A DNA stretch of 64,000 nucleotides from assembly GCA_028283765.1 (NCBI GenBank), contig JAPWJY010000008.1, forward strand, positions 434,001 through 498,000. The letters run 5' to 3'. This document shows positions 1 to 64,000 of the stretch, piece after piece (the first letter of the stretch is position 1; every line of letters starts with the position of its first letter). A program made the position numbers and the translations under genes. This DNA comes from Parvibaculaceae bacterium (GTDB taxonomy: Bacteria; Pseudomonadota; Alphaproteobacteria; Parvibaculales; Parvibaculaceae). The notes under the pieces are model-generated. The model had not been told where the DNA came from and ran no database searches. It saw only the letters and a program-made list of their open reading frames with translations.

Positions 1-36
1 TGTCCGATTTCCAGGGCCGCTGCCGCCGTCCTGATC

Positions 37-1767
37 GTGTCGAAGCATCCGCTGAGATTTATCCGCATGTTCTCCGGTGGCGGAATCGGCATTGGCCATC
101 GGGTCCGGGCGCTTCTGGCGACTCTCCCGACCGATGCAGGCAAGCAGAGGTCCTATGCCACATGGCAGACGCTGTTCGATACATGGGGCGAGGCGAACCG
201 GCAAGCTCTTATGGGGGCAGCGCAAAGGTCTGCGTGGCCGACATTCTCGGTCCTCGTCTTCAACCCTGCCGGTGAGGCATCGCCAGCCCTTGAGGCAACA
301 TTGAAGGCGCTGGCGGTGCAATGGCTCAGCGTCCCGTACAGTCTGGTGACGGGGGCTGGGGGCGATGCGGATGATGCCGTCGACCGGGCGCTGGAAAATC
401 ATCCGTCCGATTATATTCTCGTTTTGCAGGCCGGTGAGATTCTGCCGCCCCATGCAGTGGCCGTCCTCGCGGATTCAGCCGTCCGCTACGCCCGCCCTGA
501 TGTTCTCTATGCAGATGAGGATGAAGTCACGCCGGCAGGCCGGCGCCATGCGCCCCATTTCAAGCCTGAAGTTAATCATGCACTGATGTTGTCCGGCACA
601 CTCAGCCGTGGCGTATGGGCTATCCGTCAGGATGTCGTTCGAGGCCGTATAAAGAGGAGCGCTGACTGGGCCGAGACGTTCAGACTTGATATATGGCTCC
701 GCTTGTATGAAGCGAAAAGGCAACCGCACACCCGCCGGGTGCCGTTTGTTCTCACACATCGAAGAACCGATACAGAACTGGCTTCTCCTGGATCTCTTGC
801 TGCCATCGTAACCGGACATCTGAAGCGGTCGAATTTTCCGGCGGAAGTGGATGGTGAGGCATTTCCGCTTCGGGTGCATTTCAAGTCCGGTCCCGATGGC
901 CCGAAAGTGAGCATCATTGTTCCCACGATGGGCCGCTCCCCGCATGTGCTCAGATGTCTGAAAGCGGTGCTGTCCCGGACCAGCTACAAAAATTTCGAAT
1001 TCGTGGTCATTATTGCACAAGGTGGCGATCTCGACCCGGTGCAGGAACGGACGCTGGAATCATTGAAGGCAGATGCGCGAACAAAAGTCATCTTGTTCGA
1101 TCTGCCCCAATTTAATTATTCCCGCGCGAATAATTACGCCATTGAGAAAAGCGATGGCGAACTGATCTGCCTGTTGAACGATGATGTTGAGCCAATCGAT
1201 GAGGATTGGCTTGAACGGATGATCGGCCATCTTGCCGATCCGTCCATCGGGGCTGTGGGCGCAAAACTGCTCTATGGCAATAACACCGTTCAGCACGGAG
1301 GTGTCATTGCCGGGCTGGGCGGCGTGGCGGATCATATGAACCGCTTTCTTTCCGGTGATGATCCGGGATATAGCGCGCGGGCCGTTCTCAATCAGGAAGT
1401 ATCGGCTGTGACCGGCGCCTGCCTGCTTGTTCCGCGCACTGTCTTTCATCAGGTGGGCGGTCTCAATGAGGATTTTCCCGTCGCCTACAATGATACGGAT
1501 TTCTGTCTGAAGATCAGGGAGGCGGGGTACGGGATTATCTTTTCTGCCGAGACGCGGCTCTTCCATTACGAGTCGTTGTCTTTTCTGAAGCATTATGCCG
1601 ACGACAGGATCGACCAGCATCCGGTAGAGGTTTCACGGATGCTGGCGCGCTGGGGAGCCATTTGTGCGGCCGATCCGTTTCATAATCCCAATCTGTCCCT
1701 GGGCCGGGGCAATGAATGGAAGCCTGCTTTTCCTCCCCGGATCAAGCGCCCGGGAAATGATGGATGA
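37..1767 (+). CDS. Family 2 glycosyltransferase with two GT-A-like modules
   Basis: Predicted inner-membrane-associated or cytosolic glycosyltransferase for a surface glycan. The C-terminal half is a full GT2 domain: it opens with VSIIVPTMGR near residue 290, has the nucleotide/metal-binding LNDDVEP near 380 and the acceptor-side NDTDFCLKIREAGY near 484. The first ~250 residues look like a degenerate GT2 module; YADEDEV followed by HFKPE near 165-180 is typical of two-module O-antigen/rhamnan glycosyltransferases. The GTG at 37 is only the first start in view. The frame is open to base 1, so the true start may lie upstream and the gene may be cut by the window edge. It converges on rfbD with a 36-bp gap. 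Donor and linkage cannot be read; the adjacent rml operon makes rhamnose transfer a reasonable guess. Confidence 0.85.
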   Translation: MSKHPLRFIRMFSGGGIGIGHRVRALLATLPTDAGKQRSYATWQTLFDTWGEANRQALMGAAQRSAWPTFSVLVFNPAGEASPALEATLKALAVQWLSVPYSLVTGAGGDADDAVDRALENHPSDYILVLQAGEILPPHAVAVLADSAVRYARPDVLYADEDEVTPAGRRHAPHFKPEVNHALMLSGTLSRGVWAIRQDVVRGRIKRSADWAETFRLDIWLRLYEAKRQPHTRRVPFVLTHRRTDTELASPGSLAAIVTGHLKRSNFPAEVDGEAFPLRVHFKSGPDGPKVSIIVPTMGRSPHVLRCLKAVLSRTSYKNFEFVVIIAQGGDLDPVQERTLESLKADARTKVILFDLPQFNYSRANNYAIEKSDGELICLLNDDVEPIDEDWLERMIGHLADPSIGAVGAKLLYGNNTVQHGGVIAGLGGVADHMNRFLSGDDPGYSARAVLNQEVSAVTGACLLVPRTVFHQVGGLNEDFPVAYNDTDFCLKIREAGYGIIFSAETRLFHYESLSFLKHYADDRIDQHPVEVSRMLARWGAICAADPFHNPNLSLGRGNEWKPAFPPRIKRPGNDG

Positions 1768-1803
1768 GATACCGAGGCGGCCGATGGGCCCACTACCGTC
1801 GTG

Positions 1804-2688
1804 TCATGGCCTGTCGAATATCTGCGATACGACCTTCGAAAGACTTATACGCCATGGCGGCAGCCGCAGGCCGAAAACAGTCTCAAGTTTTGTGCAATCA
1901 AGGCGGGAGTCAGGCGGCCGGTGGGCGGGCGTCGGCCATTCATCCGTTGTGATGGCCATTACCTCTGGCACAGGATTTCCATATTGTGCGGCTTCCTCGA
2001 AAAGAGCGCAGGCAAGGCCATGCCAACTCGTCGACCCTTCACCGGCAGCATGAAAAATGCCCCGGTAGCTGTCGTTCCAGCCTGTTGAGCGCAGGATACC
2101 GGCTATATCAAGAACGACGGCGGCAAGGTCATCCGCCGATGTCGGACAGCCGGTTTGATCGGCGACGACGCGGAACTGGCCGGTCTTGCGCGATGCGCCG
2201 AGCATCGTCGTGACAAAATTCTTCCCGGATGCGGCGTAAACCCATGATGTGCGCAGGATGATCGCTCTGGGGCAGTTTTCCAGCACTGCGGCTTCGCCTG
2301 CAAGCTTTGTCGCGCCATAAATCGATCGGGGATTGATGGGATCGTCCTCGACATAAGGCGCGCCCTTTGATCCGTCGAAAACATAATCCGTAGAGATATG
2401 AATAATGGGTATGCCGGCCCCGGCACAAAGCTGTGCCAGCCGTTCAGGTCCGTCCCGGTTTGCCCGTCTCGCTCCTTCCGGATCTGTTTCGGCAGCATCG
2501 ACAGCCGTCCATGCTGCCGTATTGATGACGATGTCCGGGTGGCATGAGGCGAAAACCTCGTCGATACTTTGCGGCCGGTCAAAGTCGAACGCAGGCCGTC
2601 CGACATGTTGGATTTGTCCGGGAGCGGCTTTTCGCGCAAGCGCCGAGGCAAGCTGACCGCTTCCGCCGGTGACAAGAATGCGGCTCAT
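1804..2688 (-). CDS. rfbD: dTDP-4-dehydrorhamnose reductase (RmlD)
   Basis: Catalyses the last step of dTDP-L-rhamnose synthesis, NAD(P)H reduction of dTDP-4-dehydro-L-rhamnose in the cytosol. The 294-residue length is normal for the family. Visible motifs are the Rossmann loop TGGSGQL at 7-13, STDYVFDG at 99-106 and the catalytic YGATK (YxxxK) at 124-128. It is the last gene of the rfbB-rfbA-rfbC-rfbD run, and its ATG overlaps the rfbC stop by 4 bases (ATGA), which points to translational coupling. All four rml enzymes are present and intact, so rhamnose is very probably part of one of the glycans made here. Confidence 0.95.
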   Translation of the reverse strand: MSRILVTGGSGQLASALARKAAPGQIQHVGRPAFDFDRPQSIDEVFASCHPDIVINTAAWTAVDAAETDPEGARRANRDGPERLAQLCAGAGIPIIHISTDYVFDGSKGAPYVEDDPINPRSIYGATKLAGEAAVLENCPRAIILRTSWVYAASGKNFVTTMLGASRKTGQFRVVADQTGCPTSADDLAAVVLDIAGILRSTGWNDSYRGIFHAAGEGSTSWHGLACALFEEAAQYGNPVPEVMAITTDEWPTPAHRPPDSRLDCTKLETVFGLRLPPWRISLSKVVSQIFDRP

Positions 2689-3242
2689 GCGGGAAACCAG
2701 CCGGCGGCATCGGCGAAACTGTGGAGCTTCAGATCCTTGTCGGACAGGATCGCTTCCGCAGGGTCAACAGGCCATGGCAGTGCCAGCGAGGGGTCGTTCC
2801 AGATGACGCCCCGCTCAGACGCCACATCATAGATGCCTGTCACCTTGTAGATGACTTCCGTATCCGGTTCGAGGGTGCAAAAGCCGTGCAGGAAGCCTTC
2901 CGGAATCCATAATTGCTTGCCGTTCTCCCCGCTCAATGTCACGGCGGCATATTGCCCGTAGGTAGCCGACCCCTGCCGTATATCCACGGCGACATCCCAG
3001 ATGGCTCCATGAATGACACGCACAAGCTTGCCTTGCGCATGGGGCGAAAGCTGGCAATGCAGACCTCTCACCACGCCTTTGGCGCGCGACAGGCTGTGAT
3101 TATCCTGAAGAAAGGGTTTGTCGATACCGGCTTCGGCAAATCTGGAAACGTTGAAGGTTTCGGAGAAGAAGCCCCGGTTGTCCGCAAAGCGCGCCGGTGT
3201 AACGACGAGAAGGTCAGGGATCGCCAGCCGTTCGACTTTCAT
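2685..3242 (-). CDS. rfbC: dTDP-4-dehydrorhamnose 3,5-epimerase (RmlC)
   Basis: Cupin-fold epimerase that converts dTDP-4-dehydro-6-deoxy-D-glucose to the L-rhamno form. The protein has 185 residues, the usual length. The catalytic pair expected for RmlC is visible as His62 in RGLHCQ and Tyr132 in EVIYK, and the family segment PEGFLHGF lies at about 114-121. It starts 21 bases after the rfbA stop and overlaps rfbD by 4 bases, so the genes are almost certainly cotranscribed. Confidence 0.95.
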   Translation of the reverse strand: MKVERLAIPDLLVVTPARFADNRGFFSETFNVSRFAEAGIDKPFLQDNHSLSRAKGVVRGLHCQLSPHAQGKLVRVIHGAIWDVAVDIRQGSATYGQYAAVTLSGENGKQLWIPEGFLHGFCTLEPDTEVIYKVTGIYDVASERGVIWNDPSLALPWPVDPAEAILSDKDLKLHSFADAAGWFPA

Positions 3243-3263
3243 GCCGTCTTTCCTGTCAGAAAC

Positions 3264-4139
3264 TCAATCATGCAATCCGTCTGCGACTTCCATCAAAAGC
3301 CGCCCCAGATCGCTTTTGCTGAGGCTGCGTGCACATTCGCGCAGTTCCTCGGCATCAATATAGCCCATACGGTAGGCGACCTCTTCAGGGCAACCAACCA
3401 TCAGGCCCTGACGAGCCTGGATTGTCTGCACAAAAGTCGAGGCCTGCAACAGGCTGTCATGGGTGCCCGCATCCAGCCAGGCAAACCCGCGGCCAAGGCG
3501 TTCGACGTGAAGCGTGCCCTCTTCCAGATAGAGCTTGTTCAGATCCGTGATCTCAAGCTCGCCGCGAGCTGAAGGTTTTATCGAGGCTGCGAGATCGCAG
3601 ACCCGTTCATCGAAGAAATAAAGCCCGGTGACGGCCCAGCTCGAATCAGGTTTTGAAGGCTTCTCCACGATCGTCAGGGCGCGTCCCCTGTCGTCGAATG
3701 AAACCACGCCGTAGCGTTCCGGGTCGCGCACCTGATAGGCGAAGATAGAGGCGCCCGCCTGCCGAGTGGCGGCATTTTTCAGAAGGCTGGAAAGATGGTC
3801 ACCAAAAATCAGGTTGTCTCCCAGGGCAAGCGCGCATGCCTCGCCGTCAATCCAGTCGCGTCCGATGAGGAAGGCCTGGGCAATGCCGTCCGGGTTAGGC
3901 TGCTCGGCAAAACTGAACGTCACCCCGAAGCGCGAGCCATCACCAAGCAGGCGGCGAAACTGGGGGAGATCCTGCGGTGTGGAGATGATGAGAATGTCGC
4001 GAATGCCGGCAAGCATGAGCACGGACAAGGGATAGTAGACCATCGGCTTGTCGTAGACGGGCAGCAATTGTTTGGAGGTCGCCAGTGTTGCCGGGTGCAG
4101 TCTTGTGCCTGATCCTCCGGCGAGCAGAATGCCTTTCAT
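3264..4139 (-). CDS. rfbA: Glucose-1-phosphate thymidylyltransferase (RmlA)
   Basis: Makes dTDP-glucose from dTTP and glucose-1-phosphate, the first committed step of the rhamnose pathway. The protein has 291 residues, as expected. The nucleotidyltransferase signature [13 protein letters not shown] lies at 6-18, the KPMVYYPLS segment near 31 and the metal-binding LGDN at 106-109. Its ATG overlaps the rfbB stop by 4 bases (ATGA). Feedback inhibition by dTDP-rhamnose is known for the family but cannot be read from this sequence. Confidence 0.96.
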
Positions 4140-5191
4140 GCGGCAGACCCCAGGCGTGCTCCGTCATAACTGTTGGCTCTTATATTCTGCCACCATGAGG
4201 CGTTCTGGAGGTACCATTCCACGGTCCGCTGCAACCCGGTTTCGAAATCATGTTTCGCGCGCCAGCCAAGGGCCTGCTCTGCCCGGGAAGGGTTCACCTC
4301 GTAGCGAAAATCGTGACCGGGCCGGTCGGTCACGAAACGGATGAGATGTTCTCTCGGACCAGCAGGATCAGGAAGAAGCTTGTCGAGAATGGTGCAGATG
4401 TTTCTCACTACATCGATATTGCTGCATGGCTGGCGTGCGCTGATGGCATAGGTGTTACCCGGCATGCCGGACTCGATGATGCGGACGAGGGCTTCAGCAT
4501 GGTCGTCAACGTAGATCCAGTCGCGCTGATTCAATCCGTCGCCATATACCGGTATCGGCTGGCCGGACAGGGCGTTGAGCGTCACCAGCGGGATCAGCTT
4601 GTCCGGGAATTGCCATGGTCCGTAATTGTTGGTGGTGTTGCTGACGATCACGGGCAGGCCATATGTATGATGCCAGGCCCTGACCAGATGGTCGGATGCC
4701 GCTTTGCTGGCGGAATAGGGGCTCCGGGGATCATAGGCCGTCTCTTCGGTAAATGCCGGGTCGCCCGGCTTCAGGGCGCCAAAGACTTCATCCGTCGAAA
4801 TATGATGGAAACGGAAAGATTTTCGCGTGTCGTCCGGCAGCTTTCTCCAGTAGCCAAGCGCGCCCTGCAGAAGTGTATAGGTGCCGACAATATTGGTCTG
4901 GATAAAGTCCTCCGGACCGTCGATGGAACGGTCGACATGGCTTTCCGCGGCCAGATGCATCACGCGATCAGGCCGGAATGTGTCGAAGACATTCTGTATC
5001 GCGGCGCGGTCCGCAATATCAGCCTCTACATGGGAATAACGGGACAAGTTTTCTGCGCCCTCCAGCGCGTCCTGCGAGGCGGCATATGTCATCTTGTCGA
5101 CATTGAGGACCGAGTGATCGGTATGCTGAATCAGGTGCCGCACAACGGCGGACCCGATAAAACCGCAGCCACCTGTCAGGAGTATCCGCAT
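4136..5191 (-). CDS. rfbB: dTDP-glucose 4,6-dehydratase (RmlB)
   Basis: NAD-dependent short-chain dehydrogenase-type enzyme converting dTDP-glucose to dTDP-4-keto-6-deoxyglucose. The Rossmann motif TGGCGFIGS lies at 6-14, the catalytic STDEVFG (Asp134/Glu135) at 132-138 and YSASK at 159-163. I place the start at the ATG at 5191: it gives the canonical MRILLTGG terminus and has AGGGA six bases upstream. An in-frame TTG at 5212 would add seven Lys/Gln-rich residues. The gene lies 69 bases downstream of the GSCFA gene on the same strand, so the rml genes may be the distal part of a longer operon starting near 7796. Confidence 0.95.
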
Positions 5192-5260
5192 GTGTCCCTG
5201 TTTCTTCTTCAAACCCTCTGTATATGCTTAATCTTTATCTTTTGGCAACATGACATGGGG

Positions 5261-6316
5261 TCAGTTCTGGTCCAGCGCGGCTTCCTCGCATATGGCGTCG
5301 ACCACGCCCTTCATGTCGGCAAGGAAATCCCCGGATGGCTTTGACGGGAGAGGGGCCGGAGCCACTTCCCTGTCTGTTGCATGAGTGAAAAAAAGCCGCA
5401 TGACATGCTCGACGCCTTCCTCCCGGATATTCCGCAGATCGTCCGCGTAATAGGCGCCCCGTGAGAATGGGCCGGTGATGATCTCATAGGAGGGGAAATA
5501 GAAAACATCCGGCAGCCGGACGAGTTCCTCGGCGGCCACGCGGAGCACGGCCTTGGAATAGGCTGTGGAGACCAGTACATGCCGGTCTTCCGCCGTGGCG
5601 GCCAGGGGAACCGGCGATACTGTCAGGATAATGCGCAGCTTTGGATTGACGGTGCGAAGTTCGTTGATGGCCATGGTCATGTCGGCAACCACTTCAGCCG
5701 TGGAAAGATTGATGAACCTGTGCCGGTCCGCGTCAAAGGAGCCGGCGATGGTGCCCGGGCAGACGGGATAGGCGGCGCCATCTTTGCTGGAAACCCAGCA
5801 TTCAGTCAGGCCAAGCGTGAAAATGAAGTAATCCGCCTCCTCGAAGGCGGTGCGCACAGCCCGGAAGTGCTGCTGGCGGTCGATGTCATATTCCTCCCGG
5901 CTGGCGAATCCGCCCGGCTGTATGGCGGGACGGAAGGGATCGAAGAAACGGCCATCCTCTTCCCAGATGTCATCGGCTGGCGAAAAGCGCCCGTAGGCGC
6001 GCCGGATCAGTTGCAGGAGTTGCCGGGAGGTATAGACATTGCCATATCGGGCGGTGAAGAGCCCGTAGTTGAATGCCTCGGCTGTTTCCCGGGGCAGGAC
6101 GGGATGGGCCGGCTCGGTCACCAGAAACGAAAATCCATTATCGCGTAAATGACGCGCGATATGCTGGGCAAAACAGCTTCCCGCAGTCACGATCTTGTCG
6201 GCCTGCATGATCTTGAAGGGGAGCGAGACGACCGGGTCTACGGCTGCGGGGGCAACATCGCCCACGGCCCGCCGCCAGCGCCGGTAATCGGGAGCGTTCG
6301 TATAGGGGTGGGTCAT
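5261..6316 (-). CDS. GSCFA-domain protein (SGNH-like, surface-glycan associated)
   Basis: The 351-residue protein carries the family-naming motif GSCFA at 46-50 in KIVTAGSCFAQHIARHL, followed by conserved blocks TLGLTECW and SPVPLAAT. GSCFA proteins are related to SGNH/GDSL hydrolases; in that fold the motif serine would be the nucleophile. No member is well characterised to my knowledge. Its position between two SGNH-like genes and the rml operon suggests removal or transfer of acyl groups on a surface polysaccharide, but that is inference. The ATG overlaps the stop of the upstream gene by 4 bases (ATGA). There is no signal peptide, so the protein looks cytosolic. Confidence 0.88.
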   Translation of the reverse strand: MTHPYTNAPDYRRWRRAVGDVAPAAVDPVVSLPFKIMQADKIVTAGSCFAQHIARHLRDNGFSFLVTEPAHPVLPRETAEAFNYGLFTARYGNVYTSRQLLQLIRRAYGRFSPADDIWEEDGRFFDPFRPAIQPGGFASREEYDIDRQQHFRAVRTAFEEADYFIFTLGLTECWVSSKDGAAYPVCPGTIAGSFDADRHRFINLSTAEVVADMTMAINELRTVNPKLRIILTVSPVPLAATAEDRHVLVSTAYSKAVLRVAAEELVRLPDVFYFPSYEIITGPFSRGAYYADDLRNIREEGVEHVMRLFFTHATDREVAPAPLPSKPSGDFLADMKGVVDAICEEAALDQN

Positions 6317-7056
6317 GCCATCCGCCTCATTTGATCAAGCACCAAAGCGCCATAAGCCGGGTTTGCGTGGGTTGGATCGGAATAATAGGCCGACAAAAGA
6401 AACCCTTCCGCATCGATGGCTTCAGGAGGGCAGGGGATAAAAATAATGCTGTTCTGCCTGCAAAACGCCCGCATGATCTGGCTGTTCAACAACCAGAGCT
6501 TATAACGGAAATATTGGGGCGCAATTTCTTTTCCCCGTCCTTCAAGGCGCTCCCACGGCACATCAGGGAGCATGCGTCCGGCATCAGGGTAGGGGGGCGG
6601 CGGTTCGCAATAAAAGACCAGACCCCGGGCGGCTGCCCGGATCAATTTCATTTGCTCGAAAAATTCCAGATCGATGGCCATGAGGGCGGCCTGCACGGCA
6701 TCGAGCGGCAAAAGCTGCGCGGTCTCCATAAGAGGCAGATGCGGCGCTTCGGGTAGAATGAAATCGAAAGGATGGGGGTGAAGCAGCAATCCCAGAACGG
6801 CAAAGGCGCTTCCGCCAACAAACAGGAAGATATGGCCGTGGAGTTCGCGCGCCAGCTCGGGATTAAGGTGCGTCACGCCATCGGTTACTATCAGCGGATT
6901 GGCGGAAAACCAGAAATTGATGAAAACCACATCCATGTTCTGGCTTTTGGCGGCCTGTGACACACACACCAGATGGCTGTGTCCGACGCAGACCATTCTC
7001 TTTTCCCGGCCTGTCCGTGGCCTGATAAGGCGGCTGATCCGTTGCAGCCCGTTCAT
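6313..7056 (-). CDS. SGNH-like protein, second of a tandem paralogous pair
   Basis: A 247-residue protein of no family I can name. It has GHSH at 25-28 after a short hydrophobic strand (MVCVGHSH), where SGNH hydrolases carry their nucleophile block, and DPTH at 227-230, resembling the C-terminal Asp-x-x-His block. It also has EPPPPYPDA and FRYKLWLLN in the middle. All these segments align with the neighbour at 7053-7796, so the two are tandem duplicates. It is coupled by 4-base ATGA overlaps on both sides. A role as a glycan acyl-esterase or acyltransferase is plausible but unproven. Confidence 0.7.
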   Translation of the reverse strand: MNGLQRISRLIRPRTGREKRMVCVGHSHLVCVSQAAKSQNMDVVFINFWFSANPLIVTDGVTHLNPELARELHGHIFLFVGGSAFAVLGLLLHPHPFDFILPEAPHLPLMETAQLLPLDAVQAALMAIDLEFFEQMKLIRAAARGLVFYCEPPPPYPDAGRMLPDVPWERLEGRGKEIAPQYFRYKLWLLNSQIMRAFCRQNSIIFIPCPPEAIDAEGFLLSAYYSDPTHANPAYGALVLDQMRRMA

Positions 7057-7796
7057 GGGGTGTTCCCCGCGTGTTCCTCAGACCGGTTCAACAGCCGTCT
7101 CATTTGCGCCAGGACCAGCGCGCCATAGGCTTCATTCACATGCATGCTGTCGAGGTAGTATGCCGGCAAAAGAAAGCCGTTCCCATCGACGGATTCCGGC
7201 GGATGATCAATGAATGAAATGCCCTGTTTCCGACAGCTTTCACGGACGATCTGCGTATGCAGGCGCCAAAGCTTGTAGCGGAAAGGAGCAGGCGAGATCT
7301 GGCGCTGCATGCCCCCAAAGAACATCCATGGAATATCAGCGAGAAGCCGGGTCGCGTCAGCATAGGGAGGCGGGGCTTCAATATGAAAGACGGGTCCTGT
7401 CGCTGTGTCACGAACCAGCTTGATCAGGTCCAGATATTCCTGGGTGATGGCAAGGAGGGATGCCCGGACGGCCTCGAGGGGCAGGATTTCTGCATCTTCA
7501 TCAAGCGGCAGATGGGGGCATTCGGGAAGCACGAAATCGAATGGCCGGGGATGGCGGGCAAGCCCCATGATCATGTGTGTAGCGCCGCCCACCATTGAAA
7601 AAACAGGGCCCCGGCCGAGGATATGCGCTATTGAGGAATTATAGCGGACAGGTCCGTCATTGCGGATGACGGGATTTGGCGTGGTCCAGAAACTGACGCA
7701 GGTGAGGTCCACATGTTGCCGCGCAGCCGCCACCTCTACCGAATGGGCATGGCTGTGTCCGATACAGACGATTTTCGCGGGACGACGGGACGCCAA
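7053..7796 (-). CDS. SGNH-like protein, first of a tandem paralogous pair
   Basis: A 247-residue paralogue of the next gene: GHSH at 13-16, LPECPHLPLDED in the middle, APPPYADA, FRYKLWRLH and a C-terminal LDSMHVNEAYGALV with Asp216 and His219 in the SGNH block V position. It appears to be the first gene of a run that continues through 6313, 5261 and perhaps rfbBACD. The only upstream start in frame is the TTG at 7796, with no strong ribosome-binding site, so the start is uncertain. No signal peptide is visible. The function is not known; see the finding on the SGNH-GSCFA run. Confidence 0.68.
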   Translation of the reverse strand: MASRRPAKIVCIGHSHAHSVEVAAARQHVDLTCVSFWTTPNPVIRNDGPVRYNSSIAHILGRGPVFSMVGGATHMIMGLARHPRPFDFVLPECPHLPLDEDAEILPLEAVRASLLAITQEYLDLIKLVRDTATGPVFHIEAPPPYADATRLLADIPWMFFGGMQRQISPAPFRYKLWRLHTQIVRESCRKQGISFIDHPPESVDGNGFLLPAYYLDSMHVNEAYGALVLAQMRRLLNRSEEHAGNTP

Positions 7797-8037
7797 TTCA
7801 GTTTGAAACCTGCTTTATGTTCACCAAAAACTTCTCTTTTGCTCCGGGGAGCCTCTCCACCAATTTTCCAGCCATTGATATTCGTATGGCATGTGAAGGT
7901 CATTCGCTGCCGGGATCATGCAAAAGAATTTATCCGATTCAGCGGGTATGATACTGAGGTTCCAGCAGGAAATTCCAGTTTCTTGAGAGAGGCTGGGGGA
8001 ATTTCACCCTCTTTTATCCTGATTTCAGAGTAAAAAA

Positions 8038-10287
8038 ATGTCGACAGGCCTGAACGGGGTAGATAGCGCAAGAAAAGCAACAAACATACCCGGTTCAGGG
8101 GCGGAAAACAGGCATATGAACGCGCAGGCCAGGGTGCTGATTGCTGTTCCATTTTACAAGAACGAGCATCTGGTTCCACGGGTTGTGGATTCGCTTGTTC
8201 GCTGTGCTGAGGATATTGCCGCCATTGGCGGCGAAGTTCTTTTTTACGATGATTCTCCTGAATATGCCCCTCTGGCGCACGCCCTTGAAGAAGGTTGCGC
8301 TCTGGCGTCTCGTCATTTTCCGTGCCGTCTGATCACGAATCCCCGGAATTCAGGTTTTGTCCAGACCATGAATCTCGCCATGGGCGAAGCGATCGAGCGG
8401 CATTGCGATATTATCCTTCTGAATTCCGACACTTTCGTTTTTCCAGGTGCTTTTGCCGAAATGGCGCGGGTGGCGGCCCTCGATCCGATGACAGGTTTCG
8501 TCAATCCGCGCTCCAACAACGCGACGATTGCAAGCTTTCCCCATCAGGAAAAGTTCAGAACCATGGAGCCGGAACAGGGGTTCGCCGCCTATCGTGCTCT
8601 CGCTCGCTATTTGCCGGAAGTCAGCTATGTGCCGACGGCGATCGGTTTTTGCCTGCTCATACGGCATGCCATCATCGCGGAATTCGGGGTATTCGATGAG
8701 ATATATGGCGCTGGCTACAATGAGGAAAACGATCTGGTAATGCGGGCGAACCGGTGCGGATATCGCGCGGTTCTGGCGAACAAGGCCTATGTCTGGCACG
8801 AGGGAGAGCAGTCTTTCGCTTCAAGCGGCACCCCCAAGGCGTTGCGGGAGGAAAAGAACAGGGCCATCCTGCTGGCGCGCTATCCGGAATATAAGCAGCT
8901 TACAGAGAATTTTCATAGTTCGCCTTCTTATCGGGCGGAATATCTGCTGGGGACGCTGCTTCCTGGCGATGACGGCCGCCTCGATGTGGCGTTCGATTTT
9001 TCAAGTTTCGGGCCCTATCACAATGGCACCTTCAAGGCGGGTGAGCAGCTTCTCAGAGCGGCGGCGTCGGCCTGGGCCGGGACTTTTAATCTTTATGTGC
9101 TGTGTATGAAAAGCACATATGAATTCCATAATTATGCGTCTTGCGGGGCCGAATGGCGCGATCCGAAAGACACCCGCAAATATGCGGCTATCTTCCGGGT
9201 TGGGCAGCCTTATGAATGGGGCGTGCTGGAGCGTATGTATGAGGGAGCCGCGGTCACAGGGCTCTATATGCTGGATACGATCTCAATTGATTGTGGCCCG
9301 CTTTTTTCGCCGTACGTGTTCAATATCTGGCAGTTTGCGCTTGAAAATTCCGACTTCGTCGCATCGCTGAGCAATCTTACGGCGGGCCAGATAGGGCGGC
9401 GGTTCCGGTCCGGTCCCGGTCAGGTTGAAGCGACGATCATGTTGTCGCTGGACGTTCGCGATTATGCGCTGGAGAAAACAGCGAATGTGGTCGGTGACGA
9501 TGTCTGCCGTGCTGTCGATGCTGGTTGCATTCTGGTCATCGGCAATAGTTTCCCGCACAAATATGTGGCGGCAACGGCCAACCAGCTTGGCGAGGCCTAT
9601 CCTGACCGGCAGATCGTCGCCTTTGGCGTGACGGTCCCTCGGAAGCTGGAAAAAGGGAAACCGGATGGTGGCCGTTATGCCCCTGCCGACTTGTCGGGGG
9701 CGGAAAATATCCTCGGTATCCGTGCCGGCGATTTGTCTGACAGCGGCGTTGCCGCTCTTTATGAGAAAGCGGCAGCTATTGTTTTTCCGAGCCATTATGA
9801 GGGATTTGGCATTCCGCTCATGAATGCACTTGCCATGCGCAGGCCCATTTTTGTCAGGCGCTTGCCGGTGTTTGAGGAGATCTGGCGGCGGCTGGGCCAG
9901 AACCCCAATTTCCATTTCTACGAGACCACACGGGAACTGGCTGGATTGCTGACTGTCCCGCCTGTTTGGGTCGAATATCAGAATCTCCCCGTCGATGGTG
10001 GCTCCATGCGGGTTGCAGGCGAAATATTCGAGGGCCTGCAAAAGGCAATCTCGAACGTGGACTATCAAAGAATCCTGAGGCGTCTGGAGGCCATTGAACT
10101 CATGGATGGCGTTGTGATGGAACATATGGTTCCCGGCCAGCCAAAGCTGCTCGCTGCCCGCGTTGCAGGCGGTTATGTCGAACGGCTTTTCGTGAAGCTC
10201 TTTTCTCTACCGCTGGTTTATGGCGGGTTTTTGTTGACCTACCGGAAAATGCGCCAGCTATACCGTCTGGTTCGCAGGCGAGCATAA
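8038..10287 (+). CDS. Bifunctional glycosyltransferase, GT2 fused to GT4-like
   Basis: The 749-residue protein has two catalytic modules. Residues ~30-270 are GT2: VLIAVPFYKNEHL, then LLNSDTFVFPGAF near 127 (DxD-like Ser-Asp-Thr), then GAGYNEENDLVMRANRCGY. Residues ~320-700 resemble a GT-B/GT4 enzyme, with the nucleotide-sugar-binding PSHYEGFGIPLMNALA near 583. Such fusions usually add two consecutive sugars to one glycan. The start could be the ATG at 8038 or the one at 8116 (MNAQARVLIAVPF), which sits closer to the domain boundary; neither has a strong Shine-Dalgarno sequence. The 3' end overlaps the opposing sulfotransferase-like gene by 49 bases. Confidence 0.85.
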   Translation: MSTGLNGVDSARKATNIPGSGAENRHMNAQARVLIAVPFYKNEHLVPRVVDSLVRCAEDIAAIGGEVLFYDDSPEYAPLAHALEEGCALASRHFPCRLITNPRNSGFVQTMNLAMGEAIERHCDIILLNSDTFVFPGAFAEMARVAALDPMTGFVNPRSNNATIASFPHQEKFRTMEPEQGFAAYRALARYLPEVSYVPTAIGFCLLIRHAIIAEFGVFDEIYGAGYNEENDLVMRANRCGYRAVLANKAYVWHEGEQSFASSGTPKALREEKNRAILLARYPEYKQLTENFHSSPSYRAEYLLGTLLPGDDGRLDVAFDFSSFGPYHNGTFKAGEQLLRAAASAWAGTFNLYVLCMKSTYEFHNYASCGAEWRDPKDTRKYAAIFRVGQPYEWGVLERMYEGAAVTGLYMLDTISIDCGPLFSPYVFNIWQFALENSDFVASLSNLTAGQIGRRFRSGPGQVEATIMLSLDVRDYALEKTANVVGDDVCRAVDAGCILVIGNSFPHKYVAATANQLGEAYPDRQIVAFGVTVPRKLEKGKPDGGRYAPADLSGAENILGIRAGDLSDSGVAALYEKAAAIVFPSHYEGFGIPLMNALAMRRPIFVRRLPVFEEIWRRLGQNPNFHFYETTRELAGLLTVPPVWVEYQNLPVDGGSMRVAGEIFEGLQKAISNVDYQRILRRLEAIELMDGVVMEHMVPGQPKLLAARVAGGYVERLFVKLFSLPLVYGGFLLTYRKMRQLYRLVRRRA

Positions 10288-11267
10288 AGCTCCGGTGGCT
10301 GCATTTTCAACGTAGCCGGGAATTTTTTTAGGAATTGCCTGGCGTTGGCCTTTTTTTCATAGGCCTGCATTATATCGACGGGCATATGGTTGATGGCCGG
10401 AAGAAAGGGCCTTTCCGGCAGTTCGTAGGGTGCGACAAGTGGGAGATCGGTCCCGCTTCTGGCACTGATTTTCTGCGCATCGCTGTTGTAGAGCTCCATG
10501 AGCCAGCGATCCTGATCGGGAGTCAGATACTGCGCGCTCATGCCGCCATTGGGGCTTTTCGCGATACATTCAGCGAGAAGCTGGTTGAGTTGTTCGGCGG
10601 CTGTCGCTTCCTCTTCATTCCAGGCTTCGCCGTCTGCGGGCCGGGCCATGGCTCTCTGCAGCTCCGCCATCATCCAGCCCGGCGACTGATTGCTGCGAAC
10701 TGTGATCTCCGTTCCGGCAAGATCGGGCGGAAGACTTAATGCCCTGAGGCAATCCGGGACGAGCCCACCCTCCGAAAGAGACCGGGAATCAAGCGAACGC
10801 ACACGTATCCTGTCCCAGCCGAAATGCTCGCCCCAGCCGCTCAGCGCAGGCCATGCCGAAATACGATCTGCCATCCACCGGGCATAGCTGTCGAAGTCAC
10901 GGGCATTGGCGCCTCTTTTGACCTCTTCTGAATAGGCCGACCATAGCCACTCACGATAATCTCTGATGTAAGCAATGATGGTGACGCCGAAGGCCCGCAG
11001 GGCCGTGGCCAGATCGCGGGTATAGTCATCCGGCCAGCCAAACATGAACTCGTTGGAGATAAGGAGCGCCTGATCGGGGTTCTGTTGTTGAAAATCGGCG
11101 ATCTCATGGGGGAGGCCCAGTCCGGGCACGCCGGGGCAGAAATCCCTCATGTGCCCGAACAAGGCATACTGGATGCCATGATCCAGAAGCCGGTCCCGGT
11201 ATTTCAAGAAGAAATCCTGAAGCGTGGTCGACCCCGCCTTGTTGCGGCCGATGTGAAGATAGATCAT
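10239..11267 (-). CDS. Sulfotransferase-like protein
   Basis: The 342-residue protein begins MIYLHIGRNKAGSTTLQDFF, which matches the 5'-phosphosulfate-binding loop region of bacterial sulfotransferase-fold proteins (hydrophobic strand, then G-x-x-K-A-G-S/T-T). No other catalytic motif is certain. If functional it would transfer sulfate from PAPS to a glycan, and PAPS could come from cysD/cysNC at 26-29 kb. I chose the ATG at 11267 because the conserved strand begins there; a TTG at 11312 would add 15 residues. It is the only minus-strand gene between two large glycosyltransferases and overlaps the upstream one tail to tail. Confidence 0.7.
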   Translation of the reverse strand: MIYLHIGRNKAGSTTLQDFFLKYRDRLLDHGIQYALFGHMRDFCPGVPGLGLPHEIADFQQQNPDQALLISNEFMFGWPDDYTRDLATALRAFGVTIIAYIRDYREWLWSAYSEEVKRGANARDFDSYARWMADRISAWPALSGWGEHFGWDRIRVRSLDSRSLSEGGLVPDCLRALSLPPDLAGTEITVRSNQSPGWMMAELQRAMARPADGEAWNEEEATAAEQLNQLLAECIAKSPNGGMSAQYLTPDQDRWLMELYNSDAQKISARSGTDLPLVAPYELPERPFLPAINHMPVDIMQAYEKKANARQFLKKFPATLKMQPPELYARLRTRRYSWRIFR

Positions 11268-11515
11268 TTTACCATGGCCGGGGGATGAGCCTCTGATTTG
11301 AATTGTAATCAATAATGTATTTTACAATCTTTTGGGGGGCATGAAAAAAATGATCCGGCGTTTGACCAGCCATGCCGCAGTATGACGAAGCCCGGCAACA
11401 GGTCATCAGGCCAGGAGTTCCTATCGTAAAAATTGAGGCGAATTGAAATTCTCCGGTAGACTTCGCCGTCTTCTGCCGGTCTTCGGTTTCTCACAACGGA
11501 TGCGCACAGTTCCAT

Positions 11516-13939
11516 ATGGTTGAATTTATTGAAGGTTACATTGATGGCCGTGATGGTACCCGGCTCTATGGCTGGGCGTGGCATCCTGAAACACCCGAAA
11601 AACTGGCGATTGTTGAACTGGTTGCCGGAGACAGGGTTATTGCCGCGACGGTGGCGGACCGGCTGCGCAAGGATCTGATCCCTCTTGGCAAGCGCGAGGG
11701 CTATTGCGGCTTTGAATTTCTGATTGCCGATCATATTCCTGCCGGCGTTCCCCTTCTTGTCCGGGCCCATACCAGTGAGGGAACCCAGAATCTGGGCGGC
11801 GGCCCTGTGACGATTGAAAAGTCGCCGGATGTTGAAAAGGCCGCGCCTGTCCCAAATCGCTTCCATCGGGAAATGCCTGCCCCCGCTCCAGAGAGACCCG
11901 TGCCGTTTTCCCCTCCTTGCGGCCTGGGTGCCGCGTCCGGGATAGCCGGGCACCTGGACTGTTTCGGTCCTGAAATGGTGAGCGGCTGGGCGTGGTGGCC
12001 CGATGACATGGACAAAGCCGTCTCGCTCTCGTTTTATGCGGACGATCAGTTGGTCTCAACTGTCACGGTCGATAAATGGCGCAAGGATCTGGCTGAATTC
12101 CGCCAGGGCGATGGCCGGTGTGGTTTTGATTTTCCCGTGCCAGCCGGACTGAGGGACGGGCAGGTACACAAGATCGATATTCGGCTTGCGGGAACCAGCC
12201 TCTCCGTGCTGCCGCGGCCGCTCGATGTGCGGACGGAAGTGCAGACCTCCGAAGGATCGGGGGTGACTGAAGAAACCCGGCAGTTGGCGCCAGTCTTGAA
12301 ATCATCTTCTGTCACGTTTTCCATCATTGTGAATTTCTACAATATGAAGCGGGAGGCCGAGAGGACGCTTACGTCCCTGTCGCGCGCTTACCAGCGTGAT
12401 GTGGAAGATCTGAACTACGAGGTGCTCTGCATCGATAATGGCTCCAATCCGCCTCTGGACAAGGCATGGGTCGAAAGTTTCGGCCCCGAGTTCCGGTTGA
12501 TCCGTCCATCACCGGCACTGCCCTCACCCTGCAACGCCATCAATCAGGCGGCCAGCGAGGCCAAAGGCGAATATCTTGCCATCATGATTGATGGTGCTCA
12601 TGTCATTACACCCGGTGTTTTCAGGGAAACGCTGGACGCCATCAAGGCCCGGCCGGGAGCGGTTGTAGCCTTGCGGCACTGGTTTATCGGCGGCGATCAG
12701 CGCTGGCTTTCTGTCGTCGGATATACACGGGAAATGGAGGATAAACTCTTTTCCCGGATTGATTGGCCCTCGGATGGATATGAGCTTTTCCGTATCGGCA
12801 CCACGGTAACAGAAAGTCCTAACTTCTGGTTCGATGGCCTGAGCGAAAGCAACTGCCTGTTTCTGCCTGCGGCGCTTTACCAGCAGTTAGGTGGCATGGA
12901 TGAAGGGTTCAGCATACCAGGCGGAGGCTTCTGCAATCTTGACCTTTTCGTCAGGGCAAATGCCGCGTCAGGACAATCCGTTGTTTGCCTGATCGGAGAG
13001 GCGAGCTTCCACCAGTTCCATGGCGGCACCACGACGAACGTTTCCGATGATGAAAAGGAAGCCCGTGTGCGCTCCTATGCAAATACCTATCAGGAATTGC
13101 GTGGGGAGGCTTTCACCGCTGTATCGCCGCCCTCTATCCACCTGCAAGGGCGTATCAGATCTAATGCGATGGCAACGTCACGCCAGCGGCCATTGTTCAC
13201 AGCGGAATTGGGTGTCACCGAGAGAATCCGGCCGGGCAGGCTTCATCAGCATTTTGACACCGGGGCCCAGGCTTTTGTTCAGAGCGTCTATGCCGAGTGC
13301 GGGCTTTATGAGGGCACGACATGGAAAGGCCGGAAAATTCGCCTGGCGCCGGCAGACCTGATCAATATCCAGAGTATCCTCCACAGGGTGCGCCCTGCTT
13401 CGATCATCACGACCAGCCGCGATGAGGGATTTCTCCATTATCTTGATTCCATTCTTGGGATGCTTGACCTTGAGGCTGTCCGCATCATCCTCGTCGATGA
13501 GAATCCACTGCTTGCGGACCTTCCTGCGAGAGTGCAGTCCGTTGCAGGTAATCCTTATGCCGAGGCTACGCTGAAAGCTGTTGACCGGCTGGTCGGAGCG
13601 GACGATGACGTCGTTGTCCTGTTCGCGCCTCGCGATGATGATTATCTGCCGATCAGGCCAATATCCCTTTATTCAAGATACGTCACTCTGGGCTCTTATT
13701 TTGTCTTTCTCGGCACGGTGTTTGGTCAACCCTGGCTTGGCTATTCGCGCTACTGGTTCGCCACGGCGCTGCGAGCCTTTCTGGAGGAAGATAATTCTTT
13801 CAGGGTGGACAAGACATTGGATCAGCACATCGTCTCGTTGTGCGCTCTTGGCTATCTTCAAAAGGTGGGGGGGCAGGACAGGCTGGATGAAAACGATCCG
13901 CTACTTGATTATTTTGAACCGGCTGAGGAAGTGCGATGA
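11516..13939 (+). CDS. GT2 glycosyltransferase with two N-terminal GWAW modules
   Basis: The 807-residue protein has three parts. Residues 1-95 and ~145-240 are two related modules, each with a glycine-rich start, GWAW, then a basic R-KDL and a CGFEF/CGFDF block, so the N-terminus is an internal duplication. A GT2 domain starts near 265 (FSIIVNFYNMKREAE), with CIDNGSNPP near 303 and MIDGAH near 356, where DxD enzymes usually have Asp. Residues ~520-807 form a further domain I do not recognise. The stop overlaps the next gene's ATG by 4 bases (ATGA). Substrate unknown. The duplicated modules may bind glycan or other partners. Confidence 0.82.
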   Translation: MVEFIEGYIDGRDGTRLYGWAWHPETPEKLAIVELVAGDRVIAATVADRLRKDLIPLGKREGYCGFEFLIADHIPAGVPLLVRAHTSEGTQNLGGGPVTIEKSPDVEKAAPVPNRFHREMPAPAPERPVPFSPPCGLGAASGIAGHLDCFGPEMVSGWAWWPDDMDKAVSLSFYADDQLVSTVTVDKWRKDLAEFRQGDGRCGFDFPVPAGLRDGQVHKIDIRLAGTSLSVLPRPLDVRTEVQTSEGSGVTEETRQLAPVLKSSSVTFSIIVNFYNMKREAERTLTSLSRAYQRDVEDLNYEVLCIDNGSNPPLDKAWVESFGPEFRLIRPSPALPSPCNAINQAASEAKGEYLAIMIDGAHVITPGVFRETLDAIKARPGAVVALRHWFIGGDQRWLSVVGYTREMEDKLFSRIDWPSDGYELFRIGTTVTESPNFWFDGLSESNCLFLPAALYQQLGGMDEGFSIPGGGFCNLDLFVRANAASGQSVVCLIGEASFHQFHGGTTTNVSDDEKEARVRSYANTYQELRGEAFTAVSPPSIHLQGRIRSNAMATSRQRPLFTAELGVTERIRPGRLHQHFDTGAQAFVQSVYAECGLYEGTTWKGRKIRLAPADLINIQSILHRVRPASIITTSRDEGFLHYLDSILGMLDLEAVRIILVDENPLLADLPARVQSVAGNPYAEATLKAVDRLVGADDDVVVLFAPRDDDYLPIRPISLYSRYVTLGSYFVFLGTVFGQPWLGYSRYWFATALRAFLEEDNSFRVDKTLDQHIVSLCALGYLQKVGGQDRLDENDPLLDYFEPAEEVR

Positions 13940-14766
13940 ACCGTTTCTGGAACAGATTCATAAAGCCGATCATTGAAACGGTTCGCCCAGTCCAGATGCT
14001 TGAAATTGGCGCTGACCGGGGTTGGAATACGCAATATCTGCTGGCCTATTGCCGGGAAACAGGCGCGCATCTCACCATCATCGACCCTGCTCCTGATCCA
14101 GAGTTGAGGGGAAGGTTGAATGGCTATGAGCGGGAATATACGCATTTCCCCGTGAAAAGTATCGATGGGATATCGGCGATCACGCCGCCTGATCTGGCGC
14201 TGATCGACGGTGACCATAACTGGTTCACGGTCTTTTCCGAACTGACGCTGCTTTTTGCGCGCGCGGCGTCTACATCAAATGCTCTGCCGATTGTCCTGTT
14301 TCATGACATTGCATGGCCCTATGGCCGGCGCGATATGTATTATAACCCAGATAATATCGAGCCTGAAAATCGCCATCCCTTTGCCTATCGCGGCATGATT
14401 CCGGACAGCCCCGATCTTGTCGATCATGGCATGAACGGTTCATATGCCAATGCGCTCCATGAGGGGGGGCCGCAGAATGGCGTCCTGACCGCTATTGAGG
14501 ATTTCATCTCAAGCATCAGCACGGGCGTCAAGTTCTACACCCTGCCATTTTTCAATGGTTTAGGCATTCTGGTGCCAGAGCAACGCATGACGCCGGATCT
14601 GCAGGCCTTGATCGATGGCTTTTTTTCAGCGGATTCCCTGCTTCAGTCATGCAAGGATCTGGAGAGAGATTCTCTTTATCTGCGGATCGAACTGGTGCGA
14701 ACACAGATGCAGTTGAAACGGCGGACCGAGGCGCTGAAACGTGCCCGCACCCTTCTTGGGCAATAG
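13936..14766 (+). CDS. Class I SAM-dependent methyltransferase-like protein (first paralogue)
   Basis: The 276-residue protein has a SAM-binding motif I-like strand and loop, MLEIGADRGWNTQYLL at 21-36, an acidic end of strand 2 (TIIDPAP), and LALIDGDHNW near 87-96, typical of the Methyltransf_24 group. LFHDIAWPYGRRD follows near 121. It probably O-methylates a sugar or glycan terminus, inferred from the neighbourhood. It is translationally coupled to the upstream glycosyltransferase (ATGA). A second copy lies at 16066-17130, beyond a dioxygenase gene on the other strand. Confidence 0.78.
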   Translation: MNRFWNRFIKPIIETVRPVQMLEIGADRGWNTQYLLAYCRETGAHLTIIDPAPDPELRGRLNGYEREYTHFPVKSIDGISAITPPDLALIDGDHNWFTVFSELTLLFARAASTSNALPIVLFHDIAWPYGRRDMYYNPDNIEPENRHPFAYRGMIPDSPDLVDHGMNGSYANALHEGGPQNGVLTAIEDFISSISTGVKFYTLPFFNGLGILVPEQRMTPDLQALIDGFFSADSLLQSCKDLERDSLYLRIELVRTQMQLKRRTEALKRARTLLGQ

Positions 14767-14769
14767 TCC

Positions 14770-14789
14770 TCTTCCCGATATTGGGAAGA
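14770..14789. terminator. Hairpin between convergent genes
   Basis: Perfect 7-bp arms TCTTCCC and GGGAAGA with a 6-base loop lie in the 23-bp gap between two convergent stop codons. There is no clear T run on either side, so termination efficiency is uncertain, but the position suits a bidirectional terminator. Confidence 0.45.
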
Positions 14790-15860
14790 TCAGATGAATA
14801 TGGGCTCCTGGTCCATCGGGTAGGTCGAAGGTGCGAAGAACCATGATTCTATCGCAAGACGATCCTTCGTCATGCCCGGGCGGATGCCCGTCCGGTGCAG
14901 GAACAACTGATCGAAAAAAATTGCATCCCCGGGATGAAATTCGGGTGCTGTGATCGTTCTGTCTTCGGCAACAATCTCGGCCATTCCCTGACCCACAGCC
15001 CATGAAAACATGGAGCCGTGGGTTCCTGTTTCGACGAGATGTGGGATACGCCAAGGCATCATGTCCAGCCCCGGTGCGTCTATGCCGCAGTGCGACAGTG
15101 ACAGCCACATGTTGACCGTCCGGATATTCTCGCCCAGGAAAGCGCCGTCCTGATGCCATTCCGTTCCTGTCGTTATCGGTACGCGCCGCAAGGTTGATTT
15201 GCCAATGGATAGAGCAGGCCGTTCCCCCAGATATTCGCCGATGATGTCAGGAATTTTCTTCTGTGCAAGAAGCTCAAGAAATTGAAACAACATACGGGGT
15301 GAATCAACTGTCCAGACACCGCCTCCTGTTTCCACGAAGGGGCGTCCGCCGTTCTGCACTGATTGTTCAGGGAGAGGAAACTGTCCATACCATGGAAGCG
15401 TTTCCGAAATGGGCGCGCCGTTGTTTGCTCGAGCGCAGGCGTCCATCGCCCGATTTATCCCGTTGGCAAGGAGTGTGGACTCCTGTTGCGAAAACAACCC
15501 CCTCACGATCAGGCAGCCGTGATGGAGAATTGCTCCGCCCATGACCGCCGGGCTGAGTGCGGTGGCGGGAACGTCTGCAACGCCCTGAAGGCCGGGGAAG
15601 GGATCATCCATGGCGGGCGGCCAGTCCGGTCTTCCTTGCGAGCGGCTTTGTTCAAAAAAGGCCTCGCGCCGCCATTGGGCCAGACGCCATTCGAGTTCCG
15701 GATTGGGTTCTCGCCGGTTTTCTTCAGTGCCGATTGCAATCGCCTCGATGAACTTTCCCTCTCGTGCGAGGGCTTTCGCCGCTTCGACCGGGCCTGCCGG
15801 GGGCCTGTGCCTTCCGAATCCGGCACTAAGGGCAGAACGGAGTCGCTGTAAGGCTGCCAT
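14790..15860 (-). CDS. Phytanoyl-CoA dioxygenase (PhyH) family oxygenase
   Basis: Predicted non-haem Fe(II)/2-oxoglutarate dioxygenase of 356 residues. The iron-binding triad is visible: His236 and Asp238 in TEWHQDGAF, and His322 in QLFLHRTG, with Arg323 or Arg326 as candidate 2-oxoglutarate anchors. The first ~100 residues are an extra Arg/Ala-rich segment without a recognised domain. The ATG at 15860 has AGGGG eight bases upstream. It lies between two paralogous methyltransferase-like genes in a glycan locus, so hydroxylation of a sugar, lipid or glycan-linked group is possible. The substrate cannot be inferred. Confidence 0.85.
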   Translation of the reverse strand: MAALQRLRSALSAGFGRHRPPAGPVEAAKALAREGKFIEAIAIGTEENRREPNPELEWRLAQWRREAFFEQSRSQGRPDWPPAMDDPFPGLQGVADVPATALSPAVMGGAILHHGCLIVRGLFSQQESTLLANGINRAMDACARANNGAPISETLPWYGQFPLPEQSVQNGGRPFVETGGGVWTVDSPRMLFQFLELLAQKKIPDIIGEYLGERPALSIGKSTLRRVPITTGTEWHQDGAFLGENIRTVNMWLSLSHCGIDAPGLDMMPWRIPHLVETGTHGSMFSWAVGQGMAEIVAEDRTITAPEFHPGDAIFFDQLFLHRTGIRPGMTKDRLAIESWFFAPSTYPMDQEPIFI

Positions 15861-15982
15861 GGATATTCCCCTTTTGCTCCCTTGCGGCTCTCTGGCGGAG
15901 CGTAGTCGAGGGACAGGGCTGGATTAAAAACCGTTGATCCCTTGCAGGCAAGTGCGGCGGAATGATGCCGGGAGGGCGGACA

Positions 15983-16039
15983 ATGGACAAGTGGACAAAC
16001 AAGCCTTCCGCCTGCCGGGTCTTTAGGCTATTCCATTAG
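15983..16039 (+). CDS. Possible 18-residue leader ORF
   Basis: An ATG at 15983 follows a very good Shine-Dalgarno (GGGAGGGCGGAC) and opens an 18-codon frame ending with TAG at 16037-16039, 26 bases before the methyltransferase ATG at 16066. The frames differ. It may be a leader peptide that modulates translation of the next gene, or chance. There is no other evidence that it is expressed. Confidence 0.2.
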   Translation: MDKWTNKPSACRVFRLFH

Positions 16040-16065
16040 CCACCACAGCAATGGGACACTGGGCC

Positions 16066-17130
16066 ATGAACCGCTTCTGGACTGAAGTTATCGAACCGCT
16101 GGCGCGTGCGGCACAGCCGAAAATCATGGTCGAGGTCGGTTCGGATTACGGTGTGGGAACGGAGAAATTGCTGGGGCTTTGCAAAAGCACCGGTGCTCTT
16201 CTGCATGTCGTCGATCCCGTCCCCAAATATGATGCGGATGAATGGAGCGCCCGCTGGGGCGATTCGCTCGTTTTTCATCGTGAGCTGAGCCTTGATGCCC
16301 TGCCGCGGATCGGGCCGATGGATTTTGTCCTGCTCGATGGCGACCATAATTGGTATACGGTCCGTCATGAGCTTGAAGTCATTTACGAACAGACGGTGGC
16401 GGCCGGTCATCCCTTTCCGCTCATTCTGCTGCACGATGTGGGCTGGCCTTATGGACGCCGGGATCTCTACTATGATCCCGAAACCATCCCGGAGGAATTC
16501 CGGCAACCCCATGCGGCGATCGGCATTCTTCCCGACCATTCCGATCTGATGCCGAACCGGGGGATGAACGGGCACCATTTCAATGCTTTGTCCGAAGGGA
16601 CGCCCCGGAACGGCGTGCGGACCGGCATCGAGGATTTCATCAACGATCACGATGGCGCCTTCACCTTCCGCGTGCTGCCGGTCTTTTTCGGCCTTGGTAT
16701 TTTGTACCGTACGGCGGATCTGAAGGATGGTCCCGTTCAGGCGGTTCTTGACACGCTTTCACTGTCCCCTGCTCTGGAGGAGCTGTTTCGCCGTGTGGAA
16801 CGGGAGCGGGTCGATCTTACCGTGGCCCATCACGAGCGGCTGGCGAATTTCGAGGTTACGCAGGCGCGCATTGCCTCTGTGGAGCGTTTTATCCAGAACA
16901 ATCAGGTGGCTCTGGGCGAACTGGGCAACAAGCTTCATCACACCAGAAGGGAGCTTGCTGTTACACGCCGCCGGCTGGATATCTGGGAATCCACGATGAG
17001 CGTGCGCATTGCTGTGAAACTGGAGCGCCTTGTCACGACCCGGGCGCCCGGACTGGCTTCTTTTGCGAAAAAGGCGGCCCGGCGGATCAGGCAGAGGATC
17101 CACCACATGCGTTCCGCCAAAGCCGGCTAA
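16066..17130 (+). CDS. Class I SAM-dependent methyltransferase-like protein with coiled-coil tail
   Basis: A 354-residue paralogue of the protein at 13936. Both begin MNRFW and share motif I (MVEVGSDYG at 21-29), LLDGDHNW near 90, LLHDVGWPYGRRDLYY near 125, GMNG and NGVRTGIEDFI. This copy has about 100 extra C-terminal residues rich in Arg, Glu and Leu (from ~240) that look like a coiled coil ending in a basic tail. I chose the ATG at 16066 because it gives the same N-terminus as the paralogue; an in-frame ATG at 16051 adds five residues. Likely a glycan methyltransferase, perhaps tethered or oligomerised by the tail. Confidence 0.77.
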   Translation: MNRFWTEVIEPLARAAQPKIMVEVGSDYGVGTEKLLGLCKSTGALLHVVDPVPKYDADEWSARWGDSLVFHRELSLDALPRIGPMDFVLLDGDHNWYTVRHELEVIYEQTVAAGHPFPLILLHDVGWPYGRRDLYYDPETIPEEFRQPHAAIGILPDHSDLMPNRGMNGHHFNALSEGTPRNGVRTGIEDFINDHDGAFTFRVLPVFFGLGILYRTADLKDGPVQAVLDTLSLSPALEELFRRVERERVDLTVAHHERLANFEVTQARIASVERFIQNNQVALGELGNKLHHTRRELAVTRRRLDIWESTMSVRIAVKLERLVTTRAPGLASFAKKAARRIRQRIHHMRSAKAG

Positions 17131-17160
17131 GAGCCGCTGAAAGACAGGCGTTATCGGGCT

Positions 17161-17721
17161 CTATCCGCCGATGGCGCGAAGGATCGGCTGGATATATCTG
17201 CCAAGCGCAGGGCTGACGGCGGAAAGAGCCCTCAGACCCAGCAGGATCAAGGGCAGGGTGCTGCCGCCTGCGATGCCTTCTTTGCCATCTCCTGCCGGAG
17301 TGCCGCCAAGAAGGCCCGATATGCCCCGGCTGATCGAACTGAACTGCTTTTCCAGATCGCCGAAGGCCTTTTCCACCTGGAGGAGGTTGAGCCTTGCCTG
17401 CAGGCGGGCACGCTCGATTTCCTGTTCGGCAAGCTGCATCTCCAGCTCATAGGCCCGGCCCGGCTTCCTGCTGGCGACGAGAACGACAACAAGAGCTACA
17501 AGAGCGAGCACGATCGCCGTGATCAGGGCCGCGAGGGGGGAGCCGAACTGTCCGGCGAGCGCGAAATAGCCGCTTGCCGTCAGCATGATCAGGGCAAGGC
17601 CGGCGATGAAGGAAGCCGCGATGATCAGGGATAATCTGGTGCCGGCGCGCCGGGCCTTGAGTTCGGCGCGGACAAGCTCGGCTTCGGCGAGCCTGATGAG
17701 ATCAGGTGTCGGATCAATCAT
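17161..17721 (-). CDS. Phage-holin-like (holin_3_6 type) membrane protein
   Basis: The 186-residue protein has two transmembrane helices (about 30-55 and 63-85) between a charged N-terminus and a long charged helical segment (about 95-130), then a short Gly-rich region. This is the layout of proteins annotated as phage holin superfamily 6, which are common in proteobacterial chromosomes next to DUF883/YqjD genes and are not prophage genes. The start at 17721 is set by AAGGA seven bases upstream and lies 10 bases after the DUF883 stop. The role is probably in the envelope or stress-related; unknown. Confidence 0.72.
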   Translation of the reverse strand: MIDPTPDLIRLAEAELVRAELKARRAGTRLSLIIAASFIAGLALIMLTASGYFALAGQFGSPLAALITAIVLALVALVVVLVASRKPGRAYELEMQLAEQEIERARLQARLNLLQVEKAFGDLEKQFSSISRGISGLLGGTPAGDGKEGIAGGSTLPLILLGLRALSAVSPALGRYIQPILRAIGG

Positions 17722-17731
17722 CGCATGGTCC

Positions 17732-17995
17732 TTATTTGGCAATGAAGCGGCCGATGATGAAACCGATGCCCAGGGCAACGAGAGCGCTCGGGACCGGATT
17801 GTCGGCGATGCGGGTTTTCAGATCATCCCATTCATCCTCGACTTTCTCCCGGACCGTTTCCGCATCGCCGCTGAGGCTGTCCTTGACGGTGGCGATCTTG
17901 TCTTCGAGCGCACTCTTCAGATTCTCGATTTCGGCCTTGAGCGCTTCAATCTCGGCCAGACCTTCATCTTCCAGGTCGGTTTTCTTGGCAGTCAT
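17732..17995 (-). CDS. DUF883 (ElaB/YqjD-like) small membrane-anchored protein
   Basis: The 87-residue protein has a charged, coiled-coil-like body (LAEIEALKAEIENLKSAL) and a single C-terminal hydrophobic helix (VPSALVALGIGFIIGRF). This is the YqjD/ElaB plan, in which the C-tail anchors in the inner membrane and the body can bind ribosomes in E. coli. The start at 17995 has GGAG six bases upstream; upstream ATGs fit less well. It forms a two-gene unit with the holin-like gene and follows the cls stop by 79 bases. Confidence 0.78.
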   Translation of the reverse strand: MTAKKTDLEDEGLAEIEALKAEIENLKSALEDKIATVKDSLSGDAETVREKVEDEWDDLKTRIADNPVPSALVALGIGFIIGRFIAK

Positions 17996-18074
17996 GTCCA
18001 TCTCCACTGTCAGGCGGGATATCGGGAATAGCTTAGACACAAACGCGCCAAAAACGAGAGGGTTGCGCGGGCGA

Positions 18075-19535
18075 TCAGAGGTATGGGGAAAAAAGCCGCA
18101 TGGTGGAATCCCTCAGGCGGACCAGAAAGGGCCGGGCGGCGATGTCCGCGATGGTGAGTTCGCGGGCGCTTTCGATCTTGGCTTCGATGATCTGGTCCAG
18201 CGTCCGGGCAAAGCTCGCGCCATAGCATTCGAGATCGAATTCAAAATTGAGGCGCAGGCTGCGCGTATCCCAGTTGGAGGAGCCGACGAGCGACCAGTAG
18301 CCGTCAATGGTCATCAGTTTGGAATGCTCGAATGGTCCTGGCACCATCCAGACATGGCAGCCCGCCTGAATGAGAGGACCAAGGTCAGCCTGGCTGGCCC
18401 AGGCGACATAGGGCAGATTATTGTTCTCCGGCAGAACGATATCGACCCGGATGCCGCGCATGGCGGCAAGGCATAAGGAGGCCTTGAGTGTGCCGTCTGG
18501 GACGAAATAGGGGGTAACGATCCTGATATAATTGCTGGCCTCGGCAAGGGCTCCCATCAGCGTCCAGCGGATGGCATTGAGTTTCAGGTCCGGGCCGGAA
18601 GCGATACCCCGGGCAATGACGCTTTGTTCCTTGTCAAAATGAACTGGGATGTCGGGAAACCATGCCTCGCCGGACAGTTCCTCATCGGCGGTGAACGCCC
18701 ATTCATGCGCGAAATTAAGCATGAGCTGGGTGACCAGCGGCCCTTCGACTGAAAAATGGTAATCGCGGATAGGGTGGCGTGGATTATCTATCACCAGATT
18801 CCCTTCCGCGATATTCATGCCGCCCGTAAAGCCGTGCAGGCCATCCACCACCAGGATTTTCTGGTGGCAGCGCATATTGAGATAGGGCATCTGCCAGGGC
18901 ATGAAGGAGTGCAGGAACCGGGCATGGGGAATGGCCGCCTGTTCCAGTCTTTTCACCATGGAGGGGAACGAGTACCAGGCGCCGACACCATCGAGAAGGA
19001 TGCGGATTTCGACGCCGCGTTCCCGGGCACGCGTCAGAGCTGCGAGGAAGGCCAGTCCCGCCTTGTCGCAATTGAAGATATAGGACGACAGGGCGATGGA
19101 ACGCTCCGCCTTCTCGATGGCGGCGATCATGGCCGGATAGGCCTGATCTCCATTCTTGAGGACGCGAATGAAATTGCCGGGCATGAGGCCGGAGGGGAAA
19201 ATCTTCTGGCCAAGCTCGGCGAGCCGGACGAGTTGCTGGGTTTCCTCCTTGGGGGCGATCAGGGCGTTGGCCAGATTGGCGGGGGGCAACGGGCGGATGC
19301 CGGTGGCATAGGAGCCGCTGCGCAGTTCGCGGGCGCGCCGCTCTATCCGGTTGATGCCGAGAATCCAGTATGTCAGCCAGCCGACGAACGGCACCAGCAC
19401 GATGACCGCAACCCAGCCTGAGGCGGAACGGGGATCGTCCTTGCTGAGGATGGCATGGATGGCGGCGATGATCATGCCGGCGAACTGGGCAATGAAAAGG
19501 GCGGTGGGTCCCAGATGGTTGAAGAATAATTCCAT
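18075..19535 (-). CDS. cls: Cardiolipin synthase (phospholipase D family)
   Basis: Condenses two phosphatidylglycerol molecules to cardiolipin at the inner membrane. The 486-residue protein has two N-terminal transmembrane helices, then two HxKxxxxD catalytic motifs: one at His224 (HQKILVVDG, followed by GGMN) and one at His404 (HSKLMTIDG, followed by GSSNWD). Length and order match ClsA-type enzymes. The ATG at 19535 directly precedes the first helix. It lies 58 bases downstream of the TonB receptor stop on the same strand and may be independent of it. Confidence 0.93.
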   Translation of the reverse strand: MELFFNHLGPTALFIAQFAGMIIAAIHAILSKDDPRSASGWVAVIVLVPFVGWLTYWILGINRIERRARELRSGSYATGIRPLPPANLANALIAPKEETQQLVRLAELGQKIFPSGLMPGNFIRVLKNGDQAYPAMIAAIEKAERSIALSSYIFNCDKAGLAFLAALTRARERGVEIRILLDGVGAWYSFPSMVKRLEQAAIPHARFLHSFMPWQMPYLNMRCHQKILVVDGLHGFTGGMNIAEGNLVIDNPRHPIRDYHFSVEGPLVTQLMLNFAHEWAFTADEELSGEAWFPDIPVHFDKEQSVIARGIASGPDLKLNAIRWTLMGALAEASNYIRIVTPYFVPDGTLKASLCLAAMRGIRVDIVLPENNNLPYVAWASQADLGPLIQAGCHVWMVPGPFEHSKLMTIDGYWSLVGSSNWDTRSLRLNFEFDLECYGASFARTLDQIIEAKIESARELTIADIAARPFLVRLRDSTMRLFSPYL

Positions 19536-19593
19536 GGCCGGAGCTTAGTGGGCGATCGACGAAACGGAAAATGATTTTACGGTTCGGCCCGGA

Positions 19594-21681
19594 TCAGAAG
19601 GAAAGGCTGAGACCTGCATAAAAAGCGCGGTCTGCGCCGGGGAAATAGCGTTGCTGGCCAAAGGCGTAATCGGCGCGGTCCGCATAGCGTGTATTGAACA
19701 GGTTGAGAACCCGCCCGAACACTGAAACCGTCTCGGTCAGGGCATAGTCGATCCGGAAATTGAAGAGATCATAGCCCGGATAGCTGACCTCATTGGTGGG
19801 ATCCATCCAGTATTGGCCCATATGCTGCCATTCAAGCTCGGCGCGCGCGCGTTCATCGAGAAACTCATAGCCAAGCCGGAAATTGGCGATGGTGCGGGGC
19901 GCGGTATCGACATCATTGCCCTTGATGATGGCTTCCGTCGAGTTGGACGTGCTGGAAACGGCGCTGTTGAAGTCATAGACATGGCGCGCCCATGTGGCCG
20001 AACCCGCAAGATCGAATCCCCAGATCAGGGGCGTGGCGAATTCTCCTTCAAGGCCCATATGGTTCGTCTTGCCGTCGGACACATTGAAGCCGTCGGCATC
20101 GCGAAAATAGAAATGCGCCTTGTGCATGTAATATGCCGATAGCGAATAGGTGAATTTTTCAATTACGCCCCGCGCACCCACCTCGATGCTGTCGAGTGTT
20201 TCCGATTTGGCGCTGTCCACGCCCTGCTTTGATTGCAGGCGATAGAGATCGGTCGTCTGCGGCGCGCGGGCCGCGCGGGCAAGATTGATGAAGCCGATGG
20301 CCTCCGGCGCAAAGACATGCACGAGGCCCAGCTTGGGCGTCAGATTATTATAATTGTTGATCTGGTTGGGGATGCGCTTGAACAGCCCCTGCGTGCCGTT
20401 GGTCGTGTTGTTGCGATAATCATAGCGGGTATATTCATAGCGCAGACCGGCTGTGACCTGTGTGCGGGGGCCAAGCGCATAGACAAGCTGCGCATAGGGC
20501 GCGATCACCGTTGCGCCGACGGTATAATCATAGTGAGTGCCGTTTGTGTATTGACCTTGTGTCGGCGCGGTCTGGGTTTCCTTGACGAAACCTTCCGTCT
20601 GCTCCGTGTCGAGGCCGAGGATGATCTGGTGGCCGCCCTGCGTGGTCCAGTAATAGCGGCTGAGTGCGCCTATGCTCTTGTGGCCGCTTTTCTCGATCGG
20701 TGACTGGGGCTGAAACTGCATCGTGAAGTTCATGGCGTTGTCGCGCACATAGGGCGTAATAGTCAGCCAGTGGCGCGCGTCGAAATTATGCTGGTAACGG
20801 GCGGCGGAACGAAACGCCCATGCCTTGCGGTAGGCGTCGGGCGAGGGGTTCGATTTATAGAGGCTCGGGTTCTTGTAGGCATCGGGTCCGATGACATAGC
20901 CCGCCGTATCCTGGTTGAGGTTAATTATGGAGGTCAGCCAGCTCACGCTGTCGCCCTTGGCGTTGCTGTAATCGTAGCGCAGCTGGCCTTTTTCCTGCGT
21001 ATAGCCGGAACTGTCGCGAAAGCCGTCTGCATCCTGATTGAGGACGAGAGTGGCCCGGACGCCATGGCTTGTGAGCCCTTCGCCCCTGAAGGTGTCGCTC
21101 GTGGTGCCATAGGCATTGCGCGTGCCGTGGGGGCCCAGATAGGCGGTTATCCCCGTTTCCGGATCGAGCGAGGGAGGAGCCGAGAGGAAATTGATCAGCC
21201 CGTGCTCGGCGTTGGAGCCGTAAAGGGCGCTGGCGGGTCCACGCACGATCTCGGTGCCGCCGGATACCTCGTCGATGACGTCGAAGAGGGCGTTCACATT
21301 GGCGAAACCCGCGGCGCGCATGGGTACCCCGTCTTCGAGATAAAGAAAGGAACCTGCCCCCGCGCCGCCGCTCAGAACGGGCGAGCGTATGGCGACGAGG
21401 CTTTCAAGACCGCTGCCCTGCTGGATATTGACGCCTGCGACTCGATTCAGAATCTCGTTGGGCAGTTTGGGTTTCACGAAATCGATCTCATCGGGCGATA
21501 TCACGGAAATATTGCCCGGATGGAGCGCCTCGGGCTCGCCTTCGCCGGAGGATGTCACGACCAGTGCATCGAGTTGTCCGGGGGCAAGCGCCGTATTGTC
21601 CGGCGCAGCGGCCCGCAGGGGCGTGGCGGCCATCAGCGCGCAGGCCACGATCATAGTTCCGCCTTCCCAGCGGTTCCCCAT
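19594..21681 (-). CDS. TonB-dependent outer-membrane receptor
   Basis: The 695-residue protein has a signal peptide (hydrophobic run ending in LRAAA), a plug domain (LDALVVTSSGE, EILNRVAGVNIQQG, VRGPASALYGSNAEHGLINF) and a 22-strand barrel-like C-terminal region ending in LSF, the usual terminal aromatic. It would import a siderophore, vitamin or glycan at the cost of TonB energy. No ligand clue is visible and no regulator or periplasmic partner lies nearby. The ATG at 21681 is supported by GGGGGA upstream; the frame continues 36 codons further but without homology. It is divergent from ctaG. Confidence 0.9.
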   Translation of the reverse strand: MGNRWEGGTMIVACALMAATPLRAAAPDNTALAPGQLDALVVTSSGEGEPEALHPGNISVISPDEIDFVKPKLPNEILNRVAGVNIQQGSGLESLVAIRSPVLSGGAGAGSFLYLEDGVPMRAAGFANVNALFDVIDEVSGGTEIVRGPASALYGSNAEHGLINFLSAPPSLDPETGITAYLGPHGTRNAYGTTSDTFRGEGLTSHGVRATLVLNQDADGFRDSSGYTQEKGQLRYDYSNAKGDSVSWLTSIINLNQDTAGYVIGPDAYKNPSLYKSNPSPDAYRKAWAFRSAARYQHNFDARHWLTITPYVRDNAMNFTMQFQPQSPIEKSGHKSIGALSRYYWTTQGGHQIILGLDTEQTEGFVKETQTAPTQGQYTNGTHYDYTVGATVIAPYAQLVYALGPRTQVTAGLRYEYTRYDYRNNTTNGTQGLFKRIPNQINNYNNLTPKLGLVHVFAPEAIGFINLARAARAPQTTDLYRLQSKQGVDSAKSETLDSIEVGARGVIEKFTYSLSAYYMHKAHFYFRDADGFNVSDGKTNHMGLEGEFATPLIWGFDLAGSATWARHVYDFNSAVSSTSNSTEAIIKGNDVDTAPRTIANFRLGYEFLDERARAELEWQHMGQYWMDPTNEVSYPGYDLFNFRIDYALTETVSVFGRVLNLFNTRYADRADYAFGQQRYFPGADRAFYAGLSLSF

Positions 21682-21839
21682 AATCTGATCCCCCCTCAAC
21701 CATCCACCCGAATTCCTGATTAACACGCAACCCTTCTCTTTCCCATATGTCCGGCGGCTGCCTTGTCCAGTGGCATAATCTTGTGTCAATCGGTCACGGG
21801 GGGTTGCTGTCGGGCTGCATGTGGCCCTAGGGTCCGCAC

Positions 21840-22484
21840 ATGATACTTCTGCGATCCAGATTTGGTTCCATTGCGCTATCGGCTTTCCTCATCGGGATCA
21901 CGACGGCGGGCGTCGTCTATTCCCCGACGCTTTACCGCATGTTCTGCAACGCCACGGGGTCGAACGGCACGGTGCGCCGGGTCAAGTCCGTTGAGGGCAC
22001 GGCAATTGGCGATCCGATCACGGTTCGCTTCGACACGAATGTCGCGCCGGGTCTTGACTGGGATTTCGAGCCGGAGCAGCCGCAGGTGCACACCCGGCTT
22101 GGCCTGCCAACGACGGTGTTCTTTCGCGCCACCAACCGCTCCGACAAGACCGTCGTCGCCCAGGCGACCTATAATGTGACGCCGGAGGCGGCGGGCTATT
22201 ATTTCACCAAGACCCAGTGCTTCTGCTTTTCCAGCGAGAAGCTCGCGCCGGGCGAGAGTGCGCGGATGCCGGTGGTCTTCTATGTCGATCCGCAGTTGCG
22301 CAAGGATGTGGAATCGGCCTCGATTCACACGATCACGCTTTCCTATACTTTCTTTCCGCAGCCGACCGACGAAAGCACCGTTGCCTCGGCGCGTTCGCTG
22401 GAAAAAGTGTCACAAACCGAGCAGACAAAGCTGAAAACCGAAGATAGCGCCGCCTTCTCGGGCGAAGTCCAGCATCCGCGCTGA
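21840..22484 (+). CDS. ctaG: Cytochrome c oxidase assembly protein CtaG/Cox11
   Basis: Delivers copper to the CuB site of cytochrome c oxidase subunit I. The 214-residue protein has one N-terminal transmembrane helix, the conserved SPTLYRMFCNATG (Cys36) and the copper-binding CFCF motif (Cys127 and Cys129) after YFTKTQ, then the immunoglobulin-like periplasmic domain with VVFYVDPQL. The C-terminal ~25 residues are polar. TAGGG precedes the ATG by seven bases. In alphaproteobacteria this gene usually lies among ctaB/ctaC/ctaE; here no other oxidase gene is present, so it is separated from the usual cluster. Confidence 0.92.
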   Translation: MILLRSRFGSIALSAFLIGITTAGVVYSPTLYRMFCNATGSNGTVRRVKSVEGTAIGDPITVRFDTNVAPGLDWDFEPEQPQVHTRLGLPTTVFFRATNRSDKTVVAQATYNVTPEAAGYYFTKTQCFCFSSEKLAPGESARMPVVFYVDPQLRKDVESASIHTITLSYTFFPQPTDESTVASARSLEKVSQTEQTKLKTEDSAAFSGEVQHPR

Positions 22485-22636
22485 TCTGGCTGCGCGACGG
22501 GTTCCCTTATGTAAAATCTTCGGTTTATTCTTTCGGGTCGAGACCCTTTGCCGATCTTGCTCTTCCGCCAATCTATGATAGGACGAGCCGTCGGGGCGGA
22601 TGTACGCGTCGAACGAAATAACGGCCTGCCGGAAAA

Positions 22637-23540
22637 ATGCGCAGTTTTATTGCTCGTCTGTTGGTTGCTGGTCTCTGCGTCGCCCCATTCGCAGGCTTTG
22701 TTTTCCCTGCCGTGGCTGACGAAGCGTCCGGGCAGGCAGCTCCAGCTTCTCCTCCGGTGGCTGCCGCCGATTCCACGCCTCTTCCCGAGCCCAAACCCCG
22801 ATGCACGGTTGTGAATATTTTCGATCCCGCGACGGGTCTGGATCATAACTGGCGTGCTCGCGTATCCAGGACGGCGAAGGAATTCGCGGTCGTGCCAAGT
22901 CCCGGCGGCGATATCCTCAAGGTCGAGAGCGCCGACAAGCTGGCCTCCAGCCTGATCCGGCAGGTGCGTATCCCCTTGAGCGAAATGCCCTTTCTTCAGT
23001 TCGCCTGGAAAGTCGACAAGGTCCAGCCGAGCGCGGACATCCGGGTGCGCGAAACGCAGGATGTCGCCGGGGCGGTGATCGTCATGTTCGGCACTTCCGG
23101 CCGGGTCGACAAATATCTGCCATCCATCGGCTATGTCTGGAGCGGCACCGACGTGCCGTCGGGCACGATCATCAAGAGCGTGCTCCATCCTGAAACACGG
23201 GCTTTCATCCAGCTTGAGGGTAAACCGGAAGTAGGCACCTGGCGCAGTGAATCGCGCAATGTGCAAGCAGACTACAAGACCATCTTCGGCACCACGCCGC
23301 CCGGCCCGGTCCGCTCCGTGGTGATCTTTATCGACAGCGACAACACCGGCGAGGCAGCACAGGCTTTCTATGGCCCGATCAACTTCACCAGTTGCGCCAG
23401 CAATGAGGGCGTTTCCGTCGGCATCCCTGACGACTCCGCGCCCGCGCCGGCCGACACATCCCCCTGTAAAGGACGCCCAGTCCGCAAAGGATGTCCCGGC
23501 GAAGGAAGCCCCCGCGCAGGATGCAAAAGACGGCAAATAG
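22637..23540 (+). CDS. DUF3047 periplasmic protein with frameshifted 3' end
   Basis: The secreted protein has a signal peptide (residues 1-27, ending VADEA) and a DUF3047 domain at ~55-260 (FAWKVDKVQPSADIRVRE, AVIVMFG, VIFIDSDNTGE, YGPINF). Function unknown. As read, the frame continues to 23647 and overlaps hldD antisense with an unlikely Cys/Arg-rich tail. If one C is removed from the five-C run at 23460-23464, the frame becomes a Lys/Ala-rich tail (PVKDAQSAKDVPAKEAP and on) with TAG at 23538-23540, before the hldD stop. I give that end as the likely real one. The extra C may be a sequencing error or a true slip. Confidence 0.75.
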
Positions 23541-23576
23541 CCGCCCGGCCGGGGCTGCCCTTACAGGCGGGGCCGT

Positions 23577-24560
23577 TTACAGATATTTGTCTTCCTGCGT
23601 CAGAAAGCGGCTCACATATTCGCCGACGCCGTCTTCCAGCGAGGTGAACCCTCCGTTGAAGCCTGCGTGCGCCAGTTTTTCCATACGGGCTTGTGTAAAA
23701 TACTGGTATTTCGCCCTCAGATGGTCTGGCATGTCGACATATTGAATGCCGGGTGCCTGTCCGAGCGCCAGATAGACGCTTTTCGCCAGATCGGCAAAAG
23801 AGCGCGCCTTGCCGGTGCCCAGATTATAGAGGCCGTTTTCCGGCAATGTCCGGTAGAGCCAGATCATTACCCGGCAGACATCGCCCACCCAGATGAAGTC
23901 GCGCAACTGCTGGCCGTCCTCATAGTCAGGCCGGTGCGACTTGAACAATCGCGCGGGCTCGCCTGCGCCGATGCGCGCCATGATCTGGGGCACGACGCTC
24001 TGCATAGAGCCTTTGTGATATTCGTTCGGTCCATACACGTTGAAGAATTTGAGGCCATACCAGTGCGGCGGCTGGTTGCCCAGCCCGGCCTCGCGCAAAG
24101 CGTAAAGATCGAAGAATTTCTTGCTCCAGCCATAGAGGTTGAGTGGGCGCAACGCCTTGATGCCGTCCCGGTCCACCTCATCGTCGAACCCGAGGCCGCC
24201 ATTGCCATAGGTGGCGGCTGAGGAGGCATAGATCAGCGGCACATTGTGGTCGCGCGCCCAGTTCCACAGATCCTGGCTGCACTGGATGTTCTGTTCTAGT
24301 ACGAGATCGCCGTCCGTCACCGTGGTGGAGGAAATGGCGCCCATGTGAAAGATGGCCCGGACCTCCGATGGGTGGCCGCTCAGCCGCTCGATCAGCTTTT
24401 CCGGGGCCACCATGCCGGTAAACTGATGTTTGGCGAGATTGCGCCATTTGTCGTTGCTGCGCAGCCGGTCGCTGACGAGGATATCTTCCTCACCTTCGGC
24501 ATTCAGCGCCGCCACGAGATTGGAGCCGATAAAGCCGGCGCCGCCGGTCACAACGATCAT
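23577..24560 (-). CDS. hldD: ADP-L-glycero-D-manno-heptose 6-epimerase
   Basis: Last enzyme of the ADP-heptose pathway for lipopolysaccharide inner core. The 327-residue protein has TGGAGFIGS at 5-13, the substrate and catalytic segments ASSAATYG and YGWSKKF, and family blocks GLKFFNVYGPNEYHK and LRDFIWVGDV. The ATG at 24560 has AAGGA seven bases upstream, so the 34-codon upstream extension of the frame is not used. It is divergent from hldE across 182 bases that should hold both promoters. Confidence 0.95.
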   Translation of the reverse strand: MIVVTGGAGFIGSNLVAALNAEGEEDILVSDRLRSNDKWRNLAKHQFTGMVAPEKLIERLSGHPSEVRAIFHMGAISSTTVTDGDLVLEQNIQCSQDLWNWARDHNVPLIYASSAATYGNGGLGFDDEVDRDGIKALRPLNLYGWSKKFFDLYALREAGLGNQPPHWYGLKFFNVYGPNEYHKGSMQSVVPQIMARIGAGEPARLFKSHRPDYEDGQQLRDFIWVGDVCRVMIWLYRTLPENGLYNLGTGKARSFADLAKSVYLALGQAPGIQYVDMPDHLRAKYQYFTQARMEKLAHAGFNGGFTSLEDGVGEYVSRFLTQEDKYL

Positions 24561-24742
24561 TTTCCATCCTTCAGGCGATGGGGAGGCGGCCCGCTTCAAG
24601 AGGCCCGGAGCCCGGCATGGTAATGGAGGGGTGGCCGGGAACCAAGGAAATGGTGGCGGCATCTGCGGGTGGTATTGACGGGCGGGGCAGCATAAATTGA
24701 CCCGCCGCCGCCCAAGTCCGGGACGGGGTGAGGGAGAGCCAG

Positions 24743-26197
24743 ATGAGCCTTGAAGGTTTCGATGTGGCGCGGCTGAAGGGTGCCCGCGTGTTGTGCATCG
24801 GCGATGCGGTGATCGACCGTTTCGTCTATGGCGCGGCGGAGCGCATTTCGCCCGAAGCGCCGGTGCCGGTGCTGCGCGTCGAGCGGGTGTCGAGCATGCC
24901 GGGCGGCGTCGGCAATGTGGCTCGCAATCTCTCGGCCATCGGCGCGCAGGGAACGCTGGTCGCGGTCACGGGGCCAGACCGGGAAGGCGATGAGCTTGCC
25001 GCCATGCTGGGGGCCTTGCCGGGGCTCTCGGCCCATCTGTTCCGGGCCGGCGACCGGCCCACCATCGTCAAGAGCCGCTATATCGCGTCCGGCCAGCAAT
25101 TGCTGAGGGTGGACGAGGAGACGACTTCTCCCATTCCCGACGAACTGGGGCAGGACATTGTCCGCGATGTGCTGGAGCGGCTCAATGCGGCGGATGCGGT
25201 GATTGTTTCCGATTATGGCAAGGGCCTGATGCGGCCTGATATTCTGGAACAGGTCACGCAGGCGGCGGACAGGGCCGGCGTGCCGGTGATCGTCGATCCC
25301 AAGGGGCGCGACTATAGGAAATATGCGGGGGCTTCCATCGTGACGCCCAATATCGCCGAAATCTACGAGGCGACCGGCATCCATGTCAGGGATGACGCCA
25401 GCGCCGTGCTGGCGGCGCGGGAGTTGATGGCGCAGGTCGATATCGCGTGCGTGCTGCTGACCCGCTCGGCGCAGGGCATGAGCGTGGTGCCGCGCGATGG
25501 CGAGGCGGTGCATCTGCCCGCCATGGTGCGCGAGGTTTTCGACGTCTCCGGCGCGGGCGACACGGTGGTGGCGCTGCTCGCGGCGGGCATCGGCGCGGGG
25601 CTCGCGGTGGCGGACGCGGCCATGCTCGCCAACTATGCGGCGGGCATTGTGGTCGGCAAGGTCGGCACGGCGGTGGTCGAGCCTGACGAACTGGAGGCGG
25701 CCCTGCGCCAGACGCAACTGGAGCAGGTTGCGGCCAAGATCGTGCCCGACGACGAGATTGCCGCCTATGTCGCCCGGTGGCGCGGGCAGGGGCTCAGCAT
25801 CGGCTTCACCAACGGCTGCTTTGACCTGCTGCATCCGGGCCATATCTCGTTGCTGCGGCAGGCGGCGGCGGCCTGCGACCGGCTGGTCGTGGGGCTTAAC
25901 AGCGACGACTCGGTGAAACGCCTGAAGGGGCCGCAGCGCCCGATACAGGACGAGTTGTCCCGCGCGCTGGTGCTTTCGGCCCTGCGCGATGTCGATGCGG
26001 TGGTGATCTTCGGTGAGGATACGCCCATCGACCTCATTCAGGCCGTGCGGCCCGATGTGCTGGTCAAGGGAGCGGACTACAAGATCAACGAGGTCGTCGG
26101 CGGCGACTTCGTCCAGTCCTATGGCGGCCATGTGGTGCTGGCGGAACTGACGCCGAACCAGTCAACCACGAGCGTCGTCGGACGCATCCGGGGATAA
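24743..26197 (+). CDS. hldE: Bifunctional heptose-7-phosphate kinase / heptose-1-phosphate adenylyltransferase
   Basis: The 484-residue fusion has an N-terminal PfkB-type kinase (CIGDAVIDRF, GGVGNVARNL, and anion-hole FDVSGAGDTVVALL near 270) and a C-terminal cytidylyltransferase-like domain (GCFDLLHPGHISLL near 360, then ALRDVDAVVIFGEDTP). Together with hldD it makes ADP-heptose for the lipopolysaccharide core. The ATG at 24743 has AGGGAG seven bases upstream; a GTG 15 bases earlier lies inside that site. The high-GC codon use here is typical of region 2. Confidence 0.96.
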   Translation: MSLEGFDVARLKGARVLCIGDAVIDRFVYGAAERISPEAPVPVLRVERVSSMPGGVGNVARNLSAIGAQGTLVAVTGPDREGDELAAMLGALPGLSAHLFRAGDRPTIVKSRYIASGQQLLRVDEETTSPIPDELGQDIVRDVLERLNAADAVIVSDYGKGLMRPDILEQVTQAADRAGVPVIVDPKGRDYRKYAGASIVTPNIAEIYEATGIHVRDDASAVLAARELMAQVDIACVLLTRSAQGMSVVPRDGEAVHLPAMVREVFDVSGAGDTVVALLAAGIGAGLAVADAAMLANYAAGIVVGKVGTAVVEPDELEAALRQTQLEQVAAKIVPDDEIAAYVARWRGQGLSIGFTNGCFDLLHPGHISLLRQAAAACDRLVVGLNSDDSVKRLKGPQRPIQDELSRALVLSALRDVDAVVIFGEDTPIDLIQAVRPDVLVKGADYKINEVVGGDFVQSYGGHVVLAELTPNQSTTSVVGRIRG

Positions 26198-26200
26198 ACA

Positions 26201-26225
26201 GAGGTAATAAAAATTTTATCGCCTC
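26201..26225. terminator. Weak AT-rich hairpin between hldE and cysNC
   Basis: GAGG and ATAAAA pair with TTTTAT and CCTC across a one-base loop, with a two-base internal mismatch, in the gap between two convergent stop codons. It could be a weak bidirectional terminator. Confidence 0.3.
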
Positions 26226-26243
26226 TCCCGCTCTTTTGCCTGC

Positions 26244-28142
26244 CTAAACAATCCCCGCTTTTTGCAAGGCGGAGATAATTTCCTCTGCGGCCTGCTCTGC
26301 TGACAGGGATGTCGTGTCGATGTGGATTTCCGCGTTTTCCGGCGCTTCATAAGGGCTGTCGATGCCGGTGAAGTTCTTGATCTCGCCGGCGCGAGCCTTC
26401 TTGTAGAGGCCCTTGGGATCGCGGGTTTCGGCAACGGCGATGGGCGTGTCGATGAACACTTCCAGAAACTCCCCGTCCTGCACGAGGCCGCGCGCCATCT
26501 GGCGTTCGGCGCGGAAGGGCGAGATGAAGGAGACGAGCACGATCAGCCCGGCGTCGATCATGAGCTTGGAGACTTCGGCCACGCGGCGGATATTCTCGAT
26601 GCGGTCGGCTTCGGTGAAGCCCATGTCCTTGTTGAGCCCGTGGCGCACATTGTCGCCATCGAGCAGATATGTGTGCTTGCCGAGCGCATAGAGCTTCTTT
26701 TCGACCAGATTGGCGATGGTGGACTTGCCCGCGCCCGATAGGCCCGTGAACCACAGAATGGCCGGTTTCTGGCCCTTTTGTTCGGCCCGCACGGTCTTGT
26801 TGAGATCCAGCGCCTGCCAGTGGACGTTCTGCGAGCGGCGGAGCGCGAAATTGATGAGGCCGACGCCCACCGTGTCGTTGCTCAGGCGGTCGATCAGGAT
26901 AAAGCCGCCGGTTTCCCGGTTTTCCGCATAGGGGTCGAATGCGATCGGCTGGTCGAGATTGAGATTGGAGATGCCGATCTCGTTCAGCTCCAGCGTCTTG
27001 GCGGCAAGCTGTTCCAGCGTGTTGACGTTGACCTTGTATTTGGGGTGGGCGATGGAAGCGCCCACGGTCTTTGCCCCGATCTTCAGCAGATAGGGACGGC
27101 CGGGGATAAGATTTTCCTCGCTCATCCACAAAAGAGTCGCCTCGAACTGATCAGCGACGGGCGCGGGCGCATCCGCCTTGCAGATGATGTCGCCCCGGCT
27201 GATGTCGATTTCATCCGCCAGCGTAAGAGTCACGGACTGGCCGGCAATGGCGCTTTCCTGATCCCCGTCATAGGTGACGATGCGGGTGACCGTGCTTTCC
27301 CTGGCGGAGGGAAGCACCTTGATCCGGTCGCCGGGGCGGATGCTGCCGCCCGCGATCAGGCCGGAGAAGCCGCGGAAATCGAGGTTCGGGCGGTTGACCC
27401 ACTGCACGGGCAGGCGGAACGGCTGCTCCAGCGCATATTCCTCGACCTCGACCGTTTCGAGGTAATCCATCAGCGTCGGACCGGCATACCAGGGCGTATG
27501 CGGGCTGCGCTCGGTCATGTTGTCGCCCCGCAGCGCGGAAAGCGGAATGGGCGTGATGTCGGTGATGCCGATCTTCTGCGCAAAGACCCGGTAATCGGCC
27601 AGAATCCCGTCGTAAACCTGCTCGGAGTAGTCCATCAGGTCCATCTTGTTGATGGCGAGGACGACCTTGCGGATGCCGAGCAGGGAAACGATGAAGCTGT
27701 GCCGCCGGGTCTGGGTCAGCACGCCCTTGCGCGCGTCGATCAGGATGACGGCGACGTCGGCGGTGGAAGCGCCCGTCGCCATGTTGCGGGTATATTGCTC
27801 ATGGCCGGGCGTGTCGGCGACGATGAACTTGCGCTTGTCGGTCGAGAAAAAGCGGTAGGCGACATCGATGGTGATGCCCTGTTCGCGCTCGGCGCTCAGG
27901 CCATCGACCAGCAGTGCGAAATCAAGTTCGCCCCCCTGGGTGCCGACCTTTTTGGAATCGGCTTCAAGGGCGGCAAGCTGGTCCTCGAACAGCATTTTCG
28001 ATTCATAGAGCAGCCGGCCGATCAGGGTCGATTTGCCATCGTCCACGCTGCCGCAGGTGATGAAGCGCAGCAGGCTCTTGTGATGGTGGCTGTCGAGATA
28101 TTTGTCTATGTCGACCGAGATCAGGTCTGAAACATGGGCCAT
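26244..28142 (-). CDS. cysN: Sulfate adenylyltransferase subunit 1 / APS kinase fusion (CysN-CysC)
   Basis: The 632-residue fusion makes APS with CysD and then phosphorylates it to PAPS. The GTPase part has the P-loop GSVDDGKST at 31-39, switch [11 protein letters not shown] and NKMDL. The C-terminal ~170 residues are APS kinase with its own P-loop GLSGAGKST near 465, [10 protein letters not shown], and [10 protein letters not shown]. The start overlaps the cysD stop by one base (TGATG). PAPS serves cysteine synthesis and sulfotransferases; the sulfotransferase-like protein at 10239 is a possible user. Confidence 0.96.
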
Positions 28143-29044
28143 CAGAAATATCCCTCCTGCTTCTTCTTCTCCATCGAGGCGCTGGCGTCCTGATCGATGA
28201 CGCGGCCCTGACGCTCGGAGGTGGTGGCGAGCAGCATTTCCTGAATGATTTCCGTCAGCGTTTCAGCTTCGCTTTCGATAGCTCCGGTCAGCGGGTAGCA
28301 GCCGAGCGTGCGGAACCGGACCTTTTTCATCTGGGGCACTTCGCCGGGCGCGAGGGGCATACGCTCGTCGTCGACCATGATCAGCGTGCCGTCCCGTTCG
28401 ACGACAGGACGCTCCTTGGCGAAATAGAGCGGCACGATCGGGATCTTCTCCAGATAGATGTATTGCCAGATGTCCAGTTCGGTCCAGTTGGAGAGCGGAA
28501 ACACGCGGATCGACTCGCCCTTGTGGTGGCGGGCGTTGTAGAGGTTCCACAGTTCCGGCCGCTGGCGCTTGGGGTCCCAGCGATGCTGGGCCGAGCGGAA
28601 GGAGAAGATGCGCTCCTTGGCGCGTGACTTCTCCTCGTCGCGCCGTGCGCCGCCGAAGGCCGCGTCAAAGCCATATTTGTCGAGCGCCTGCTTCAGGCTC
28701 GCCGTCTTCATCACGTCGGTATGAACCGCCGACCCATGGGTGAAGGGGCCGACGCCGTCGCGGATGCCGTCGGGATTGATATGGACTAGCAGATCGAGCC
28801 CCAGATCCTTCGTGTGGCTGTCGCGGAACTCGATCATCTGCCGGAATTTCCAGGTCGTATCGACGTGGAGCAGCGGGAAGGGCGGCCTGGAGGGATAGAA
28901 CGCCTTCATCGCCAGATGCAGCATGACCGAGCTGTCCTTGCCGACCGAATAAAGCATCACCGGGTTTTCACACTCGGCGACGACCTCGCGCATGATGTGG
29001 ATGCTCTCGGCTTCGAGCTGCTGCAAATGCGTCAATGTGGACAT
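28142..29044 (-). CDS. cysD: Sulfate adenylyltransferase subunit 2 (CysD)
   Basis: ATP-pyrophosphatase-type catalytic subunit that adenylates sulfate, coupled to CysN GTP hydrolysis. The 300-residue protein has the PP-loop [12 protein letters not shown] near 34-45, then [30 protein letters not shown] and the C-terminal [11 protein letters not shown]. The ATG at 29044 has GGAGAG upstream, preferred over a GTG six bases earlier. It is the first gene of cysD-cysNC. Confidence 0.96.
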
Positions 29045-29154
29045 GAACACTCTCCGGCGCGGGGTGCCCGCGCGGCACTCTCAATCGTTCTTGAAGGCTA
29101 CAGGCGCGCTGGCAGCGCGTCACTTTTCCGTACGGGCGCGGATCATAGGTAAAT

Positions 29155-29184
29155 CACATAGGAAGTCCACAATATAAATTTCAA
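29155..29184 (-). promoter_or_regulatory. Candidate sigma-70 promoter of cysD-cysNC
   Basis: Read on the minus strand, TTGAAA (29184-29179) and TATGTG (29160-29155) are separated by 18 bases in an AT-rich stretch, 111 bases upstream of the cysD ATG. This is by eye only, and no operator for a sulfur regulator was recognised. Confidence 0.3.
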
Positions 29185-29217
29185 TACATATTTTATTTGT
29201 AAATAAAGAGAGTGCCG

Positions 29218-29895
29218 TCAGCCATTGAAACCACAGACATGGAAATAGGCGGCGATCTCGCGGCTGAGGTTGCTGATATAGCCTTCAGGCGTGACGCCCG
29301 CCTCCCCGACGATGAGCAAAAGGATGACGATGGTAAGGGCCGGAGCCAGCAGGACGAGGGGCTTCGGCAGGACGGGAATGGCCCCCGGGAGGGCGAAAAG
29401 GAGAATGAGCGGCGAGACAAGGCCCGCAAGCGCGCCCAGATAGACTTCGTTGGGGACATGGGCGCCCAGCACGATGCGGGAATAGCCGATCCCGGCGCAA
29501 AACAGGGCCGCGATGAAGAAGACTCCCCATCTGAGCCAGCCATGACGCGCCAGACGGTGGATGACGACAGCCAGCCCGCCGTAGGCGGTCACCGCGCCTG
29601 CCATATGGCCGCTGGGGCTGTGGATCCCGAGATTGCCGATGAAGGTGCCGCAGGGAATGAACACCAGTTTGAGGATCAGGATCGTCCCCAGCGCGCAGCC
29701 CGTCGCGCCGAGCCAGACAAGGGCGGTTCGGGGAGGCGTGGCCATGGCAAGCGAAAAGGCGATGGCGAGAATGAAGGGGAGGACGAACAGGATGCCGCCG
29801 AAACTGGTCAGCGTCAGGTAGGCATGAGGGGTCAACAACTGGCTTTCGGCCCTTGAAAAGGTAGATTCAGGCTGCGCCCATGCGCAGGAAATCAT
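29218..29895 (-). CDS. PAP2-family membrane phosphatase
   Basis: Integral membrane lipid phosphatase-type protein of about 225 residues with several hydrophobic helices. The PAP2 signature is visible as HSPSGHMAGAV (catalytic His in PSGH) and GYSRIVLGAHVPNEV (second motif SR plus His). The usual Asp of the last motif is Asn, as in some members. The substrate may be a polyprenyl or phosphatidyl phosphate. The start is uncertain: the ATG at 29895 overlaps the kdsD end by 29 bases and has no clear ribosome-binding site, and downstream TTG codons are possible. Probably cotranscribed with kdsD. Confidence 0.78.
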   Translation of the reverse strand: MISCAWAQPESTFSRAESQLLTPHAYLTLTSFGGILFVLPFILAIAFSLAMATPPRTALVWLGATGCALGTILILKLVFIPCGTFIGNLGIHSPSGHMAGAVTAYGGLAVVIHRLARHGWLRWGVFFIAALFCAGIGYSRIVLGAHVPNEVYLGALAGLVSPLILLFALPGAIPVLPKPLVLLAPALTIVILLLIVGEAGVTPEGYISNLSREIAAYFHVCGFNG

Positions 29896-30847
29896 GGATA
29901 TGCACAAATCCGACCGGTTTGCCGTTTTCCACCACGAACAGGCCGGTGATGCGCAGCGCATTCATGATCTTGAGCGCCTCCGCCGTCAGCATGGTTGGCG
30001 GAATGACCTTGGGCGCGCGGGTCATGATCTCCCCGGTGCGCCTTGTCAGCAGATCCTTGCCCATGTGCCGGCGAAGGTCGCCATCGGTGATGATGCCGAC
30101 GAGTGCGCCCTTGTCATCGACAACCCCGAGACAGCCAAAGCCCCGGTTGGTCATCAGGATCAGGGCCTGATCCATGGACTCGTCCACGGGCGCGAGCGGC
30201 AGGCTTTCCGTTCCATGCATCACTTCGCCAACCTGGCGCAGCATGGCACCGAGCTTGCCGCCGGGGTGGAAGACCTTGAAATCCCCCGCGGTAAAGCCGC
30301 GCTGCTCCAGCAGGGCGACAGCGAGCGCATCGCCCAGCGCCAGTTGCAGCGTGGTCGAGGTGGTCGGGGCCAGCCCGTTGGGGCAGGCCTCCTGCGCATC
30401 GGGAAGCAGCAGCAGATGCGTGGCCGCCTTCGCCAGCGTGCTGGTTTCGCTGGCCGTGATGGCGATGATCGGAATATCGAAGCGCAAGGCATAATCGATC
30501 AGCGGATGAAACTCGGTGGTTTCCCCGGACTTGGAGAGCGCAAGGATGACATCGTTCACGGTGATCATGCCCAGATCGCCATGGCTCGCTTCAGCGGGGT
30601 GGACGAACTGGGCCGGGGTGCCCGTGGAGGACAGGGTGGCGGCGATTTTGCCCGCGATATGCCCGCTTTTGCCCATGCCGGTGACGATGACGCGGCCCTC
30701 GACCGCATAGAGCCGCTCGACCGCCTGCACAAAGGTCTGGTTCAGGCTGTCGCGCAGAGCCTTGAGCCCCGCCATCTCGACGTCAAGCGTCTGACGGGCG
30801 CTGACGAGCGCGCGATCAGCGGGGGACTGCTTTGCGGAACGGGACAT
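29867..30847 (-). CDS. kdsD: Arabinose-5-phosphate isomerase (KdsD/KpsF)
   Basis: Interconverts ribulose-5-phosphate and arabinose-5-phosphate, the first step to KDO. The 326-residue protein has an N-terminal SIS domain (GMGKSGHIAGK, HPAEASHGDLG, SKSGETTEF) and two C-terminal CBS domains (MHGTESLPL, GIITDGDLRRH, IMTRAPKVI). I chose the ATG at 30847 because homologous sequence begins near it; a TTG 48 bases upstream adds a doubtful extension. With hldD and hldE it shows a complete-type lipopolysaccharide inner core. Confidence 0.93.
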   Translation of the reverse strand: MSRSAKQSPADRALVSARQTLDVEMAGLKALRDSLNQTFVQAVERLYAVEGRVIVTGMGKSGHIAGKIAATLSSTGTPAQFVHPAEASHGDLGMITVNDVILALSKSGETTEFHPLIDYALRFDIPIIAITASETSTLAKAATHLLLLPDAQEACPNGLAPTTSTTLQLALGDALAVALLEQRGFTAGDFKVFHPGGKLGAMLRQVGEVMHGTESLPLAPVDESMDQALILMTNRGFGCLGVVDDKGALVGIITDGDLRRHMGKDLLTRRTGEIMTRAPKVIPPTMLTAEALKIMNALRITGLFVVENGKPVGFVHIHDFLRMGAA

Positions 30848-31013
30848 GGGGACGTTCGGGGCCTCAACGTGTTCGGATATGAGGATGTAACACAAGGTTC
30901 ATGAGACGTCATCCGGAGGCGGTGGCCGGAGATTTCTCCTGTGTTCTTCTGGAGCATATCCAGAGGCTTTTCAGGGATTGCCAGTTCATGGGCCTGGATT
31001 GCCGCCGCGCATA

Positions 31014-32300
31014 CTAGTCCATGCATCCCTTGTAGGGTGCGCTATCCTTGCCGGTGCGAATGCCTTTGCAGGTAACGATGTTGACCGAACATCCTGAGCC
31101 TGAAACGGTGATTTTCTTTGAGCCGCCATCGATTTCAAGCCCGTCCACCGCGATGTGGCAGGCAGCGCCCCTGATCGAGAAGGCGCCATATCTGGCATTG
31201 ATAACGCGGTTATTGATGAATCTGACATCTGAGACGGTCAGATTTTCTTCCCGGTCGGCGGCTATCTGCAATGCGGAATGCCCCGCCTGACTCTTTCCGG
31301 GAGGCGCATCGAATTGCTGATTATTAACGACCGTGTTCCCGGTGACCGTGATGTCAGAAGCGCCATAGGTATGATAGGCCCTTTCCTGGGCGATCAATAT
31401 CCCCGCAGCCGTTGCATTATCCTTGATGAGGTTGTTCTCGATCGTGATGCGCTCGCCTCCGGCGACGCTTATGCCTCTGCCCCAGCTGTTGGGACCGACA
31501 ACGTTGTTGGCGATAAGAATGTCGGATGAAATCGGGAGCGGCTTTGCGTCATTATCGGATCGATAGCTGACAACCGCGATGAGATCATCTCCCGTATTGG
31601 AAACGATATTCCGGCTGACAAGCCCATATCGGGAGCCATGAGTCATATGAATCCCGTCAGCGGAGGTGCCTGACACGATATTGCCGGATATGGTGAAATG
31701 CTGTGCGCCAGCCGATGCGATGCCGGCGCTCCGGGAGCCATCAATTTTGTTGTTGAGGACATAATTGCCGGTGCCGCCTATGAGGATGCGCACCGTGGAA
31801 TATTTTGAGCTTCGGCCGGCATAGGGAGGCATGGTCAGGCGAAAGCCGATCATCATGTCATTGTCTCCATCCAGCCGGATCGAGGAGTCCTCCGGGTTGA
31901 ATGGCTGAAGGACGGCCTTTTCTGAAAACAGGATGATATTCGGGGCCGCTATGCGCAGCATCCTGCCATGCCGGTATGTGCCCGGTGGAAAATAGATGAT
32001 GGCGCCTTCAGGCCCGGTCCCGGCCGCCCTGGTGATGGCGTTGCCGTCATCATGCTTGCCGGTGCCGCACGCACCGTAGGAGGCAATGTTCACAACTGCT
32101 GAGGGAACAGGGATTCCCGGGGGCAAAAGGCGAATGACCTGATTACGGATTTCAACCGGGTCGTAGCGAGAAACCCTGGCATCCGCGGGACAGGTCCCCG
32201 GGATTGCAAAAGGCGCTACTTCAACGGCGATGGATGTCGAGAAGCTGAAACATACCAGAAAAAAGCTTACAAAAACGAAGGAGGCAGGTTTCCATGACAT
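31014..32300 (-). CDS. Secreted right-handed parallel beta-helix protein
   Basis: The 428-residue protein has a signal peptide (residues 1-25, FVFVSFFLVCFSF core) and then a pectate-lyase-3-like start (INIASYGACGTGKHDD-type, GAIIYFPPGTY). Repeated turns follow with N-x-I/V-x-x-N/G patterns (NYVLNNKIDG, FTISGNIVSG, GLVSRNIVSN, ITVTGNTVVNN), the signature of beta-helix lyases, epimerases and glycosidases. The C-terminus has Cys pairs (GSGCSVNIVTCKG). It lies directly downstream of the priming transferase gene, so a role in processing the exopolysaccharide in the periplasm is likely. Catalytic residues cannot be assigned. Confidence 0.8.
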   Translation of the reverse strand: MSWKPASFVFVSFFLVCFSFSTSIAVEVAPFAIPGTCPADARVSRYDPVEIRNQVIRLLPPGIPVPSAVVNIASYGACGTGKHDDGNAITRAAGTGPEGAIIYFPPGTYRHGRMLRIAAPNIILFSEKAVLQPFNPEDSSIRLDGDNDMMIGFRLTMPPYAGRSSKYSTVRILIGGTGNYVLNNKIDGSRSAGIASAGAQHFTISGNIVSGTSADGIHMTHGSRYGLVSRNIVSNTGDDLIAVVSYRSDNDAKPLPISSDILIANNVVGPNSWGRGISVAGGERITIENNLIKDNATAAGILIAQERAYHTYGASDITVTGNTVVNNQQFDAPPGKSQAGHSALQIAADREENLTVSDVRFINNRVINARYGAFSIRGAACHIAVDGLEIDGGSKKITVSGSGCSVNIVTCKGIRTGKDSAPYKGCMD

Positions 32301-32341
32301 GGTGGGAATAGAGCCTCACTCTGCCCCGTCCCCCCGATAGA

Positions 32342-33934
32342 CTAGTAAGCACCAGACTTCATCAGAACCGCCGGGATGGTTTTGAAGATGATAGCAATAT
32401 CCTGCCAGAGTGACCAGTTGCGGACATACCAGCAGTCGAGCTGCACACGTCTTTCATATCCCGTGTCGTTACGGCCGCTGACTTGCCACAGTCCTGTGAT
32501 GCCAGGGCGGGTCAACAGATAATAACTTGCATCTTCTCCATATTTGAGAAGTTCGGTGGGGGTTACGGGGCGAGGGCCGACAAGGCTCATGTCGCCACGA
32601 AGAACGTTGATGAGCTGGGGCAGTTCATCAAGGCTTGTTGCCCGCAGAAAGCGACCGACACGGGTCACACGCGGATCGTCCCGCAATTTCTGATCACGTT
32701 GCCATTCCGCGGCTTTTACCGGATCGCTCTTGAGTACGGCCTCAAGTCTGGCGTCGGCGTCGATCACCATGGTGCGGAATTTCAGGCATCCGAAGAGGCG
32801 ATTCTTGATGCCGACGCGACGATGCCCGTAAAAGGAAGAGCCGCCATCAAGCCGGATAACCAGGGCAACCACGGCAAAGAAGGGCAGAAGAAGGAGAAGG
32901 GCGGTTCCCGAAACCACAATATCGAAGGCGCGCTTGATGAAACGGCTTTGGAGATTCGCCAGATTGTTGCTGGCGCTCAGCATCATGACATCGTGGCTGA
33001 AGAAGTATCCGGCTTTCATGTTCAGCACGGAAAGCCCTCGAAGCGGCGGGATGATGCCATAAGGCGCATGGGTAGTGTTCAGGTCGCGGAGCAGAGGCTG
33101 CATCCGTTCAAGAGAACTGGCTGAAGGCGCCAGCAATGCAAATTTGACCTTGTAGTGTGCATACATTTCGATAAGCGCCCTGCGCCGGCGGACACTCTCG
33201 CTGGTGTTGTCGCCTGCTGAAGGCGCAGGGCTGTCAACGAAACTCGAGATGGGAAGGACACCCACGACGCGATAGCCCAGATAGGTCTCCGAATGGAGTG
33301 CATCGACGGCGTCACGGCTGTTTTCCTCGTCTCCGACAACGATGACGGGAACGACCCAGCGGCCGAAGGTGGTCAGGAGCCGTCTGATCCAGATGCGTGC
33401 AAAAGGCAAGGTGATCGCAGACCATAGCCAGGTCTGGATAAACCATAGTCTTGAGAACTGAATCTGGAGGAGAAACAGGATTGTGGCATCCAGCAGGGCG
33501 GCGACAAAGAGCCCCTGACAAATATCCTTCATCTCTGCCCAGAATGGCGTGCGCCGGGAATAATGCCCCCGGATCGATAACCAGAACAGCAGACCTGCGG
33601 TGATCATGCTGGTTTCGACCGAACGGCTCCAGACAGTTTCGGGCTGAAGAGATAGATAAAGTCGGCCAAGGAGCGTTTCATTGATAAAGGCGGCTAATCT
33701 TCCGCCTACGGCAAACGCGACCAGAATAGCCAGTACGTCCGCCATCACTAAAAGAAATCGCTGTGGGTAAGGCGTAAGCCGGCGAACACTCGATGAGTGA
33801 AAAAAAGTGGAATCCGCTTCCTCACGAGGCGCCTGATGGCGTGATTTTTTTTCCTCGGCTGGCGGCACCTCACACTCCCCGGGGGTAAGACGAACAGGAG
33901 TGTCGCTATCACGCCTCAGTAAATTGTACTTCAT
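32342..33934 (-). CDS. GumD-like undecaprenyl-phosphate sugar-1-phosphate transferase
   Basis: Starts the repeat unit by moving hexose-1-phosphate (probably glucose, from UDP-Glc) to undecaprenyl phosphate in the inner membrane. The 530-residue protein has an N-terminal basic region, four hydrophobic helices (~65-190), a CoA-binding-like cytosolic domain and the C-terminal catalytic domain: KRAFDIVVS plus one helix, [36 protein letters not shown] and [14 protein letters not shown]. The ATG at 33934 has AAGGGG six bases upstream; the longer frame is not needed. It is the first gene of a minus-strand pair with the beta-helix gene, facing a 640-bp spacer. Confidence 0.93.
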
Positions 33935-34236
33935 ACCGGCCCCTTGCCCGTCCCCAGGTGAGCCATGTCCATCTGCGGACTTGTGTCTCACGCCAATTGG
34001 CCGGCCTGTCTCCAAACGCTACTCATTCATCCGGTACCGCTGGCCATTGCTCGCGTGAGCAAGCAGATCGACACAGCCCGTTATCCGGGATGCCCACGTC
34101 ATTCCCGCCTGATATTTGCCGCAGACACTTTCTCATACTAAAGCACGAATTTGTGACGAATGCGAGTAGATTGCCGAAATTCAGAGAGACTCTATTGTGA
34201 AAGGAAAGTAGAGGATGGATTGCTTACTTTGTCAGG

Positions 34237-34252
34237 TAAGATACTTATCTTA
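34237..34252. promoter_or_regulatory. Palindrome, possible operator
   Basis: TAAGATA-CT-TATCTTA is a perfect inverted repeat with 7-bp arms and a 2-base centre, in an AT-rich stretch between divergent exopolysaccharide genes. The geometry suits a dimeric repressor or activator site. No regulator gene is present in the window. Confidence 0.35.
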
Positions 34253-34273
34253 TTGTAAGGGGCGATACACGAG

Positions 34274-34313
34274 GCCGTTTTGGTGTTTTCGAAAATGAAA
34301 CGGCGTTTCTTTT
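34274..34313 (+). terminator. Terminator-like hairpin in the EPS leader region
   Basis: GCCGTTT pairs with AAACGGC; the loop contains a nested TTTTCGAAAA palindrome, and the tail is GTTTCTTTT. It lies about 265 bases before the GT4 start, so it may end a short leader transcript (attenuation) or an upstream small RNA. Confidence 0.4.
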
Positions 34314-34578
34314 ATCTGGATTTAGGTGATTTGGTGTTTGAGAATCCAGCATGCATTCCTGATTAGTAAAATAAGTAATTTACCCCATGCTATAAGTCCC
34401 ATGAGCCCGGATAATGCTTTGGGAAGGGGAATAGTCTTCCTGCTTGAAAGCTGTTGCCGGAAAGTATGCTTTCCAGTTCCAGACAGATAGTTGTTATGCT
34501 ATCTCGCAGGCGTTGCGAAACTCGGACGATCTGGCGGACAAGGCCAAGGGTACAATGTAACAATGTAGGTAGGCCTTG

Positions 34579-35691
34579 GTGCGTGTGCTTCATATAACTG
34601 AATCTGCTTTAGGCGGGGTCGGGACCTACCTCAACCAAATCATTTCCAATATGAACAGCCGGGTTTTGGGCGAGGGGGAGCCCGCGCAAATTCGATTGTT
34701 TATCCCTGAGTCAGACCGGCGCATGGTCGTGGATATTCATCCCGAACAGATCACCAGCTACAGGCGGGACAGGCGCTCCATCCCTGATCTGCTCCGGTTC
34801 GTCCTGGCTGCAAGGCGTGAAATCAAACGGTTCCGGCCAGACATAATTCACCTGCACTCTTCATTCGCCGGCTTTCTGATCCGGCCGATGTTTGTGTTCA
34901 GAAGACGTCCGAAGATCATTTATTGCGCGCATGGCTGGGCCTTTGACATTCCATCCAGCCCGTGGCGGGTTAACGCCATAAAATGGGTTGAGCGGGTGCT
35001 GGCGCAATGCACGGACAAGATCGTTGTTCTGTCCGACAAGGAAATGCGCGACTGCGTGCAGATGGGCTTTGATTCCGGGCGGCTGGTGCGTATTTACAAT
35101 GGTCTTTCAACGGCCCCCAAACCGGCTGTGGAAAGGCGCTGGGACGATGCTCGCCTCAAGGTTCTCTTCATTGGACGCTTTGACCGGCAAAAGGGAATCG
35201 ACATCCTGTTCGATGTCGCGCGGGCTTCAACGAAGGAGATGGCGGTCTGGTGCGCGGGAACGAAGGTTGTCGATGGTGGGGACGCTCTTGATCTGCCCGA
35301 AAATGTGACACTGCTTGGCTGGCTTTCCGAGGCGGAGCTACAAGGGTGCCTGCAGGTTGCCGACATCATCGTCATGCCGTCCCGATGGGAGGGGCTTCCG
35401 CTGGTGGCTCTTGAGGCGATGCGGTCCTCGCGTCCCGTGGCCGCCACCCTGGTTGGCGGATTGCCGGAAGTTGTCGTGGATGGCCTGACCGGCCGTCTTG
35501 TTCCGCCCGATGACTGGCAGGCCCTGCGTGAAGCCTTGTTGCGGGACGATGCTGAAACCCGCAAGGCTTTCGGACACAACGGATATCGCCGTTTTCTGGA
35601 TTATTTCACGATCGAACAGAGTGTTGACCGGCTTGTGGAGGTCTATCGTGACGCCTTGTCCGGCCCGCGACAGGCCAAAGAGGAAATATGA
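34579..35691 (+). CDS. GT4 glycosyltransferase of the EPS locus
   Basis: The 370-residue GT-B enzyme starts RVLHITESALGGVGTYL, a typical GT4 N-terminal glycine loop. It continues with HLHSSFAGFLIRP and an Asn-Gly hinge (RIYNGLS), and has the nucleotide-sugar motif PSRWEGLPLVALEAM near 267 (EX7E: Glu in WEG and in LEAM). It probably adds the second or third sugar to the lipid-linked repeat. The start is either the TTG at 34576 or, as given, the GTG at 34579, which has AGGTAGG five bases upstream. The following GT4 begins three bases after its stop. Confidence 0.87.
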   Translation: MRVLHITESALGGVGTYLNQIISNMNSRVLGEGEPAQIRLFIPESDRRMVVDIHPEQITSYRRDRRSIPDLLRFVLAARREIKRFRPDIIHLHSSFAGFLIRPMFVFRRRPKIIYCAHGWAFDIPSSPWRVNAIKWVERVLAQCTDKIVVLSDKEMRDCVQMGFDSGRLVRIYNGLSTAPKPAVERRWDDARLKVLFIGRFDRQKGIDILFDVARASTKEMAVWCAGTKVVDGGDALDLPENVTLLGWLSEAELQGCLQVADIIVMPSRWEGLPLVALEAMRSSRPVAATLVGGLPEVVVDGLTGRLVPPDDWQALREALLRDDAETRKAFGHNGYRRFLDYFTIEQSVDRLVEVYRDALSGPRQAKEEI

Positions 35692-35694
35692 TCA

Positions 35695-36795
35695 ATGGCC
35701 AGAACCCGGGACATCTTTATCAATGGCCGTTTTCTGACGCAGAATTTCAGCGGCGTGCAGCGCTATGCGCGGGAGATCGTACTGGCACTGGATGCGCTGA
35801 TCGCCGGGAGGCCGGATTTGCGCGCCAATGGCTGCACCTGGAATCTCGTTGTGCCGCAATCAGCCGGGAAATTGCCGCTCACCACGATCAGAACCATCGT
35901 GTCCGGCCGTTCGACCAGTCATCTGTGGGACCAGACCAGCTTTGCCTGGCGCGCACGCAAGGGCGTCGCCCTCAGCCTTACGGCAAGTGGCCCGGTTCTT
36001 CATCCTCGCCATATCGTGGTCATTCACGATGCTGCCGTATTTCGCAATGCCGGGTCCTTTGGACGCGCCTACCGGACCTTTCATCAGGGGGTAGACCATA
36101 TCTTCGCGCGGACTGCCCAGCTTGCCACGGTGTCATATTTCTCCCGCGGGGAACTTGCCGACGTTCTGGGGGTGCCTGCCAGGGATATAATCGTTGCCAC
36201 TAACGGGGCAGAGCATCTGGCCATTGCGCCGGATGAAACAGTGGTGGGGCGTCTCGGGCTGGATCAGACGCCTTTCTTCGTGATGGTTGGAAATCTTACC
36301 CGTAACAAAAATCTGGCCGTTGTGGTGAGGGCTCTCAACCGGCTGAAGCCCGGCTGCGCCAAACTGGTTGCGGTCGGCAGCTTCAATCAAAGTGTCTTCG
36401 GGAATATCTCTCTGCCGGAATCGCCCTATCTGGTCATGCCCGGACGGTTGAGCGATGCCGAGATAGCCGGCCTGATGCGGCACGCCCGTGCGCTGGTTTT
36501 CCCAAGCCTCTATGAGGGATTTGGTATTCCTCCGCTGGAGGCGATGGTGAATGGCTGTCCGGTCATCGGATCCACGGCGGGGGCCGTGCAGGAAGTCTGC
36601 GGGACGGCCATCGACTATTTCGACCCGCAGGATGACGGAAAGCTCGCAGAACTTTTAGCCCGGGCGCTGGACGATGCGGAGGGGCGCTGGCGGGCTGAAC
36701 GGATTGCTGCGGGCAGAACGCGCACCGCTCTTTATAGCTGGCAAGCCTCAGCCCAGGTGCTGGCTGAGGCTTGTTTGAGGCTGGCGCAGGGCTAG
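35695..36795 (+). CDS. GT4 glycosyltransferase, AceC/WbaZ-like layout
   Basis: The 366-residue GT-B enzyme begins with INGRFLTQNFSGVQRYAREI, a start common among mannosyl- and rhamnosyltransferases of EPS loci. It has VGNLTRNKNLAVVVRAL and PSLYEGFGIPPLEAM near 269 (EX7E motif). With GDP-mannose supplied by manC, a mannosyltransferase role comparable with GumH/AceC is a reasonable guess. Its ATG follows the previous stop by three bases with GAGGAAA upstream. It ends the plus-strand pair before a strong terminator. Confidence 0.87.
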   Translation: MARTRDIFINGRFLTQNFSGVQRYAREIVLALDALIAGRPDLRANGCTWNLVVPQSAGKLPLTTIRTIVSGRSTSHLWDQTSFAWRARKGVALSLTASGPVLHPRHIVVIHDAAVFRNAGSFGRAYRTFHQGVDHIFARTAQLATVSYFSRGELADVLGVPARDIIVATNGAEHLAIAPDETVVGRLGLDQTPFFVMVGNLTRNKNLAVVVRALNRLKPGCAKLVAVGSFNQSVFGNISLPESPYLVMPGRLSDAEIAGLMRHARALVFPSLYEGFGIPPLEAMVNGCPVIGSTAGAVQEVCGTAIDYFDPQDDGKLAELLARALDDAEGRWRAERIAAGRTRTALYSWQASAQVLAEACLRLAQG

Positions 36796-36884
36796 GTCTG
36801 GTTACCGGCCGCCCGGGCTCGTTCTTCTGGACTGTGTGGGAGTTTCCCGGTGCAGGAATCTGGGAGGACGTCATGGAAATGAAA

Positions 36885-36911
36885 AAAACGCCGGACTTGT
36901 TCCGGCGTTTT
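36885..36911. terminator. Strong bidirectional intrinsic terminator
   Basis: AAAACGCCGGA and TCCGGCGTTTT form 11-bp arms around a 5-base loop, with an A run on the left extending the T tail on the minus strand. It sits between the convergent GT4 gene and OPX lipoprotein gene and serves both. Confidence 0.85.
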
Positions 36912-36944
36912 CATGAGCAGGCCGATGTCTTCGGCGCCTTGCCA

Positions 36945-37604
36945 TCAGAAGTAACGTTCTGGCACCCGTACAATGTCACCGGGAAGAATGCGGATCTTTT
37001 CTTTCGTGATGGAGAATTCCTGTTCAGGTCCACCACCCCGCGAGATGTAGACGCTGTCCGTCGTAGCCCGGTAGGTGTACCCACCGGCAACCGCTACGGC
37101 ATTGAGGACAGTCATGCCATTCGTATAGGGGTATTCACCGGGCTTCTGGACTTCGCCGATGATGTAGAAGGGGCGGTAATTCAAAACCTCGACGCTGACC
37201 CGCGGATCATTGATGTACCCTTTGGAAAGGGCGGTTGAAATCGTCTTGGAGAATTCATCAACAGTGAGGTTTGCGGCCTTCAATTGCCCGATCAGCGGGA
37301 ATGAGACAAAACCATTGCCGGCAACCTGAAACTCGCCCGTCAGATCCGGTTCGCCATAGACGATGATCCGAAGATTGTCTCCGGAACCGAGGCGGTACTC
37401 ATCGCCCACCACAGGGGCATCGGGTGCCGTATCGGGCAGGATAACGTCAGTAGAGGTAGAGGATGTCGGCGTGGCTGCATCGCTCTCGGCTGGGGGGCCG
37501 AAACTTCCACCTGCGGGTGCGCAGGCTGCGATGCTGCCCCCGATAACAAGTGCTGCTGCCAGCACTCTTAGCCGAAGCAAATTACTGGAAACCCAATTCT
37601 TCAT
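36945..37604 (-). CDS. Short polysaccharide export (OPX, Wza/GumB-like) lipoprotein
   Basis: Export-channel lipoprotein in the periplasm and outer membrane. The 219-residue protein has a signal peptide with lipobox IAAC (Cys28), a Pro/Ser/Thr-rich linker (~35-62), the polysaccharide export domain (YRLGSGDNLRIIVYGEPDLTG, SFPLIGQLKAANLT) and one SLBB-type domain (FYIIGEVQKPGEYPY, AVAVAGGYTYRA). It then stops at ILPGDIVRVPERYF. Wza-type proteins continue with an amphipathic outer-membrane helix, which is absent here. GAGGG precedes the ATG. See the finding on the beta-barrel partner. Confidence 0.92.
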   Translation of the reverse strand: MKNWVSSNLLRLRVLAAALVIGGSIAACAPAGGSFGPPAESDAATPTSSTSTDVILPDTAPDAPVVGDEYRLGSGDNLRIIVYGEPDLTGEFQVAGNGFVSFPLIGQLKAANLTVDEFSKTISTALSKGYINDPRVSVEVLNYRPFYIIGEVQKPGEYPYTNGMTVLNAVAVAGGYTYRATTDSVYISRGGGPEQEFSITKEKIRILPGDIVRVPERYF

Positions 37605-37742
37605 ATCACCCTCTACTGCCCGCTGGGTTTTTACCGATCTGACGGGATCGATGTCTTACCGTATTTCCAGGTAAGGTTATCAGTGTCTTGCTGTACTTGA
37701 GTAGGTCAAGAATCCTGCCTGAAATAAAATGGCAAGTCTCCC

Positions 37743-38534
37743 TTAGCCTCTGGTTTGAAGTATTCTGATCCCGTCATGGTGGATGACGAGTGCCGTCAGT
37801 ACATTTGTCATGTAGGCGCCTGTATCGATGCCAATCCGGTTGTTCCGTAATACAGGGGCTGCCCCCGGGGTATGACCATGGACAATCAACTTACCAAACG
37901 AGCCCTCAAAATCCAGAAATTCCCCTCGAATCCAGAGAAGATCATGGGTTTCCTGCTGATCGAGCGGAATACCGGGCCGCACCCCGGCATGTGCAAAGAA
38001 GCATTCGCCAAGAGTATAGGAAGCCGGCAGCTGACGAAGAAATTCCCGATGTGTTTGCGGAACGGCATTTTCAAAAGCGACCCGGGCCCCCTCAAATTCT
38101 GAACGGCTGGTCGCGGTTGCCAGATTGTTTATTCCATAGGAATGGAGCGTTTCCGCGCCACCATAATATTTCCATGTCTGTCCAAAACCGGAATCATCAA
38201 GAAACTGAAGCATGGCCTCTTCATGATTCCCTTTGAGGAAAACTTTATGGAATGTGCTCAGAAAAGGACTTGTCAATCTTTCAAGCACCTGACGCGACTG
38301 AAGACCGCGATCTACATAATCACCGAGAAAAACGACAATTTTATTTTGATCGTCATATCCGGCTGCATCTTGTTCGATTCTCAGGAGAAGCCTGGACAAA
38401 AGGTCGTCCCGTCCATGGATGTCGCCAATTGCATAAACCAGGCTTCCCTCCGGTATCAGTTCACGAGAGCTTGCTCTGTTCGCAGGTGAAAAATTGCTTC
38501 TGCCGCCTTTGATCAGCCTGGCCGCCAGTTTCAT
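37743..38534 (-). CDS. PPP-family metallophosphoesterase (protein phosphatase-like)
   Basis: The 263-residue cytosolic phosphatase has all signature blocks of the Ser/Thr phosphoprotein phosphatase family: GDIHG at 37-41, GDYVDRG at 71-77, GNHE at 102-105, then HAGVRPG and HGHTPG. Two metal ions should be bound by these Asp, His and Asn residues. Bacterial members act on Ser/Thr, sometimes Tyr, phosphoproteins or on bis-nucleoside polyphosphates. The ATG at 38534 is my choice; an in-frame GTG at 38555 is equally possible. It lies upstream of the OPX gene on the same strand, inside the EPS locus. Confidence 0.85.
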   Translation of the reverse strand: MKLAARLIKGGRSNFSPANRASSRELIPEGSLVYAIGDIHGRDDLLSRLLLRIEQDAAGYDDQNKIVVFLGDYVDRGLQSRQVLERLTSPFLSTFHKVFLKGNHEEAMLQFLDDSGFGQTWKYYGGAETLHSYGINNLATATSRSEFEGARVAFENAVPQTHREFLRQLPASYTLGECFFAHAGVRPGIPLDQQETHDLLWIRGEFLDFEGSFGKLIVHGHTPGAAPVLRNNRIGIDTGAYMTNVLTALVIHHDGIRILQTRG

Positions 38535-38555
38535 TAAGTTGGCAGAAGTTGACAC

Positions 38556-39147
38556 GTCAATATTACCACTATTCTTTCATGGTCATTCTGCCTGCAGTAT
38601 GACCTCTTCGATTGCCGCCAGCCTGTATCGATGAGTGGCCATATTTGAAACGAGATTCATTATACATGGAAAATTAGTGGGGGCGAAGAGACTCTAAAAT
38701 TTTATGGGGCTTGCCACAGCTTTTCTCAAGACCATGCAGCGCTTTCCCGTCTGGCGTGTATGTGAAAATCTATTCACAAGAAAATAAGAAAAAATGTAAT
38801 TCTATGCAAAATATCAAAGATATAATTTAGAACGGAAATTTTACTGACCCGGATCACGATGATGTTTCGCATAAGTCATTTGGAATGGCGAGTGTGCATG
38901 CACAAAGGCAGTAACTGCAAAGATTACTGTCAAAAAAGTAAGCAATTTATGTGTTTGCAGAGCTTCGCGAGGCGAATTTGTTGCGCACACGACACAGAAT
39001 TTCTCTCTTCAAGAGGAAATAATGAAGACTTTGCTGCATAAGCTAAGAAACGATTGTGTCCTCGCGAGAATTTAAGGTAACTTCAACAAAGAGTTTCAGG
39101 GGTATGGCATTGAATATCAGGTGCCTGAAAATATGGAGAGGCAGACC
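38556..39147. other. 592-bp AT-rich divergent intergenic region
   Basis: No gene supported. It is much more AT-rich than the window average and separates the phosphatase/OPX genes from the plus-strand export operon. It includes GTGAA-AATCTA-TTCAC (38762-38777), ATATC-AAA-GATAT (38811-38823) and a TATAAT at 38821-38826 without a good -35 box. Promoters for both directions are expected here. Confidence 0.55.
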
Positions 39148-40017
39148 ATGAAGAAGGGGCTGATTGCTTTCACGCTGGTGTCCGCCATCAGCAGTGGTTC
39201 AGTGGTTTTGCCGTCGACGGCAGCATTCGCGGATGCTGCGGCTGATGTGACCACCGCTTTACAGACGTTGACGGGTTCTGCGTTGGCGAGCGCAATCGAA
39301 GCGGCGCTGAAATCGGCGACGTCGCCCGAAGAAGTAAAGGCGGCGATCGAGGCTATCGCATCCGTCGCGACGCCGGCGCAACAGGAATCCTTGGGGGCGG
39401 CGGTCGGTGCCGCCGTGGCCGCACTTCCTGATGCGCAAAAGTCGGCCGCAATTGAGGCGGTAGGCTCTTCCCAGCTTGATGGCTTCAAGTCCTCCTTTGT
39501 CGTGTCGTTTGTAAGCGCATCGCCTGACGCGACAGTTGCCATTACAACCATTATAAGCTCGGTTTCGTCTCTGTCGGATGGGCAGCAAAAGGCGATGGGC
39601 GTCGCTATCGGTGTAGCCTCCACGCAGTTGCCGCCGTCGGTTTCCCAGGCTGTGACGCGCGCTGTTGTTTCCAGTCCTGATGCTGGATCGACGATAAAGG
39701 CCTCTTATGTAGCCGGTTTTATTAATGCATCGCCGGACAAGACGGTTGCTGTCAGCTCGCTCAATGCGGCGGTGGCGGCAAGCACAGAAGCCTCGGCTGC
39801 TCTGGGAGCGGCGATTGCCGGAGCTATCAGCCTGGCGTTGGTGCCCCCGGCGACGGCGCAGACTGTGACGGCTGCGGTTCAGGCTTCTGGTAATCAGAGC
39901 CTTGCAAGCGGTTATTCGGCAAATGCGACAAATCCGGTAGCCAATAGTTCGCCTGGGGATGCGTCGAGTGCTATTCCCGAGCAGAAAACAGACACCAATG
40001 CGGGTAGCCCGAGCTGA
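39148..40017 (+). CDS. Secreted Ala/Ser-rich repeat protein of the EPS operon
   Basis: I do not recognise the family. The 289-residue protein has a clear signal peptide (MKKGLIAFTLVSAIS, cleavage after AFADA) and then a low-complexity, mostly Ala/Ser/Val sequence containing repeats of about 68 residues at 82-149, 150-218 and 219-~262 (each beginning L/M-G-A/V-A). A partial copy precedes them and a polar, disordered-looking tail follows (residues ~263-289). It has no Cys and few charges, which suits a periplasmic or extracellular structural protein. The ATG at 39148 has GGAGAGG six bases upstream. It precedes the barrel and wzc genes in the same direction. Confidence 0.75.
   Translation: MKKGLIAFTLVSAISSGSVVLPSTAAFADAAADVTTALQTLTGSALASAIEAALKSATSPEEVKAAIEAIASVATPAQQESLGAAVGAAVAALPDAQKSAAIEAVGSSQLDGFKSSFVVSFVSASPDATVAITTIISSVSSLSDGQQKAMGVAIGVASTQLPPSVSQAVTRAVVSSPDAGSTIKASYVAGFINASPDKTVAVSSLNAAVAASTEASAALGAAIAGAISLALVPPATAQTVTAAVQASGNQSLASGYSANATNPVANSSPGDASSAIPEQKTDTNAGSPS
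39391..39933 (+). repeat. Three tandem ~68-codon repeats inside the secreted protein gene
   Basis: Units at 39391-39594, 39595-39801 and 39802-39933 (the last truncated) encode aligned segments: each opens with LGAAVGAAV, MGVAIGVAS or LGAAIAGAI. The first two share FVVSFVSASPD / YVAGFINASPD and end with a Gln/Ser/Ala-rich linker. Similarity is at protein level; the DNA copies have diverged, so the duplication is old. Confidence 0.65.
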
Positions 40018-40131
40018 TTTGCCGCATTTTTTGGCTGGTTTCGTTGGCTGGATTTTCTACTGAGCTTTGATCGGGCCCAGGTGGGGTGCCTCGCCTGATG
40101 TCTCTGGCGCGGGTTGTAGTTGTAGGCTTAA

Positions 40132-40148
40132 CCGCACGGATTGTGCGG
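40132..40148 (+). promoter_or_regulatory. Small hairpin upstream of the barrel gene
   Basis: CCGCAC and GTGCGG form 6-bp arms with a 5-base loop, 27 bases before the ATG at 40176. It may influence translation or mRNA processing between the two operon genes. Confidence 0.25.
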
Positions 40149-40175
40149 GGCATTGATGATTGATGGGGGTGCGTT

Positions 40176-41507
40176 ATGTCGAAGTTCCGTAGAGTTGGGT
40201 TTGCAGCTGTGGCGTCCTTGGCTGTTGCGCCTGTTGCCGCCTACGCTGACATGCCTCAGGTAACATTGGTTGGCCCGCAAGTCATCCGCGTCAATCTGCC
40301 TGTGGCCTCTCCCGCTGCCAATACGCAGACACAGGATATTCAGGATGTACGTAATCAGGGCGTGGCTGAGCGTGCGCGCCCTGGATATGATCCCGAAGGC
40401 GTGCGGCTGGGTTCCTTCATTCTGTACCCTACATTGCAGGAGTCGATGAAGTATAGCGACAACGTTTACGCTACCAAGGATGACAAGAAAGGCGACTTTT
40501 CTGTTGTCAGCAATCCGCAGGTGGCGTTGTTGTCCAACTGGTCTCGTCACTCGCTAAAGATTCAGGGGGGGTGGACGAACTATACCTACTTCAAGGAAAC
40601 AGCGCTTAACCGCAACGACTTCAGTCTGAATGCGGCTGGCCAGCTTGACATCACCCGGGATGCCAATTTGACGCTAAGGGGTGGCGTTGCTCAATTGCAT
40701 GAAGAGCCGGGTGCGTCTGGTGCGCCGACCGATGCATCTGAGGCTAACAAGTATACATTGGTTACAGCAGGGGCGGGTTACAATCAGCGCTTCAATCGCG
40801 TGACGAGTGCACTCACAGGCGATTTTCAGAGCTATACATACGATAATGTCTCGAGCTTCAGCGGAGACAAGATTCTCGAGTCTGATCGTAACTATGATCA
40901 GTACAATGTAGACTGGCGTGTCGGCTATGATGTCTCGCCGAACGTCAACGTCTATCTGAAGCCTGGTTATAACTGGGTTAATTATACGAATCAGCCTGGC
41001 TCTGAGGCGTCGCGTTCGAGTGATGGTTATACGATTGCCGCCGGTGTCCAGTTCGCAGTCAGCCAATTGATTATTGGTGACGTCTATGGCGGCTATCAGC
41101 GGCAGTCGTATGATGCTTACAAAAACCTTTCTCTCCCTTATTACGGAGCAAATGTCACCTGGTACGCAACATCTCTTACCACTGTTCGTTTTGGGGCGGG
41201 CTCCGCGATCAACCAGACAAATGTCGCCGACGCGCAAGGGTATCTGGCCCAGACTGTGGGCTTGGGAATCGATCATGAACTTCTGCGCAACGTGATTTTG
41301 TCCGCAGATGGCGCCTACGAAAGCGATGACTACAAGAGTTCTCCGCGTACAGACGATTACTGGCGGGGAGGACTTCAGGTGAACTATCTGATCGACCGGA
41401 ATTTCGCGGTAGGCATCGGCTATACAATTATTGATCGTAATTCGACGATTAATAATCTTGATTATACTTCCAATAAAATCGGTTTGCTTCTTCGCGCCCA
41501 GCTGTAA
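40176..41507 (+). CDS. Outer-membrane beta-barrel protein (BBP2-like) of the EPS locus
   Basis: The 443-residue protein has a signal peptide (residues 1-24, AAYA/D), a ~50-residue N-terminal stretch and then a long series of amphipathic strands with alternating aromatic residues (SLKIQGGWTNYTYF, YNVDWRVGYD, NVNVYLKPGYNWVNY, FAVGIGYTIIDR). It ends in LLRAQL, consistent with an integral barrel of about 16-18 strands. Proteins of this kind recur in EPS loci. I infer that it forms the outer-membrane pore for the polysaccharide together with the short OPX lipoprotein. GGGGG precedes the ATG. Confidence 0.8.
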   Translation: MSKFRRVGFAAVASLAVAPVAAYADMPQVTLVGPQVIRVNLPVASPAANTQTQDIQDVRNQGVAERARPGYDPEGVRLGSFILYPTLQESMKYSDNVYATKDDKKGDFSVVSNPQVALLSNWSRHSLKIQGGWTNYTYFKETALNRNDFSLNAAGQLDITRDANLTLRGGVAQLHEEPGASGAPTDASEANKYTLVTAGAGYNQRFNRVTSALTGDFQSYTYDNVSSFSGDKILESDRNYDQYNVDWRVGYDVSPNVNVYLKPGYNWVNYTNQPGSEASRSSDGYTIAAGVQFAVSQLIIGDVYGGYQRQSYDAYKNLSLPYYGANVTWYATSLTTVRFGAGSAINQTNVADAQGYLAQTVGLGIDHELLRNVILSADGAYESDDYKSSPRTDDYWRGGLQVNYLIDRNFAVGIGYTIIDRNSTINNLDYTSNKIGLLLRAQL

Positions 41508-41523
41508 TTTTTTTTGACATGGA

Positions 41524-41558
41524 AGACCCCGGGGATTTTTGTCCCCAGGGTCTTTTTT
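41524..41558 (+). terminator. Intrinsic terminator after the barrel gene
   Basis: AGACCC-C-GGGGA pairs with TCCCC-A-GGGTCT around a 6-base loop, followed by a T6 run. It ends the repeat protein/barrel transcript, so wzc (start 41665) probably has its own promoter or relies on read-through. Confidence 0.88.
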
Positions 41559-41664
41559 CAAATGGGCCATCCTGATATGTTTGTATTTGATTTTACCTGT
41601 ATATGAGCAGGAATTATTTAATATAAACTTCAGACACATGCGTTAGCCCTGAGGATATCTCTCT

Positions 41665-42477
41665 ATGCCATACGGATCGGACTTGCAGCCCTACCCGCGT
41701 GTAGACCCTGCTATTGAGGGCGCGAGTGGTGGATTGGACGGAGTCTTCTCGCCTGGTGGTCTCGTTGATTTTTTCAGGATTCTTCGCCGTCGGCGGGCGA
41801 TCATCTTCTCTGTCATTATTTTGATAACTCTCGGTGCGCTGGCCGCAACCTTTGGGGTTACCCGGCAATATACGGCGTCGGCTTCGCTGCTTATGTCGCC
41901 GCAGAAATTGCAGGTTGTGGATGTTCAGTCGGTTCTTTCGGATCTGACGACGGACAGTTCGACAACGGAAAGCCAGTTGCAGGTTCTGCAGTCCCGTACG
42001 CTGCTCGAAGGTGTGGTTACACAGCTTAACCTTACCCAGGATCCCGAGTTCAACACGACCCTGGTTCCGGCGAGTCCCTACCGCTGGCTTAACCCGCTAA
42101 CCTGGTTGGCTAAGATTCTTCCAGCACCTGCGCCCCGTTCTGAAGAAGACCAGAAGGCGCATGAACTCAACGTTGTTATCAATAATCTTCAAGGGGGTCT
42201 CAGCATCAGCCGGGTTGGTGTGTCTTACGTGATGAATGTGTCGTTCACATCGCAAGATGCCAAGAAGGCGGCGGTTATCGCGAATACGATCTGCGATCGC
42301 TACCTGACGGATCAGCTCGAAGCAAAGTTCGATGCAACACAAAAGGCGAACGACTGGCTTTCCCAGCGACTGGATTCGCTTCGGCAGCAGGTTGAGGCTT
42401 CAGACCGCGCTGTGGAAATTTATCGGTCGTCGAATGATCTTTCGGCCACGGGGCCGGATGGCCAGTACGATAAATGA
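41665..42477 (+). CDS. wzc: Wzc-type polysaccharide copolymerase, N-terminal part (frameshifted)
   Basis: The first 265 or so residues of a Wzc/GumC-like chain-length protein: polar N-terminus, LVDFFRILRRRRAIIFSVIILI (transmembrane helix 1) and the periplasmic Wzz domain (YTASASLLMSPQ, ESQLQVLQSRTLLEGVV, ATQKANDWLSQRLDSLRQQVEASD). The frame ends at TGA 42475-42477 within the coiled-coil part. Removing one C at 42462 or 42463 joins it in frame (TGPDG-STINDQQLSELN) to the next ORF and gives a 755-residue protein of normal Wzc layout. As read, this half alone would be a membrane fragment without kinase. Confidence 0.88.
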   Translation: MPYGSDLQPYPRVDPAIEGASGGLDGVFSPGGLVDFFRILRRRRAIIFSVIILITLGALAATFGVTRQYTASASLLMSPQKLQVVDVQSVLSDLTTDSSTTESQLQVLQSRTLLEGVVTQLNLTQDPEFNTTLVPASPYRWLNPLTWLAKILPAPAPRSEEDQKAHELNVVINNLQGGLSISRVGVSYVMNVSFTSQDAKKAAVIANTICDRYLTDQLEAKFDATQKANDWLSQRLDSLRQQVEASDRAVEIYRSSNDLSATGPDGQYDK

Positions 42478-43933
42478 TCAGCAACTTTCCGAGTTGAACG
42501 CGCAGCTCATTCTGGCCAGAACCGATCTTGCAGAAAAAGAGTCCCGGCTTGGCGGTGCCCAGCAGGTGGCGCGGTCTGGCGGCAATACCGACTCGATCAC
42601 TGAAGTGTTGCAGTCTTCGGTCATTGGCGATCTGCGCAGCCAGGAAGCTGCATTGACAGCCAAGCAGGCTGACCTGTCCGCCAAATATGGCCCACGCCAT
42701 CCGGCAATCATCAATATCGAGGCGCAGCGCAGGGATATTGAGGTTCAGATCAGCTCGGAAGTCCGCCGGATTATCGCAGGGCTCTCCAATGATGTTTCAG
42801 CCTCCAGGTCGCGAGTGCTGTCGCTTTCCAACAGCCTGAATGAACTGCAGCAACGCAATGCGAAGAATAACTCTGCGACCGTCAAGCTCAATGAGCTTCA
42901 GCGTCAGGCGAGCGCCAACCAGGCGCTGTATGAGTCCTTCCTTGGGCGTTTCAAGCAGACGTCACAGGATCAGGGCATTGAATCCGCAGATGCCCGGATC
43001 ATTTCCGAGGCTGTGCCTCCCAACTCGGCCAGCTATCCCAAGACGGGTCTCGTTCTCTTTGTGGCGTTCGGCTTTTCCGTCATCGCAGGCATAGCGCTTG
43101 CCCTTGTTGTCGAGCGGCTCGACAACAGTTTCAAGACGGTTGGAGAGCTTGAAAGCAGCCTGCAAATTCCCAACATGGCGACGATCCCACTCTTTCGGGC
43201 CGTCAAGGATGAGGGCGGCAACCGGGTCAGCATTGACCGCTATGTTCTCCTGAAACCGATGTCCGCATTCGCGGAGGCCTTCCGGGGATTGCGTTCGTCG
43301 CTACAGTTGAGCAACGTCGATAATCCGCCCAAGGTTGTTTTGTTCACGTCTGCTATTCCTTCGGAAGGAAAATCCACCTGCTCGATCAGCTTTGCCCGCT
43401 CTGCGGCAATGGCTGGCCATAGTGTGGTGATTATCGATTGCGACTGGCGGCATCCGACCATTGCCAAATTCACCCATACCGAAAAGCCGACTGTCGGCGT
43501 GATCGATTTGCTCGTCGGCAGGGCGACATTCGAAGAGGCGATGCAACAGGATGCCTATAGCTCCGTCATTTGTATTCCGGCTATCTCCGGCACGATGAAT
43601 CCGCCTGACGTGCTGGGGTCCGAGCAGATGAAGCACCTCATTCAGGAGTTGCGCAGCAAGTTTGATTTTGTGGTTCTGGATACGCCCCCGGTATTGCCTG
43701 TCATCGATGCCTGCGTTCTTTCGCATCTTGCTGACAAGTCTGTGCTGGTCGTGCGCTGGAACAACACCGAGCGCAGTGCAACGCTCAGCGCCTATCGTAA
43801 GCTCCTGGAGTTTGGGAGCGATGTGGCCGGGACAGTTTTCACTCAGGTGGATCCTGCGCGTCAGGCACAATATGGCTATGGCGACACCCATTACTATTAT
43901 AGTGGACGTTACGGGAAATATTATCAGAACTGA
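42458..43933 (+). CDS. wzc: Wzc-type tyrosine kinase, C-terminal part (frameshifted)
   Basis: The continuation of the Wzc-like gene in the +1 frame. From the joint it has the rest of the periplasmic coiled coil (QLSELNAQLILARTDLAEKE), a GNVR-type segment, transmembrane helix 2 (FVAFGFSVIAGIALALVV), and the BY-kinase: Walker A SAIPSEGKST, Walker A' VVIIDCDWRHPT, Walker B FVVLDTPPV. The last 20 residues hold a tyrosine cluster (eight Tyr), the autophosphorylation tail. An in-frame ATG at 42458 could restart translation, but the product would lack helix 1. The stop overlaps the next ATG by one base. Confidence 0.88.
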   Translation: MASTINDQQLSELNAQLILARTDLAEKESRLGGAQQVARSGGNTDSITEVLQSSVIGDLRSQEAALTAKQADLSAKYGPRHPAIINIEAQRRDIEVQISSEVRRIIAGLSNDVSASRSRVLSLSNSLNELQQRNAKNNSATVKLNELQRQASANQALYESFLGRFKQTSQDQGIESADARIISEAVPPNSASYPKTGLVLFVAFGFSVIAGIALALVVERLDNSFKTVGELESSLQIPNMATIPLFRAVKDEGGNRVSIDRYVLLKPMSAFAEAFRGLRSSLQLSNVDNPPKVVLFTSAIPSEGKSTCSISFARSAAMAGHSVVIIDCDWRHPTIAKFTHTEKPTVGVIDLLVGRATFEEAMQQDAYSSVICIPAISGTMNPPDVLGSEQMKHLIQELRSKFDFVVLDTPPVLPVIDACVLSHLADKSVLVVRWNNTERSATLSAYRKLLEFGSDVAGTVFTQVDPARQAQYGYGDTHYYYSGRYGKYYQN

Positions 43934-44667
43934 TGCCCCACTCTTCAAACAGAGGTCTGGAGAGGCGCACGGACAGCACCACCCGTGTGACGGGGGCTCT
44001 GTTTGTGCTGGCCGCCCTGGTGGTGATGGCGCTCAGCTTGCGCCCGATGATGGCATGGGGCGTGATCGCTCCGGTAAATGACGGCCTTGATGAGGCGAGG
44101 CTGGCACAGGCGGATTCTGATGAAAATCTGCCGGATATTGTCGCAAGGCTTAATCAGGCAACGGACATATCATCTCGCTCATGGATGCTTCAACGCTACT
44201 ACTCGCTGGCGCTTGTTGCCCAATTTCGCAAAACGGGTGAAACGCGTGACATCGTCCAGGCGATGGATGTTGTCAAGAAAGCCCTTGCCGCCGCTCCGGC
44301 GCGATCTCAGCTATGGATTCTTTTGGCCATGGAACAATCCATGGCGGGGCGGCCGATCGATGACGTCATCACCTCGGTGAGGCAATCATATCTGACTGGC
44401 CCGCATGAATCTTATCTCTCGCGGCAGAGGGCAGGTCTCATATTTTCGAACTGGCACCGGATGCCGGCGGATCTGAGGGCACAGGCTGTGAGTGATGCTG
44501 TAGAGCTTTCGAGCATAGCCCAGATCGAAGCTGTATATGATTTTGCGTTTCTGTTTGAGTCTCTGGCTCCTGAACCCAGAAAACTGGTAGCCGATCAGGC
44601 GTTGCCCACACCGGCACGGCTGCAATGGTATTCCACTCTTCTGAAGAGAATGCGTGATACGAGATAA
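43933..44667 (+). CDS. Membrane-anchored helical hypothetical protein of the EPS operon
   Basis: Not recognised. The 244-residue protein has one transmembrane helix at about 20-42 (VTGALFVLAALVVMALSL), and the rest is predicted to be alpha-helical with a TPR-like feel (YYSLALVAQFRKTGETRDIVQAM, LWILLAMEQS, SYLSRQRAGLIFSNWH). It is translationally coupled to wzc (TGATG) and precedes the ligase-like gene by 45 bases. That suggests a periplasmic partner of the copolymerase or polymerase; this is inference from position. Confidence 0.65.
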   Translation: MPHSSNRGLERRTDSTTRVTGALFVLAALVVMALSLRPMMAWGVIAPVNDGLDEARLAQADSDENLPDIVARLNQATDISSRSWMLQRYYSLALVAQFRKTGETRDIVQAMDVVKKALAAAPARSQLWILLAMEQSMAGRPIDDVITSVRQSYLTGPHESYLSRQRAGLIFSNWHRMPADLRAQAVSDAVELSSIAQIEAVYDFAFLFESLAPEPRKLVADQALPTPARLQWYSTLLKRMRDTR

Positions 44668-44712
44668 ATCAATGCCCGGCCCTTGGCCGCGGTCCGATTG
44701 ACAGAGAGTGTG

Positions 44713-46191
44713 ATGACCGTCGATGCAGCTCAGGCTTCTGGTGTAGCGGACAAGGTGCCGGACACGGATGAGTGGCGCCCAGCTCCCTCCGCTCAGCGCC
44801 CGTCAGCAAGTTTTTTTGACGATATGCTTTTTTACATGCTCATTGCGATTGTCGCTTTGGCGCCACTTCCGCTTGCCAGCAATCGACCTCTTCCTGGTGC
44901 TGTCCTGTGCTTCGCGATCGCTTTGTTGCTGCTTTGCTGGGGGCTGAATCTTGTATTGGGGCGGGGGCGTGCCTCCGTGCAATTGCGTAATTTGTGGGGT
45001 GTCCTGCTCCTTTATGGAGCGCCATGCCTCTGGATTGCGCTCCAGGCTTTTCCATGGATGCCCCATGGCTGGCAGCATCCTATCTGGGAGATGGCCTCGC
45101 CGCTCATCGGGCAGCCGCTGCAAGGGTATATTTCGGTTGATCCCGGTGAAACGCTTGCCGGTCTGGGGCGGATGCTGAGCTATTTCGGCGTTTTCTGGCT
45201 TGCCTTGCAATTCGGGCGGAGATCCGCCAGAGCGCAGACGGCCATTACTGCATGTGTCATCATCGGCGTTGTCTATTCAGCCTACGGCCTTGTGATTTAC
45301 GCACTGGGAAATAACTGGATTTTGTTTTATCCCAAATGGGCTTATTTCGATTCCCTTACCAGCACCTTCGTGAACAGGAACTCGTTCGCAACATTTGCAG
45401 GGCTTTGTCTTCTTGCTGCCATTGCCAGATTTGTCGACAAGATCGATGTGCTGATCGAGCGAAGAGGGACGCTCAAGTCGAAGCTCGTTGAAATCATCAA
45501 CCAGATTTTCGTGCATGCATGGTCGAGTACTCTGCCCATCCTTGTCATCGCCATTGCTTTGGTGCTGACCGGCTCGCGAGGCGGAACCGCGGCTACGGCC
45601 GTCGCGTTGTTCAGCATGGCGGCCTTCTCCTTTTTCAACAGGCGGACGTCTGTCAGGCAGATGTTGTTCATTTCCCTGGGAATCCTGGCTCTGGTTTTTT
45701 TCTCGATGTTCATCGGCGGCGGACTGCTTGAAAGCCGGTTCTCGACATTGGGAGACGACCCCTCCAGCGGGCGCTTCGCCATCTATGAGATCGTGTGGGA
45801 TGCGATCGTTCAGTCGCCCTGGATCGGTACCGGCTTTGGATCTTTCCCCGATATTTTTCCCTGGTTTCGCGACGGGAGATTCATAAACGACAGTGTCTGG
45901 TCACAGGCGCACAATTCCTATCTGGAAAATGCGCTGGAACTGGGCGTGCCCGCAACGATTGCTCTCAACCTCTCTGTCGCGCTGGTCGGCTGGCGCTGTT
46001 TTCGCGGTTTCATCAGGCGTCACCGAAGGAAGACAATTCCCTTGCTGGGGGTCTGCGCCACCGTGCTGGTGGCGGCTCATGCCCTTGTCGACTTCAGTCT
46101 GCAAATCCCCGCCGTGTCCGTTCTTTTCGCTTTCATGCTGGGCACGGCATTGGCCCAGTCATGGTCGTCCAGGGATGTCACTGAAGTCTGA
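44713..46191 (+). CDS. O-antigen ligase/Wzy-like polytopic membrane protein
   Basis: The 492-residue protein has about 11 hydrophobic helices. The Wzy_C/O-antigen ligase region is seen as the large periplasmic loop after LVIAIALVLTGSRGGTAATAV, with GRFAIYEIVWDAIVQSPWIGTGFGSFPDIFP and HNSYLENALELGVPA, the conserved His-containing block. It may polymerise the repeat unit or ligate the finished chain. A second polymerase candidate lies at 48262. The ATG at 44713 is preferred over an in-frame TTG 30 bases upstream. It is the last gene of the wzc operon and converges on gumK. Confidence 0.83.
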   Translation: MTVDAAQASGVADKVPDTDEWRPAPSAQRPSASFFDDMLFYMLIAIVALAPLPLASNRPLPGAVLCFAIALLLLCWGLNLVLGRGRASVQLRNLWGVLLLYGAPCLWIALQAFPWMPHGWQHPIWEMASPLIGQPLQGYISVDPGETLAGLGRMLSYFGVFWLALQFGRRSARAQTAITACVIIGVVYSAYGLVIYALGNNWILFYPKWAYFDSLTSTFVNRNSFATFAGLCLLAAIARFVDKIDVLIERRGTLKSKLVEIINQIFVHAWSSTLPILVIAIALVLTGSRGGTAATAVALFSMAAFSFFNRRTSVRQMLFISLGILALVFFSMFIGGGLLESRFSTLGDDPSSGRFAIYEIVWDAIVQSPWIGTGFGSFPDIFPWFRDGRFINDSVWSQAHNSYLENALELGVPATIALNLSVALVGWRCFRGFIRRHRRKTIPLLGVCATVLVAAHALVDFSLQIPAVSVLFAFMLGTALAQSWSSRDVTEV

Positions 46192-46219
46192 GGCGCGAAT
46201 TTGAGACGGGTGCGCCGGA

Positions 46220-47341
46220 TCAGGCCGATGGGCTGGATTCTGCAGACAGCCGGGAAAACATGACGCCGGCTACTTCCGTCCACGACAGGGCAGGAGAGGG
46301 GGTGAAGTTACCCTTGGCCAGCAGCGCTTTATCGATGGCCGATGTAATGGAAACACTATCCCCCGGCGTATAGCCAAAACGTCCGGGATAATCGCCCGCA
46401 GCGAAATAAGGGCAAATGGCGGGTAGTCCAAGATAGCCATATTGCACAAGCTTGAGGCTCGAGTCGGAAAGATAGTCCGCGTCGGGATGCGCCTTGTAGG
46501 GCGCGACACCGGCATCGGCGAATTTTATGTATGGCAAAGTCTTTTCAAACGGCATTTCAGGATATTGCGAAACATTCGCCGGCAGCTTGTAGGGACCCTT
46601 GGCTCCTATCAGATGAAAACTGATGTCGGGAAAGGCTTTGGCGGCTATCTCGAAGAAAGTTGGATCAAAGAGCATCGAACCGACAGAGACGATATGACGG
46701 CCGGGCCCATAGGGATTGCTCATGGGTTTTGCCGCGATGCTTTTGTCGATGCCTTGGGGGATGTAGACAGCCTTCTCACCGGCCGCGGAAAAAGCGGGCA
46801 GCATGGCTCTTGCGGGCACACGGATCACCCCGAATTCATGCAGCCCTGCCGTCAGCGCCTTGCTCACGACGGGATGAACCCCGATGGTAGAAAGCAGATC
46901 CGAGGCGATGTAGGCAAATTTCGCTGAAGGGGCGAGCCGCCGGAGCCGCGGGATGAAGATCGGTGCGAGGCCGGATTCCAGCACGATGACATCTGCATCG
47001 GCACAGCGCTCATCAAGCTCGGCGCAGGGCAGCGCGGCATAGGCGCGATACAACAGGCCTACGGGTCCAGACAGCCGGCGTCCACCCAGATTGAAAGGAT
47101 GCACGGGGGTCTTCCAGAGATAGCAGTCAACTCCGCCGACATTTTCCCAGCGATTGGCTTTCCCGGCGAGGGAAATGCGCGGATCGCCCTTGTATCTGGA
47201 GAGAGAACTGAAGCCGATGGAGAAAAATGAAACGCGTTTGAACTGCTCCGTTGCGGCCTGGGCGATGAAGTGAACGTTCGCCTTGCGGGGGGAACGAAAG
47301 TCATGACCGGAGATGAACAATATATTCTGATTTTTACTCAT
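46220..47341 (-). CDS. gumK: GumK-like glucuronosyltransferase (GT70)
   Basis: Adds glucuronic acid from UDP-GlcA to the lipid-linked oligosaccharide at the cytosolic face of the inner membrane. The 373-residue protein matches what I know of Xanthomonas GumK in several blocks: SGHDFRSPRKANVHFI, GVDCYLWKTPVHPFN, VIVLESGLA, ASDLLSTI, VGSMLFDPTFFEIA, KAFPDISFHLIG, DSSLKLVQYGYLGLPAICP and RFGYTPG. UDP-GlcA is supplied by ugd at 55039. Its start overlaps the SGNH gene's end by 8 bases, so the two form one minus-strand operon. Confidence 0.93.
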   Translation of the reverse strand: MSKNQNILFISGHDFRSPRKANVHFIAQAATEQFKRVSFFSIGFSSLSRYKGDPRISLAGKANRWENVGGVDCYLWKTPVHPFNLGGRRLSGPVGLLYRAYAALPCAELDERCADADVIVLESGLAPIFIPRLRRLAPSAKFAYIASDLLSTIGVHPVVSKALTAGLHEFGVIRVPARAMLPAFSAAGEKAVYIPQGIDKSIAAKPMSNPYGPGRHIVSVGSMLFDPTFFEIAAKAFPDISFHLIGAKGPYKLPANVSQYPEMPFEKTLPYIKFADAGVAPYKAHPDADYLSDSSLKLVQYGYLGLPAICPYFAAGDYPGRFGYTPGDSVSITSAIDKALLAKGNFTPSPALSWTEVAGVMFSRLSAESSPSA

Positions 47342-48200
47342 GGGTATCGTCTGGCTGGTTCATATCTGAGGGGGAAGCTGTTTCTGAAAGCAGACGGGTG
47401 ATAAGGGGCACGATTTTTCCTGCGATCAGGGCGGCGCCTGTAGGGCTTGGATGCAGGGCCTTTGCCGGGCTTTCAAGGAAGGCGTCCTGACGGAATTCGC
47501 CGTCCTGAAAGAACAGATCTGAAAGATCCTCAAAATAGACGTGGGGCATGCCGCTCAATGCCATGGCAAGTTGCTTGTTGAGGTCGATGTAGCGGCTTTC
47601 TCCCTCTCTGGGGAGTTGCCCTTCGACAATGATGCGTGTGTCGGGCAACTGGATCTGGATCTGCCGCACGATTTCCTTCGTCGCCTTTACGGTATGCTCA
47701 ACGGACCAGTGGCAATGCCGGTCGTTGGCCCCCACGAGCAGCACAAGCACGCCGGGATGTATGCCCGCCAGCCCGCCATTTTGTACACGCCAGAGTATGT
47801 TGGCGCTGGTATCTCCGAAGATGCCCAGATTGGCGGTGCGCCCTGCGGATTGATACTCCTGAAAGACCTGCGAATAGTCGTTTTTGGCGCCGGGGCCCGT
47901 CAGGGATAATCGATAGGTGATAGAGTCGCCGAGCAAGACGATCTGCGGATTGATCTGTTGGGCATCAAGGATCAACCGCTTCTGCTTCTTGAGCCATCCT
48001 GGTCCCTGAACTGTGGCGATCGTCGGATCGTTATCTGCATCGACCAGGCAATCGGCGCGCTCGGCTACCGGTGTGTTCGGGAAAAATTTTTTATAGGTAA
48101 AAAAGGAGATAAATAAGAAGGCAAGACATATGAGAACAAGCGCAGCCCAGCGTATCCCTGTCTTGAGCCACTCTGACTTACACTGTACTATGTTGTTCAT
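47334..48200 (-). CDS. Membrane-anchored SGNH/GDSL hydrolase of the EPS locus
   Basis: The 288-residue protein has one N-terminal transmembrane helix (about 18-35) and a periplasmic SGNH domain: GDSIT at 91-95 (nucleophile Ser), GIFGDTSANILWRVQNG, LLVGAND and LHPSPTG (catalytic His block). It may remove or transfer acetyl groups on the nascent polysaccharide, a common task of SGNH proteins in EPS loci. No clear ribosome-binding site precedes the ATG at 48200. The start lies 61 bases from the divergent polymerase gene and is coupled to gumK downstream. Confidence 0.85.
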   Translation of the reverse strand: MNNIVQCKSEWLKTGIRWAALVLICLAFLFISFFTYKKFFPNTPVAERADCLVDADNDPTIATVQGPGWLKKQKRLILDAQQINPQIVLLGDSITYRLSLTGPGAKNDYSQVFQEYQSAGRTANLGIFGDTSANILWRVQNGGLAGIHPGVLVLLVGANDRHCHWSVEHTVKATKEIVRQIQIQLPDTRIIVEGQLPREGESRYIDLNKQLAMALSGMPHVYFEDLSDLFFQDGEFRQDAFLESPAKALHPSPTGAALIAGKIVPLITRLLSETASPSDMNQPDDTHE

Positions 48201-48261
48201 AAGTTATTATTGGCAGTCGGCTCGAGATGCCGCCAGTGTTTTTTTACTCGCCGAGGCCTGC

Positions 48262-49557
48262 ATGGAACCAGCAGTCAAAACTATGCAGACCTACAGACGC
48301 AATTTCCTGCCTGCGCGTGGCTGGGTAAGAAAGAATAATGCAGATCTGTGGTGGATAAATCCTGTCGGGTTTATAGCGTTCATTATCATGCCGACGTTCG
48401 TTCTGAGCATCATATATGGCGCTCCCGTCATGAGCATGTTTGGCTCCCTGAATTTCCTGTCCATATCTTTTTTATGGACGGGTGTTGGCTGCCTGTCGGC
48501 TCTCATGGCCGGCCTGTTTGGAGGCGCAAGCCTCTCCAGTTCTTTTCTGGTTGCAAGACGCGGTTGGGATGAGCGCCATCTCATCTCCGCCATCCGTATC
48601 CTTCTGATCGTGTCGCTTCTCGCTCATGTCATGTTGCTGGGTACCGTCATGGCCCAGCCTGATCTGTGGGCATCGGCCTTGTCAGGCTCGCGTGGGGCGG
48701 CAAGTCAGATGAACAGGGAACTTAGCCGCATCCCGGGCGTCACGACGCTTACACAACTATACTTGCTGGGCGTTCCCCTTTATGTGGTTTATCCGTTTTT
48801 GTTCAGGCGGAGGTTGCCTCAGGGTATCCAGCGGATATTCCTGGCATTGGTCGTGTTCGTGGTCTTCCGGGCGTTTCTGGCATCTGAACGGTTTGCCCTT
48901 ATCGAATTGGCCGTATGCTATTTTCTGCCGAAAATTGCCTGTTCTCCCCGCAAGGATATTTATGGCTATCTGCCGCCCTTTGCGATTTTCAGTGTTTTTC
49001 TCATGTTTGCCGTGCTTGAGTATTTCAGGACATGGGCGGCATACAGGGCCATGTATTCGTCCTATCTCGAATTTATCTCGTATCGGTTTCTGGGATATTT
49101 GTGCACCTCCACCAATAATGCCGCCGGCGTGCTTTCGAATTTTGGCCCCATGGGAGAACCATGGTTTACAGGCAGGTGGATCCAGCGGCTGACGCTTCTT
49201 TTATTTCCGGATAACGCCGCAACAGGAAGTGGGCTTTCCCTGTTTTTCAAGACATACGGGAATGCCGAATTTAATAATCCAAGCGGCATTTTTTCGCCTA
49301 TTCTGGATTATGGTGTGGGCATTGGCATTCTGGTCTGGGTCCTGATCGGTACTGTTGGTGGTCTCCTTTATTTTCCATTCCGGCAGATGCAGCCTTTGGG
49401 TGTTTTGATCTACCCCTCCTTTTTCCTTGGCCTTACAGTTATCACACAGTCGTTTTACTGGGGTGATCCGCGATATACGCCTGTGATCGTGCTATCCATT
49501 CCTGTTTTTATGTATATTACGAAGCGGCAGCATGGAATTTCCCCTGTGAGAAAATAA
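48262..49557 (+). CDS. Wzy/GumE-like polysaccharide polymerase (candidate)
   Basis: A polytopic membrane protein of 431 residues with about 10-12 hydrophobic helices, the length and layout of GumE-type polymerases. Segments such as FRAFLASERFALIELAVCYFLP and YTPVIVLSIPVFMYI fit the oligosaccharide repeat-unit polymerase group; catalytic residues cannot be assigned by eye. The start at 48262 has GAGG five bases upstream and gives a polar N-terminus before helix 1; the longer frame would run into the divergent SGNH gene. The acyltransferase gene at 49638 follows in the same direction. Confidence 0.75.
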   Translation: MEPAVKTMQTYRRNFLPARGWVRKNNADLWWINPVGFIAFIIMPTFVLSIIYGAPVMSMFGSLNFLSISFLWTGVGCLSALMAGLFGGASLSSSFLVARRGWDERHLISAIRILLIVSLLAHVMLLGTVMAQPDLWASALSGSRGAASQMNRELSRIPGVTTLTQLYLLGVPLYVVYPFLFRRRLPQGIQRIFLALVVFVVFRAFLASERFALIELAVCYFLPKIACSPRKDIYGYLPPFAIFSVFLMFAVLEYFRTWAAYRAMYSSYLEFISYRFLGYLCTSTNNAAGVLSNFGPMGEPWFTGRWIQRLTLLLFPDNAATGSGLSLFFKTYGNAEFNNPSGIFSPILDYGVGIGILVWVLIGTVGGLLYFPFRQMQPLGVLIYPSFFLGLTVITQSFYWGDPRYTPVIVLSIPVFMYITKRQHGISPVRK

Positions 49558-49637
49558 AAGTTGTTTATTCAACCTGAGCGTGTTGGCTTTTCATGCTGCA
49601 ACAGTTTCTGTTTTTGCCGGGTGTGTAGGGGGCGACA

Positions 49638-50873
49638 TTGAGTACAGCCAAGGGGATTCACATAACGGCGCCGAAGCCGGCTCTTGCCCCTGAAAGCTTT
49701 TCAGTATGGCTGGATACATTTCGCTGGATTGCGGCCTGTGTCGTTCTGATCTCGCATGCGGGCGGAGAACTGCTCGTCAATGTCAGCAGCCTTGCTCCAG
49801 CCCAGCAGACGTTTCCGCATCTGATCTATGGGTTCATTGCCGGTTTTTCCCATCATGCCGTGATGATTTTTTTCGTATTGAGCGGACTTCTGGTCGGCGG
49901 AAGTTTTTCCAAAGACCTGGCGCTCGACCGGGTGGATCTGGCGACATACTTCGTCAAACGTATTTTGCGGTTATGGATCGTTCTGCTGCCGGCACTCGTG
50001 TTGACGTTCATTCTGTTCAGGCTTGGTCAGGCCGTTCTGCCGGATTCGGCGGTCATCTATTCGCCGGACAGGATAAGCTCCCTCGGTATTTCGGCGTTTT
50101 TCTGCAACGCGTTTTTTTTACAGACGGTCGCCTGTCAACCATATGGCGGGAACGGTGCTCTTTGGTCGCTCTATAACGAGTTCTGGTATTACGTCGCTTT
50201 CCCCGTGTTCGCCCTGTCGCTGGTTTCAGGTTTCGGCAACAAAAGCAGGTTGATGCGCGCGGCGCTTGTATTTGTCGTATTGCTCGTGCTGACCCTGCTT
50301 CAGTTTCGCATGTCGCCGATGCTTCCCTATTTCCTGATCTGGCTTATGGGCGTCGGGGTAGCTCTCGCGCCGAAACCCGTCTTGGTCAAAAGCTCCCTGC
50401 TTTCAGCCGTCATTTTTGTCGTGGCTGTTGTTTTCATCCGGGGCTTTTTTGGCAAGGCGGTCACGACACATGTAAGCGTCGCCGCATTCCTTGCCGATAT
50501 CGTCGTGGGGCTGCTTTTTTCCCATCTTCTGGTGGCGATGAAGCATAGCGCACGTCTCGTGCCACCTCCTGGCGGAGGGTTTCACCGGTGGATGGCAGGC
50601 TTCTCCTTTTCCCTTTATTGCATCCATCTTCCGGTATTGATGCTCTATGCGGTAACGATGCAGCGGATATTCGGCGTGGGCGCGCGGATGACGCCTTCCA
50701 GCCCCGTCCATTGGCTTATTGTTTTCGGCGGGCTTCTGTTGAGCATTGCTGTCGCCTACCTGTTTTCCCTCTTCACGGAAGCCCGGACGGATGATGTCCG
50801 GCAGCGGGTGATGAAGCTGCTGAATCTCCGCAAAGGGGGGCGTGTAGACGCCGGGCAGCGGGAAAGCGCATAG
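49638..50873 (+). CDS. Acyltransferase family 3 membrane protein (first)
   Basis: Integral membrane O-acetyl/acyltransferase of 411 residues with about 10 helices. The family start is clear: LDTFRWIAACVVLISHAGGE (active-site His context), then FFVLSGLLVGGSF and RILRLWIVLLPALV, and GALWSLYNEFWYY in the middle. It would acylate the EPS repeat unit, comparable with GumF/GumG. The start is the TTG at 49638 with GGGGG six bases upstream. It is the last gene of the polymerase pair and converges on the flippase gene across 233 bases in which I see no gene. Confidence 0.88.
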   Translation: MSTAKGIHITAPKPALAPESFSVWLDTFRWIAACVVLISHAGGELLVNVSSLAPAQQTFPHLIYGFIAGFSHHAVMIFFVLSGLLVGGSFSKDLALDRVDLATYFVKRILRLWIVLLPALVLTFILFRLGQAVLPDSAVIYSPDRISSLGISAFFCNAFFLQTVACQPYGGNGALWSLYNEFWYYVAFPVFALSLVSGFGNKSRLMRAALVFVVLLVLTLLQFRMSPMLPYFLIWLMGVGVALAPKPVLVKSSLLSAVIFVVAVVFIRGFFGKAVTTHVSVAAFLADIVVGLLFSHLLVAMKHSARLVPPPGGGFHRWMAGFSFSLYCIHLPVLMLYAVTMQRIFGVGARMTPSSPVHWLIVFGGLLLSIAVAYLFSLFTEARTDDVRQRVMKLLNLRKGGRVDAGQRESA

Positions 50874-51106
50874 CGCGCGATATCTGTCTATAGCTTTTCC
50901 CTGCACACTTGTTCAGGTGTCGTCCCCCCTGTTTTGCATGTAGCCGGTTGGTCGATCTGACTTGTCCCGGCCGCAGCATCGTGGCTTTCGTCAGGATATG
51001 CTTGAAGATACGGCGCGGCACGGATGCGGCGACATATGACGCGCCATGTGCCCAGGCGTGGTCGTGGCGATGCCGATGAAGCAGGGGCGTGTGCGGGCCG
51101 GCTGGC

Positions 51107-52582
51107 TTATATGCCCGGATTGCTGGAAATTTTTGGCGTGCTTTTGAACTGGACCATATCGCGAATGATCTTGGTCATCAGATTCAAATGATGGCGACCA
51201 AAAAGCGCAATGAGCAGAAGATATGTCGCGCTGCCGCAAAGCATAAGAATTAGGAGCCGTGGCAAGGCGCCCACATCGGCGGGAATGACAAACCGTTCCA
51301 TGCCCAGGATGAGCAGTTCCATGGCGGCGGCGCAAATCACCGGCCGGTATATGGCCTTCAGAATGACCATCGGGGCTACGCCGCCGAATTTATCGACCTG
51401 GCGTAACGCCATCGGCGTTAACACATATGCTCTTAAGACGTATCCGGCAGCTGTTGCTATGGGTCCAAAGGGGCTGGTGAGTATCGCCGTTAAAACGCCG
51501 AGCACGGCCAGGGATGATGAGTATTTAAGGACTTCCTTGCTTTTGTTCTGGACGAGCAACAACTGGCTCGACGCCATCGAGATGGTCAGGGGAACGAAGT
51601 GAAGGGCGAGAACCATAAAAATCGGCGCAGCAATCTTGCCATTTTCCCCGAGGGCAAGCGTCAACAGCACCGGGCTTACAGCAGCCAGACCGAGACAAAT
51701 GGGAGAAATGATCGTGGCGCAAAGGGAAAGCACTTCAATCAAGGCGGACCTTCTGCCTGCATCGCCTTTGACTTTTGAAAGGACGGGCAAGGCCGCCACG
51801 CGCACAGGATCGACAAGGACGGAATTGATGAGACTGAGAATGCGTTGGGCAATTGCATAAGCGCCAAGGGCTGCCGGGCCGGCAAAGGCACCAAGTGCGA
51901 TCTGTGATGCCGGAACGACGATCCCGCTTGCAAAGGTGGACAGCGAGACATGGAAGGATGGACCAATAATCGACTTCACGTCGGGCCAGTGCACCGATGT
52001 GAAGGAAATATTGCGGCGCACAATGAACATTGCGATCAGGGTCGAGATCAGGGACGTGGCGATGTTGAAGGCGACAAGAGCGCTGGCCCGCCAGCCCAGA
52101 TAGCCAAGCAACAGGCAAATGGCCGCTGCCACCGTAAGTCCGGCTGTTGTGCGGAGCGTTATACTCGAAAATTCCAGATTCTTCCGCAGGATGGCTTCTG
52201 GAACAATGCCTAATGAGTCAATTAAGGGAACAGTCGCCAGGAACAGGAATATCCATGGTGAAGATCCGTTGAATACTTGCGTAACGATCCCTACTGTCGC
52301 GATGAAGACTGCCGACAGTACCCCGATTATAATCGACGACATGTTTGCCGCCGCGATGAATGCCCGGTCTGTCCGGGGGGCGGCGACAAAAACCTCCATC
52401 ACCCCTGTTCTGACAAATGCCTGGATCACCTGGACAAATGCGTATGCGAAGCTGTATGCGCCGACTTCCTTTAGTGTAAGGTATCGGGCGAACAAAAGAA
52501 AAACTCCGGCCTGTATACCCAGACGGACGACCTGAAGCGCGACCGACCATGCGCCGGCGCGTATTGCACGCGTTCGTGACAT
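51107..52582 (-). CDS. Wzx/GumJ-like lipid-linked oligosaccharide flippase
   Basis: The 491-residue MOP-superfamily membrane protein has about 12-14 helices. It begins with a positively charged N-terminus and GAWSVALQVVRLGIQAGVFLLFARYLTLKEVGAYSFA-type flippase sequence, and has further family segments (VALGAFAGPAALGAYAIAQRI, VAALPVLSKVKGD). It moves the completed lipid-linked repeat across the inner membrane. The ATG at 52582 has AAGG seven bases upstream. It is divergent from the nitroreductase-like gene; the length matches GumJ. Confidence 0.88.
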   Translation of the reverse strand: MSRTRAIRAGAWSVALQVVRLGIQAGVFLLFARYLTLKEVGAYSFAYAFVQVIQAFVRTGVMEVFVAAPRTDRAFIAAANMSSIIIGVLSAVFIATVGIVTQVFNGSSPWIFLFLATVPLIDSLGIVPEAILRKNLEFSSITLRTTAGLTVAAAICLLLGYLGWRASALVAFNIATSLISTLIAMFIVRRNISFTSVHWPDVKSIIGPSFHVSLSTFASGIVVPASQIALGAFAGPAALGAYAIAQRILSLINSVLVDPVRVAALPVLSKVKGDAGRRSALIEVLSLCATIISPICLGLAAVSPVLLTLALGENGKIAAPIFMVLALHFVPLTISMASSQLLLVQNKSKEVLKYSSSLAVLGVLTAILTSPFGPIATAAGYVLRAYVLTPMALRQVDKFGGVAPMVILKAIYRPVICAAAMELLILGMERFVIPADVGALPRLLILMLCGSATYLLLIALFGRHHLNLMTKIIRDMVQFKSTPKISSNPGI

Positions 52583-52698
52583 TCTTGACCTTTTCTGCGG
52601 CACTGCAACATGGTAGCAGGCTTCACTCAAGCCTAGCAAGCAAGCGATAGAGACAGCTCGGTATCGAAACTTCAGTATGAATTTCTCGGGGGGTAATT

Positions 52699-53853
52699 AT
52701 GTCTAGCTCAGGTGCTCGGGATGCTGTCGGCGCACTCAGCTCCAGGTTGCGTCAAAGTCCGTGGTTTCTGAAATATCATGCAGTCAGGCGTTTCATCCGC
52801 CGAACCAGACGCCGGCTTGCGATAAGCATGGCGAGGTTATTCAGCTTCAGTGGCTTTACATCATCTTTATATTATTTTTTGTGCTCAAGGGACTTTGATC
52901 GCGAACATAGATCCGTTCTGCTTGGGAAAATCAAGTTTGAGAAGCGTCTCAAGTCATATGGCGCATCCAACGGCCTGCTCAGGCGGAACATTCATCGGCT
53001 TGAAAAAGGCCTGATAATGAAGCAGCGGCGGCCTGTTTTCGCGTTGGATTACATCGAGGAAACGATAGACCTGTATTCTCTTGCTGTGTCATCCCTGAAG
53101 CATGCGGGAACATCAAATAATGAAGTTTCATGGGCTCATGATGTTCTTGTGCAGTATTTTGACGCCTGTTCCAGATCGGTCCTGAGTGCGCCGGCGCGGA
53201 AGCGGTTTGAAGAATTGCCCAGGCCTCTCGCGTCCAGGGAGATCGAAGCTCTTTCCAAAACGGCAAGGGTGCCCTATGTGGCCGCAGAGCGTGAAACGGC
53301 CTCCGTTTCATTCGATGCGTTTTTCGATCTGGCAAAGCGGCGCCGGTCGGTCCGCTGGTTTCAAGACAAGCCGGTTGAGCCTGAGAAGCTGGACAAAATC
53401 ATCGATGCCGCCCGTCTGTCGCCGAGCGCGTGCAACAGGCTTCCCTATCATTTTCTTGCGATCACCGATGGGCCCCGGGCACAGGCGTGCGCTCGTCTCG
53501 CCGGAGGCACGGGGGAGTTCGCGTCGCAAATTCCCGCGCTTGTCGTGGTGCTGGGTGACCTTAGTTGCTACTCCGAAGAGCGGGACCGCCACCTGATCTA
53601 TATCGATGCGTCGCTGGCGTCGATGTCGTTGATGCTTGCGGCGGAGACGGTCGGTTTGAGTACTTGTCCGATCAACTGGAGTGACGTTCCTTTTCGTGAA
53701 AAAGCGATGTACAAATTCCTTCAGGATGTTCCTGAATATTGGCGGCCGATCATGCTTATTGCGGTCGGCTATGCGGATGATTCCGGCGCAATTCCTTTTT
53801 CATCGAAAAAGGACATGAGTATTATTCGGAGTCATGGCAATGCAAGTCTTTGA
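52699..53853 (+). CDS. Nitroreductase-family protein with long N-terminal extension
   Basis: The 384-residue protein has its C-terminal half (from ~205) as an FMN-binding nitroreductase-like domain: KRRRSVRWFQDKPVEPEKLDKIIDAARLSPSACNRLPYHFLAI, SLMLAAETVGLSTCPINW, IMLIAVGYAD. The first ~200 residues are Arg-rich with one hydrophobic stretch and do not match a known domain. It overlaps the next gene, a pyruvyl transferase, by 14 bases, so the two are very likely translated together. It may act on a sugar or lipid intermediate; the reaction is unknown. Confidence 0.82.
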   Translation: MSSSGARDAVGALSSRLRQSPWFLKYHAVRRFIRRTRRRLAISMARLFSFSGFTSSLYYFLCSRDFDREHRSVLLGKIKFEKRLKSYGASNGLLRRNIHRLEKGLIMKQRRPVFALDYIEETIDLYSLAVSSLKHAGTSNNEVSWAHDVLVQYFDACSRSVLSAPARKRFEELPRPLASREIEALSKTARVPYVAAERETASVSFDAFFDLAKRRRSVRWFQDKPVEPEKLDKIIDAARLSPSACNRLPYHFLAITDGPRAQACARLAGGTGEFASQIPALVVVLGDLSCYSEERDRHLIYIDASLASMSLMLAAETVGLSTCPINWSDVPFREKAMYKFLQDVPEYWRPIMLIAVGYADDSGAIPFSSKKDMSIIRSHGNASL

Positions 53854-54988
53854 GCTGCAGGGCGTAAATTTTGAGAACAAGGGAGCGGAGTTAATGCTTC
53901 GCGCCACTCAAGAGCATTTTGCTTCCGTACCGAACCTCAAACTGGCTCTTCCGTTCAGAATTGGATCTCCCGCGCAGCGCAATTCGGCCGGGCTGCTCCA
54001 CTTGCTCGCGCTTCACCGCGAACCCCCGCTCCTGAATACGGTGATCGATACCGCCTCATGGTTCGTTCCGGGGGCCATCAGGCGGCGGCTCGGCGTTTGC
54101 AGGCCCGCAGAGATGTCCGGTCTCATCGATGCTTCGGGCTTTCTTTATTCCGATCAGTGGCCGATCGGGAATCTGGAATTGCAGGCGCGGAAGGCTGCCC
54201 GTTTCAAGGCGGGTGGAAAGCCGGTCATTTATCTGCCTCAGGCTTTTGGCCCTTTCAAATCGGAAAGGGCCAGGGATTTGGTGGCTACGATCGTGCAGCA
54301 CTCGGATCTTGTTTTTGCCAGAGACAAAATTTCGTATGAGCATCTTGTGGGGGCCGCTGGCCAGCAGCCCCAAATCCGGATTGCCCCGGATTTTACGAAT
54401 CTGGTGGAAGCGCGAATCACGAAGACGATCCCGGACAATGTCGTCTTTATCGTTCCGAACGCTCGAATGATCGACAAGTCGCCTCCCGCTGTCGCGGAGC
54501 GTTACGTGTCGTGCCTGGCTCAGGTGGCTTCGTCCGCGCGAGATGCCGGCCTGGACCCGGTAATCATGATTCATGATGCCATCGGCGACAGGGCTGTCGG
54601 TGAAAGTGTTCAGAAGCTCCTGGGGCAGCCCCTTGCCGAGATGACGCATCCTGACCCTCAGGTGCTTAAGGGCTGGCTGGCTCAGGCCCGGGGGGTGGTT
54701 GGTTCACGCTTCCACGCCATTGTCAGCGCCTTGTCGAGCGGAACGCCGGCCATCGCGTTGGGATGGAGTCACAAGTACGGCGAGCTTATGGCTGACTATG
54801 GCCTCGCTCATTTGAACCTGGGTGTTCAGGATGAAGAAAAACTTCAGGCTGCCATCGCTGCCTGGGCCGATCGAGACCAGTACGAGAAGCAAAAGCAGGA
54901 TCTCAAGCTTGCGTCAAACAAGCTGAAGGCAATGACGAAAGATATGTGGAAAGCGGTGGATGATATGTTGTTCGCAACCCGGCGCTAG
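53840..54988 (+). CDS. Polysaccharide pyruvyl transferase
   Basis: Predicted to add a pyruvate ketal from phosphoenolpyruvate to a sugar of the repeat unit, which gives the polymer negative charge. The 382-residue protein has the family blocks ENKGAELMLRAT near the N-terminus (G-D/A-E substrate loop), YLPQAFGPFKSE, SDLVFARDKISYEHL, and the C-terminal GSRFHAIVSALSSGTPAIALGWSHKY. The ATG at 53840 has GGAG eight bases upstream; ATG 53834 is too close to it. It is the last gene of a two-gene operon, before a strong hairpin. Confidence 0.9.
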   Translation: MQVFELQGVNFENKGAELMLRATQEHFASVPNLKLALPFRIGSPAQRNSAGLLHLLALHREPPLLNTVIDTASWFVPGAIRRRLGVCRPAEMSGLIDASGFLYSDQWPIGNLELQARKAARFKAGGKPVIYLPQAFGPFKSERARDLVATIVQHSDLVFARDKISYEHLVGAAGQQPQIRIAPDFTNLVEARITKTIPDNVVFIVPNARMIDKSPPAVAERYVSCLAQVASSARDAGLDPVIMIHDAIGDRAVGESVQKLLGQPLAEMTHPDPQVLKGWLAQARGVVGSRFHAIVSALSSGTPAIALGWSHKYGELMADYGLAHLNLGVQDEEKLQAAIAAWADRDQYEKQKQDLKLASNKLKAMTKDMWKAVDDMLFATRR

Positions 54989-55002
54989 GACTTCTGGTTG
55001 CC

Positions 55003-55029
55003 GGCGAGGCGCTGGTCCAGCGCCTCGCC
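55003..55029. terminator. Perfect 13-bp GC-rich inverted repeat between convergent genes
   Basis: GGCGAGGCGCTGG and CCAGCGCCTCGCC are separated by a single T, giving a very stable hairpin (practical loop about 7 bases) between the stops of the pyruvyl transferase and ugd genes. There is no clear T run, but the position and stability suit a bidirectional transcription stop. Confidence 0.65.
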
Positions 55030-55038
55030 CCGTCTCTC

Positions 55039-56355
55039 TCACGGCAGAACGGGCTCTCGCCCGACTGAGTGATAGGTGAAGCCGATCTCCTCCATCTCGG
55101 CGGTCGTGTAGATATTCCGCAGATCAATGATGAGGTTTTCATTCAGCAGTGAACGGACGCGGTCGAAGTCCAGTACGCGGAATTCGTTCCACTCGGTCAG
55201 GATCACCAGTGCGGCTGCATCGTCCATCGTGCTGTAGACATCCTCGCACCACACTACATTTTCGAGATGTTTTGCGGCTTCCTTCATGCCTTCGGGATCG
55301 AACGCCTGAATGGTCGCGCCCGCATCCTGCAACAGGGGCACAATGTCCAGGCTCGGGGCGTCGCGCATGTCGTCGGTGTTGGGCTTGAAGGTCACGCCGA
55401 GCACGGCAAGCTTTTTGCCCTGCACGGAGCCGCCACAGGCAGCAATGATCTTTTCCGCCATACGGCGCTTGCGTTCGGTGTTGGCGGCAATCACCGCCTC
55501 GACGATCTGCGTCGGCTTGCCGACCTTGCGCGCGGTGGTCACCAGCGCCAGCGAATCTTTGGGAAAGCAGGAGCCGCCGAAGCCGGCCCCGGCCTGAAGG
55601 AACTTGGAGCCGATCCGCGCATCGAGCCCGATGCCGCGCGAGACGCCTTGCACATCGGCGCCGACCTGTTCGCAAATGTCGGCGATCTCGTTGATGAAGG
55701 TCACTTTTGTGGCAAGGAAGGCGTTGGCCGCATATTTGATGAGTTCCGAGGTGGCGCGGCTGAAAAAGAGCACCGGTGTTTCATTCAGAAGGAAAGGCCG
55801 GTAAACCGCCTGCATCACCGTCTTGGCCCGCTCGCCCGGCACGCCCAGCACCACGCGGTCAGGCTTCATGAAGTCTTCGATGGCGCTGCCTTCGCGCAGG
55901 AACTCGGGGTTTGAAACCACGTCGAATTCTGCTGAAGGATTGCTCTCGCGGATAATCCGTTCCACTTCGTCGCCGGTGCCGACCGGCACCGTGGATTTGT
56001 CGACCACGACCGTATAGCCCTTGATCGCGCGGCCCACTTCTTCCGCAACGGCATAGACGGCGGTGAGGTCGGCCTCGCCATCTGTCTTGCGCGTTGGCGT
56101 GCCCACGGCGATGAACACGGCTTCCGCTTCGGCCACGGCTTCCTGGGTCGATGTGGTGAAGGTGAGGCGGCCTGCCTTCTCGTTACGGTCGATGACCGTG
56201 TCGAGGCCGGGCTCATAAATAGGAATGCCGCCATTTTTGAGGAAGTCGATTTTGGCGGTGTCCCGGTCCACGCATGTCACGTGATGCCCAAGGTCCGCAA
56301 GGCAGGCCCCTGTTACAAGACCCACATAACCTGTTCCGATCATCGCGATTTTCAT
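55039..56355 (-). CDS. ugd: UDP-glucose 6-dehydrogenase
   Basis: Makes UDP-glucuronic acid from UDP-glucose with two NAD+. The 438-residue protein has the Rossmann motif GTGYVGLVTGACLA at 7-20, the family blocks NPEFLREGSAI and NAFLATKVTFINE, and the catalytic Cys near 263 in GFGGSCFPKD. The ATG at 56355 has AAGGG seven bases upstream. It supplies the donor for gumK. The upstream neighbour galU (131 bases away, same strand) makes its substrate, so the two may share a transcript. Confidence 0.96.
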   Translation of the reverse strand: MKIAMIGTGYVGLVTGACLADLGHHVTCVDRDTAKIDFLKNGGIPIYEPGLDTVIDRNEKAGRLTFTTSTQEAVAEAEAVFIAVGTPTRKTDGEADLTAVYAVAEEVGRAIKGYTVVVDKSTVPVGTGDEVERIIRESNPSAEFDVVSNPEFLREGSAIEDFMKPDRVVLGVPGERAKTVMQAVYRPFLLNETPVLFFSRATSELIKYAANAFLATKVTFINEIADICEQVGADVQGVSRGIGLDARIGSKFLQAGAGFGGSCFPKDSLALVTTARKVGKPTQIVEAVIAANTERKRRMAEKIIAACGGSVQGKKLAVLGVTFKPNTDDMRDAPSLDIVPLLQDAGATIQAFDPEGMKEAAKHLENVVWCEDVYSTMDDAAALVILTEWNEFRVLDFDRVRSLLNENLIIDLRNIYTTAEMEEIGFTYHSVGREPVLP

Positions 56356-56486
56356 ATGTAACCCTTTGTACAGCTAAGCTCGCGATACCCCCGGGGACCG
56401 AAGCAACTCATTTCAATATCAATGTCTGGCCTGTTTTCATTCCCGGCCAGAACCCCTTGCCCGGACGGGAGCCCGGTTTTCCGTGA

Positions 56487-57383
56487 TCAGAGTTTCCCGG
56501 CGAGAAAACTCTTCAGGGCAGGGCCGAATTTGGCGGCAATATCAGGCCGTGCCAGCCCATAGGCGACGTTGGCATGCAAAAAGCCGACCTTGTCGCCGCA
56601 ATCATACCGCGTGCCCTTGAAGCGAAGCCCGTGGAAAGGCTCCCCCCCGATGAGTTGAGCCATGCCATCGGTAAGCTGGATTTCGCCGCCTGCGCCGCGT
56701 TGGCCCTTTTCGAGAATGGAAAAAATCCCGGGCTGCAATATATATCGCCCGATGATTGAAAGAGTGGAGGGCGCTTCCTCCACTTTTGGCTTTTCGACGA
56801 GTCCCTTGACCTCGACAAGTGCTCCTGTTTCCACGCCGGGATTGAGCACGCCGTACCGGTAGACGTCTTCGCGGGGCACATTCTCGACGGCGACGATATT
56901 GCCGCCGACCTGCTCGTAAGCCTCGACCATCTGGGCGAGGCAGCCTTTCTCGGCATGAACCAGATCGTCCGGCAGGATCACGGCAAAGGGATTGTCGCCC
57001 ACGATATCCCGGGCGCACCAGACGGCATGGCCAAGCCCGAGGGGCTCCTGCTGGCGCACGAACGAGGATGTGCCCGGCATCAGCCGGCTTTCCTTCAGAA
57101 GTTCGATCTCGGCCAGCTTGTTGCGGGCCTGAAGCGTTGCGTCGAGTTCAAAGGCCAGATCGAAATGATCTTCCATGGCCCCCTTGCCGCGCCCCGTTAT
57201 AAAAACGAAATGCTCGATTCCGGCTTCTCGGGCTTCCTCTACCGCATACTGGATGAGCGGTTTATCAACCACCGTCAGCATTTCCTTCGGGACGACCTTG
57301 GTGGCGGGAAGAAATCGGGTACCAAGTCCAGCAACCGGAAAAACCACCGTTCTCACTTTTTTGCGCGTCGTCGCAGTACTCAT
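56487..57383 (-). CDS. galU: UTP-glucose-1-phosphate uridylyltransferase
   Basis: Makes UDP-glucose from UTP and glucose-1-phosphate. The 298-residue protein has the signature VFPVAGLGTRFLPATKVVPKEML near 15-37, then DKPLIQYAVEEA, FITGRGKGAMEDHFD, and VILPDDL with the metal-binding Asp. Product use here is threefold: priming by the GumD-like enzyme, UDP-GlcA by ugd, and UDP-Gal by galE. Confidence 0.96.
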   Translation of the reverse strand: MSTATTRKKVRTVVFPVAGLGTRFLPATKVVPKEMLTVVDKPLIQYAVEEAREAGIEHFVFITGRGKGAMEDHFDLAFELDATLQARNKLAEIELLKESRLMPGTSSFVRQQEPLGLGHAVWCARDIVGDNPFAVILPDDLVHAEKGCLAQMVEAYEQVGGNIVAVENVPREDVYRYGVLNPGVETGALVEVKGLVEKPKVEEAPSTLSIIGRYILQPGIFSILEKGQRGAGGEIQLTDGMAQLIGGEPFHGLRFKGTRYDCGDKVGFLHANVAYGLARPDIAAKFGPALKSFLAGKL

Positions 57384-57699
57384 AGGGATTACGCATCCTC
57401 GTCTGATTTATGATCGGTCTTGCTCGCGGGCATCGAAGATTGTCGGAAATGTTAACCGTGTCGCACGAAACCTTTATTACCTTCAAGCCGGGGCTGACGA
57501 ATCCAGGCTGCTGGCGGCGAAGGAACAGTTGAAAGCTTACCTTTATTGATGACGGAATGCTGGATACTTTCCAAGTAAAGCTTATCTCACATTTGTTGGC
57601 TTGCGCGATTCAAGATGAAAGACCTTGGCATTCAATGTAAAGTTATAAAAGAATGGATTCTTATCGTTTAAATGTTGTGACACCACCCAGAGGACGGCC
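57384..57699. other. 316-bp divergent intergenic region between galU and manC
   Basis: No gene supported. AT content rises towards manC. The sequence AAAGCTTA occurs twice (within AAAGCTTACC and AAAGCTTATC, about 50 bases apart), which could be a regulator site. Promoters for galU and manC should lie here; no convincing -35/-10 pair was identified. GAGGA lies six bases before the manC ATG. Confidence 0.5.
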
Positions 57700-59130
57700 A
57701 TGATCTATCCAGTCATTCTTTCAGGTGGCGTCGGTTCGCGCCTCTGGCCTACTTCACGGTCCCTGTTTCCCAAGCAATTGCTGCCGCTTCTGACCGAGCG
57801 GTCAATGCTTCAGGAGACGGTTGCCCGGGTGACGGGCGAATCTGAATATGCGCCGCCCCTCATCGTGTCGAACAATGAACACCGGTTCATCATTGCCCAG
57901 CAGCTTCAGGACATGGGCATCGACGCCGCCGCCCACCTGCTGGAGCCGGTTGGAAAAAACACTGCGCCGGCGATTGCGGCGGCCGCTACTTTTATTCTGG
58001 CAAAGGATCCCAGGGGTGTTTTGCTGGTTCTTCCTGCCGATCATCATATCGAGAATCTGTCCGCCTTTCATGCTGTCGTCGCCAAGGGCGAGGCGCTCGC
58101 GCGGGCTGGCAAGCTGGTCGCCTTCGGCATCGTGCCGACGCAGCCGGAAACCGGCTATGGCTATATCCGCCGGGGAGATGTGACGGGTGAGGGCTTCGCC
58201 GTTGCCGAGTTCGTCGAGAAGCCGGATCAGGAGACGGCCCGGTCCTATCTGGCGGACGGGGGCTATAGCTGGAATTCCGGCATGTTCATGTTCCGGGCCG
58301 ATCGCATCCTTGAGGAAATGAAGCTCTATTGCCCGCAGATCGTGGCGGGCGCCGCCGAAGCCACGCTCAAGGGCACGCGCGACCTCGATTTCCTGCGCCT
58401 TCAGCCTGAAGCTTTTGAAAGCTGCCCGGCCGACTCCATCGACTATGCGGTGATGGAGCACACGAAGGACGCCGCCGTGGTTCTGGCCGACATCGGCTGG
58501 AGTGACGTTGGCAGCTGGTCCGCGCTGTGGGACATCGGCGAGAAGGACAAGGACGGAAACGTCGTCAGCGGCGACGTCCTCACGCAGAATGCCAGCAATA
58601 ATTATGTCCGGGCGGAGTCGGGCCTTGTCGCTCTGGTGGGCATCGACGACGTCGTCGTCATCGCCACCGATGATGCGGTGCTCGTTGCGCACCGCGACCG
58701 GGTGCAGGACGTGAAGAAGATCGTTGAGCAATTGCGGGGCGCAAGCCGTGGCGAGGCGGATCTGCACCGGCGGGTCTATCGGCCATGGGGCTATTTTGAG
58801 GGGGTCACCTCCGGGGAGCGCCATCAGGTCAAGCATCTGATGGTCTATCCCGGCGCCTCGCTGTCGCTCCAGATGCATTACAAGCGGGCGGAGCACTGGG
58901 TGGTGGTCCGCGGCCAGGCGAGGGTTACGGTCGGCGACGAGGTCATGATTCTCAACGAAAATGAATCGACCTATATCCCCGTTGAAACCCGGCACCGGCT
59001 TGAAAACCCCGGCCCGGACCCTCTGAGCATCATCGAGGTGCAGTCCGGTATTTATCTCGGTGAGGACGACATCGTGCGTTTCGACGATGTTTATGGCCGT
59101 GCCGGGAACAAGGCCAGCGCGGCGGAGTAA
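57700..59130 (+). CDS. manC: Mannose-1-phosphate guanylyltransferase / mannose-6-phosphate isomerase
   Basis: Makes GDP-mannose from GTP and mannose-1-phosphate; the type-II isomerase part makes mannose-6-phosphate. The 476-residue protein has the N-terminal GGVGSRLWPTSRSLFPKQ near 9-26, VLPADHHI near 112, EKPDQETARSYL and a C-terminal cupin domain (PWGYFEGVTSGERHQVKHL, PGASLSLQMHYKRAEHWVVV, ENESTYIPVETRHRLENPG). GDP-Man would feed a mannosyltransferase of the EPS repeat. No phosphomannomutase gene lies in the window. Confidence 0.95.
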   Translation: MIYPVILSGGVGSRLWPTSRSLFPKQLLPLLTERSMLQETVARVTGESEYAPPLIVSNNEHRFIIAQQLQDMGIDAAAHLLEPVGKNTAPAIAAAATFILAKDPRGVLLVLPADHHIENLSAFHAVVAKGEALARAGKLVAFGIVPTQPETGYGYIRRGDVTGEGFAVAEFVEKPDQETARSYLADGGYSWNSGMFMFRADRILEEMKLYCPQIVAGAAEATLKGTRDLDFLRLQPEAFESCPADSIDYAVMEHTKDAAVVLADIGWSDVGSWSALWDIGEKDKDGNVVSGDVLTQNASNNYVRAESGLVALVGIDDVVVIATDDAVLVAHRDRVQDVKKIVEQLRGASRGEADLHRRVYRPWGYFEGVTSGERHQVKHLMVYPGASLSLQMHYKRAEHWVVVRGQARVTVGDEVMILNENESTYIPVETRHRLENPGPDPLSIIEVQSGIYLGEDDIVRFDDVYGRAGNKASAAE

Positions 59131-59223
59131 AACCGGGTGATCGGGAGGCCGCTTGATGGTTGACGTTATCGCCCGGCAGTCATGTTCGTAGCTTTGTAGT
59201 CCAGCCCTTTGAAAGCTCATTAG

Positions 59224-60255
59224 ATGAAGTTGAATTCAGTCCAGTATTTGAGGGCCCTTGCTGCAATTGCCGTTGTGGCTTATCACTGCATCACGATCAT
59301 GAATACGGAATCGTCCTACGGGGTGTTTTCTCTGGGGACGTACGGAGTTGATCTTTTCTTTGTGATCAGCGGTTTTATCATGCTGGTCACCACACAGAAG
59401 CCTATTACGCCTCTCATATTCCTCGGCAAGCGTATCCGGCGCATTGTGCCGCTTTACTGGATCGTCACGGCCGTGACGGTTGTGGCGGCCATCATCCTGC
59501 CTTCGGCGTTCCGCTCCACGGTCCCGGATGTTTCCAGGGTAGTGCAGTCGCTTTTCTTTATTCCTCATTATCATGCGGTGAAGACGACCCAGATCTGGCC
59601 CATCGTGATTCAGGGCTGGACGCTCAATTATGAGATGTTCTTCTATCTGGTTTTTGCCGCCGCTCTTGGCCTGAGCCTCAAAAACCGGGGTGTCATCGTC
59701 ATTGTGGCTATGCTGGCGCTTGTCGCCATGGGACGGATCTGGCCGTCGGGCAATGCCATCTGGAGCTGCTATACAAGCCCTCTCATGATCGAATTCTGCC
59801 TTGGCGTTGTCATCGGCCATGCGTATCTGTCGAAATCGGCGATCCTGCTCCCTCTCGTCACCGGCATCTTTGCGGTTGCCGGTGTATTCTTTCTTGCCGC
59901 GGTGTCATTGGGACGTGGGGTGGACGTCGGCTCGGTGGGCGCGGCGATCCTTGGCGGGGCCATCCTGATCGAGAAAAGGCGGGGCGGTTTTCATAACCGG
60001 ACCATATTGCTGCTGGGCGATGCGTCCTATGCGATTTACCTGTTCCATCTGTTCGGGCTGGGGATGGTCAGGTTTGTCGGCGGCAAGCTTCACCTTGACT
60101 GGCGGGCGCCCGCTATCGATCTGGGTACGCTCGTCATCGGCGCCTGCGCGGGTACGCTGGTTGGCGTGCTGGTTTATCTCTGGGTGGAAAAACCGCTCCA
60201 GGCATGGATTTCGTCGCGGGGACAGCCGGCCGAAAAACAGCCTGCCGGGGCCTGA
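59224..60255 (+). CDS. Acyltransferase family 3 membrane protein (second)
   Basis: The 343-residue integral membrane O-acyltransferase has about 10 helices. It begins MKLNSVQYLRALAAIAVVAYH, the standard acyltransferase-3 start with an active-site His, then VDLFFVISGFIMLVTT and RRIVPLYWIVT, and WTLNYEMFFYLVFA near 140. It lies 93 bases after manC in the same direction and converges on galE. It may put a second acetyl group on the EPS or modify another surface glycan. Confidence 0.9.
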   Translation: MKLNSVQYLRALAAIAVVAYHCITIMNTESSYGVFSLGTYGVDLFFVISGFIMLVTTQKPITPLIFLGKRIRRIVPLYWIVTAVTVVAAIILPSAFRSTVPDVSRVVQSLFFIPHYHAVKTTQIWPIVIQGWTLNYEMFFYLVFAAALGLSLKNRGVIVIVAMLALVAMGRIWPSGNAIWSCYTSPLMIEFCLGVVIGHAYLSKSAILLPLVTGIFAVAGVFFLAAVSLGRGVDVGSVGAAILGGAILIEKRRGGFHNRTILLLGDASYAIYLFHLFGLGMVRFVGGKLHLDWRAPAIDLGTLVIGACAGTLVGVLVYLWVEKPLQAWISSRGQPAEKQPAGA

Positions 60256-60279
60256 GGGAGCCGGATCCCGGACAGAAAC

Positions 60280-61278
60280 CTATTCCGCGTCGTTACGGTG
60301 GGTCCGGGTCAGCCGGTCTTCCCAGGCAAGGGCGTGGGCGACGATGGTGTCGAGATCTTCATAGGCGGGTTTCCAGTCCACCAGCGACTTGAGACGGGCC
60401 GGGTTGGAAACAAGCCGGGCCGGATCGCCGGGGCGGCGGGAACCATGGCGGATGTCGAAGCTCTTGCCCGAAACCCGCTCGACGGAGGCCAGCACCTCGT
60501 TCACCGAAAAGCCTTTGCCGTAGCCGCAGTTGGCGACGAAGCTTTCTCCGCCCGTCCGCAGATGGGCGAGGGCGGCGGAGTGGGCGTTGGCGAGGTCGGC
60601 GACGTGGATATAGTCGCGAATGCAGGTGCCGTCGCGGGTCGGATAGTCCTGGCCATAGACCTCGATATGGCTGCGCAGGCCCAGCGCCGCCTGCGAGGCG
60701 ACCTTGATCAGGTGGGTGGCGCTGGCGGTGGACTGGCCGGTCCGGCCCCGGGCGTCGGCCCCCGCCACGTTGAAATAGCGCAAGGCGGCATATTTGAGGC
60801 CGTGGGCATGGGCGGTGTCGCGCAGCATCCATTCGGTCATCAGCTTCGAGGTGCCATAGGGCGAGATCGGTTTCAGCACCGCGTCCTCGTCCACCATGTC
60901 CGCGTCCGGCATGCCATAGACGGCCGCCGTGGATGAAAAGATGAAATTCTCGACGCCGCCCTTCACGGCCCGTTCGATCAGCGTGCGGGAGTTCGCCGTA
61001 TTGTTGAAATAATATTTCAGCGGATCGGCCAGCGATTCCGGGACCACGATCGAGCCCGCGAAATGGATGATGGAGGTGACCCGGTGATCCCGGATCACCT
61101 TGTCGAGCAGGGCTTCATCGGCGATGTCGCCCTGATAGAGATGGGCGGAGGGGTGAACGGCCCACTGAAAACCCGTGCTGAGGTTGTCGATGACGGCCAC
61201 TTCCTCCCCGGCGTCGGCCAGATTCAGAACCATATGGCTGCCGATATAGCCCGCCCCGCCGGTCACCAGTGTACTCAC
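60280..61278 (-). CDS. galE: UDP-glucose 4-epimerase
   Basis: Interconverts UDP-glucose and UDP-galactose with bound NAD. The 332-residue protein has TGGAGYIGSHM at 5-15, SSTAAVYG near 120 (catalytic Ser/Thr region), YGTSK near 145 (YxxxK), then LRYFNVAGAD and RDYIHVADLA. The start is the GTG at 61278 with GGGGA seven bases upstream, because the conserved MSTLVTGG terminus begins there; the frame extends 24 codons further without homology. It supplies UDP-Gal if the polymer or lipopolysaccharide contains galactose. Confidence 0.94.
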   Translation of the reverse strand: MSTLVTGGAGYIGSHMVLNLADAGEEVAVIDNLSTGFQWAVHPSAHLYQGDIADEALLDKVIRDHRVTSIIHFAGSIVVPESLADPLKYYFNNTANSRTLIERAVKGGVENFIFSSTAAVYGMPDADMVDEDAVLKPISPYGTSKLMTEWMLRDTAHAHGLKYAALRYFNVAGADARGRTGQSTASATHLIKVASQAALGLRSHIEVYGQDYPTRDGTCIRDYIHVADLANAHSAALAHLRTGGESFVANCGYGKGFSVNEVLASVERVSGKSFDIRHGSRRPGDPARLVSNPARLKSLVDWKPAYEDLDTIVAHALAWEDRLTRTHRNDAE

Positions 61279-61527
61279 GCCTGTTCCCCCAAGCTCCGCG
61301 CCTTGTCCGGCGCATTTGAACGGGTGGACCTTAAGATGACTGAGGCCCATACGAAAATGATTTCATTATCGATTGCGTAGATAAACGACGTATTGCTGAC
61401 ATGGAACTTGCCGGAGCGGGCGTGTTGCAAAAAAGGATGCCACCGTTCTGCCGCATTTTCCCCTTGCGGGCGGGATAGCAAGAGGCCTTATCAGGGAGTC
61501 GGCGTGAAAAGCAAACGGGGAGCGGGA

Positions 61528-62829
61528 ATGCGGGTATCGGGCAAATTCGGGACAGTGGCGGCAACGAGGATGGCAACGGGTTTGCTGGCGTTGTCGCTGG
61601 CGGGTTGCGCGGGCACGACCCCGCCGGTGAGTGCTTCCCGGACCGCGCCGTCGGCTGCCCCGGCCGGTCAGGCGGCCCCCGCTGCCGCACCCGTCATCAA
61701 CGAGGCGGATTACCAGAGCTGGAAGACAAAGTTCCGCGATGTGGCGATCTCCCAGGGCATCCGGCCGGAGGTCTATGACGCCGCGCTGGCGGGCATCGAG
61801 CCTGATCCCTCGATTCTCGCAGCCGATTCGGCCCAGCCCGAATTTACCCGCCCGATCTGGGATTATCTCGATCGCACCGTCTCCCCGGACCGGATCGCGA
61901 CGGGACGCCAGTTGATCGAGGCCAACAAGGCGCTGCTGGACAGGATCGGGCAACGCTACGGGGTGGATCGCTACACGCTGGCCGCGATCTGGGGCATCGA
62001 GTCCGGCTTCGGGCGCGTCATGGGCAGCAAGAGCGTGGTCCGCTCGCTTGCCAGCCTGTCCTATCAGGGCCGGCGGATGGCCTATGGCCAGAGCCAGCTC
62101 ATCGCGGCGCTCGAAATTCTCCAGCATGGCGATGTGACGCGCGACGGGCTGGTCGGTTCATGGGCGGGGGCCATGGGCCAGACCCAGTTCATCCCCGTCA
62201 CCTATAACCGTTACGCCGTCGATTTCGATGGCGACGGCCGCCGGGACGTCTGGCAGAGCACCGCCGACGCGCTGGCCTCGACCGCCAACTATCTCAAGAT
62301 GTCGGGATGGGAAGCGGGCGCGCGCTGGGGCTATGAGGTCAGCCTGCCCAAGGGCTTCGATTATGCGCAGGCGGATCCTGCGTCGCGCCGGAGCGTGCGG
62401 GAATGGGCGGCCATGGGTGTCCGCCGGGTCAATGGCGACGGCTTCGGCCCGGCGGAGCAGGATGCCCCCGCCGCGATCCTGCTCCCGGCGGGCTATCGGG
62501 GGCCCGCCTTCATGGTCATGAACAATTACCGCATGATCCTCACCTACAACAATTCGACATCCTACGGTCTGGCGGTCTCCCTGCTCGCGGATGCGATGAG
62601 GGGGCGGCCGGGCGTCATGGCGTCATGGCCCCGGGACGACCGGCCCCTGTCGCTGTCCGAGCGCATAAGCCTCCAGACCCTGCTGGCCTCGAAGGGATAC
62701 AACCCCGGGCAGCCGGATGGCATCCTCGGGGCGAACACGCGCAAGGCCGTGCGCGCCTACCAGCAGTCCATCGGATTGCCCGCCGACGGTTATGCCGACA
62801 GCGACCTGCTGACCCGTATCCGGCAATAG
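61528..62829 (+). CDS. Lytic murein transglycosylase, MltB family, with peptidoglycan-binding domain
   Basis: Outer-membrane lipoprotein that cleaves peptidoglycan between MurNAc and GlcNAc to form 1,6-anhydro ends. The 433-residue protein has a signal peptide and lipobox LAGC (Cys27), an Ala/Pro-rich linker, and the MltB/SLT_2 domain (WKTKFRDVAISQGI, then catalytic Glu158 in IWGIESGFGRVMG, then GSWAGAMGQTQFIPVTY). A C-terminal PG_binding_1 domain follows from ~375 (LQTLLASKGYNPGQPDGILG). The ATG at 61528 has GGGAGCGGGA upstream; a GTG at 61504 is also possible. Confidence 0.92.
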   Translation: MRVSGKFGTVAATRMATGLLALSLAGCAGTTPPVSASRTAPSAAPAGQAAPAAAPVINEADYQSWKTKFRDVAISQGIRPEVYDAALAGIEPDPSILAADSAQPEFTRPIWDYLDRTVSPDRIATGRQLIEANKALLDRIGQRYGVDRYTLAAIWGIESGFGRVMGSKSVVRSLASLSYQGRRMAYGQSQLIAALEILQHGDVTRDGLVGSWAGAMGQTQFIPVTYNRYAVDFDGDGRRDVWQSTADALASTANYLKMSGWEAGARWGYEVSLPKGFDYAQADPASRRSVREWAAMGVRRVNGDGFGPAEQDAPAAILLPAGYRGPAFMVMNNYRMILTYNNSTSYGLAVSLLADAMRGRPGVMASWPRDDRPLSLSERISLQTLLASKGYNPGQPDGILGANTRKAVRAYQQSIGLPADGYADSDLLTRIRQ

Positions 62830-63262
62830 GAACCGGAGGGCCCGATGGGGGTCTGAAAGGAGGGTGCCAATAAACTGGGCACTGTCTGTTGGGGGAACCG
62901 GGAGAGCCTGATTAAAAAATGGGCGTTTGAACGGCCATTGAACAGATGGAGCGAGCCGGGACCGCCGGGCGCGGCAATCCTCTCCCGGCAGACAATCCCC
63001 CTTCGGCCCCGTTCTCTGGCGGCCTCTGGCGGCGCGCTTCCGGGCTCCACCCATCCGGCGAGTGCCGGGGCAGGGGCTGGTTTTGATTTCGCCGGGCTGG
63101 ATCGCGTGATTGATATTCCCTCCCGCAATTAAACTCCTATGCTAGCAAGGCGTTGCTAAAGTTCGATTCAATGTTGGCGGGTCCCCTTGTCCGGATGGCA
63201 CCGGATTTGCTCTGGAGGGGAACGAGATTAGAAGCGCCTTGTGCGCCGCAATGGGAGTAGCG
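62830..63262 (+). other. 433-bp intergenic region before the ATP-grasp gene
   Basis: No gene supported. A 64-codon GTG frame (62938-63132) has a high-GC composition but no ribosome-binding site or homology and is not annotated. The stretch becomes AT-richer near 63125-63165 (CAATTAAACTCCTATGCTAG), where the promoter of the next gene may lie. Confidence 0.45.
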
Positions 63263-64000
63263 ATGGCCTCAGACATCCTCACGGCCATCTTCGACGAAAT
63301 GGGTTCCGGTCAGGGCAGCATTCGGCCCGCCTACCGCAAACTCAGCGAATGGCTCGCAGAGACCCCGCCAAACATGCTCGCGCTCCGGCGGGATGAGGCG
63401 GAAACCTTCTTTCGCAGAACCGGCATTACTTTCGCCGTCTACGGAGAAGGCGGCGATCCGGAACGGATCATCCCTTTTGACATCATTCCCCGCATCATCG
63501 AGGCGCAGGAATGGAAGCGGATTTCAGCGGGGCTGGTCCAGCGTGTCCGGGCCCTCAACGCTTTCATCGCCGACGTCTACGGCAAGCAGGAAATCCTGAA
63601 GGCGGGGCTTATCCCCGAAAATCAGGTGCTGATGAATGCGACCTACCGCCATGAGATGCAGGGCGTCTCGGTGCCGCGCGACATCTACACCCATATAGCG
63701 GGCATCGACATGGTCCGCGTCGGTCCCGACGAGTTCTATGTGCTGGAGGATAATTGCCGCACGCCATCGGGGGTCTCCTACATGCTGGAGAACCGCGAAA
63801 TCACCATGCGGCTCTTTCCCGATCTCTTCTCCCGCTACAACGTGGCCCCGGTCGATCATTATTGCGACGATCTGCTCTATACGCTGTCCTCGGTCGCGCC
63901 GCGCAACTGCGAGAGCGAGCCCACGGTCGCGCTGCTGACGCCCGGCATCTACAACAGTGCCTATTACGAGCATTCCTTCCTCGCCGACCAGATGGGCATT
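63263..64000 (+). CDS. Circularly permuted ATP-grasp protein, 5' part (cut by window edge)
   Basis: The first 246 residues of a CP-ATP-grasp type 2 protein (DUF404/DUF407 group). Visible are FDEMGSGQGSIRPAY at the start, QRVRALNAFIADVYG, the catalytic-region VLEDNCRTPSGVSYMLENR (residues ~162-180) and the start of a nucleotide domain, VALLTPGIYNSAYYEH. Such proteins usually sit with an alpha-E protein and a transglutaminase and make an unknown peptide-like product. The ATG at 63263 has GGGAG six bases upstream; an in-frame ATG at 63251 is less well placed. The gene continues beyond base 64000. Confidence 0.9.
   Translation, partial: MASDILTAIFDEMGSGQGSIRPAYRKLSEWLAETPPNMLALRRDEAETFFRRTGITFAVYGEGGDPERIIPFDIIPRIIEAQEWKRISAGLVQRVRALNAFIADVYGKQEILKAGLIPENQVLMNATYRHEMQGVSVPRDIYTHIAGIDMVRVGPDEFYVLEDNCRTPSGVSYMLENREITMRLFPDLFSRYNVAPVDHYCDDLLYTLSSVAPRNCESEPTVALLTPGIYNSAYYEHSFLADQMGI

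Follow-up and report, generated by a model that had tools for sequence, protein, structure and literature searches.

The locus studied here raises the question of how a polysaccharide could leave the cell when the predicted export (OPX) lipoprotein encoded beside its biosynthesis genes stops short of the membrane helix of Wza. It lies within a 64,000 bp stretch of a Parvibaculaceae genome (contig JAPWJY010000008.1), which we refer to as the window. We put the probability at roughly 85% that the locus specifies a polysaccharide pathway of the Wzx/Wzy type with a composite OPX/barrel translocon as its outer-membrane exit; a surface sugar polymer is very probably exported via a two-protein channel in that membrane. 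The system would be a D1D2-OPX/beta-barrel ('class 3 OPX'/Wzp) translocon, a kind already published in 2022.

The OPX gene (36,945 bp–37,604 bp, minus strand) encodes 219 amino acids, of which residues 67–140 matched PF02563 and residues 146–213 a single SLBB domain (SLBB_2), the chain ending after this D2 domain at residue 219. A lipobox-like IAAC was seen by inspection at residues 25–28, although its cysteine is missing in one relative (L046). A profile of eight OPX orthologues aligned to residues 57–230 of the 359 residues of solved Wza, and D3 and the D4 helix are therefore absent from the window OPX. The best match of this profile was 9n9a, a solved 186 amino acid export protein that likewise ends after D2, in PESFF. 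With a length below the class limit of 280 amino acids, Poly_export and SLBB domains and neither D3 nor D4, the protein is a class 3 OPX. The C-terminal amphipathic membrane helix that characterises Wza and class 1 was not found in it, and the domain calls and the Wza alignment thus upheld the earlier note, which had described a chain stopping after the SLBB-like domain without this helix. The final PGD motif starts 12 residues before the end of the chain, which closes in PERYF (36,948 bp–36,962 bp, minus strand), a form of the ER-aromatic-F-like end common to its relatives (ER[FYLI][FW] in 78 of 80 related OPX). All 53 residues that were invariant in an alignment with seven relatives were retained, the end included. 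A terminator-like hairpin of 12 pairs followed the gene (36,884 bp–36,912 bp, minus strand) as a consensus match only, the region containing six such hairpins against 5.1 expected in shuffled sequence. Promoter-like sites were set aside, as four were found and 4.2 expected.

The second component is a Wzp/EpsX-like outer-membrane beta-barrel of 443 amino acids (40,176 bp–41,507 bp, plus strand), separated from the OPX gene by two genes and so within the five genes allowed. PF10082 matched residues 68–442 (E 7e-96) and the AlphaFold2 model (mean pLDDT 85.7, pTM 0.81) had 18 long strands. As this model was free of helices longer than three residues, the barrel is predicted to have no plug. Structural alignment with VIA-align placed the alginate exporter AlgE (5iyu; Z 18.7, rmsd 4.5, 313 residues aligned, 7% identity) and Occ porins (best Z 19.1) level as the top matches. 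A barrel of this length adjoining wzc had been recognised before from the sequence, and both Pfam and the model agreed with that assignment; wzc starts at 41,665 bp.

As had also been described, the OPX gene is on the opposite strand and is parted from the barrel gene by a calcineurin-like metallophosphatase gene (37,743 bp–38,555 bp, minus strand) and the gene of a 'repeat protein' (39,121 bp–40,017 bp, plus strand). Judged against relatives, in which the phosphatase gene adjoins the OPX gene, this orientation is a local inversion of the phosphatase-OPX pair. The intergenic region between 38,556 bp and 39,120 bp separates this pair from the divergent small protein-barrel-wzc set, and both sets may share regulation from it. 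The gene for the wzc-type co-polymerase/tyrosine kinase (41,665 bp–43,933 bp, plus strand) is frameshifted: the similarity it shares with wzc from five relatives switches frame at about 42,437 bp–42,467 bp, and the pathway may therefore be off in this isolate. This break was absent from the earlier note. The wzc gene is followed by p244 (43,933 bp–44,667 bp, plus strand), a similar protein being encoded after wzc in three relatives (L042, L046 and L048), and by a Wzy-type polymerase/ligase (PF04932; 44,683 bp–46,191 bp, plus strand). Polysaccharide biosynthesis genes occur within five genes of the OPX gene, and a Wzx-type flippase is encoded between 51,107 bp and 52,639 bp (minus strand).

Xanthan synthesis is initiated by a glucose-1-phosphate transferase of the GumD/WcaJ type. 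In this locus no such transferase was found: the initiating enzyme (32,342 bp–34,015 bp, minus strand) scored 475.7 bits as WbaP (cut-off 403) and 296.1 bits as the WcaJ glucose type (cut-off 410.75). A GumK-type glucuronosyltransferase (46,220 bp–47,341 bp, minus strand) was present through a match to its N-terminal domain (PF22059, E 4e-53), together with a polysaccharide pyruvyl transferase (53,834 bp–54,988 bp, plus strand) and two acyltransferases. The earlier note had proposed a two-part channel with a xanthan-like repeat unit. Architecture, synteny and co-occurrence support its channel well; its xanthan analogy, on these gene assignments, is only partial. No mention of this locus was found among the papers listed on Parvibaculum exopolysaccharide (8 of 19).

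A survey of related genomes, suggested as a check on the pairing, showed that 65 of 80 related OPX genes have a PF10082 barrel no more than 10 kb away, and the pairing recurred in a class-wide sample. For six of the 15 OPX without a nearby barrel the rest of the genome was examined, and PF10082 was present elsewhere in every one. Among 142 genomes of Alphaproteobacteria, PF10082 was present in 44 of 65 with OPX versus 1 of 77 without (kinship ignored). In the same sample, again ignoring kinship, 37 of 56 D2-ending short OPX were linked to a barrel, compared to 0 of 10 with a C-terminal extension. This census took in 68 of the 70 OPX that had open frames up to 280 amino acids, including the two of the window genome; the two OPX of G002 stood outside it and were read separately, both ending in ERYF and one being barrel-linked. 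The initial script split gave 53 D2-ending OPX, 36 of them linked, and 15 others, of which 1 was linked. Once the ends had been read, G127 (PED for PGD, linked) was moved to the D2 group, which alone gives 37 of 54 versus 0 of 14; L163 and L187 (D2 without PGD, not linked) were moved as well, and two odd OPX (L181 and L197, not linked) were left out of the final table. From the barrel side, OPX was found within 10 kb in 43 of 58 barrel rows (58 of 63 PF10082 rows, five below cut-off being left out); the below-cut-off rows G104 and G068 lie 3–5 kb from D2-ending OPX that were counted as unlinked. Within the family sample, all 40 genomes had OPX and 38 had PF10082 above cut-off (kinship ignored), the two others being G170 (83% complete) and G176 (93%).

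The coupling is not absolute, as Parvibaculaceae also contain a second short OPX type with no PF10082 barrel within 10 kb and PF10082 barrels that stand without OPX (L037, L038, L044 and L052). D2-ending OPX without PF10082 occurred in five genomes of the class sample and, after the ends had been re-read, in a sixth (G048). The barrel profile, run on eight loci of this second type, gave no barrel next to the OPX. A scan of 20 selected neighbours (L036, L039, L041 and L049) returned Wzy, Wzx, GNAT-type, deacetylase and TolC-type OEP proteins or nothing. The OEP gene, not seen in L039, was close to a valS-like gene by inspection and was therefore taken as a neighbour, not an exit pore.

By analogy with EpsY/EpsX and WzaX/WzpX of Myxococcus and with a barrel knock-out in Sphingomonas, the product of Wzy, after handling by Wzc, would enter a periplasmic ring of the D1D2 OPX, a predicted lipoprotein. 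This ring, which its lipid would tether to the outer membrane, would dock beneath the 18-stranded PF10082 barrel, which would form the pore through the membrane. The conserved aromatic C-terminus of D2 may contribute to the docking surface, and the barrel may have an accessory in the small secreted helical protein.

That the barrel is instead a surface accessory, such as a Wzi-like lectin or attachment protein, with the OPX ring exporting alone or with another pore, appears very unlikely. Wzi, which belongs to a capsule locus, likewise forms a barrel of 18 strands (PMC3791409), and some short OPX genes have no PF10082 barrel close by, but the barrel model lacks a plug, the exporter AlgE is among its best structural matches, barrel linkage goes with D2-ending OPX and with none of the ten extended ones, and barrel deletion in Sphingomonas abolished EPS (PMC11340318). 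The window genome has one PF10082 and two OPX (PF02563) genes, and the second OPX (C3:1295115) might be the true exit, leaving the window OPX and barrel auxiliary or degenerate. Its chain runs on into a Wza-like C-terminal extension that could fold as a helix, and the window wzc is broken. We regard this as highly improbable, however, as the second gene is about 0.82 Mb distant, in a separate cluster where Pfam identified a Wzz protein, a Wzy and a sugar transferase (with a flippase-like protein and genes for sugar phosphates recognised by eye alone), and the window OPX has kept every invariant residue to its end. At 280 amino acids and with no barrel beside it, the second OPX is the only other PF02563 gene; the full-length Wza homologue that would have told against the channel was not found elsewhere in the genome.

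Decay of the locus in this isolate, in which the composite channel would be present by descent and export lost through the broken wzc, is unlikely, though it draws on both the frame change seen against five relatives and the inversion of the OPX and phosphatase genes. The OPX, barrel and companion genes are nevertheless open and conserved, both halves of wzc keep similarity and one frameshift in a nine-contig draft can be a sequencing error.

The gene directly upstream of the barrel encodes a secreted, Ala-rich helical companion with three profile-matched stretches (39,121 bp–40,017 bp; family E 4.2e-31), its start likely being at MKK (39,148 bp, by inspection). Profile comparison makes this 'repeat protein' a member of an unnamed secreted helical family; no Pfam or NCBIfam model matched it. 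Of the 52 matches to the final profile (51 in the first count), 46 have their end no more than 200 bases from a barrel gene. In the class-wide sample, the profile matched 3 of 142 genomes, one of them strongly (G002, same family), at a threshold that missed the window's own member, which suggests a fast-evolving or lineage-bound family. No named fold was accepted, the best Foldseek E being 0.21 and the best VIA-align match (Z 8.4, rmsd 4.3, 115 residues) lying within the stated helical-repeat noise; a PDB sequence match to 2qgu (E 2e-4) covered profile positions 1–54, largely signal peptide, and was rejected. The tail motif S[PAGDS][NSTDG] was at the C-terminus of 6 of 28 ORFs upstream of OPX-linked barrels versus 44 of 1332 background genes (binomial p 3e-4, with a background that still includes the companion family and a motif defined on Parvibaculaceae) and of 1 of 9 upstream of unlinked barrels; 39 of 40 stretches were used, L220 (310 bases) being left out. 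A real association beyond the Parvibaculaceae is only suggested by these counts.

It is a tentative possibility that Parvibaculaceae, Caulobacterales and their neighbours use a three-part export unit of OPX ring, barrel and companion. The companion, whose gene immediately precedes that of the barrel, would be a compact helical repeat with a disordered tail whose conserved Ser-Pro-Asn-like end inserts into or docks on the barrel or ring as a plug, scaffold or assembly factor, and the aromatic D2 end would be the OPX docking side. TPR parts serve in synthase-dependent exporters, and the putative role of the companion resembles theirs. Should the companion prove to belong to the channel, the two-part model would lack a component in one group of Alphaproteobacteria.

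Comparison with known systems placed the pair outside XrtA/PEP-CTERM loci, as both proteins fell under the curated cut-offs: the OPX matched TIGR03027 to its last position with 94.3 bits (cut-off 180) and the barrel matched TIGR03016 with 55.2 bits (cut-off 90.85). AlgE shares the barrel fold but belongs to a synthase-dependent pathway, which was not found here, the locus carrying Wzx, Wzy, WbaP and Wzc genes. The Caulobacter capsule locus CCNA_00162-00168 shares Wzc (00163), the metallophosphatase (00167) and a Wza-like OPX (00168), all three reported as required for capsule, with OPX fragment 41–198 used for antibodies; CCNA_00162, termed a lipoprotein there (PMC4241560), could at a guess be a PF10082 barrel. 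VpsN/VpsM of Vibrio cholerae is described as a short OPX/barrel couple (PMC9601211) and is similar by that description. The Sphingomonas promonan genes for the barrel PrmC and OPX PrmD adjoin, and in-frame deletion of either is reported to give an EPS-negative phenotype; colonies stayed mucoid after deletion of prmB, a 64 amino acid ORF upstream of the barrel (PMC11340318).

The precedent cited in the earlier note, a short OPX with a barrel in Myxococcus xanthus, was correct (PMC9601211, PMC9603273). EpsX and EpsY are reported to interact and to stabilise each other (PMC9601211), and evolutionary coupling is described as not bolstering the WzpB-WzaB contact, perhaps because of too few sequences (PMC9603273). 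The present set offers many natural OPX/barrel pairs for the question of ring-barrel docking in a translocon defined in Myxococcus. It also gives a simple signature of the short OPX (an aromatic end with the final PGD 12 residues before it), one genome in which a D2-ending, barrel-linked OPX contrasts with an extended one, and a companion gene amenable to deletion. Like the window locus, EpsY/EpsX (WzaX/WzpX) combines a D1D2-only OPX of about 217 amino acids and an 18-stranded AlgE-like barrel with a Wzx/Wzy pathway (PMC9601211, PMC9603273); the OPX and barrel genes of Myxococcus are 3–65 bp apart (PMC9603273), whereas here a phosphatase and a helical protein lie between them and the OPX pair is inverted.

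The polysaccharide export (OPX) gene of the window, on the minus strand at 36945-37604, encodes 219 residues with matches to PF02563 (67-140) and SLBB_2 (146-213). A profile built from eight orthologues, aligned with solved Wza, covered only residues 57-230 of 359; its best solved match was 9n9a, a 186-residue export protein whose chain likewise ends with D2 (final residues PESFF). As the domain matches and the profile alignments with Wza and 9n9a end there, the protein is, judged by its sequence, D1 plus D2 without D3 and the membrane helix D4, in agreement with the earlier note, which had described a short OPX lacking the C-terminal helix. The outer-membrane beta-barrel that it had placed at 40176-41507 (+ strand) was borne out by a PF10082 match over residues 68-442 and by an AlphaFold2 model with 18 long strands (input alignment of 50 sequences; mean pLDDT 85.7; pTM 0.81). 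Against solved structures, VIA-align tied Occ porins (Z 19.1) with AlgE (Z 18.7, rmsd 4.5, 313 aligned); TonB-dependent receptors ranked first by Foldseek alone.

Gene order was compared in nine of the relatives G001-G012 (G007, G008 and G010 were left out). Seven carried a window-type OPX with a same-strand PF10082 barrel downstream, six of them in the order phosphatase, OPX, small protein, barrel, wzc. G002 is the exception: its phosphatase sits behind the barrel in inverted orientation, and wzc does not follow. The phosphatase positions were confirmed by tblastn. The window differs in that phosphatase and OPX are inverted together, which leaves them divergent from the small protein, barrel and wzc; the opposite strands of OPX and barrel, already pointed out in the earlier note, are thus explained as a local rearrangement.

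The pairing of short OPX with this barrel family recurred in related loci and in a class-wide sample. Among the best 80 of 456 OPX relatives from a scan of named genomes, 65 had a barrel inside the fetched flank: in 44 the OPX preceded it on the same strand, in 18 the two were divergent and in three the barrel came first. The other 15 had none, seven of them with nearly 10 kb on either side; all six followed up (L077, L082, L100, L104, L126, L127) had PF10082 elsewhere in the genome. The C-terminal end was ER[FYLI][FW] in 78/80, the remaining two being a broken hit and YWLF. In a class-wide sample of 142 Alphaproteobacteria genomes, OPX was present in 65, PF10082 in 45 and both in 44; the one genome with PF10082 and no OPX had a weak hit. 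A barrel lay within 10 kb of 30/50 OPX with open frames up to 240 aa, 8/20 of 241-280 aa, 5/24 of 281-420 aa and 0/32 of the longer ones, and an OPX within 10 kb of 43 of the 58 barrel rows. Of the 70 OPX whose frames do not exceed 280 aa, 68 had their C-terminal ends read, and two odd ones were left out of the test: 37/56 OPX stopping at D2 were linked to a barrel, compared with 0/10 with a C-terminal extension (Fisher p 9e-5, a value that ignores phylogeny). PF10082, the sole barrel family searched, was absent in five genomes with a D2-ending OPX, plus a sixth (G048) after ends were re-read. Within a Parvibaculaceae sample, OPX occurred in 40/40 genomes and above-cut-off PF10082 in 38/40.

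The window genome (3.24 Mb, nine contigs) has one PF10082 gene and one other OPX, of 280 aa, which runs beyond D2 into IADANLFIEQYVTNMLPF. This second OPX is the sole candidate for the full-length Wza that the earlier note had set against a two-part channel, and it looks dedicated to another polymer. Its cluster (L033:8132-19909) encodes a Wzz protein, Wzy, a sugar transferase and, by inspection, a flippase-like protein and sugar-phosphate genes resembling activated-heptose ones; no barrel was found among ten proteins scanned around it. A second short OPX type in Parvibaculaceae also ends in ERYF or ERFF, and no PF10082 barrel was found in the 20 kb read around its clusters (L036, L039, L041, L043, L045, L047, L049, L051). 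A TolC-type gene lies near it in L036, L041 and L049. This type is the sole OPX of G003 and G006, whose one barrel stands alone beside a KdsD-like gene, an arrangement compatible with use of the barrel in trans; G007 agrees with these two in its counts of OPX and barrel genes. The PF10082 barrels near a KdsD-like gene, with no OPX or companion adjoining, are those of L037, L038, L044 and L052.

The small protein upstream of the barrel (the companion, 39121-40017, + strand), whose gene the earlier note had listed as a repeat-protein gene, had no Pfam or NCBIfam match, and such scans of 26 relatives gave weak, scattered hits only. A profile was built from 16 Parvibaculaceae proteins encoded between OPX and barrel and searched against 7433 ORFs of the loci; at E <1 it matched solely ORFs lying immediately before a barrel on the same strand (called starts overlap in L066). 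With the iterated profile, 52 hits reached E 0.01 or better (about 46 distinct genes, as some loci were present in duplicate). For 46 of them the distance from the ORF end to the called barrel start was at most 200 bases, with three running past that start; one more hit lay 343 bases away, another (L109) 2154 and three additional copies 839-941, and the last, in L084, was on a contig that lacks the barrel. The loci had been selected for OPX, and these hits therefore show position within the locus rather than specificity across whole genomes. The window's own protein belongs to the family (E 4e-31, with three stretches matched); several Caulobacterales proteins in this position scored weakly or not at all and belong by position only, and the four stand-alone barrels of relatives gave no hit. 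Among the 142 genomes of the class-wide sample, the profile added a strong hit in one further genome, G002, a relative from the same bacterial family. Nearly all members have a signal-peptide-like N-terminal stretch (crude score and by eye). An AlphaFold2 model of the L057 companion with 25 relatives had seven helices over residues 41-150 (pLDDT ~98) followed by a disordered tail, and no known fold stood out in structure comparisons. This unnamed family, putatively secreted and predicted to be helical, has its genes immediately ahead of those for PF10082 barrels, and the end of its tail is conserved. Upstream of many barrels in the class-wide sample lie genes for other proteins that look secreted; 6/28 share the companion-type tail ending, one with a FecR domain (L236), and this common ending is a lead. 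Larger proteins of this kind in L236:1-1833, L226, L228 and L237 end in the Ser-Pro-Ser/Asn-like tail that the companions have.

The metallophosphatase gene (37743-38555) adjoins the OPX gene in relatives too, and its product is a possible Wzc phosphatase replacing Wzb; the Caulobacter capsule requires metallophosphatase CCNA_00167, a Wzc and the Wza-like OPX CCNA_00168 (PMC4241560; PMC5749776). Five relatives, one truncated at a contig end, have a wzc that reads through; aligned with these, the window wzc (+ strand) follows one frame up to 42441-42453 and the next from 42437-42467, both halves being conserved. It is therefore frameshifted (42437-42467), either through mutation or as a sequencing error; a real frameshift could leave the pathway inactive in this isolate. 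The xanthan-like repeat unit proposed earlier stood in part: the presence of one GumK-type transferase, one pyruvyl transferase and two acyltransferases points to side chains that are acidic and decorated, but with a WbaP-type initiating transferase the backbone may be unlike that of xanthan. A right-handed beta-helix protein adjoining wbaP (31014-32300) may act on the polymer.

No report of the companion family or the ER-aromatic-F ending was found in searches of open-licence papers or by term searches within PMC9601211 and PMC9603273. The probable channel itself is of an already published kind, since OPX and barrel pairs are described in three papers: EpsX and EpsY interact, and 453 short, barrel-coupled OPX without the C-terminal helix were counted in 6,607 genomes (PMC9601211); Wzp is named in PMC9603273; and in Sphingomonas, EPS is lost on deletion of the barrel and of the OPX (PMC11340318).
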